Virus record (IMG/VR): IMGVR_UViG_3300034063_001448
Span: 1-29,199 of that record
DNA length: 29,199 nucleotides
Reading direction: 5' to 3' (one strand)
Source of the DNA: a virus
Under the pieces are notes generated by a model that searched no databases, was not told where the DNA came from, and saw only the letters and a program-made list of their open reading frames with translations. The first letter of the stretch is position 1. Each line of letters begins with the position of its first letter. The position numbers were made by a program, and so were the translations under genes. Positions 1 to 29,199 of the stretch are shown piece by piece.

Positions 1-2
1 AT

Positions 3-1085
3 GGTTATATTTGGAAATATCTTTATACAATCAAACCAAGCGAGGTCATAAAGTTCGATACTGTTAATTTTATACCTGTTCCAAAAGATTGGGAAACTAG
101 TTCTGAGAGTGCAGCAATTAGAACTAATGCTGCTATTACTAATAATCAACTTAAGATCATTACGATCACAGATCGTGGAGTCGGTGTAGGAACAGCGAAT
201 AGAACTTATACAAATGTTCCAATTAAAGGTGATGGGCAAGGAGCAAAAGCAACCATAGTCGTTAATAATGATTCTAAAGTTGAATCAGTTACAGTTTCTA
301 TTGGTGGTTCTGGTTATACTTATGGAACTGTTGATTTAATTGGTGGTAATGTTCCAACAGGAGCAGTAACACCAACTTTTGATGTTATTATACCACCAAA
401 AGGAGGTCACGGTGCAGATATTTATAGAGAACTTGGAGCATATAACGTTTTAATTTATTCTAGAATTGAAAATGACTTAGAGAATCCAGACTTTATTACT
501 GGAAATAAAATTGCAAGAGTTGGTCTTGTAGAAAATCCACAGGCATTCAATTCTTCCTCTTTATTGGATTTAGATAAAGCAAGTGCAGTTTATGCATTGA
601 AACTTGCTGGAACCGGATTTGATACTGCAACTTTTACTGCAAATTCGACATTTACTCAAACCATAAGCACAGGAACAACAGCAGTAGGAAGAGTTGTATC
701 TTATGATACAAATACAGGTGTTTTAAAATACTGGCAAGATAAGAGTCTTGTAGGATTTAACACAGATGGTTCTCAAAATGCCTCTCCAACCTATGGAATT
801 CAATTGAATAGATTTACAAATTCTGTTGGAACTGGAGGAACAACTTTCATAACAGGTACAAATCTTTATATTGATACCGCATTTACAGGCGTATCAACCA
901 CACTAAATAATAGAACATATAATCTTGGACAGTCTTTTATTGGTGGTGTAGCAAATCCAGAGGTTAAAAAATACTCAGGAAATATTATTTACGTCGATAA
1001 TAGACCATCAATTACTAGATCAAAACCAAAAAGAAGATATCTAAGTCATTTTGCAATTCTAAAGAATTATGCCACAGGAAACTAA
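3..1085 (+). CDS. 8: Baseplate wedge protein gp8-like, C-terminal part (5' end outside window)
   Basis: This is a partial gene. The frame is open from the left edge without a stop, so the TTG at 564 is not a real start. The visible product begins with the block IWKYLYTIKPSEVIKF, which I recognise from T4-like gp8, a subunit of the baseplate wedge that attaches around gp6/gp7. Downstream is an inserted beta-rich part with an IGGSGYT repeat (about 283-340) and a segment GTTAVGRVVSYDTNTGVLKY, both of which recur in other virion proteins here. Near the end, YSGNIIYVDNRPSITRS looks like the usual cyanophage gp8 C-terminus, but the last 22 or so residues are basic and unlike it. Another frame reads EDI-stop-VILQF-stop at 1033-1062, suggesting a frameshift. 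The frame overlaps the next gene by 17 bases. The gp8 assignment rests on motif memory and gene order. Confidence 0.72.
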   Translation, partial: GYIWKYLYTIKPSEVIKFDTVNFIPVPKDWETSSESAAIRTNAAITNNQLKIITITDRGVGVGTANRTYTNVPIKGDGQGAKATIVVNNDSKVESVTVSIGGSGYTYGTVDLIGGNVPTGAVTPTFDVIIPPKGGHGADIYRELGAYNVLIYSRIENDLENPDFITGNKIARVGLVENPQAFNSSSLLDLDKASAVYALKLAGTGFDTATFTANSTFTQTISTGTTAVGRVVSYDTNTGVLKYWQDKSLVGFNTDGSQNASPTYGIQLNRFTNSVGTGGTTFITGTNLYIDTAFTGVSTTLNNRTYNLGQSFIGGVANPEVKKYSGNIIYVDNRPSITRSKPKRRYLSHFAILKNYATGN

Positions 1086-4000
1086 CCTCAACGTCTCTCC
1101 ATATTTTGACGATTTTGATACAAATAAAGACTATTATAAGGTTTTATTTAAACCCGGATATCCAATTCAAGCAAGAGAATTAACTGGTTTACAGTCAATT
1201 CTTCAAAATCAAATTGAACAATATGGTAAACATATTTTTAAAGAGGGATCTGTTGTAATTCCAGGTCAGTTAAGATATGAAAATCCTCTTTATGCTGTAG
1301 AAATTGAACCTGCTTTTAATGGCGCTCCAATTTCACTTTACTTTGATCAAATCTTAGGTAAGAAACTTAGAGGATCGGTAAGTGGAGTTTCTGCTGAGGT
1401 TGTTTTCTTACTCAAAAATACCGAATCTGAAAGAGGAAACTATACTTTATATCTAAAATATCTAGAAAGTGGTGGAGCAGATTTTGAAAATAGAACCTTT
1501 CAAAATTCTGAGACTCTAACACTTGAAACTCCATTAACATATGGAAACTTTACAATTCAAGTTGGACAGGGTATCTGTAATACAATATCAGCAAACGCTA
1601 TTTCTGAAGGTTCTGCAGTATCAGTAGCAAGTGGTATTTATTTTGTAAGAGGATTTTTTGCAAGAGTAGTAGATCAGACTATTATTCTTGATCAGTACTC
1701 TACTGCACCATCATATAAAGTTGGATTTGATATTATTGAAGAGGTTGTAACTTCAGACGAAGATCCTACTTTGTTTGATAATGCTCAAGGATTTTCTAAC
1801 TTCGCAGCGCCAGGCGCAGATAGATTTAAGATTACATTAGAACTATCCAAAAAATCTATAGATGATACAGAAACTGATAATTTCGTAGAAATTTTAAGAG
1901 TTGAAAATGGTGTTCCTCAGTTTTTCAATAAGAATCCACAATATAATCTAATTAGAGACGAGTTAGCAAGAAGAACTTTTGATGAGTCTGGTAACTACTT
2001 TGTTTCTCCATTTACACTATTTGTTAGAGATAGTTTAAATGATAGAGTTTTGAACCAAGGTGTATTCTTTAAAGATCAAAAGACTGTTCAAGGAAATAAT
2101 CCATCTGAAGATTTGATGATCTATCAGATTGGGCCAGGAAAAGCATATGTAAATGGATATGATGTAGAAACCATTGCGCCAAGACTTTTAGATGTTCCAA
2201 AACCAAGAACAACTGAAACTATAGAGAATCAGGTTATTCCATATAGTGCAGGTAATTTAGTTGTTCTTAATAATGCATATGGTGCTCCTTCGATCGGACT
2301 TGGAACCGATGCTACAATAAGTTTAATGGATTCTCGTATTGGAGAAACCGCATATGTTGCTACTGGAACAACTATTGGTGTTGCAAGAATATATGATTTT
2401 GTTCCAGAAAGTGACTATGTTGATGATACAAGTCGTTTGAATCTCAGACTTTTTGATATCCAAACGTTTACTAAACTAGGTCTTACAACATCCTTTACTT
2501 TAGATCTTACTGTACCTACCTTTATTGAAGGAAAGAAAAGTAAAGCAACTGGATACCTAAAGAGCACTGTTTCGGCAGGAAGCACTATATTAACTTTATA
2601 TCAAACATCTGGTAATTTCTTAGAAAATGAGCAAATTATAATTAATGGAATTGATGATGGTAGATTAATTGATTCAGTAACTGATTATTCTATATCCGAT
2701 ATTAAATCAGTTTATTCTCAAGTTGGAGTAACAACATTTAATGCTGATATAGTTTTATCGAGAAGGTCATATATTGCAAAACCAGGAACTACCTTCAATG
2801 TTAATGATGGACTTGTATCAGCAGGTCTCGAAAATGTATTTACTAATATCGTAAAAGTTGGTGATATTGTTTCATATGCAAGTACCACTTTCAGTGGAGA
2901 TCCAATTTATAATAAGGTTACTGCTGTTGGTGCTGGTGGCACCAACTTCACAATCACAGGAATTACAACAGTCTCTGGTGTCTGCAATGGAAAACTGCAG
3001 ACTGGATCATTCCAGGTTTCAAATATAATCAGAGTAGCATCTTCTATTAATATAGAAGATTCTTCACTTCTGACAAGATTATATCCAGATAATATTTCCT
3101 CGATTACTTTAGAAGGTAACGAAGTACTTCAAAGACGTTCTTATAATATTTCTTCTTTCTCTGGTAATTCAATTTCAGTAACAATTGATCCAGCAGACGT
3201 TGATGTTTTCTTTGATTCGTTTGATGAGGATAGATTTGTTATTACCTATAGTGATGGTTCTATAGAACCTATGAGATCAGACAAATATAATGTAAGTTTG
3301 GATGGAAAAACTTTAACATTTAATGGATTAACAAAAGCAAGTGGTTCAAATGCAAAATTAATTGCAACCGTTAAGAACATTAGAGTTAATTCAAAAACTA
3401 AAAAGTTAAACAAAGTATCTTCAATTGTAGTTTCCAATTCCAAATCAGTTTCATCTGGAATTGGAACAACAACTCTTAATGATGGACTAACTTATAGTCA
3501 AGTCTATGGAACAAGAGTTCAAGATAAAGAGATTAGTTTAAATGTTCCTGATGTTGTAAGAGTTCTTGCTGTTTATGAGTCTAACGGAATTACTAATCCA
3601 AGTCTTCCAACACTACAAATTACAGGAAATCCAGCAGGAAATACAAAATATGTAATTGGTGAGCAAATTGAAGGTAAAACTTCTGGTGCCGTTGCTCTTA
3701 TAACTGCAAAGATTAATTCAGATAAGTTAGAGTATACTTATTTGAATACTATTCAATTTGATTTAAACGAAGTTGTTATTGGACAAGATTCTAAAGAAGA
3801 AGCAATTATTGCGAATAAAACTTTAGGTGATAAGAACATCACTCAGAACTTTATCTTTGATGATGGACAAAGAGACACTTATTATGATTTCTCAAGAATC
3901 ATTAGAAAAAATAATATAGGAGAACCAAAAGGAAAATTAAAAATTATATTCCAAAACTATACGATTGATTCTACAGATACCGGAGAGATTATTACAGTTA

Positions 4001-7000
4001 ATAGTTACAGCGAAAATGACTTTAAAACCAATGTTCCTTTCTATAATGGAGGAAGATTAACAGACTTTATTGATATTCGTCCGAGAGTTGCTCCATATTC
4101 AGGTACTTCAAAGTCTCCATTTGAATTTGATTCAAGAAACTTTGCGAGTGATGGTCAGTACTCAGAATATATTCTTGCACCAGGAGAAAATCTATTCTTA
4201 TCATACTCATATTATGTTGGAAGAATTGATAGAGTCTTCTTAAATAGCGATGGAACATTTGAGGTTGTTCAAGGAAATCCATCATCAAGTCCAATTCCAC
4301 CGCCATTAAAGAGTAATTCATTAGATATTGCAACCGTATTCATCGGTCCTTATGTTTATGATGTAAAAAATGTAAACGTTGATATGTCTGAATACAAGAG
4401 ATATAGAATGACGGACATTGCATTACTTGAAAATAGAATTGAAAGAGTTGAAAGATTTACTACTCTTTCAATGCTTGAAAGTAAAACTGAAAACTTTACG
4501 ATTAAAGATGCAGAAACTGGATTAGATAGATTTAAGTGTGGATTCTTTGTTGATAATTTTAGTTCTAATGAGTACAATGATCTTCAAAATCCAGCATTTA
4601 AATCTTGTATGGATACAAGTTCCAATACTCTAAGACCTCTACATTACACAACTGCTTTAGACTTACAACTTGGTTCTGAGGCAATTAGTGGAGTTGGGCA
4701 AACATTCAATCCAAATGTAGACCAAAGTTATGTTTCTGATTTAGGATCACCAAATATCAGAAAAACTGGAGATTTACTCACACTTAATTATAATGAAGTT
4801 CTTTATTTTGAGCAAATTTATGCAACTAAAACTGAAAGCGTTACTCCATTCTTAGTTAGATATTGGACTGGAATCATTACACTCAATCCACCAGAAGATA
4901 GTTGGATTGATGAAATAGCAATTACTACAACAAGTTTTAATGAAATAAGAAATATAGTAGATAGACCAGATCAGAATTCAACAATTACCATTAACGATAC
5001 TATCAATAGAGATGTATTTGTTAACAATCCTCCAAATCAACAAACAGGAATTAATCCTTTTGATTGGATTGGAAATGCAAGAACTCTCTTAACTGGTGTA
5101 ACAAGCATCGGTGGACAACCTGTTAGAATAGATAACAACAAAACAGCAAGTAACATTACCACTGCTGGTGTGGGTGAAAGAGCAAACGTAATTGGTCGTG
5201 ATGTAATTCAGTTAAATGTATTTAAGAGAAGTGTAACTCAAGCAGATAGAAATTTAATTAATCAACTTTTACCACCAGATATTGCTAGACAGTTTTTAAC
5301 TTCAATTGGTACAATAAATTCTAATGCAAGATCGGTAATTAATTTTGTTCCAGGAACTGGTAGCGTATCTGTTACAGAAACAAGAGATACTACAACAACC
5401 ACATCTTCTACTAGCAATACTAATACTATTATTGTTCCTGAAGAAATTATCACTACAGATACTACTTCAGAGTCAATTTCCAATTATACAGAACCAGTAA
5501 GATATTTAAGAAGTAGAAATATTGAATTTGATGTAAAAGGATTAAGACCTCGCACAAGATTCTATAGTTTCTTCCAAGGAATTGATGTCGCTAAGTACAT
5601 AATTCCAAAATTACTTGAAATTGAAATGGTTTCAGGTAAGTTCGAAATTGGAGAAACCGTAGAAAGTGATCCTCATTTTCCATCAGCAAAAATAAGATTT
5701 AGACTTTGCAAACCAAATCATAGAACTGGACCTTTTGATGGTTCAGATCCATCAACATTTACAAATCCAGTACCTATAGTTGATTTTACAACAGGTCAAG
5801 TTTTACCACAAAATCCAGCAACACTACCAAAACCTGATGTTTTCATATTAAATCCTTATAACTTACAACCAATTCCAAATGACTATAGTGAATCATCAAC
5901 ATTCTTAAATGTAGATACAAGAGCACTTGAACTTCCATCAGAAGTAGAGTTTTATGGTCAGATTGGTCAAGATATGAAACTGATCGGGAAGACCTCAGGT
6001 GCAGTTGCAAGAATCACTAATATTAGACTTCTTTCTGATAATAGTGGAAGACTCGTAGGTTCATTGTTTATTCCAGATCCAAACGTTCCAGGAAATCCTC
6101 AGTGGGTTAATGGAAGAAACACATTTACTGTTATTGATACTCCAAACTTACAAGATCTTGGAAGAACTTATCAAGAGTTTATTTCAAATACAAGAGTTAA
6201 TGAAAGTTCTGCTCAAGAGGACTTCTCTTCATCTGCAATTGCAAATGTTACAGCAACCAATATTCTCACAACTAGAAATATAACAATTCTAGAAAGTTTT
6301 AATATAAACACAACAACAATTACGAATACAACAACAAATACAACTACAGTAACAAGAACACAAACAGGTACTTCTGGACAAGATCAATTTAGAGTATGGG
6401 AAAATCACGATCCACTTGCACAATCATTCTATGTTCGCGATAATACTGGAGTTTTCATAACTGCAGTTGAAGTTTTCTTTGAAACAAAGGATGAGGTTAT
6501 ACCTGTAACACTTCAAATTAGACCTATGATTGCAGGTGTTCCAAGTAATATGGTTGTTCCTTTCTCTGAAGTTACTTTAGATCCTGATCAAATTAATCTT
6601 TCACCGGATGCAACCATTCCAACAAGATTTACTTTTCCATCTCCTGTATATTTACCAGGTCCTCAACAACTTGAAGTTCGTAATGCTCCTGTTGGAAGTC
6701 AACAAACCTCTGAGTTTAGTATAGTTTTACTATCAGGGAGTCCACAGTATAGAGTCTTTATTTCTGAACTTGGACAAAATGCCATATTACCTGGAGATAG
6801 TCCTAATTTTGGAACAGGAATTAAAATATCTGTACAACCAACACTCGGAAGTCTATTCAAATCACAAAATGGATCAACTTGGTCACCTGCTCAACTTGAG
6901 GACTTAAAGTATAGACTTTATAGAGCAGACTTTGTTCCAGAAGGTCTTGTTAGATTCTATAATCCAAAACTTTCTCTTGGTAACAAAAAAGTTACTGTAA

Positions 7001-8934
7001 CCGGTAGCAATCAATTCCTACCTCTTGCTAAGAAAATTACTGTTGGTCTTGGTTCTACAGGATATAGTACAACAGGAATCACCAACGGACTTACAATTAA
7101 ACAAGGAGCAGCAACTGGTAAACTAGTTGGTCTTGCAGGTAGTATCACAGCAATCAGTATCGCAAATACTGGTATTGGATATACGAATGGAACCTTTACA
7201 GGAGTTTCTTTAGAAAGTGAAACTGGAGTTGGTTTTGGTGCTCAAGCAAACATTACCGTTTCAAGTTCAGGTATTTCTGCGGTTAGCATTACCAATGGTG
7301 GATTTGGATATCTACAAGGAGATTCTTTAATTATTCCGGAAAAGGAATTTGGTCTTAATGTTGGATTTGGTGGGAAACTTACAGTTACTGGAACCTCTGC
7401 TATACCAAATGCATTTATTTTAGATAATGTTCAAGGAAACTTTAGTGTTGGAATTAATTCATTAACTTATGTAAATTCTATTGGAAGTACAGTTTCTACT
7501 GGTGCAACAATCGGAACTATTATTCCTGATGCTTATTATGATGGACTGCATATGAAGATTAATCAAATTAATCATGGTATGCACTCTACAGAAAATTATG
7601 TAAAAATCAGTGAGATGAGACCTCCACAAAATGGAGTCAATTCAAGACTAACCGATGCAGTTACAAGTAGTGCATTATCAATTCCTGTAGTTTCCTCTGC
7701 TGGATTTGAAACTTTTGAAGGAGTTACAGTTAGTGTATCAAATCCTGGATATGCAATTATTGGTTATGAAGTTATTAAATATACATCTGTAAGTGCAAAC
7801 TCTCTGACAGTATCTGAAAGAGGTGTTGATGGAACCCAAGCACAACCTTATGATGCAAATGTTCCTGTTTATAAGTATGAGTTTAATGGATTCTCATTAA
7901 GAAGAATTAATAAGGTTCATAATTTTGCCGAAGTTGATACAAATCTTCCAGTTGGAACTCATCCTATAACACTTAATTCTTATCATATTAGAATAGATCC
8001 TTCTGATACTGATTATAATAATACTGGAATTGGATCAGATCGTACAAATGATCTATACTTCACAGAAACAGCACAATCTGGTGAACCAGGAACTGTACTT
8101 ACAAGTAATATCCAATTTGAAGCAATTACTCCAAATGTTTCTTATATTATTCCAGGAAAAACTAACTTAAATGCAAGAGTCAGAACATTTACTGGAACAA
8201 GTATTAGTGGATCAGAGAAATCTTTCACTGATAAAGGATTTACTACAATTCCTCTAAACTCAACATTTTATTTTGATTCTCCGAGATTAATTTGTTCTGA
8301 AGTAAATGAACAAGAATTTATAACAGAGTCTCCAGGAAGCAGATCATTTACTATGGAATTCTTGATGAATACAACAGATACGAGAGTATCTCCAGTTATT
8401 GATTTGATAAAAGTTAATGCTGTTCTAACTTCTAATCTGATCAACAGCCCAAATGGATTGAATGAAAATTCAACTTATGCAGATGATGATTCAGTTAGAT
8501 CTCTATTTGATGATAAGCATGAAATGGTCTACATTTCTAAGGCAGTGAGATTGAAGATTCCTGCAAACTCTATCAAAGTTCTTCTCTCAGCAAGTCATAC
8601 AGATATGAATGATGTAAGAGTTCTTTATAGACTCTTTAGAGCAGATGCTCCAGGAATTTCTCAGAATTATGAGTTGTTCCCGGGTTATAAGAATTATCAA
8701 GTTGATGGACAAGGAATTAAGAGAGTTATTGATAAATCTCAAAATGATGGATCTGCAGACTCTAAAGTAGAATTTACTTCAGATAGATCTTTCTTGGATT
8801 ATGAGTATTCTGTTGATGATTTACCTGATTTTGATGCATTCTCAATCAAAATTGTAATGGCAGCAGAAAATCAAGCAATGCCTCCTCTGATTAGACAGTT
8901 GAGAGCAATTGCTACTGTAAAACCAAGAGTATAA
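1069..8934 (+). CDS. Giant DUF4815-type baseplate/tail-fibre structural protein (2621 aa)
   Basis: Very large virion protein, probably a peripheral baseplate or fibre component. Residues 1-70 carry the DUF4815-type signature (YFDDFDTNKDYYKVLFKPG, then QARELTGLQSILQNQIE). Two GKTSGAVA modules lie near 865-900 and 1630-1665. Thr/Ser-rich linkers sit at about 1434-1465 and 1745-1768. At 1781 begins the block DPLAQSFYV, followed by a beta-rich stretch ending in SPVYLPG, common in cyanophage baseplate/fibre proteins. A GxGYT-repeat region spans about 2025-2110. A LTxxVTxx...LTVSERGVDGTQ module lies at about 2193-2265. It sits directly before the neck genes, where T4 has genes 9, 10, 11, 12 and wac, so it may replace several of them. 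Cyanophages are known to encode such giant proteins here. The start is the ATG six bases after the decayed gp8 end. I cannot assign a single T4 equivalent. Confidence 0.8.
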   Translation: MPQETNLNVSPYFDDFDTNKDYYKVLFKPGYPIQARELTGLQSILQNQIEQYGKHIFKEGSVVIPGQLRYENPLYAVEIEPAFNGAPISLYFDQILGKKLRGSVSGVSAEVVFLLKNTESERGNYTLYLKYLESGGADFENRTFQNSETLTLETPLTYGNFTIQVGQGICNTISANAISEGSAVSVASGIYFVRGFFARVVDQTIILDQYSTAPSYKVGFDIIEEVVTSDEDPTLFDNAQGFSNFAAPGADRFKITLELSKKSIDDTETDNFVEILRVENGVPQFFNKNPQYNLIRDELARRTFDESGNYFVSPFTLFVRDSLNDRVLNQGVFFKDQKTVQGNNPSEDLMIYQIGPGKAYVNGYDVETIAPRLLDVPKPRTTETIENQVIPYSAGNLVVLNNAYGAPSIGLGTDATISLMDSRIGETAYVATGTTIGVARIYDFVPESDYVDDTSRLNLRLFDIQTFTKLGLTTSFTLDLTVPTFIEGKKSKATGYLKSTVSAGSTILTLYQTSGNFLENEQIIINGIDDGRLIDSVTDYSISDIKSVYSQVGVTTFNADIVLSRRSYIAKPGTTFNVNDGLVSAGLENVFTNIVKVGDIVSYASTTFSGDPIYNKVTAVGAGGTNFTITGITTVSGVCNGKLQTGSFQVSNIIRVASSINIEDSSLLTRLYPDNISSITLEGNEVLQRRSYNISSFSGNSISVTIDPADVDVFFDSFDEDRFVITYSDGSIEPMRSDKYNVSLDGKTLTFNGLTKASGSNAKLIATVKNIRVNSKTKKLNKVSSIVVSNSKSVSSGIGTTTLNDGLTYSQVYGTRVQDKEISLNVPDVVRVLAVYESNGITNPSLPTLQITGNPAGNTKYVIGEQIEGKTSGAVALITAKINSDKLEYTYLNTIQFDLNEVVIGQDSKEEAIIANKTLGDKNITQNFIFDDGQRDTYYDFSRIIRKNNIGEPKGKLKIIFQNYTIDSTDTGEIITVNSYSENDFKTNVPFYNGGRLTDFIDIRPRVAPYSGTSKSPFEFDSRNFASDGQYSEYILAPGENLFLSYSYYVGRIDRVFLNSDGTFEVVQGNPSSSPIPPPLKSNSLDIATVFIGPYVYDVKNVNVDMSEYKRYRMTDIALLENRIERVERFTTLSMLESKTENFTIKDAETGLDRFKCGFFVDNFSSNEYNDLQNPAFKSCMDTSSNTLRPLHYTTALDLQLGSEAISGVGQTFNPNVDQSYVSDLGSPNIRKTGDLLTLNYNEVLYFEQIYATKTESVTPFLVRYWTGIITLNPPEDSWIDEIAITTTSFNEIRNIVDRPDQNSTITINDTINRDVFVNNPPNQQTGINPFDWIGNARTLLTGVTSIGGQPVRIDNNKTASNITTAGVGERANVIGRDVIQLNVFKRSVTQADRNLINQLLPPDIARQFLTSIGTINSNARSVINFVPGTGSVSVTETRDTTTTTSSTSNTNTIIVPEEIITTDTTSESISNYTEPVRYLRSRNIEFDVKGLRPRTRFYSFFQGIDVAKYIIPKLLEIEMVSGKFEIGETVESDPHFPSAKIRFRLCKPNHRTGPFDGSDPSTFTNPVPIVDFTTGQVLPQNPATLPKPDVFILNPYNLQPIPNDYSESSTFLNVDTRALELPSEVEFYGQIGQDMKLIGKTSGAVARITNIRLLSDNSGRLVGSLFIPDPNVPGNPQWVNGRNTFTVIDTPNLQDLGRTYQEFISNTRVNESSAQEDFSSSAIANVTATNILTTRNITILESFNINTTTITNTTTNTTTVTRTQTGTSGQDQFRVWENHDPLAQSFYVRDNTGVFITAVEVFFETKDEVIPVTLQIRPMIAGVPSNMVVPFSEVTLDPDQINLSPDATIPTRFTFPSPVYLPGPQQLEVRNAPVGSQQTSEFSIVLLSGSPQYRVFISELGQNAILPGDSPNFGTGIKISVQPTLGSLFKSQNGSTWSPAQLEDLKYRLYRADFVPEGLVRFYNPKLSLGNKKVTVTGSNQFLPLAKKITVGLGSTGYSTTGITNGLTIKQGAATGKLVGLAGSITAISIANTGIGYTNGTFTGVSLESETGVGFGAQANITVSSSGISAVSITNGGFGYLQGDSLIIPEKEFGLNVGFGGKLTVTGTSAIPNAFILDNVQGNFSVGINSLTYVNSIGSTVSTGATIGTIIPDAYYDGLHMKINQINHGMHSTENYVKISEMRPPQNGVNSRLTDAVTSSALSIPVVSSAGFETFEGVTVSVSNPGYAIIGYEVIKYTSVSANSLTVSERGVDGTQAQPYDANVPVYKYEFNGFSLRRINKVHNFAEVDTNLPVGTHPITLNSYHIRIDPSDTDYNNTGIGSDRTNDLYFTETAQSGEPGTVLTSNIQFEAITPNVSYIIPGKTNLNARVRTFTGTSISGSEKSFTDKGFTTIPLNSTFYFDSPRLICSEVNEQEFITESPGSRSFTMEFLMNTTDTRVSPVIDLIKVNAVLTSNLINSPNGLNENSTYADDDSVRSLFDDKHEMVYISKAVRLKIPANSIKVLLSASHTDMNDVRVLYRLFRADAPGISQNYELFPGYKNYQVDGQGIKRVIDKSQNDGSADSKVEFTSDRSFLDYEYSVDDLPDFDAFSIKIVMAAENQAMPPLIRQLRAIATVKPRV

Positions 8935-8937
8935 AAT

Positions 8938-9162
8938 ATGGATTATATTAAAGTAAAAGATAAGGATCATTTGGTTAGAGATTGCTATTCTCAAGGAATA
9001 GTAAGTACTGATACCGAAAGTTACAATGCTTATATTCAAAGTTATAAAAAAGCATATAATGAATCGCAGAAAATTAAAAATCTTGAAAATGATGTAAGTG
9101 AAATGAAAAATGATTTGAATGAAATTAAAAACTTATTGAGGAATTTAGCAAATGGATCCTGA
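8938..9162 (+). CDS. Small conserved phage protein with C-terminal coiled coil (74 aa)
   Basis: Function unknown. The N-terminus MDYIKVKDKDHLVRDCYSQG followed by VSTDTESY resembles a small protein that I recall near the neck genes of cyanomyoviruses. Residues 43-71 form a heptad-like stretch (KIKNLENDVSEMKNDLNEIK) predicted to be a coiled coil, so the protein may oligomerise or pack against a helical partner. It starts three bases after the giant protein's stop and its last 11 bases overlap the next gene, so all are probably translated from one late mRNA. A structural or chaperone role for baseplate or neck assembly is inference only. Confidence 0.7.
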   Translation: MDYIKVKDKDHLVRDCYSQGIVSTDTESYNAYIQSYKKAYNESQKIKNLENDVSEMKNDLNEIKNLLRNLANGS

Positions 9163-9322
9163 TAAAATATCTCTAGAAAACATGAGTAAGTTATTTGAAT
9201 ATGAAAAACTTTCTAGAGATATAGATAGTATAGAAGATATTGAAACTTTGAGAAATCTAGCGAAATCTTATATCAAACTGTACTTTAAACAACAAGAAGT
9301 AGTTGCAGGGTTTAAAATCTAA
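9152..9322 (+). CDS. Conserved small helical protein (56 aa) upstream of gp13
   Basis: A 56-residue frame starting MDPDKISLENMSKLFEYEK and ending VVAGFKI. It is highly charged and predicted all-helical, with no membrane segment or cysteines. The start overlaps the end of the previous coiled-coil gene by 11 bases, and the stop shares its last A with the gp13 start (TAATG), which supports a real, translationally coupled gene. I recall similar short proteins (SRDIDSI.DI.TLRN...KLYFKQQE pattern) at this place in cyanomyoviruses, but no function is known to me. It could be a cofactor of neck or baseplate assembly; that is a guess from position. Confidence 0.72.
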   Translation: MDPDKISLENMSKLFEYEKLSRDIDSIEDIETLRNLAKSYIKLYFKQQEVVAGFKI

Positions 9323-10176
9323 TGGCACAACCATCTACTCGACAAGAACTCATTGATTATTGCAAGAGAAAACTGGGTGCTCCGGTTTTAGAAATTAACG
9401 TTGCAGATGAACAAATTGAAGATTTGGTGGATGATGCCGTCCAATTTTTCCAAGAAAGACACTTTGATGGAGTATACCCTACATTTTATAAGTATAAAGT
9501 AACTCAAGCAGATATCGATAGAGGAAAAGCAGGAACCGCAGGTAATTCATCAAGCACTGTAGGAATTGCAAGTACTTCAGCGACAGCAAATATAGTGGGA
9601 ACTGCAACCACATTCAATTTCTATGAAAATAGTAATTATCTACAAATGCCACCAAATATCATTGGTGTAAATAAGATTTTTACTTTCGACGGAGCAAACA
9701 CTATTACTAATAATATGTTTAGTGTGAAGTATCAATTGTTTTTAAACGATATTTACTATTGGGGTACTACAGAACTTCTAAGTTATGCAATGGTTAAGAC
9801 ATACTTAGAAGATCTTGATTTTCTCTTGAATACTCAGAAACAAATAAGATTCAATAAAAGACAAGACAGATTATACTTAGACATTGATTGGGGATCTGTA
9901 AGAGCAGATCAATTTTTTGTTATTGATTGTTACTCAACTCTTGATCCAAATGATTATTCAAGAGTTTGGAACGATTCTTTTCTAAAACCATACCTAACTT
10001 CCTTGATTAAGAAGCAGTGGGGTCAAAATATGATGAAATTTACTGGTGTTAAACTTCCTGGTGGTGTTGAGTTAAATGGAAGACAAATGTATGATGACGG
10101 ACAAAGAGAGATTGATATTTTAATGGAAAAAATGTCTAGCACTTATGAACTTCCTCCTCTGGATATGATAGGTTAA
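9322..10176 (+). CDS. 13: Neck protein gp13 (head completion)
   Basis: 284 residues, against about 309 in T4. T4 gp13 and gp14 form the neck that closes the filled head at the portal and accepts the tail. The N-terminus STRQELIDYCKRKLGAPVLE followed by EQIEDLVDDAVQFFQERHFDG is typical of cyanophage gp13. The second half has a conserved aromatic-rich section (IDWGSVRADQFFVIDCYSTL, then KPYLTSLIKKQWGQN) and an ELNGRQMYDDGQREID block. A Ser/Thr/Ala-rich insert at about 73-97 looks like a surface loop. The ATG overlaps the preceding stop (TAATG), and gp14 follows after four bases, preserving the T4 order 13-14-15. Confidence 0.88.
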   Translation: MAQPSTRQELIDYCKRKLGAPVLEINVADEQIEDLVDDAVQFFQERHFDGVYPTFYKYKVTQADIDRGKAGTAGNSSSTVGIASTSATANIVGTATTFNFYENSNYLQMPPNIIGVNKIFTFDGANTITNNMFSVKYQLFLNDIYYWGTTELLSYAMVKTYLEDLDFLLNTQKQIRFNKRQDRLYLDIDWGSVRADQFFVIDCYSTLDPNDYSRVWNDSFLKPYLTSLIKKQWGQNMMKFTGVKLPGGVELNGRQMYDDGQREIDILMEKMSSTYELPPLDMIG

Positions 10177-10180
10177 TCAT

Positions 10181-11593
10181 ATGCTTAATCCATTCTTTCT
10201 TCAAGGTTCTAAAACAGAACAGAGTCTCATTCAAGATCTGATTAATGAGCAATTGAGGATGTATGGTGTTGAGGTTCACTATTTACCTAGACAATTTATC
10301 ACAGAAAAAACAGTATTGAGAGAGGTTATAGAATCTGAGTTTAACAGTGCTTATCCAATTGAAGCATATGTAGACACTTATGATGGATACAGTGATAATC
10401 CTACTATTTTATCAAAATTTGGAATTCAAGCACTGAATGAAATAACTTTAATTATTTCAAGAGAAAGATTTAAAAATTATATTTCACCTTTAGTTCAAAA
10501 TCAACCAAATATAAAAGTATCATCAAGACCAAAAGAGGGGGATATAATCTATTTTCCTCTGGGTAAAAGATTATTTGAAGTTAAATATGTAGAGCACGAA
10601 AAACCATTCTATCAACTTCAAGGATTATATACATATCAACTCAGATGTGAGCTCTTCAGATATGAAGATGAACTGATAGACACAAGTATTGATGAAATTG
10701 ATGAACTTATTGGAGGAAACGACTCCACCGATTCTGATAAAGTTCCAGTTGGAAACATCGTAAATCTTACTATGGCTGGAGTTGGTGTTACTGCAACGGC
10801 TACCGCAGCAATTGTAAATGGTGGAGTGAGGTTTATAACTGTTACAAATCGTGGTGGTGGTTACACCAGTACACCTACGGTTGGAATTTCTTCTGCACCA
10901 GCTGGAGGTAAAACAACAACTGCAATTGCTAAGATGATTAGTGGAATAGTTGATTGTAATAATAATATAAATCCATCAGCACAATCTGTTCAAAGTGTTG
11001 AAATTACCAATGCAGGATTTGGATATACAGTTGCTCCTCAAGTAAGGTTTATTGGTGGAGGAGGTAAAGGTGCAACTGGTATTGCATCTATAGGTGATGG
11101 TGTCGTTGGTATTATTACAGTCACAAGTGGAGGATCTGGATATGTAGTTCCACCAACAATTACATTTACAGGAATATCTACAGTATCTGCTGCAGCGACA
11201 GCAGTTGTTTCTGCTGCTGGAACAATTACCTCAATTAGAATTACAAATGCTGGACTTGGGTACACTGTCGCTCCAACAATTACAATATCAAATCCATTAC
11301 TTACTTCAACTGGTAATTTCGTATTTAATGAGATTGTAACTGGATCTCAGAGTGGAGTTACCGCAAGAGTTAAATCTTGGAATTCCACTACAAAAGTTCT
11401 TCAAGTTTCAAACATTAATGGTGAATTTAAAATTGGAGAAAATATTGTAGGTTCTGCATCAAGTGCATCTCAATACTTACGATCCATTGATGTATTTCCT
11501 GCAAGAGATGGATACGCTGCGAATGAGGAAATTGAAGAAGAAGCAGACGATATTATTGATTTTGACGAAACCAATCCTTTTGGAATGCCATAA
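10181..11593 (+). CDS. 14: Neck protein gp14 with long repeat-bearing C-terminal extension
   Basis: 470 residues against 256 in T4. Residues 1-180 are the gp14 core (MLNPFFLQGSKTEQSLIQDL; later YGVEVHYLPRQFITEK and IISRERFKNYISP). With gp13 it closes the head after packaging. From about 195 a Gly/Thr/Val-rich extension carries four GYT/GYV repeats: NRGGGYTSTP (223-232), NAGFGYTVAP (277-286), SGGSGYVVPP (316-325) and NAGLGYTVAP (356-365). A GSQSGVTARVKSWNSTTKVL module follows at about 388-407. The tail is acidic (EEIEEEADDIIDFDE, 449-463). The repeats are probably surface-exposed beta folds at the neck. The related repeat also appears in gp8 and the giant protein. Confidence 0.88.
   Translation: MLNPFFLQGSKTEQSLIQDLINEQLRMYGVEVHYLPRQFITEKTVLREVIESEFNSAYPIEAYVDTYDGYSDNPTILSKFGIQALNEITLIISRERFKNYISPLVQNQPNIKVSSRPKEGDIIYFPLGKRLFEVKYVEHEKPFYQLQGLYTYQLRCELFRYEDELIDTSIDEIDELIGGNDSTDSDKVPVGNIVNLTMAGVGVTATATAAIVNGGVRFITVTNRGGGYTSTPTVGISSAPAGGKTTTAIAKMISGIVDCNNNINPSAQSVQSVEITNAGFGYTVAPQVRFIGGGGKGATGIASIGDGVVGIITVTSGGSGYVVPPTITFTGISTVSAAATAVVSAAGTITSIRITNAGLGYTVAPTITISNPLLTSTGNFVFNEIVTGSQSGVTARVKSWNSTTKVLQVSNINGEFKIGENIVGSASSASQYLRSIDVFPARDGYAANEEIEEEADDIIDFDETNPFGMP
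10829..11275 (+). repeat. Four-copy GxGYT protein repeat region within gp14
   Basis: Four diverged copies of a unit ending in (N/S)xGxGY(T/V)xxP lie at gp14 residues 229, 283, 321 and 362 (position of T or Y), about 38-54 residues apart. Each is preceded by an alternating hydrophobic strand such as VEITNAG or IRITNAG. The copies are similar at protein level but not identical in DNA, so this is an old tandem expansion rather than a recent duplication. Confidence 0.8.
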
Positions 11594-11597
11594 ATCA

Positions 11598-11605
11598 TAT
11601 AAATA
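11598..11605 (+). promoter_or_regulatory. T4-type late promoter box upstream of gp15
   Basis: TATAAATA exactly matches the T4 late promoter -10 element recognised by gp55/gp33-modified host RNA polymerase with the sliding clamp. It lies in the 56-base gap between gp14 and gp15, 44 bases before the gp15 start. It would start a late transcript for gp15, gp16 and the genes following. Confidence 0.72.
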
Positions 11606-11649
11606 CTAGTTATTAATTTGATTAAATAGTAGTACCATAAGTTAGAAGT

Positions 11650-12651
11650 ATGTTTGAGTATTTTTATCACGAAATTTTAAGAAGAACTGTTATTGCTTTT
11701 GGTTCGTTATTTAATGATATAAGCATCAAACATACTAATAATTCTAATCAGACTGTTAGTGTGATTAAGGTCCCTCTTGCATATGGACCAACTCAAAAGT
11801 TTCTTGCAAGATTAAACCAATCACCTAATTTGAATAAACCAGTTCAAATTACATTACCAAGAATGTCATTTGAATTTACTGGACTAACTTATGATTCAGG
11901 AAGAAAATCAACTACAACACAATATTTTACTGCAAAATCAGTAGCAGACGGAACAGAAACAAAAAAAGCATATCTTCCAGTTCCATATAATATGCAATTT
12001 GAGTTGAGCATTATGTGTAAATTAAATGATGATGCTCTTCAAATTGTTGAACAAATTCTTCCATATTTTCAACCTGCTTACACGATGACTGTTGATCTGG
12101 TTGAAACTATCAATGAAAAAAGAGACATTCCTGTGATTCTTGAAAATATAACAATGCAGGATGATTATGAAGGTGATTTTACAACAAGAAGAGTTTTAAT
12201 TTATACTTTAAGATTTACTGCAAAGACTTACATCTTTGGACCTGTTTCCTCTGCGACCAAGGATATTATCAAAAAGGCAAATATTGGTTATGTTGCTGGA
12301 GATCTCACTTCTTCACCAACAAGAGAAATTGTATACTCTGTAGAACCAAGAGCAATTCAAAATTATACTGGCACCATTATTACTAACCTATCCAATGATA
12401 TTACAAATGAGGATAATTTAATTACAGTAAATGATGCGAGTGCAATTTCTGTCAATACTTATCTTGATTTGGAAGGAGAAGAGGTTTACGTAACTGCCAA
12501 GTCTGGAAATGTTCTTACCGTGGATCGCGGTAGAGACAATACAACAATTACATCACACTTAGCAGGTTCTCCAATCAAATCAATAACTGCAGCAGATAAT
12601 GCACTTGTTGAAGATGGAGATGATTTTGGATTTAGTGGAAGTGTTTTTTGA
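11650..12651 (+). CDS. 15: Tail terminator / sheath stabiliser gp15 with extra C-terminal module
   Basis: 333 residues; T4 gp15 has 272. In T4, gp15 forms the hexameric ring that ends the tail and joins it to the neck. Recognised from the N-terminus (MFEYFYHEILRRTVIAFGSL, then FNDISIKH) and from VPLAYGPTQKFLARL and LPRMSFEFTGLTYDSGRKST. The gp15 core ends near 235. Residues about 247-312 form an added module (LSNDITNEDNLITVNDAS, then LEGEEVYV, then VLTVDRGRDNTT and HLAG), which resembles a module in the 2621-residue protein. A late box lies 44 bases upstream. gp16 begins six bases after the stop. Confidence 0.88.
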   Translation: MFEYFYHEILRRTVIAFGSLFNDISIKHTNNSNQTVSVIKVPLAYGPTQKFLARLNQSPNLNKPVQITLPRMSFEFTGLTYDSGRKSTTTQYFTAKSVADGTETKKAYLPVPYNMQFELSIMCKLNDDALQIVEQILPYFQPAYTMTVDLVETINEKRDIPVILENITMQDDYEGDFTTRRVLIYTLRFTAKTYIFGPVSSATKDIIKKANIGYVAGDLTSSPTREIVYSVEPRAIQNYTGTIITNLSNDITNEDNLITVNDASAISVNTYLDLEGEEVYVTAKSGNVLTVDRGRDNTTITSHLAGSPIKSITAADNALVEDGDDFGFSGSVF

Positions 12652-12657
12652 TAAGTT

Positions 12658-13092
12658 ATGAAAATGACAAAGAAGTTTGATAAACTCAATGAGACTTTCA
12701 ATGTAGATGGGGAGATAGTTCCTGTTGAATCGGAAACTGTTATTGAAAAAATAGAAAAGATATCAACATCAGTTGATGATATTAAAAAAGATTATGATTA
12801 TACTCGTGGTAATTTATATTCACTCATTGAAAAGGGTCAGGAGGCGATTAATGGAATTCTTGAGTTAGCACAAGAAAGTGAGATGCCTCGTGCTTATGAA
12901 GTTGCTGGGCAATTGATTAAGAATGTCGCTGATGCAACAGATAAGTTAATGGATCTTCAAAAGAAACTTAAAGATATTGAAGAAGAAAAAGTAGGAAAAG
13001 GGCCCACAACAGTTAACAATGCACTTTTTGTTGGATCGACTGCAGACTTAGCAAAATTTCTAAAGCAACAAACAGAAGATGAAAACGTTTAG
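12658..13092 (+). CDS. 16: Terminase small subunit gp16
   Basis: 144 residues; T4 gp16 has 164. It recognises phage DNA and stimulates the gp17 motor ATPase. The centre is strongly helical (TRGNLYSLIEKGQEAINGIL, then AQESEMPRAYEVAGQLIKNV), with PRAYEV corresponding to PRHMEV in T4. The C-terminus carries TTVNNALFVGSTADLAKFL, matching T4's NIQNATVFMGSPTDL. A second ATG (12664) is also possible as start. Unlike T4, where 16 and 17 overlap, gp17 is separated from it by two inserted genes. Its last 14 bases overlap the 51-residue gene. Confidence 0.85.
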   Translation: MKMTKKFDKLNETFNVDGEIVPVESETVIEKIEKISTSVDDIKKDYDYTRGNLYSLIEKGQEAINGILELAQESEMPRAYEVAGQLIKNVADATDKLMDLQKKLKDIEEEKVGKGPTTVNNALFVGSTADLAKFLKQQTEDENV

Positions 13093-13234
13093 ACAGTTTC
13101 AAGAAGACTGGAGTAATAAATATAAAAAGAGTATTGATTGCTCAAATCCAAAAGGATTTTCTCAACGCGCTCACTGTGCAGCGAGAAGAAAAAGAGCAAA
13201 AGGTGAGCAGACTAAATCAAAACCAGTTGAGTAA
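13079..13234 (+). CDS. Small basic protein (51 aa), candidate packaged internal head protein
   Basis: 51 residues beginning MKTFRQFQEDWSNKYKK, with a Cys/Lys/Arg-rich centre CSNPKGFSQRAHCAARRKR. The first nine residues resemble the capsid-targeting sequence of T4 internal protein III (MKTYQEFIAE, from memory), except that the site before the glutamate is F rather than I/L. The CSNPKGFSQRAHC motif is familiar from small proteins of unknown function in marine T4-like phages. The net charge is strongly positive, as expected for a DNA-associated head protein. The start lies inside the end of gp16, and the stop shares an A with the next start (TAATG), suggesting translational coupling to the 651-residue protein. 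The function is inferred. Confidence 0.72.
   Translation: MKTFRQFQEDWSNKYKKSIDCSNPKGFSQRAHCAARRKRAKGEQTKSKPVE
13115..13122 (+). promoter_or_regulatory. Possible late promoter box inside the 51-aa gene
   Basis: AATAAATA lies 112 bases before the 651-residue gene and inside the coding region for SNKYKK. In AT-rich DNA this box can occur by chance within codons. It is listed because it would give the composite gene and gp17 their own late start. Confidence 0.3.
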
Positions 13235-15189
13235 TGCCCAAGATCAAGTCACATAAAACAGTTGAGCAAATTGCAAAGAAGCATCGTCTTGATGTTTCTT
13301 TCATACAAAAGCAACTTGATATGGGAGAACCTATTGAACATGAACATACTAAAGATCATGAACTTGCAATGAATATTGCTCTTCAGCATCTTGATGAAAT
13401 TCCAGATTATTATACTCGTTTGAAAAAAATGGAAGCAGATGCAAAGAAGCATCATAAAAAATTCAAAGATGTAAAAGAGGAATGCAACTGTGATAAAAAT
13501 GCGATTAATGAACTTGAAGTTGGTCTTAAAAAACTAAACAACACTTCTTATGATTCTATAGATAAACTTATGCGTCGTATTATGAAAAAACATGATATGA
13601 CTGCAAAGGAACTTCACAATTCCTTCGTCGAAAAGCACAATAAAACTCCAGATAACTGGGTAAAAAATATAGAAGAAGAAACTAAATCTGGAGATGAAGG
13701 TCTTCGTGATTGGTTTGGTAAATCAAAATCATCAGATGGTAAAAGTGGGTGGGTTCAACTTGGGGGAAAATGGGCAGGGAAGCCTTGCGCTCGTCAACCT
13801 GGGCAAACTTCAACACCAAAGTGTGGAAGTTCTAAGATGAAAAGAGCACTTTCTAAAGATGAAGAGGAAGCAGCAAGACGTAGAAAAAATATACAAGATC
13901 CAAACCAACCACAAAAAACTGGTGGAGCAAAACCAACTAACGTAAGAACTGAAGAGATGGATTTACAAGAAGTCAAGGACAAACCAGGAAAAGGTAGTGG
14001 AAAAAAAGACGCTTGTTACCATAAAGTAAAGTCTAGATATGATGTCTGGCCAAGTGCATATGCATCGGGAGCACTTGTAAAATGCCGTAAAGTTGGTGCT
14101 GCAAACTGGGGAACTAAAACGGAGGAAACTCAAATGAACGAAGAAGAAAGATATTGTCCAATGTGTAATAAAAGGGAAACAAGATCCGAATGTGCTTATG
14201 GTGGCAAAGTCTGGGATAAGGTTTCCGTAAAGGATGAAGAATATTCAATGGCAAGATCGGAACTCAAGACAATTGAGGATGCAGTGAAAAGACTTAAGGC
14301 AAAAGTCGGTAAAGGTGAAGGAGATCTTGAAGCATGGGTTCAGTCAAAGATTACCAAAGCAGCAGACTATATTGATACAGCAGCGGATTATATTGCAAGT
14401 GGAGAAATGGAGGAGCAGAAATTAGTTGATAAAATTATGGATGAAGTTTTATCTGAAAAATGCTGGCCTGGTTATAAAAAGAAAGGTATGAAGACAATGT
14501 TTGGAAAGCGTTATCCAAACTGCGTAAAAGCAGAAGATGTAACTATCGAAGATGCTGATGGAAATACTTTTGCTGAAGTAGTTGATTTAATTCATCCAGA
14601 ACCAATCAAAGGATTTAAATCTCAAGTAGATGAGGCAACAAGACTTCAGGCACAAACTGGAAATGTTGTAGCAGTAACGCTTCTGTGGAGAGGAAAATAT
14701 TATTCACTGAAAATGTTCTTCCCCCAAATCAAAACTCCATCACGTCAGGAAATTAATGACGAACTTCAAAAAGTTTATCCTGGATCAAAAGTAGTTTATC
14801 ATACAGTATCTGACTTCACTTCTGGGGAACCCATTATCCAAGCATTTGGTCCTCAAGGTGGAAGTTCAGCAAAACCAGGACCAAGTAAAAATTATGTAAA
14901 AACAATGGGAGAAGAGGTTGAGATTGATGAGGACTGGCAAAAAGTCAATCGTCAAGATAAAACTGCAGGATTGAGTAAAGCCGCTGTTTCTGCATATCGT
15001 AGAGAAAATCCAGGTTCAAAACTTCAAACTGCAGTTACTGAAAAAAATCCAGAGGGAAAAAGAGCAAAACGTCGTACTTCATTCTGCCGTCGTATGAAAG
15101 GTATGAAATCCAAACTTACCTCAGCAGAAACTGCGAGAGATCCAGATAGCAATATCAATAAAGCACTTCGTCGTTGGAATTGTAACTAA
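13234..15189 (+). CDS. Composite Lys/Cys-rich multi-module protein (651 aa), candidate processed head protein
   Basis: Not a T4 core gene. It is a chain of small modules that I recall as separate or fused pieces in cyanophages. Residues 1-75: helical DUF5661-like (KTVEQIAKKHRLDV). 151-238: GLRDWFGKSKSSDGKSGWV, KCGSSKMKRALSKDEEEAAR. 249-297: GSGKKDACYHKVKSRY, VWPSAYASGALVKCRKVGAA. 307-330: CPMC plus SEC, a possible metal site. 343-392: LEAWVQSKITKAADYIDTAA. 409-431: KCWPGYKKKGMKTMFGKRYP. 445-530: a domain shared with the 106-residue protein (LLWRGKYY, YPGSKVV). 567-651: LSKAAVSAYRRENPGSKL, then RRTSFCRRMKGMKSKL and ARDPDSNINKALRRWNC. [I/L]xE sites precede several modules (IEE 146, LQE 244, LSE 406, IDE 564). 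It lies between gp16 and gp17. A role as a gp21-processed, DNA-binding internal protein is inference. Confidence 0.78.
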   Translation: MPKIKSHKTVEQIAKKHRLDVSFIQKQLDMGEPIEHEHTKDHELAMNIALQHLDEIPDYYTRLKKMEADAKKHHKKFKDVKEECNCDKNAINELEVGLKKLNNTSYDSIDKLMRRIMKKHDMTAKELHNSFVEKHNKTPDNWVKNIEEETKSGDEGLRDWFGKSKSSDGKSGWVQLGGKWAGKPCARQPGQTSTPKCGSSKMKRALSKDEEEAARRRKNIQDPNQPQKTGGAKPTNVRTEEMDLQEVKDKPGKGSGKKDACYHKVKSRYDVWPSAYASGALVKCRKVGAANWGTKTEETQMNEEERYCPMCNKRETRSECAYGGKVWDKVSVKDEEYSMARSELKTIEDAVKRLKAKVGKGEGDLEAWVQSKITKAADYIDTAADYIASGEMEEQKLVDKIMDEVLSEKCWPGYKKKGMKTMFGKRYPNCVKAEDVTIEDADGNTFAEVVDLIHPEPIKGFKSQVDEATRLQAQTGNVVAVTLLWRGKYYSLKMFFPQIKTPSRQEINDELQKVYPGSKVVYHTVSDFTSGEPIIQAFGPQGGSSAKPGPSKNYVKTMGEEVEIDEDWQKVNRQDKTAGLSKAAVSAYRRENPGSKLQTAVTEKNPEGKRAKRRTSFCRRMKGMKSKLTSAETARDPDSNINKALRRWNCN

Positions 15190-15204
15190 TAGGTAGATTT
15201 TATT

Positions 15205-16848
15205 ATGAGTGACGTATATCTTGGTAACCCTCTCCTTAAAAAGGCAAATACTCCAATTGAATTTACACAGGAGCAAATTCTTGAGTTTGTTAAGTGTAAA
15301 GACGATCCAGTTTACTTTGCAAATAATTATGTAAAGATCGTAACTCTGGATCACGGTTTACAAACTTTTAAACCATATCATTTCCAGGAAAAGTTAATTA
15401 ATAACTTTCATAAAAACAGATTTAATATCTGTAAAATGCCTAGACAGACTGGAAAGTCTACAACCGTAGTTTCCTTTTTATTGCACTATGCTGTTTTTAA
15501 TGACAACGTAAATATTGGTATTCTTGCAAACAAAGCAGCAACTGCAAGAGAACTTTTGGATAGATTACAAACTGCTTATGAGAATCTTCCAAAATGGATG
15601 CAACAAGGTATTATTTCTTGGAATAAAGGTTCTCTAGAACTTGAAAACGGATCAAAGATCCTAGCAGCATCTACCTCTGCATCTGCTGTTCGAGGAATGT
15701 CATTCAACATTCTATTCTTGGACGAATTCGCTTTCGTTCCGAACCATATCGCAGATTCCTTCTTTGCATCTGTTTATCCTACAATCACTTCTGGTAAACA
15801 AACCAAAGTTATTATAGTTTCCACTCCACACGGTATGAATCATTTTTACCGAATGTGGCATGATGCGGAGAAAGGTAAAAATGAATATGTCTTTACTGAT
15901 GTTCATTGGTCCGAAGTTCCAGGAAGAGATGAAGAGTGGAAAAAACAAACTATTGCAAACACCAGTGAACAGCAGTTCAAAGTTGAGTTTGAGTGCGAAT
16001 TCCTTGGATCAGTTGATACTCTCATTGCACCAAGTAAACTCAGGTCTCTTGTATATGACCACCCAAAGACCAGTAGCGGCGGTCTAGACGTTCATGATGA
16101 TCCTATAGACAATCACGACTACCTAATGACTGTGGACGTTGCTAGAGGCGTAGGAAACGATTACTCAGCATTTACTGTAGTTGATATCACTACATTTCCT
16201 CATCAAGTAGTTGCAAAATATCGAAATAATGAAATCAAACCAATGCTTTTTCCAAGCATTGTTGTAGATATAGCAAAAAATTATAATAATGCTTATATCT
16301 TATGCGAAGTTAATGATGTTGGAGATCAAGTAGCATCAATTATTCACTATGACCTTGAATACAATAATCTTCTTATGTGTTCAATGAGAGGAAGAGCAGG
16401 TCAAATTGTTGGTCAAGGATTTTCAGGAAAGAAAACTCAACTTGGAGTTAAGATGTCCAAGACTGTTAAAAAAGTTGGATGTCTTAACCTCAAAACAATG
16501 ATTGAAGAGAGTAAACTTCTTTTCAAAGATTATGAGATAATGAGTGAACTTACAACTTTTATTCAAAAGCATAACTCCTTTGAGGCAGAAGAAGGTTGTA
16601 ATGATGACTTAGCAATGTGTCTTGTAATCTATGCTTGGTTAGTTGCCCAGGATTATTTCAAAGAACTTACTGACCAAGATGTTAGAAAGCGTTTATATGA
16701 AGAGCAAAAAAATCAAATCGAACAAGACATGGCACCTTTTGGATTTGTTTCTGATGGACTCGACGAAACTAGTTTTATTGATAACGATGGCGATAGGTGG
16801 TATACAGATGAATACGGAGATCGTGCATATATGTGGGAATATCTATAA
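15205..16848 (+). CDS. 17: Terminase large subunit gp17 (packaging ATPase/nuclease)
   Basis: 547 residues; T4 gp17 has 610. It pumps DNA through the portal into the prohead and cuts the concatemer. The ATPase domain has Walker A PRQTGKST (79-86), Walker B ILFLDE (169-174) with catalytic E174, and a coupling motif STPHG (206-210). The RNase H-like nuclease domain shows the expected acidic triad: D311 in TVDVARG, E368 in CEVND and D467/D468 in CNDDLA. The spacing D311 to E368 (57 residues) equals T4's D401 to E458. No intron or inserted homing element interrupts it. It starts 15 bases after the composite gene and its stop overlaps the next ATG (TAATG). Confidence 0.95.
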   Translation: MSDVYLGNPLLKKANTPIEFTQEQILEFVKCKDDPVYFANNYVKIVTLDHGLQTFKPYHFQEKLINNFHKNRFNICKMPRQTGKSTTVVSFLLHYAVFNDNVNIGILANKAATARELLDRLQTAYENLPKWMQQGIISWNKGSLELENGSKILAASTSASAVRGMSFNILFLDEFAFVPNHIADSFFASVYPTITSGKQTKVIIVSTPHGMNHFYRMWHDAEKGKNEYVFTDVHWSEVPGRDEEWKKQTIANTSEQQFKVEFECEFLGSVDTLIAPSKLRSLVYDHPKTSSGGLDVHDDPIDNHDYLMTVDVARGVGNDYSAFTVVDITTFPHQVVAKYRNNEIKPMLFPSIVVDIAKNYNNAYILCEVNDVGDQVASIIHYDLEYNNLLMCSMRGRAGQIVGQGFSGKKTQLGVKMSKTVKKVGCLNLKTMIEESKLLFKDYEIMSELTTFIQKHNSFEAEEGCNDDLAMCLVIYAWLVAQDYFKELTDQDVRKRLYEEQKNQIEQDMAPFGFVSDGLDETSFIDNDGDRWYTDEYGDRAYMWEYL

Positions 16849-17078
16849 TGGATATTGATAAGCAGATAAGATTAGGTCATTTATTATTAACAGACAGAAA
16901 GTGTAGAACCTGCAGTGAGATGAAGAACTTGGTTGGAGAATTTTATAGGACAAGAAAAGATAGAGGTCCAGTCGCGTCTTCATATTCTTATGAATGTAAA
17001 GAATGCACAATTAAAAGAATAGTTAACTCAAGAAAAATCAATCTATACCCTACAGAACCAGAATATCCTGATTGGTAG
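16848..17078 (+). CDS. Small four-cysteine zinc-ribbon-like protein (76 aa)
   Basis: I place the start at the ATG overlapping the gp17 stop (TAATG). An in-frame ATG 15 bases earlier would lie inside gp17 and is less likely. Two Cys pairs, C19-x2-C22 (KCRTCSEMK) and C50-x2-C53 (YECKECTIKR), are 27 residues apart, the usual layout of a small zinc ribbon. Arg/Lys residues flank both. This Cys-pair layout occurs in small phage proteins and in the N-terminal part of HNH/endonuclease VII families, but no nuclease residues follow here. Its placement after gp17 suggests a DNA-binding accessory of packaging; this is not shown by the sequence. Confidence 0.75.
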   Translation: MDIDKQIRLGHLLLTDRKCRTCSEMKNLVGEFYRTRKDRGPVASSYSYECKECTIKRIVNSRKINLYPTEPEYPDW

Positions 17079-17118
17079 ATGTTCACGTCATGTTTCCTTC
17101 CACGTAAAGTGTGTTTTT

Positions 17119-17126
17119 AATAAATA
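17119..17126 (+). promoter_or_regulatory. Late promoter box upstream of gp18
   Basis: AATAAATA, one base from TATAAATA, lies in the 81-base gap before the tail sheath gene and 33 bases before its ATG. A clear ribosome binding site, GGAG at 17150-17153, sits six bases before the start codon. Sheath is needed in high copy, and this is one of the few gaps in the window with both signals clean. Confidence 0.68.
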
Positions 17127-17159
17127 ATTTTTAGTTAACTGAGATCTACGGAGAAAAAC

Positions 17160-19358
17160 ATGTCTGTTCCTCTACTATCTCCAGGCGTATTAGTCAGGGA
17201 GGTTGATTTAACGGTAGGAAGAGCTGATAATGTACTAGATAACATTGGAGCAATTGCAGGTCCTTTCGCACTTGGTCCAGTTGAAGATGCAATTGATATT
17301 ACCACAGAAAACGAACTAATTAAAGTATTCGGAAAACCTCTTTCAACAGATGCTCAGTATGAGTACTGGATGAGTTGCTCCTCTTTCTTAAGTTACGGTG
17401 GAGTACTTAAAGTTGCAAGAGTTGATGGCGATAATTTAGTCAACGCTAACGCAATTCGCAACTCCTCTGGTGTTTCTACAGCAGGAGAACCTTTACTTAA
17501 AATCAAGAACTTTGATGACTATGAGGCAAACTATGCCGATGATATTGCAAATTACATTTTTGCTGCAAAAAATCCAGGTTCTTGGGCAAACAATCTTAAA
17601 GTCTGTGTAATTGATGATAAAGCAGATCAGATTCTAACAGTTGGATCTGCAGTTACAACAATGGCAACAGTTGGTATGGGTCTTACAACGACTCTTACTA
17701 ATGTACCCTCTGCTGGAATTGGTACAACATCAAACTTCAATGGTTATCTAAAAGGTATTATTACTGGCGTTGGTGCTAGCACAGTTGATGTAAAGATTAC
17801 CTCTTTAGTTTCTACTACTGGTACAGAGACTCCAATAACTTATGCACCAAAGTCACAACTGCAGTCATTTAAAGCAGCAACTGGTGGTGGTAATTTAACG
17901 GTAAGTCTTATTACTAGTGCAGGTGTTGCAACAACTTCTACCACAATCAATACCGGTACTAATCCAATCCGTGACTGGTATGATCAACAAGTACTGCAGT
18001 TAGAAAATACTGCAATTTTCTGGAACTCAATTGCACCAAAACCCGGTACGTCACAATATGCAGCAAATAGAAATGGAAAGAGTGATGAGATTCACGTAGT
18101 AGTTGTAGATGATACCGGAACAGTTACTGGAATTCAAGGAAACCTTCTCGAAAAGTTCACTGGACTTTCCAAGGCAACTGATGCTATTTCTGCGGTCAAT
18201 TCGCCACAAAAAATCTGGTGGAAAAATTATCTTGCAGTTTATTCAAGTTATGTTTATGTTGGAGACAACCCATCCGATGAACTGAACTTAAATGAGCCTG
18301 TTGTTGCAACAGGATTCTCTACTGCATTTACCGAATATACAAATTCTCAAGGTCTTTGGAACAAGGATGTTCAAGATAAAACCTACAGTGCCCTTGGAAA
18401 CGTAACTTACACCCTAAATGGTGGCAAAGATTATGCTGATAATGGTGGAATGACAGCATCTCTTGGAGATCTGTTTACTGCATATAATCTCTTCTCTAAT
18501 AAGGATGAAATTGAAGTTGATTACTTAATCATGGGTCCTGGTTTGGGTAATAAGTTTGAGTCTCAAGCAAAAGCACAACATTTGATTTCTATTGCAAATT
18601 CAAGAAAGGACTGTATTGCAGTAATTTCTCCTCATCGTGTTGATGTTATTGATATTACCAATTCAGATACTCAAACAGATAATATTCTAGAGTTCTTCTC
18701 ATCACTTCCTTCTTCATCTTATGCAATATTTGATTCTGGTTATAAGTACACATTTGATAGATTTAACAATAGGTTCCGTTGGATTCCTTGCAACCCAGAT
18801 GTTGCTGGTCTCTGTGTAAGAACTTCTATTGTTGCTTATCCTTGGTTCTCTCCTGCAGGTCAGCAGAGAGGTATCTTAAACAATGCAATCAAACTTGCAT
18901 ACAATCCAAACAAAGCACAGAGAGATCAACTTTATCCACAAAGAATTAACGCAATCGTTAATCAACCTGGTATTGGTATTCTCCTCTTTGGTGACAAAAC
19001 TGCTCTTGGATATGCTTCAGCATTCGACAGAATCAACGTTCGTCGCCTATTCCTTACCGTTGAACAAGCACTTCAAAGATCTGCTCAGGCACAACTCTTC
19101 GAACTCAACGACGAAATTACAAGAGCAAACTTTAGAAACATTGTTGAACCATACCTCCGCGATGTTCAGGCAAAGCGTGGTCTTTATGGATTCTTAGTAG
19201 TCTGCGATGCATCAAACAACACACCTGATGTTATTGACAACAATGAATTTAGAGCAGACATTTTCCTGAAACCTGCCAAGTCTATTAACTATGTAACTCT
19301 TACTTTTGTTGCAACAAGAACTGGTGTTGCATTTGAAGAAGTTGCTGGTACTGTTTGA
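17160..19358 (+). CDS. 18: Tail sheath protein gp18
   Basis: 732 residues; T4 gp18 has 659. The subunits form the contractile sheath around the tube. The N-terminus SVPLLSPGVLVREVDLTVGR and the C-terminal half from about 580 (AYNPNKAQRDQLYPQRINAI, then GILLFGDKTALGYASAFDRI, NVRRLFLTVEQAL, FRADIFLKPAKSINYVTLTF) are strong sheath signatures. The C-terminal part carries the inner domain that polymerises on the tube. The central region (about 160-270) is Thr/Ser/Gly-rich and longer than in T4, probably an outward-facing insertion. Preceded by a late box and GGAG; gp19 follows after 35 bases. Confidence 0.95.
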   Translation: MSVPLLSPGVLVREVDLTVGRADNVLDNIGAIAGPFALGPVEDAIDITTENELIKVFGKPLSTDAQYEYWMSCSSFLSYGGVLKVARVDGDNLVNANAIRNSSGVSTAGEPLLKIKNFDDYEANYADDIANYIFAAKNPGSWANNLKVCVIDDKADQILTVGSAVTTMATVGMGLTTTLTNVPSAGIGTTSNFNGYLKGIITGVGASTVDVKITSLVSTTGTETPITYAPKSQLQSFKAATGGGNLTVSLITSAGVATTSTTINTGTNPIRDWYDQQVLQLENTAIFWNSIAPKPGTSQYAANRNGKSDEIHVVVVDDTGTVTGIQGNLLEKFTGLSKATDAISAVNSPQKIWWKNYLAVYSSYVYVGDNPSDELNLNEPVVATGFSTAFTEYTNSQGLWNKDVQDKTYSALGNVTYTLNGGKDYADNGGMTASLGDLFTAYNLFSNKDEIEVDYLIMGPGLGNKFESQAKAQHLISIANSRKDCIAVISPHRVDVIDITNSDTQTDNILEFFSSLPSSSYAIFDSGYKYTFDRFNNRFRWIPCNPDVAGLCVRTSIVAYPWFSPAGQQRGILNNAIKLAYNPNKAQRDQLYPQRINAIVNQPGIGILLFGDKTALGYASAFDRINVRRLFLTVEQALQRSAQAQLFELNDEITRANFRNIVEPYLRDVQAKRGLYGFLVVCDASNNTPDVIDNNEFRADIFLKPAKSINYVTLTFVATRTGVAFEEVAGTV

Positions 19359-19393
19359 TTTTAATTAAAACAAAAACAAGGAGGAACTAAAAA

Positions 19394-19978
19394 ATGGCAA
19401 ACACTATTCAGGATTTTAAATCAGCACTCAATGGTGGCGGAGCACGCCCCAATCTATTTGAGGTAACAATCCCATCTCCACCTGCAGGAGTAAACCTTAC
19501 TGAAGATTTCCCAATCTTATGTAAGGCAGCAGCTCTGCCAGCATCAAACATTGCATCAATTGATGTTCCCTTTAGAGGGAGAATTTTTAAAGTTGCTGGT
19601 GACAGAACATTTGACACTTGGACTGTTACTATTATCAACGACCAAGATTTCAATATTAGAAATGCAATGGAAAGGTGGATGCAATCAATTGGTCAATATG
19701 GTGATGGAAGTGGTTTTACAGATCCAGCAGATTACATGTCAACTGCTTTTGTTAAACAGTTTAAGAGAGGGAAGTCAAATGTAGGATTTAATACCCCATT
19801 TGGTTCTGGATTAGAAGTTGCAGCAAACTACAAATTCTATGATATTTTTCCAACAAATATTGCTGCTATTGATCTTTCATATGACTCCTCTGATACCATC
19901 GAAGAGTTTACTGTAGAGTTCCAAGTTCAATACTGGACTCCTCTTGGTGCTGTTGCAGAAACAACTGCTTCTTCATAA
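19394..19978 (+). CDS. 19: Tail tube protein gp19
   Basis: 194 residues; T4 gp19 has 163. It forms the inner tail tube through which DNA passes. The N-terminus NTIQDFKSALNGGGARPNLF and the later RTFDTWTVTIINDQDFNIRN followed by MERWMQSIGQYG are standard for T4-like tube proteins. It has a strong ribosome binding site, AAGGAGG at 19378-19384, nine bases before the ATG, the best in the window, fitting a very abundant protein. There is no late box directly before it, so it is probably transcribed with gp18. Confidence 0.94.
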   Translation: MANTIQDFKSALNGGGARPNLFEVTIPSPPAGVNLTEDFPILCKAAALPASNIASIDVPFRGRIFKVAGDRTFDTWTVTIINDQDFNIRNAMERWMQSIGQYGDGSGFTDPADYMSTAFVKQFKRGKSNVGFNTPFGSGLEVAANYKFYDIFPTNIAAIDLSYDSSDTIEEFTVEFQVQYWTPLGAVAETTASS

Positions 19979-19991
19979 GGTTTATTTTTAT

Positions 19992-19999
19992 AATAAATA
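19992..19999 (+). promoter_or_regulatory. Late promoter box upstream of gp20
   Basis: AATAAATA in the 50-base gap between gp19 and gp20, 29 bases before the portal start. The surrounding sequence TATAATAAATAGT also contains a TATAAT, but the AATAAATA spacing agrees with the other late boxes in this window. Confidence 0.62.
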
Positions 20000-20028
20000 G
20001 TCTAAAGATTAAAGTTAAAAAATAAATT

Positions 20029-21717
20029 ATGGCGAAACTGTTTGGTTTTTCGATTGAAGATAACGAACCATTATCTCCCGGTGTTGTTTCCCCCGTTCCT
20101 CCAAATAATGAGGACGGGGTTGATCATTACCTGAGTAGTGGTTTTTTTGGTTCGTATGTAGATATTGAAGGGGTATATAGAACAGAATTTGATCTTATTA
20201 AAAGATATCGTGAGATGGCACTTCATCCTGAGTGTGACAGTGCTATTGAAGATATTGTAAATGAGGCAATTGTATCAGATACTAATGATAGTCCCGTTCA
20301 GATTGATTTAGATAATCTAAACGCAAGTGACGGTATCAAGAAAAAAATTAGACAAGAATTTAAATACATCTTAGAACTTTTAGATTTTGATAAAAAGTCT
20401 CACGAAATCTATAGAAACTGGTATGTTGATGGAAGACTTTACTATCACAAAGTTGTAGATTTAAAGAATCCTGAGGCAGGAATACAAGAACTGAGATACA
20501 TCGACGCAATGAAAATGCGTTATGTTCGACAGGCAATTAAAAAAGAAGATAACAAATACAGAGTCTCAAATAGAAATATTGATAATCCAATGGATTATGC
20601 TTTTCCTGAGATTGAAGAATACTTCATCTATGAGCCAAAAATGACCTATCCAACAGGAACACCAGCTCCTGGAACTTTGGGTGGTTCAAATGCTGGCGTC
20701 AAGATGACAAAAGATTCGATTACTTATTGTACATCGGGTCTTGTAGATAGAAATAAGGGATCAACTCTTTCATATCTTCATAAAGCAATCAAATCACTTA
20801 ATCAACTTCGTATGATTGAGGATTCACTCGTCATCTATCGTTTATCTCGTGCCCCTGAAAGAAGAATTTTCTACATTGATGTAGGCAATCTTCCAAAGGT
20901 AAAAGCAGAGCAATATCTCAGAGATGTTATGATGAGATATCGCAATAAACTTGTATATGATGCAAGTACAGGCGAAGTTCGTGATGATAAGAAATTTATG
21001 GCAATGCTTGAGGATTTCTGGTTACCAAGAAGAGAAGGTGGTAGAGGAACTGAAATCTCAACACTTCCTGGTGGACAGAACCTTGGAGAGATTACTGATA
21101 TTGAGTACTTCAAAAAGAAACTTTATCGTTCTCTAAATGTTCCACCATCAAGAATGGATGGAGAAGGTGGATTTAATCTTGGTCGCTCATCAGAAATTCT
21201 GAGAGATGAAGTTAAGTTTAGTAAGTTTGTTGCTCGTTTGAGAAAGAGATTCTCATATATGTTTAGTGATATGCTTAGAACTCAATTGATTCTCAAAAAT
21301 ATCATTACACCAGAAGATTGGGCAAAGATGGATGAGCATATTCAGTATGACTTCCTATATGATAATCACTTTGCAGAACTTAAGGATGCAGAATTATTGA
21401 ACGAAAGACTGGGTATGGTTCAGGTTGCAGAACCTTATGTTGGTAAGTATTTTTCCCAAGATTATGTGAGACGTAAGATTCTTCGTCAAACTGACATGGA
21501 AATTATTGAGCAAGATGCTCTTATCAAAAAAGAAATTGAAGAAGGTTTAATTCCAGATCCAAACCAACCAGTTGATCCACAAACAGGACTTCCACTAGAT
21601 CAAACTGCTCAAATGGATCTTGGTCAACCAGTAATGGAACCTGACTTGAGAAATCAAGAAAAGGCAAATGAAGTTAATGCAAAAGCAATGGAAATGCCCA
21701 AGGGTGGTGAGATATAA
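20029..21717 (+). CDS. 20: Portal vertex protein gp20
   Basis: 562 residues; T4 gp20 has 524. Twelve copies form the portal at one head vertex, the starting point of head assembly and the docking site of gp17. Recognised from YREMALHPECDSAIEDIVNE, NWYVDGRLYYHKV, LVDRNKGSTLSYLHKAIKSL, LSRAPERRIFYIDVGNLPK and YRSLNVPPSRM. This is the g20 marker widely used for marine cyanomyovirus diversity. The C-terminus is Pro/Gln-rich (PDPNQPVDPQTGLPLDQTAQ), a probably flexible tail. A late box precedes it, and the next late box overlaps its stop codon. Confidence 0.95.
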   Translation: MAKLFGFSIEDNEPLSPGVVSPVPPNNEDGVDHYLSSGFFGSYVDIEGVYRTEFDLIKRYREMALHPECDSAIEDIVNEAIVSDTNDSPVQIDLDNLNASDGIKKKIRQEFKYILELLDFDKKSHEIYRNWYVDGRLYYHKVVDLKNPEAGIQELRYIDAMKMRYVRQAIKKEDNKYRVSNRNIDNPMDYAFPEIEEYFIYEPKMTYPTGTPAPGTLGGSNAGVKMTKDSITYCTSGLVDRNKGSTLSYLHKAIKSLNQLRMIEDSLVIYRLSRAPERRIFYIDVGNLPKVKAEQYLRDVMMRYRNKLVYDASTGEVRDDKKFMAMLEDFWLPRREGGRGTEISTLPGGQNLGEITDIEYFKKKLYRSLNVPPSRMDGEGGFNLGRSSEILRDEVKFSKFVARLRKRFSYMFSDMLRTQLILKNIITPEDWAKMDEHIQYDFLYDNHFAELKDAELLNERLGMVQVAEPYVGKYFSQDYVRRKILRQTDMEIIEQDALIKKEIEEGLIPDPNQPVDPQTGLPLDQTAQMDLGQPVMEPDLRNQEKANEVNAKAMEMPKGGEI

Positions 21718-21720
21718 ATA
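21713..21720 (+). promoter_or_regulatory. Late promoter box overlapping the gp20 stop codon
   Basis: TATAAATA, a perfect T4 late box, includes the TAA stop codon of gp20 (21715-21717). It lies 28 bases before the gp67-like ATG and would drive the head-core cluster. Confidence 0.7.
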
Positions 21721-21748
21721 AAAACGATTACTAATTGGAATCTTAACA

Positions 21749-21907
21749 ATGGATGATTTACTGGATATGATTGCTACTGACGAATCACCTTCTCAGATTA
21801 GTGATAAGATCAAAGATCTTTTGTTTGCAAAAGCAGCGGAAAAAATTGATGATTTTCGACCTGCAGTAGCAAATTCAATGTTCAATAGCGAAACAGAAGA
21901 AGAATGA
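21749..21907 (+). CDS. gp67-like prohead core protein (52 aa)
   Basis: A short frame, MDDLLDMIATDESPSQISDK through DLLFAKAAEKIDDFRPAVAN, ending in acidic ETEEE. It occupies the place of T4 gene 67 directly after the portal gene. The pattern 'short acidic N-terminus, then LFAKAAxxID..RPxVAxxMF' is like the T4 gp67 segment LFAEAMAARTIDLIKEEKIAIARNF. T4 gp67 (80 residues) is a prohead core protein with an acidic tail that is cut by gp21. Here the acidic tail is nearly absent, while gp22 carries a long acidic run. The start is 29 bases after the late box, and the stop overlaps the next ATG (ATGA). The homology is a motif-level judgement. Confidence 0.68.
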   Translation: MDDLLDMIATDESPSQISDKIKDLLFAKAAEKIDDFRPAVANSMFNSETEEE

Positions 21908-22224
21908 AATCTTTTAAGCAGTTCATCTCAGAGTCTGTAAATATTTCTGGAGACTTTACCGGAAATCTTTACATTAATTCTTCCCAACCAGAGCAACAAT
22001 CTGTTGGTGAAGGATACGTTGCAGATGTGCTGTGGAACGGAAGTCTTTACAGAATGGAATTAGTTACTAAAACAGGAATTCCTTCAACAAGAGAACTTGG
22101 TGAGCAATTGCAGTCTAATTATCCCGGAGCGGTTGTTCATCAGATTTATCCCGTAATAGAGAAGAATTTAAATATCAAAAACGCACAAAGATACCATCCA
22201 TCAAAACTAGAATGGATTGATTGA
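21904..22224 (+). CDS. 106-aa protein with T4 internal-protein-like N-terminus; candidate injected head protein
   Basis: It begins MKSFKQFISESVNISGDF. The first ten residues match the style of the T4 capsid-targeting sequence (IPIII, MKTYQEFIAE, from memory), and ISE|S fits the gp21 cleavage pattern [I/L]xE. Residues 11-36 are a polar linker. Residues 37-85 (YVADVLWNGSLYRMEL, then PSTRELGEQLQSNYPGAVV) form a compact domain that aligns with residues 476-522 of the 651-residue protein between gp16 and gp17. It overlaps the gp67-like gene by ATGA and lies within the head-core cluster, three genes upstream of gp21. A role as an internal protein that is processed and co-packaged with DNA is inferred, not shown. 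Confidence 0.72.
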   Translation: MKSFKQFISESVNISGDFTGNLYINSSQPEQQSVGEGYVADVLWNGSLYRMELVTKTGIPSTRELGEQLQSNYPGAVVHQIYPVIEKNLNIKNAQRYHPSKLEWID

Positions 22225-22227
22225 TAA

Positions 22228-23502
22228 ATGGCACAGTGGAATAAGACTACCCAAGACTTTTTAAATCAAGAAAGAAGTCTTTTTGAAACATTTAATATTG
22301 CTGACCATTGGGGCAACCAGACAGATTGGAGACCTCAATTTACCAACAACAACAGATTCAAAATATCTCCATATCAAACAGTATTTTTCAATACCTTTCA
22401 GTATGGTAAAGAGACTGATGTATGGGATGAAAGAGTAGTTGGAGTTGGAACTGCATCATTTAATGCAAATGCCAGTAATATTATAATGGAAGTTGGTTCC
22501 ACTACAGGAAGCAAAGTAATTCGCCAAACCAAGAATGTAATGAGATACATTCCCGGTAGAGGTGCAACACTCGCATTCGCAATTCGTCTTGATACACCAC
22601 AGGTAGGTATTCGCAGAAGATTTGGATTGTTTGATGAAAATAATGGTGTTTATTTTGAGGATGATGGGGGGACATATTCTTATGTAATTCGCAGTAGTGT
22701 AACTGGAATTGTTACAGAAACCAGAGTATTCAGAGATGATTGGAATGGTGAAAAGTTTGATGGAAATGGTTGGACTGGAGTAACTGCAGATCCAACAAAA
22801 CAACAAATGATTTCTATCAATTATGAATGGTATGGTGCAGGTATAATTCAATTTGCTTGGTTAATGAAGAATGAGACTATTGCATCTCATACTTTTGAGA
22901 ACTCAAATACCAATCCAGGAGTTTGGTGTTCTACTCCATTCTTACCAATTAGACTTGAAATAGAAAATGTAACTGGTGTTGCAGGAACTCATTACATGTA
23001 TCAGGGTTCTAATTCTCTTATTCAGGAAGGAGAACCAGAGAAACTTGGAACTCTTTTGAGCATATCAAATCCCATCACAGGGACAACGATGACATCCGCA
23101 AATACATTCTATCCAATTATAAGTCTTCGTTTGAAATCTAATAATCTAACTGGTGTAATGCTCTTGAGATCATTACAGGCAGCAACTGATGACAATACGA
23201 ATGTTTATTGGCAACTTCTACAAAATGCAACACTGACTGGAGGAACTTGGGTAAATCATCCCGATCCAAACTCTTTTATGCAGTATAATATTACTCAAAC
23301 TGCAGTGTCTGGTGGAAGTGATCTTTTGAGTGGTTTTGTAATTAATGGTAGTGGTGCGTTAGTTGATCTTGATGTTAGAGCAGCACTTCAGTTAGGTAGA
23401 AGTGGTATTGGAACAATTAGTGATACTTATACTCTTGTTTGTGCAAGTCCTAATACTAACAAAAAGGCACTTGCAGTTCTGAACTGGATTGAACAAAGAT
23501 AA
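22228..23502 (+). CDS. Virion structural protein, beta-rich (424 aa), between portal and protease genes
   Basis: No T4 counterpart. The N-terminus MAQWNKTTQDFLNQERSLFE is followed by a part rich in aromatic and beta residues (MRYIPGRGATLAFAIRLDTP, RRRFGLFDENNGVYFEDDGG, DDWNGEKFDGNGWTG, ISINYEWYGAGIIQFAW). This RxGxFDxxxGxxF...W.GxxxDG pattern occurs in several tailed-phage structural proteins and suggests a jelly-roll or lectin-like sandwich (inference). It has no signal peptide or membrane segment. Placement among head genes points to a head decoration or head fibre. It starts three bases after the 106-residue gene. A late box follows its stop. Confidence 0.7.
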   Translation: MAQWNKTTQDFLNQERSLFETFNIADHWGNQTDWRPQFTNNNRFKISPYQTVFFNTFQYGKETDVWDERVVGVGTASFNANASNIIMEVGSTTGSKVIRQTKNVMRYIPGRGATLAFAIRLDTPQVGIRRRFGLFDENNGVYFEDDGGTYSYVIRSSVTGIVTETRVFRDDWNGEKFDGNGWTGVTADPTKQQMISINYEWYGAGIIQFAWLMKNETIASHTFENSNTNPGVWCSTPFLPIRLEIENVTGVAGTHYMYQGSNSLIQEGEPEKLGTLLSISNPITGTTMTSANTFYPIISLRLKSNNLTGVMLLRSLQAATDDNTNVYWQLLQNATLTGGTWVNHPDPNSFMQYNITQTAVSGGSDLLSGFVINGSGALVDLDVRAALQLGRSGIGTISDTYTLVCASPNTNKKALAVLNWIEQR

Positions 23503-23505
23503 ACT

Positions 23506-23513
23506 AATAAATA
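23506..23513 (+). promoter_or_regulatory. Late promoter box upstream of the 183-aa virion protein
   Basis: AATAAATA just after the stop of the 424-residue gene, 25 bases before the next ATG. CTAATAAATAACTAATAAA contains two near repeats of CTAATAAA; the first one carries the full box. Confidence 0.62.
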
Positions 23514-23538
23514 ACTAATAAACTGTATCATAAGAATA

Positions 23539-24090
23539 ATGGCGCATAGACCAGTTGGGGCGGGTTCCTCATTTACATTTACTGCAGGTGCTGCAACAAC
23601 ATCATCTGCTTTTACGGTACAATCTAGTGTTTTGAGAGTAGTTGCAGTTGGTGGTTCTGCCCACGTTGCAATTGGAGTTACTCCTGCAGCAACTAATACC
23701 GATTATTATGTTCCTGCAGGTGATACGGTAACTTTAGGATTAACTAGAGCATCGAATAGAGTTGTTGGAGTAACAACAGGAACAACAACAATTGTTACTG
23801 TTCCAGAAGGAACTCAAGTTCCATTTGCAGTTGGTGATTATGTAACTCTAACTGCTACTGGTCAGTCATATTATAACTTTACTCACCAACAAGTTTTATC
23901 GATTGATAACTCTGTCGGTTTTGATGGATATTTCCAAACAAGAATGACTGTAAATTACAATTCAAGTGGAATTGTAACAGCATTCTCTGCAGCAGATGCA
24001 TCAGTTGTTGTTTCTAACAAGATTTCTGCATACGGAGTCGGTTCAGGAACACTTCACTTCCAACAAGTACAAATCACAGGTCAAGCATAA
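23539..24090 (+). CDS. Small beta-rich virion protein (183 aa), possible head decoration
   Basis: It starts MAHRPVGAGSSFTFTAGAAT and is rich in Thr, Val, Gly and Ala with short alternating strands (VLRVVAVGGSAHVAIGVTP, YYVPAGDTVTLGL). The N-terminal part (1-75) with its YYVPAGDTVTL segment resembles small capsid- or tail-associated beta proteins of tailed phages. It has no cysteine and no signal peptide. It has its own late box and its stop overlaps gp21 (TAATG), so it is produced with the protease. Position and composition suggest a capsid decoration or fibre-like protein working with the 424-residue neighbour; this is inference. Confidence 0.68.
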   Translation: MAHRPVGAGSSFTFTAGAATTSSAFTVQSSVLRVVAVGGSAHVAIGVTPAATNTDYYVPAGDTVTLGLTRASNRVVGVTTGTTTIVTVPEGTQVPFAVGDYVTLTATGQSYYNFTHQQVLSIDNSVGFDGYFQTRMTVNYNSSGIVTAFSAADASVVVSNKISAYGVGSGTLHFQQVQITGQA

Positions 24091-24740
24091 TGAAACTCAT
24101 TACCGAAGAAATCGAATCAGTAGAAGTTCTTACCGAAACGGTCAACGGTAAGAAGACTCTTTATATTCAAGGACCTTTTCTACAGACTGAAGTTGTAAAC
24201 AGAAACGGTAGAATGTATCGTTTACCTGTCATGGAAAGAGAGGTAAAGCGTTACACTGAGCAGTATGTAGAAAAAGGTCGTGCTCTTGGAGAACTTGGAC
24301 ACCCAGATGGTCCAACTGTAAACCTTGATCGTGTTTCTCATAAAATTGTTTCTCTTCAACGTGAAGGAAATAACTTTATCGGTAAAGCACAGATTCTATC
24401 CACTCCAATGGGTAAAATTGCAGAGTCTCTTCTAAAAGAAGGAGTAACTCTTGGTGTTTCTTCTCGTGGTATTGGTTCAGTAAAACCAAACAACGAAGGA
24501 TACACTGAAGTTGGTGAAGACTTTATGCTTGCAACTGCTGCTGATATTGTTGCTGACCCTTCTGCACCTGATGCATTTGTTCAAGGAATTATGGAAGGTA
24601 AAGAGTGGGTTCTTGATGGTGGAATCCTTCGTGAACAATTAGTTGAAAAAACTCAAAAAAGAATTAATACTCTTGTAGATGAAAAACTACTTGAAGAGTA
24701 TAAGTTGAGTTTATTCAATGAGTTTTTAAATTCATTGTAA
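24090..24740 (+). CDS. 21: Prohead core protease gp21
   Basis: 216 residues; T4 gp21 has 212. This serine protease inside the prohead digests the scaffold and trims gp23 and other head proteins after [L/I]xE. Conserved blocks: EVVNRNGRMYRLPVMEREVK (34-53), ALGELGHP with catalytic His71, GVSSRGIGS (122-130) with catalytic Ser at 124 or 125, and ATAADIVADPSAPDAF (149-163), a likely source of the third catalytic residue. These line up with T4 VVNRNKRLY, ALGELNHP and GVSSRGLGS. The N-terminus MKLITE also ends in an ITE site that could be self-processed. The gp22 late boxes follow 10 bases after the stop. Confidence 0.94.
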   Translation: MKLITEEIESVEVLTETVNGKKTLYIQGPFLQTEVVNRNGRMYRLPVMEREVKRYTEQYVEKGRALGELGHPDGPTVNLDRVSHKIVSLQREGNNFIGKAQILSTPMGKIAESLLKEGVTLGVSSRGIGSVKPNNEGYTEVGEDFMLATAADIVADPSAPDAFVQGIMEGKEWVLDGGILREQLVEKTQKRINTLVDEKLLEEYKLSLFNEFLNSL

Positions 24741-24750
24741 TTTATTAAAT

Positions 24751-24762
24751 TATAAATAAATA
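24751..24762 (+). promoter_or_regulatory. Tandem overlapping late promoter boxes upstream of gp22
   Basis: TATAAATA at 24751-24758 overlaps AATAAATA at 24755-24762, giving two late boxes four bases apart. GGAG at 24786-24789 is the ribosome binding site, seven bases before the gp22 ATG. No perfect box lies before gp23, so this doubled element may supply transcripts for both scaffold and major capsid. Confidence 0.72.
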
Positions 24763-24796
24763 TAGTTTATAACCAAAGGTTAAACGGAGAGTTCAA

Positions 24797-25963
24797 ATGT
24801 CTCGTGGAGATTTACAAGAAATGGAAATAGGCACTAAGCAATCCAAAACCGCTGTCAATGCTAATGCTCAGGCGGCGGATGCAATGCCAAGTCTATCTGG
24901 TGTAACACCAGGGCAAACAGGTGGTTGGGAAGATCTTGGTGGTCCAGATCCTTCTAACTATCGCACAGATGATGATTCAGCAAAACTGAAGACACCTGGT
25001 GGATCACTTAAGCAAGTTAAGGATGTTGTTAATAAGGGTGCTGCAGCTGCAGAAGCAATGAAAGGTGTTAAGGAAGATGAAGAGTTTGAGTATGATGAAG
25101 ACGAAGAACTCTTAGAGGATACCGAAGATAACGAAGAAGTAGTAGCAGAAGCTAAGCACGAAGAAGAGGAAGAAGAGGGCGGTAAAAAAGGTAAGAAGGA
25201 AGAGGAAGAAGAAGAGGAAGACGAGGAAATGGAAGAGGAGTTTAGCATCGAAGAAGATGTTAATGCCCTGCTTGCTGGTGAAGAACTCTCTGAAGAGTTC
25301 CAAGAAAAAGCAAGAACCATTTTCGAAGCTGCTCTTCGTTCCAAGGTTTCCGATATTAAGGAAGCACTTGAGGAGCAATATACCGCTGCTCTTGAAGAAG
25401 AAGTTGCAGAGATTAAGTCTGAACTTTCAGAGCGTCTCGATGCATACCTTGAGTATGTTGCAGGCGAGTGGATTGAAGAAAATGCACTCGTTATCGAGCA
25501 CGGTCTTAAGACTGAAATGACTGAATCATTCCTCCAAGGAATGAGAGGTCTTTTTGAAGAACATTATGTATCAATCCCTGAAGATAAATATGATGTGCTT
25601 GAGAGCATGGTAGAAAAACTTGATGAAATGGAGACAAAACTCAACGAGCAAATTGAGAAGAACGTTTCCCTTAACAAGCGTCTCGCAGAGTCGGTTGCTG
25701 ATGGAATCTTTGAACAAGTTTCTGATGGTCTTGCGGCTACTCAGAAAGACAAGCTCGCTTCACTTGCCGAAAGTGTTGAGTTTGAAAGTGAAGAAGAATA
25801 TCGTGAAAAACTGGAGACTTTGAAGGAATCATATTTCCCTTCAAGAACTAAATCTCCTTCAACTAAATCTGATACCCTCTCAGAGGGAGTTAGCTCTGAT
25901 TATGAGTCACACTCACCAACCATGGCTGCTTACCTCAAGAGTCTCTCAGCATTTAGTAAATAA
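24797..25963 (+). CDS. 22: Prohead scaffold protein gp22
   Basis: 388 residues; T4 gp22 has 269. It forms the main core inside the prohead and is digested by gp21. Residues about 92-155 are extremely acidic, interrupted by GGKKGKK. From 150 a long helical, coiled-coil-rich part follows (ALLAGEELSEEFQEKARTIF, then LEEEVAEIKSELSERLDAYL and KLDEMETKLNEQIEKNVSL), the classic gp22 layout. The N-terminal 90 residues are polar and disordered-looking. The C-terminus, YESHSPTMAAYLKSLSAFSK, is a short hydrophobic helix likely to touch the capsid shell. The acidic run may replace the acidic tail missing in the gp67-like protein. It lies between protease and capsid as in T4. Confidence 0.92.
   Translation: MSRGDLQEMEIGTKQSKTAVNANAQAADAMPSLSGVTPGQTGGWEDLGGPDPSNYRTDDDSAKLKTPGGSLKQVKDVVNKGAAAAEAMKGVKEDEEFEYDEDEELLEDTEDNEEVVAEAKHEEEEEEGGKKGKKEEEEEEEDEEMEEEFSIEEDVNALLAGEELSEEFQEKARTIFEAALRSKVSDIKEALEEQYTAALEEEVAEIKSELSERLDAYLEYVAGEWIEENALVIEHGLKTEMTESFLQGMRGLFEEHYVSIPEDKYDVLESMVEKLDEMETKLNEQIEKNVSLNKRLAESVADGIFEQVSDGLAATQKDKLASLAESVEFESEEEYREKLETLKESYFPSRTKSPSTKSDTLSEGVSSDYESHSPTMAAYLKSLSAFSK
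25955..25962 (+). promoter_or_regulatory. Variant late box overlapping the gp22 stop, upstream of gp23
   Basis: AGTAAATA differs from AATAAATA by one base and overlaps the gp22 stop codon (TAA at 25961-25963). It lies 57 bases before the gp23 ATG. It is the only box-like element in the gap. AAAGG at 26006-26010 serves as a modest ribosome binding site. Confidence 0.35.
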
Positions 25964-26019
25964 TTGAATTTAATATAATTCAAACCCAAAAACAAACACT
26001 TAGTAAAAGGTAAACGCAA

Positions 26020-27441
26020 ATGTTCCATTCCGAGCATCTGCAGGAAAAGTGGGCACCTCTCCTCAATCACGAGGGTGGAATCAACGATTCTCATCGTAGA
26101 GCTGTAACCGCTGTCCTGCTCGAAAACCAAGAAAGATTTTTAAGAGAGCAATCTGCTTTCGATAACGGTTCCATGAATATGCTCATGGAATCACCAACCA
26201 ACAGCGGTAACGCTGCTGGTGCTTCAGGTGGTTTCACTGGCGGTGCTGCTGCTGGTGGTCCTACCGCTGGTTTCGATCCCGTACTGATCTCACTGATCCG
26301 TCGTTCGATGCCTAACTTGATCGCCTATGACGTTGCAGGCGTTCAACCAATGAGCGGTCCTACTGGACTCATCTTCGCGATGCGTTCACGTTACACCGAT
26401 CAGAGTGGTACTGAGACCTTCTACAACGAAGTAGACTCAGCATTCTCTGGTCAAGACGCTGATAGAAACCTCGCAGGATTCGGTAGCACTGCTGCTGGTA
26501 TTGGTACTACTGCACAACAAGGTAGCAACCCAGCCGTACTTAACGCTGCTTCTGTTGCTGCAACTGACTACAACGTTGGTCAGGGTATGCTCACCGGTGA
26601 CTCTGAGAGTCTCGGAGAGTCTGGTCAGCAGTTCAACCAGATGGCATTCTCAATTGAGAAAGTCACTGTTACTGCAAAGTCACGCGCTCTGAAGGCTGAG
26701 TACTCACTCGAGCTCGCTCAAGACCTCAAGGCAATTCACGGTCTGAATGCAGAAGCTGAGTTGGCAAACATTCTGTCAACTGAGATTCTTGCTGAAATCA
26801 ACCGCGAAGTTATCCGTACCATCTACATGACCGCTGAGAAGGGTGCTTCTCAGAACGTTGCTACCGCTGGTGTATTCGACCTTGATGTTGACTCCAACGG
26901 TCGTTGGTCAGTTGAGAAGTTCAAGGGTCTTCTGTTCCAGATTGAGAGAGATGCTAACGCTATCGCTCAGAGAACTCGTCGTGGAAAGGGCAACATCATC
27001 CTCTGCTCTGCAGACGTTGCTTCCGCTCTAACCATGGCTGGCGTTCTGGATTACACCCCAGCACTCAACGCTAACCTAACCGTTGATGATACCGGCAACA
27101 CCTTTGCTGGTACTCTGATGGGCAAATTCCGCGTCTACATCGACCCATATGCTGCTAACCTGACTTCAGGTAACGCTGCTCCAACAGGTGGTAACCAGTA
27201 CTACGTTGTTGGTTATAAGGGTTCTTCACCTTATGACGCTGGTCTCTTCTATTGCCCATACGTTCCTCTCCAAATGGTTCGTGCCGTTGGTGAGAACAGC
27301 TTCCAGCCTAAGATCGGCTTTAAGACCCGTTACGGAATGGTTGCTAACCCATTTGCGGAAGGCACCAGTCAGGGTCTTGGAAGACTCGTTACTAACACCA
27401 ACCGCTACTACAGAAGAGTTGCTGTTAAGAACCTCATGTGA
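26020..27441 (+). CDS. 23: Major capsid protein gp23
   Basis: 473 residues; T4 gp23 has 521. It forms the hexamers of the head shell. Signatures: GFDPVLISLIRRSMPNLIAY, VAGVQPMSGPTGLIFAMRSR, and the hallmark SRALKAEYSLELAQDLKAIH followed by AEAELANILSTEILAEINRE, matching T4 LKAQYSIELAQDLRAVHG. The N-terminal propeptide is about 57 residues, and L55-M56-E57|S58 fits the gp21 site (T4 cuts after residue 65). A Gly/Ala-rich stretch follows (63-83). Codon use differs from the neighbours: AAC, TAC, ACC, CTC and CGT dominate, a sign of selection for very high expression. A strong terminator follows 22 bases after the stop. Confidence 0.97.
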   Translation: MFHSEHLQEKWAPLLNHEGGINDSHRRAVTAVLLENQERFLREQSAFDNGSMNMLMESPTNSGNAAGASGGFTGGAAAGGPTAGFDPVLISLIRRSMPNLIAYDVAGVQPMSGPTGLIFAMRSRYTDQSGTETFYNEVDSAFSGQDADRNLAGFGSTAAGIGTTAQQGSNPAVLNAASVAATDYNVGQGMLTGDSESLGESGQQFNQMAFSIEKVTVTAKSRALKAEYSLELAQDLKAIHGLNAEAELANILSTEILAEINREVIRTIYMTAEKGASQNVATAGVFDLDVDSNGRWSVEKFKGLLFQIERDANAIAQRTRRGKGNIILCSADVASALTMAGVLDYTPALNANLTVDDTGNTFAGTLMGKFRVYIDPYAANLTSGNAAPTGGNQYYVVGYKGSSPYDAGLFYCPYVPLQMVRAVGENSFQPKIGFKTRYGMVANPFAEGTSQGLGRLVTNTNRYYRRVAVKNLM

Positions 27442-27463
27442 TCTATTTCACATAGAGATTCAG

Positions 27464-27490
27464 GAGGGTCCGCAAGGACCCTCTTTTTTT
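27464..27490 (+). terminator. Rho-independent terminator after gp23
   Basis: GAGGGTCC (27464-27471) and GGACCCTC (27476-27483) form a perfect 8-bp, GC-rich stem around a GCAA tetraloop (a GNRA loop), directly followed by seven T (27484-27490). It is the only strong intrinsic terminator I find in the window and ends the head operon after the capsid gene. Confidence 0.92.
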
Positions 27491-27491
27491 A

Positions 27492-27499
27492 TCTAAATA
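27492..27499 (+). promoter_or_regulatory. Variant late box between terminator and gp3
   Basis: TCTAAATA lies one base after the terminator T-run and 12 bases before the gp3 ATG. It has one mismatch to the ATAAATA core. A promoter is expected here because the upstream terminator would block read-through, but the match is imperfect. Confidence 0.35.
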
Positions 27500-27511
27500 C
27501 TTAAAAAAATC

Positions 27512-28060
27512 ATGACTAGAGGGCAAATAGATAATAGAAACTTTTTATCCCCAACAGGATTTAAGTTTACTCTAACTAGAACACCTAAAGTTGCTTTTTT
27601 CTGTAATCAAGCAAATATTCCCGATTTAAATCTTGGAGTTGCTATTCAACCTTCATATACAAAAATGTTACCAACTCCAGGTGACATCATTGAATTTGGT
27701 GATTTAAGTTTAAGATTTTTGGTTGATGAAAATCTTGAAAATTATATGGAAATACAAAACTGGATACGTGGTTTAGGATTTCCAGAAGATCTTCAGCAGT
27801 TTGATGATTTAGAAAAGTCTGGGACCGTTCAAGGAAACTATGCAAGAGATCGTCAGAACATTTATTCTGATGGAACTTTACAAGTTTTAACTAGTAGTCA
27901 AATACCAAATTTTCAGATAAGATTCCAGGACTTATTTCCATATTCATTATCAACAATGACGTTTGATGCAACTGATACTGATATTCAGTACTTTACGGCA
28001 GACGTTAGTTTCAAGTATACTATATACAACATTTATGATTTGCAAGGAAATAAACTATGA
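27512..28060 (+). CDS. 3: Tail completion and sheath stabiliser gp3
   Basis: 182 residues; T4 gp3 has 176. In T4, gp3 caps the tail tube and helps fix its length before gp15 joins. The N-terminal block NFLSPTGFKFTLTRTPKVAF, then ANIPDLNLG, and the central DENLENYMEIQNWIRGLGFP are what I recall for cyanophage proteins annotated gp3, which follow gp23 in those genomes. The fold is tube-like (related to gp19). No clear Shine-Dalgarno sequence precedes the ATG. Its stop overlaps the uvsY start (ATGA). An alternative reading is another gp19-like tube or adaptor protein. Confidence 0.75.
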   Translation: MTRGQIDNRNFLSPTGFKFTLTRTPKVAFFCNQANIPDLNLGVAIQPSYTKMLPTPGDIIEFGDLSLRFLVDENLENYMEIQNWIRGLGFPEDLQQFDDLEKSGTVQGNYARDRQNIYSDGTLQVLTSSQIPNFQIRFQDLFPYSLSTMTFDATDTDIQYFTADVSFKYTIYNIYDLQGNKL

Positions 28061-28494
28061 GTATTGATTTGGATACTATCCAAAAAATGTGGGAAGAAGA
28101 TTCAAAAATAGATATTGATAATCTACATACAGAATCTTTAAATATTCCAATTTTACATTCAAAATATTTTGATTTATATAATACAATCAATCTATTGAAA
28201 AAGAGAGCAGAGCAGCAAAAGAAAAAAATAAGACACGAAAGATACGAATACTTTACTGGAAAAGCAGACCCAGACGTTTACTTAGAAAACCCCTTTCCCA
28301 AAAAGATTCGAGATAAAGAAACTCTTCAAGGATATCTAGATTCTGATGAGAAATTATCTCAGGTAGTTTTAAAGATAGAATACTATGAAACAATGCTGAG
28401 CTATATTGATAGTATTCTTAAGATGATTTCAAATCGAACTTATCAAATTAAAAATTCTATAGATTTTCTACGTTTTCAGTCTGGACTAGGGTAA
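28057..28494 (+). CDS. uvsY: Recombination mediator UvsY
   Basis: 145 residues; T4 UvsY has 137. It loads the UvsX recombinase onto single-stranded DNA covered by gp32. Recognised from the early MWEEDSKID segment and LKKRAEQQKKKIRHERYEYF followed by FTGKADPDVY, plus the C-terminal helix LKMISNRTYQIKNSIDFLRF. The protein is helical and lysine-rich, suitable for DNA binding and hexamer formation. It overlaps gp3 by ATGA and lies next to uvsW as in T4 and cyanophages. The uvsW late box begins on the last base of its stop codon. Confidence 0.88.
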   Translation: MSIDLDTIQKMWEEDSKIDIDNLHTESLNIPILHSKYFDLYNTINLLKKRAEQQKKKIRHERYEYFTGKADPDVYLENPFPKKIRDKETLQGYLDSDEKLSQVVLKIEYYETMLSYIDSILKMISNRTYQIKNSIDFLRFQSGLG

Positions 28495-28501
28495 ATAAAT
28501 A
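28494..28501 (+). promoter_or_regulatory. Late promoter box upstream of uvsW
   Basis: AATAAATA begins at the final A of the uvsY stop codon. By T4 geometry (start about six bases after the box) the transcript would begin near 28507, inside the left arm of the inverted repeat at 28501-28527, leaving only about four bases of that arm. Confidence 0.68.
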
Positions 28502-28527
28502 CTCATAGCAATTATGATGCTATGAGT
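28501..28527 (+). promoter_or_regulatory. Inverted repeat burying the uvsW start codon
   Basis: ACTCATAGCA (28501-28510) and TGCTATGAGT (28518-28527) are perfect complements separated by the 7-base loop ATTATGA. The uvsW ATG (28522-28524) lies inside the right arm. In a transcript entering from upstream the start codon would be paired; in a late transcript starting near 28507 the hairpin could not form. T4 uses this arrangement for genes such as e, soc and 49. Confidence 0.75.
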
Positions 28528-29199
28528 GATGTAATCATTGAAAAGAAGAATGAGGTTTATATTAAACTACACTGTGAACCTCATATTCTTTACGAACTTC
28601 AACCATACTTTACATTTGAGGTTGAATCTGCAAAATTTATGTCCCAGTATAGAAGCAGACACTGGGACGGCAAGATTCGCCTATTAAGTTCTCATACTGG
28701 AGAAATTTATACTGGTTTGTTGGATAAGGTTATCGACAAACTAAAACTCCATAATTATACGTATGAGTTTAAAGAAAATAAATTTTATGGGTTACCTTTT
28801 GAGGTAAATGAAAATGTATCCTTCGAAGGTGTGAAGGATTATATGTCTTCTATTTGTTCTCATTCTCCACGTCAGTATCAAATAGAGGGAGTATACGATG
28901 CTCTAAGACATAACCGAAAATTACTGATATCACCCACAGCCTCAGGAAAATCCTTGATGATTTATTCCCTTGTAAGGTATTATGTAGATAAAGGACAAAA
29001 AATTCTTCTAGTTGTTCCAACGACATCTTTGGTAGAGCAGATGTACAAGGATTTTGAAGATTATGGTTGGAATGTGGATTCATACTGTCACCGAATTTAT
29101 TCTGGTAGAGAGAAGACAAATGAACATCCTGTCACGATTACAACATGGCAATCTGTATATAAATTAGAACGTTCATTCTTTGAGGACTATGGAGTAGTT
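28522..29199 (+). CDS. uvsW: UvsW-type SF2 helicase, N-terminal 226 codons (runs off window)
   Basis: Partial; 226 codons are visible of a protein of about 500 residues. UvsW is a late helicase that unwinds R-loops and remodels replication forks, shifting T4 from origin-dependent to recombination-dependent replication. Residues 1-105 form the N-terminal DNA-binding domain (YRSRHWDGKIRLLSSHTGEI). The helicase core follows: a Q-motif-like PRQYQIEG (116-123), Walker A SPTASGKS (137-144), motif Ia VVPTTSLVEQM (164-174) and TITTWQS (205-211). The start is the only usable ATG; ATGs at 28514 and 28517 read only into a TGA that overlaps it (ATGA). The start codon sits in a hairpin. Confidence 0.93.
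   Translation, partial: MSDVIIEKKNEVYIKLHCEPHILYELQPYFTFEVESAKFMSQYRSRHWDGKIRLLSSHTGEIYTGLLDKVIDKLKLHNYTYEFKENKFYGLPFEVNENVSFEGVKDYMSSICSHSPRQYQIEGVYDALRHNRKLLISPTASGKSLMIYSLVRYYVDKGQKILLVVPTTSLVEQMYKDFEDYGWNVDSYCHRIYSGREKTNEHPVTITTWQSVYKLERSFFEDYGVV

Follow-up and report, generated by a model that had tools for sequence, protein, structure and literature searches.

A hairpin over the uvsW start codon beside a late promoter box: a candidate late translation switch in marine T4-like phages

In bacteriophage T4, translation of e, soc and 49 occurs from late transcripts only, owing to an inhibitory hairpin at the initiation region of each gene. UvsW removes the R-loops that start T4 replication, and late control of T4 uvsW was reportedly described by Derr and Kreuzer in 1990. 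Published work demonstrates that a late promoter drives T4 UvsW expression and that the protein unwinds R-loops at origins (PMC3016281), that the T4 late box occupies positions -13 to -6 relative to the transcription start (PMC1524935), and that the homing endonucleases I-TevI, segB and mobE combine a late promoter with a sequestering hairpin, I-TevI additionally repressing its own late promoter (PMC2988022). No such box and hairpin lie directly before the start of T4 uvsW. Within the open literature searched, outside of which lay Derr and Kreuzer (1990) and the Syn9 transcriptome, no description of the uvsW hairpin considered here was found.

This hairpin lies in a 29,199-base IMG/VR virus record, analysed as a whole and referred to below as the window, whose nearest annotated relatives at the DNA level are Synechococcus and Prochlorococcus T4-like phages and marine single-cell viruses. 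A gp3-like tail completion gene, uvsY and uvsW follow one another there (Table 1), with the major capsid gene upstream of the gp3-like gene as judged from the gene order of relatives. The original prediction described a perfect 10-bp inverted repeat with a 7-base loop, the uvsW ATG in its right arm and a late box directly before its left arm, and the sequence bears out each of these elements. The two arms (28501-28510 and 28518-28527) are 100% complementary, the ATG (28522-28524) falls within the right arm, and the box shares one base with each of its neighbours: its last A (28501) also opens the left arm, and its first base (28494) also closes the uvsY stop codon (28492-28494).

Table 1. Positions of the hairpin, promoter elements and genes in the window.
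Feature	Position	Strand	Basis or remark
Gp3-like tail completion gene	27512-28060	+	Gene order and annotation of relatives
uvsY (recombination mediator)	28057-28494	+	Pfam UvsY, 4.3e-42
uvsW (helicase)	28522-29199, runs off the window	+	ATG at 28522; Pfam UvsW_N, 6.9e-13, and ResIII; PHROG DNA helicase
CTAAATA late-type box before gp3	27493-27499	+	Conserved in most relatives
Sigma70-like promoter in the end of gp3 (TTTACG 27992-27997, 18 nt, TATACT 28016-28021)	27992-28021	+	Pattern; synonymous conservation
T4-type late promoter box, AATAAATA	28494-28501	+	Sequence; ATAAATA scan; T4 box position (PMC1524935)
Predicted late-transcript +1	28507	+	T4 rule (PMC1524935)
Hairpin left arm, ACTCATAGCA	28501-28510	+	Sequence, folding, covariation
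Hairpin loop, 7 nt	28511-28517	+	Length and sequence vary among relatives (alignment)
Hairpin right arm, TGCTATGAGT, holding the uvsW start codon	28518-28527	+	Sequence, folding, covariation

The hairpin has an energy of -12.6 kcal/mol (z -4.7), and none of 200 shuffled sequences folded equally well. By count, a perfect 10-bp inverted repeat with a loop of 3-12 nt is unremarkable in 29 kb, one having been found in the whole window against a mean of 0.45 in shuffles, and the repeat taken alone is not significant. What is significant is where it lies, over a start codon and next to a late box, together with its conservation in relatives, and a chance repeat is excluded because the arms covary in those relatives. 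None of the remaining + strand ATAAATA boxes in the window has such a hairpin downstream; a general cyanophage late-promoter motif was rejected, the window's other late boxes being followed by neither CTCATAG nor a hairpin. A + strand terminator was likewise rejected, since the hairpin is without a trailing U tract, and the terminator scan returned at this position only a weak minus-strand call, which reflects the many Ts in the strand opposite the box. Rfam covariance models did not match the hairpin at their gathering score; two weak, sub-threshold matches lie nearby.

It had further been proposed that late RNA loses most of the left arm, such that the start is hidden in read-through RNA and free in late RNA. 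Assuming the T4 rule, the +1 would fall at 28507 and remove six of the ten left-arm bases, and folding of the two transcript forms predicts the expected difference, the longer form closing the AUG and the form from 28507 opening it. Specifically, unpairing the bases around the start codon is predicted to cost 10.1 kcal/mol in RNA beginning 60 nt upstream, in which the probability that the AUG is unpaired is about 0.001, and 3.6 kcal/mol in RNA from 28507. When the RNA spans all of uvsY, other folds compete and reduce the opening cost to 6.2 kcal/mol, with the AUG still paired (predicted probability of being unpaired, about 0.02). The predicted outcome is sensitive to the 5' end: the AUG is closed at 28503, intermediate at 28505-28506, and freed from about 28507. 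No Shine-Dalgarno-like sequence is found in the predicted late RNA.

Covariation and the association of the hairpin with the box agree with this folding. Loci with uvsW were drawn from three scans and from annotated phages, giving 166 distinct junctions after de-duplication, among which 112 carry [A/C]TAAATA near the start, 53 do not, and one has no clear start. The boxed junctions comprise an ATG class (n=59, the window included) and a GTG class (n=53). The exact ATG type occurs in none of the cultured phages examined; in S-SM2, Bellamy and SynMITS9220M01 the box accompanies a GTG or a shifted start. In most unboxed junctions the start of uvsW meets the end of uvsY or overlaps it (as in ATGGTTGA), which, as an arrangement of sequence, is a sign of translational coupling; P-TIM68 is one phage with the overlap. 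Box and hairpin are kept with uvsW even where a gene end other than that of uvsY comes before them (L039 and L046, for instance). Mean opening cost is 7.6 in read-through and 4.3 in late RNA for the 112 boxed junctions, against 4.0 for the 53 unboxed (Mann-Whitney 1.5e-13, p-values here being optimistic as the sequences are related). In a duplex test, pairing of the left segment with the start region reached -8.8 kcal/mol versus -3.2 kcal/mol for shuffled left segments, and at matched spacing none of the 53 unboxed junctions has such arms at p<=0.05. In the energy and duplex sets, starts were assigned automatically, and for L024 and L026 the choice wrongly fell on an in-frame ATG that lies a few codons too far upstream; the hairpins of these two loci are normal.

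Analysis of the 10-pair stem in 37 distinct ATG-class junctions found 95.4% of cells paired, versus 23-46% when the partner was slid by 1-3 columns. Two-sided cells numbered 17 against 3.8 in shuffles (0/500), and the covariation score was 0.242 against 0.135 (0/500); L149 and L166 were misregistered by MAFFT in this alignment, making the result conservative. Fitch counting on a tree of uvsW coding DNA, with 46 loci in the same register, gave 11 two-sided changes to Watson-Crick pairs, and 23 one-sided changes to G.U versus 2 to A.C. In a DNA palindrome G.U and A.C are equally bad, whereas in + strand RNA only A.C is a fault; the large excess of G.U over A.C therefore points to + strand RNA pairing and not to a DNA palindrome. 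Right-arm coding bases are constrained by the protein, and the three pairs that are noncoding on both sides show the same G.U bias. Replacement of a whole arm with pairing kept is seen in L046 (ACACATAAC/GTTATGTGT), L149 (ACATTACAT/ATGTAATGT) and L166 (ATATAACAAA/TTTGTTATAT). The covariation at related uvsY-uvsW junctions that had been named as a check of the original prediction is thus present in the ATG class, where these substitution patterns argue that the hairpin is real and is maintained by selection as RNA.

The GTG class is less uniform: its arms are weaker, with 22 of 53 reaching p<=0.05 in the duplex test, and some boxed members (L164, L161, L066, L084) have almost no arms. Relatives that keep the late box with no complementary arms had been put forward as evidence that would tell against the switch, and the minority of the GTG class in which the box stands beside weak arms goes part of the way towards this for that class. 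The claim is accordingly firm where uvsW starts with ATG and fair for the majority of GTG-class junctions, but no more than tentative in the others.

The read-through RNA that the original prediction assumed has a likely origin in the sigma70-like promoter before uvsY. Its -10-like hexamer ends 35 nt 5' of the uvsY ATG, the pattern is matched in 129 of 156 relatives, and synonymous conservation of its TAT and ACT codons (98% each) is the highest of the region, that of the -35-like TTT being 96%. Such conservation exceeds the need of the protein and fits a pre-late promoter read by the host sigma factor. An early operon reaching gp55 was considered as a source and set aside as unneeded, since gp55, the late sigma factor gene, has a well-formed sigma70-like promoter immediately 5' of it in L084, L085 and L088, with the hexamers TTGTCA and TATAAT in S-SM2 and Bellamy. 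Further upstream, a strong terminator (27462-27485) follows the capsid gene and has the CTAAATA box within 8 bases, a pair conserved in most relatives. These promoter patterns make it probable that upstream RNA exists in the late phase as well as before it; with the hairpin in place, neither population would yield UvsW. The CTAAATA box before gp3 therefore makes "own-promoter only" a safer description than "late only"; of the late-only switch as first proposed, the supply of pre-late read-through RNA gains support, and the restriction to late RNA is weakened in that some read-through may itself be late.

In our judgement, the probable explanation of these data is an RNA switch, acting in cis, that makes translation of uvsW depend on the gene's own late promoter. 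Transcripts initiated farther 5', whether at gp3 or at the sigma70-like promoter that precedes uvsY, would carry both arms, burying the uvsW AUG in the 10-bp stem and blocking ribosomes. Action of the late sigma factor gp55 on the AATAAATA box would instead start RNA near 28507, and this transcript, without six of the ten left-arm bases, would retain a weak residual 4-bp stem and an open AUG.

Several other explanations can be set against such a switch. Were read-through mostly late, starting from the CTAAATA box before gp3, the hairpin might serve insulation and not timing, with uvsW output following the strength of its own promoter separately from gp3 and uvsY dosage. The terminator and the conserved CTAAATA directly before gp3 in most relatives would fit this; we nonetheless consider it unlikely, given that synonymous conservation in this region peaks at the sigma70-like promoter ahead of uvsY, making pre-late RNA likely, and that T4 UvsW comes from a late promoter (PMC3016281). 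A repeat downstream of a late box could alternatively be a DNA operator bound by a dimeric repressor, and the palindromic arms do occupy a site from which a bound repressor would block the promoter, with autorepression by I-TevI as a precedent (PMC2988022). A DNA palindrome, however, leaves unexplained the 23 one-sided changes to G.U against 2 to A.C, and the arms have been swapped wholesale in L046, L149 and L166 with pairing preserved, making this reading very improbable.

The remaining two explanations place the hairpin in RNA but give it another function. UvsW acts on branched nucleic acids, and T4 gp43 uses a hairpin operator (PMC3014915), such that autogenous repression by UvsW bound to the hairpin, as for T4 gp32 and gp43, might be imagined; it is less probable again, since neither the sequence nor the length of the loop is conserved, the arms are exchanged wholesale, and late RNA, the would-be main source of UvsW, would be without the site. 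Least probable of all is an activating split ribosome-binding site of the T4 25/38 type, in which the hairpin would bring an upstream Shine-Dalgarno sequence near the start. The end of uvsY is indeed G-rich before the box (CTAGGG), but the AUG (28522-28524), which a split site would leave outside the stem, is in the right arm, whereas the T4 hairpin sits between Shine-Dalgarno sequence and AUG (PMC3014915); moreover, L039 and L046, in which other sequence precedes the box, have no G run and yet keep the hairpin.

A cis-acting switch at uvsW would resemble those of T4 e, soc and 49 in having an adjacent upstream late promoter, a left arm around the late start, and a start hidden only in long early RNA; it would differ in that T4 hides the Shine-Dalgarno sequence and/or the AUG, while here the AUG would be the hidden element and no Shine-Dalgarno sequence is evident. 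When whole genomes were scanned, the top T4 starts were 66997, 46855 and 144431, which we take to be lysozyme e (from its MNIFE start and length), gene 49 and I-TevI, respectively, so that the likeness first drawn to e and 49 is recovered and extends to I-TevI. With I-TevI, segB and mobE the locus shares the arrangement of late promoter and sequestering hairpin; unlike them, uvsW encodes a replication and recombination helicase, is not mobile, and has neither an intron nor an operator of the I-TevI type. Features of the T4 late-only switches found here are a paired start codon, a late box predicted to trim the 5' arm and, in the ATG class, selection at the RNA level, and by those defining features that sequence can test, the uvsW hairpin belongs with the switches of e, 49 and I-TevI.

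Matches of the scan among cyanophages were an HNH endonuclease (G001; L255 10065-10367) and a SegE-like GIY-YIG endonuclease (S9220M01; L282 443-877), each with a late box and a start hairpin like T4 segB and I-TevI. Separately, at about 70971 of G001:C1 (- strand; locus L255 10573-10971), a late box is followed by GAGGGGAGTGTTGCTACTCCCCTTTTTTT and then by an ATG. This hairpin is terminator-like, and a late transcript would partly lack its left arm and may thereby escape a termination that stops read-through RNA; the gene (PHROG 3316) stands beside one with weak endolysin matches.

The GTG class shows a further peculiarity. In 39 of its 53 distinct junctions, an ATG, four codons and a TGA form a mini-cistron that begins 7 nt downstream of the late box and whose TGA overlaps the uvsW GTG (GUGA in RNA; for example L153, L061, L084 and L085); in seven junctions the mini-cistron has 6 codons and overlaps further, and in a few it has been lost. 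An A follows the GTG in all 53, though the second amino acid varies, and AGATG is retained even where unpaired (the L055 group). Tentatively, and with doubt prevailing, late RNA of this class might begin AG-AUG and yield UvsW by termination-reinitiation from a near-leaderless five-codon mini-cistron, a process that the hairpin would block in read-through RNA.

Gene order sets the context in which such a switch could matter. In T4, uvsW and uvsY lie on opposite strands, and uvsY RNA therefore cannot enter uvsW in sense; in Aeromonas phage 25 and Vibrio phage PVA8, similarly, the gene preceding uvsW has the reverse orientation. In cyanophages, Melnitz and Stenotrophomonas phage Yut3, uvsW lies on the same strand as uvsY, after or close behind it. 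A switch is needed only where uvsW follows uvsY on the same strand, and cyanophages have two arrangements there, coupling or box plus hairpin; compared with T4 uvsW, the hairpin is a cyanophage-side feature accompanying the uvsY-uvsW order. The suggestion that an early block is biologically sensible is consistent with the late promoter and R-loop unwinding of T4 UvsW (PMC3016281), but such a block is not obligatory, because about a third of distinct junctions (53/166) have neither late box nor hairpin.

The time at which UvsW appears can set the changeover from origin-primed to recombination-driven replication, and cyanophages, unlike T4, place uvsW directly behind uvsY. If the switch works as proposed, it would keep a late function late inside a transcript made earlier. 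Switches of this kind were previously known for a few T4 genes, and at uvsW the predicted arrangement is found in many marine T4-like phages; if this reading is true, a single late-hairpin solution would be common to lysozyme, homing endonucleases and a replication helicase.
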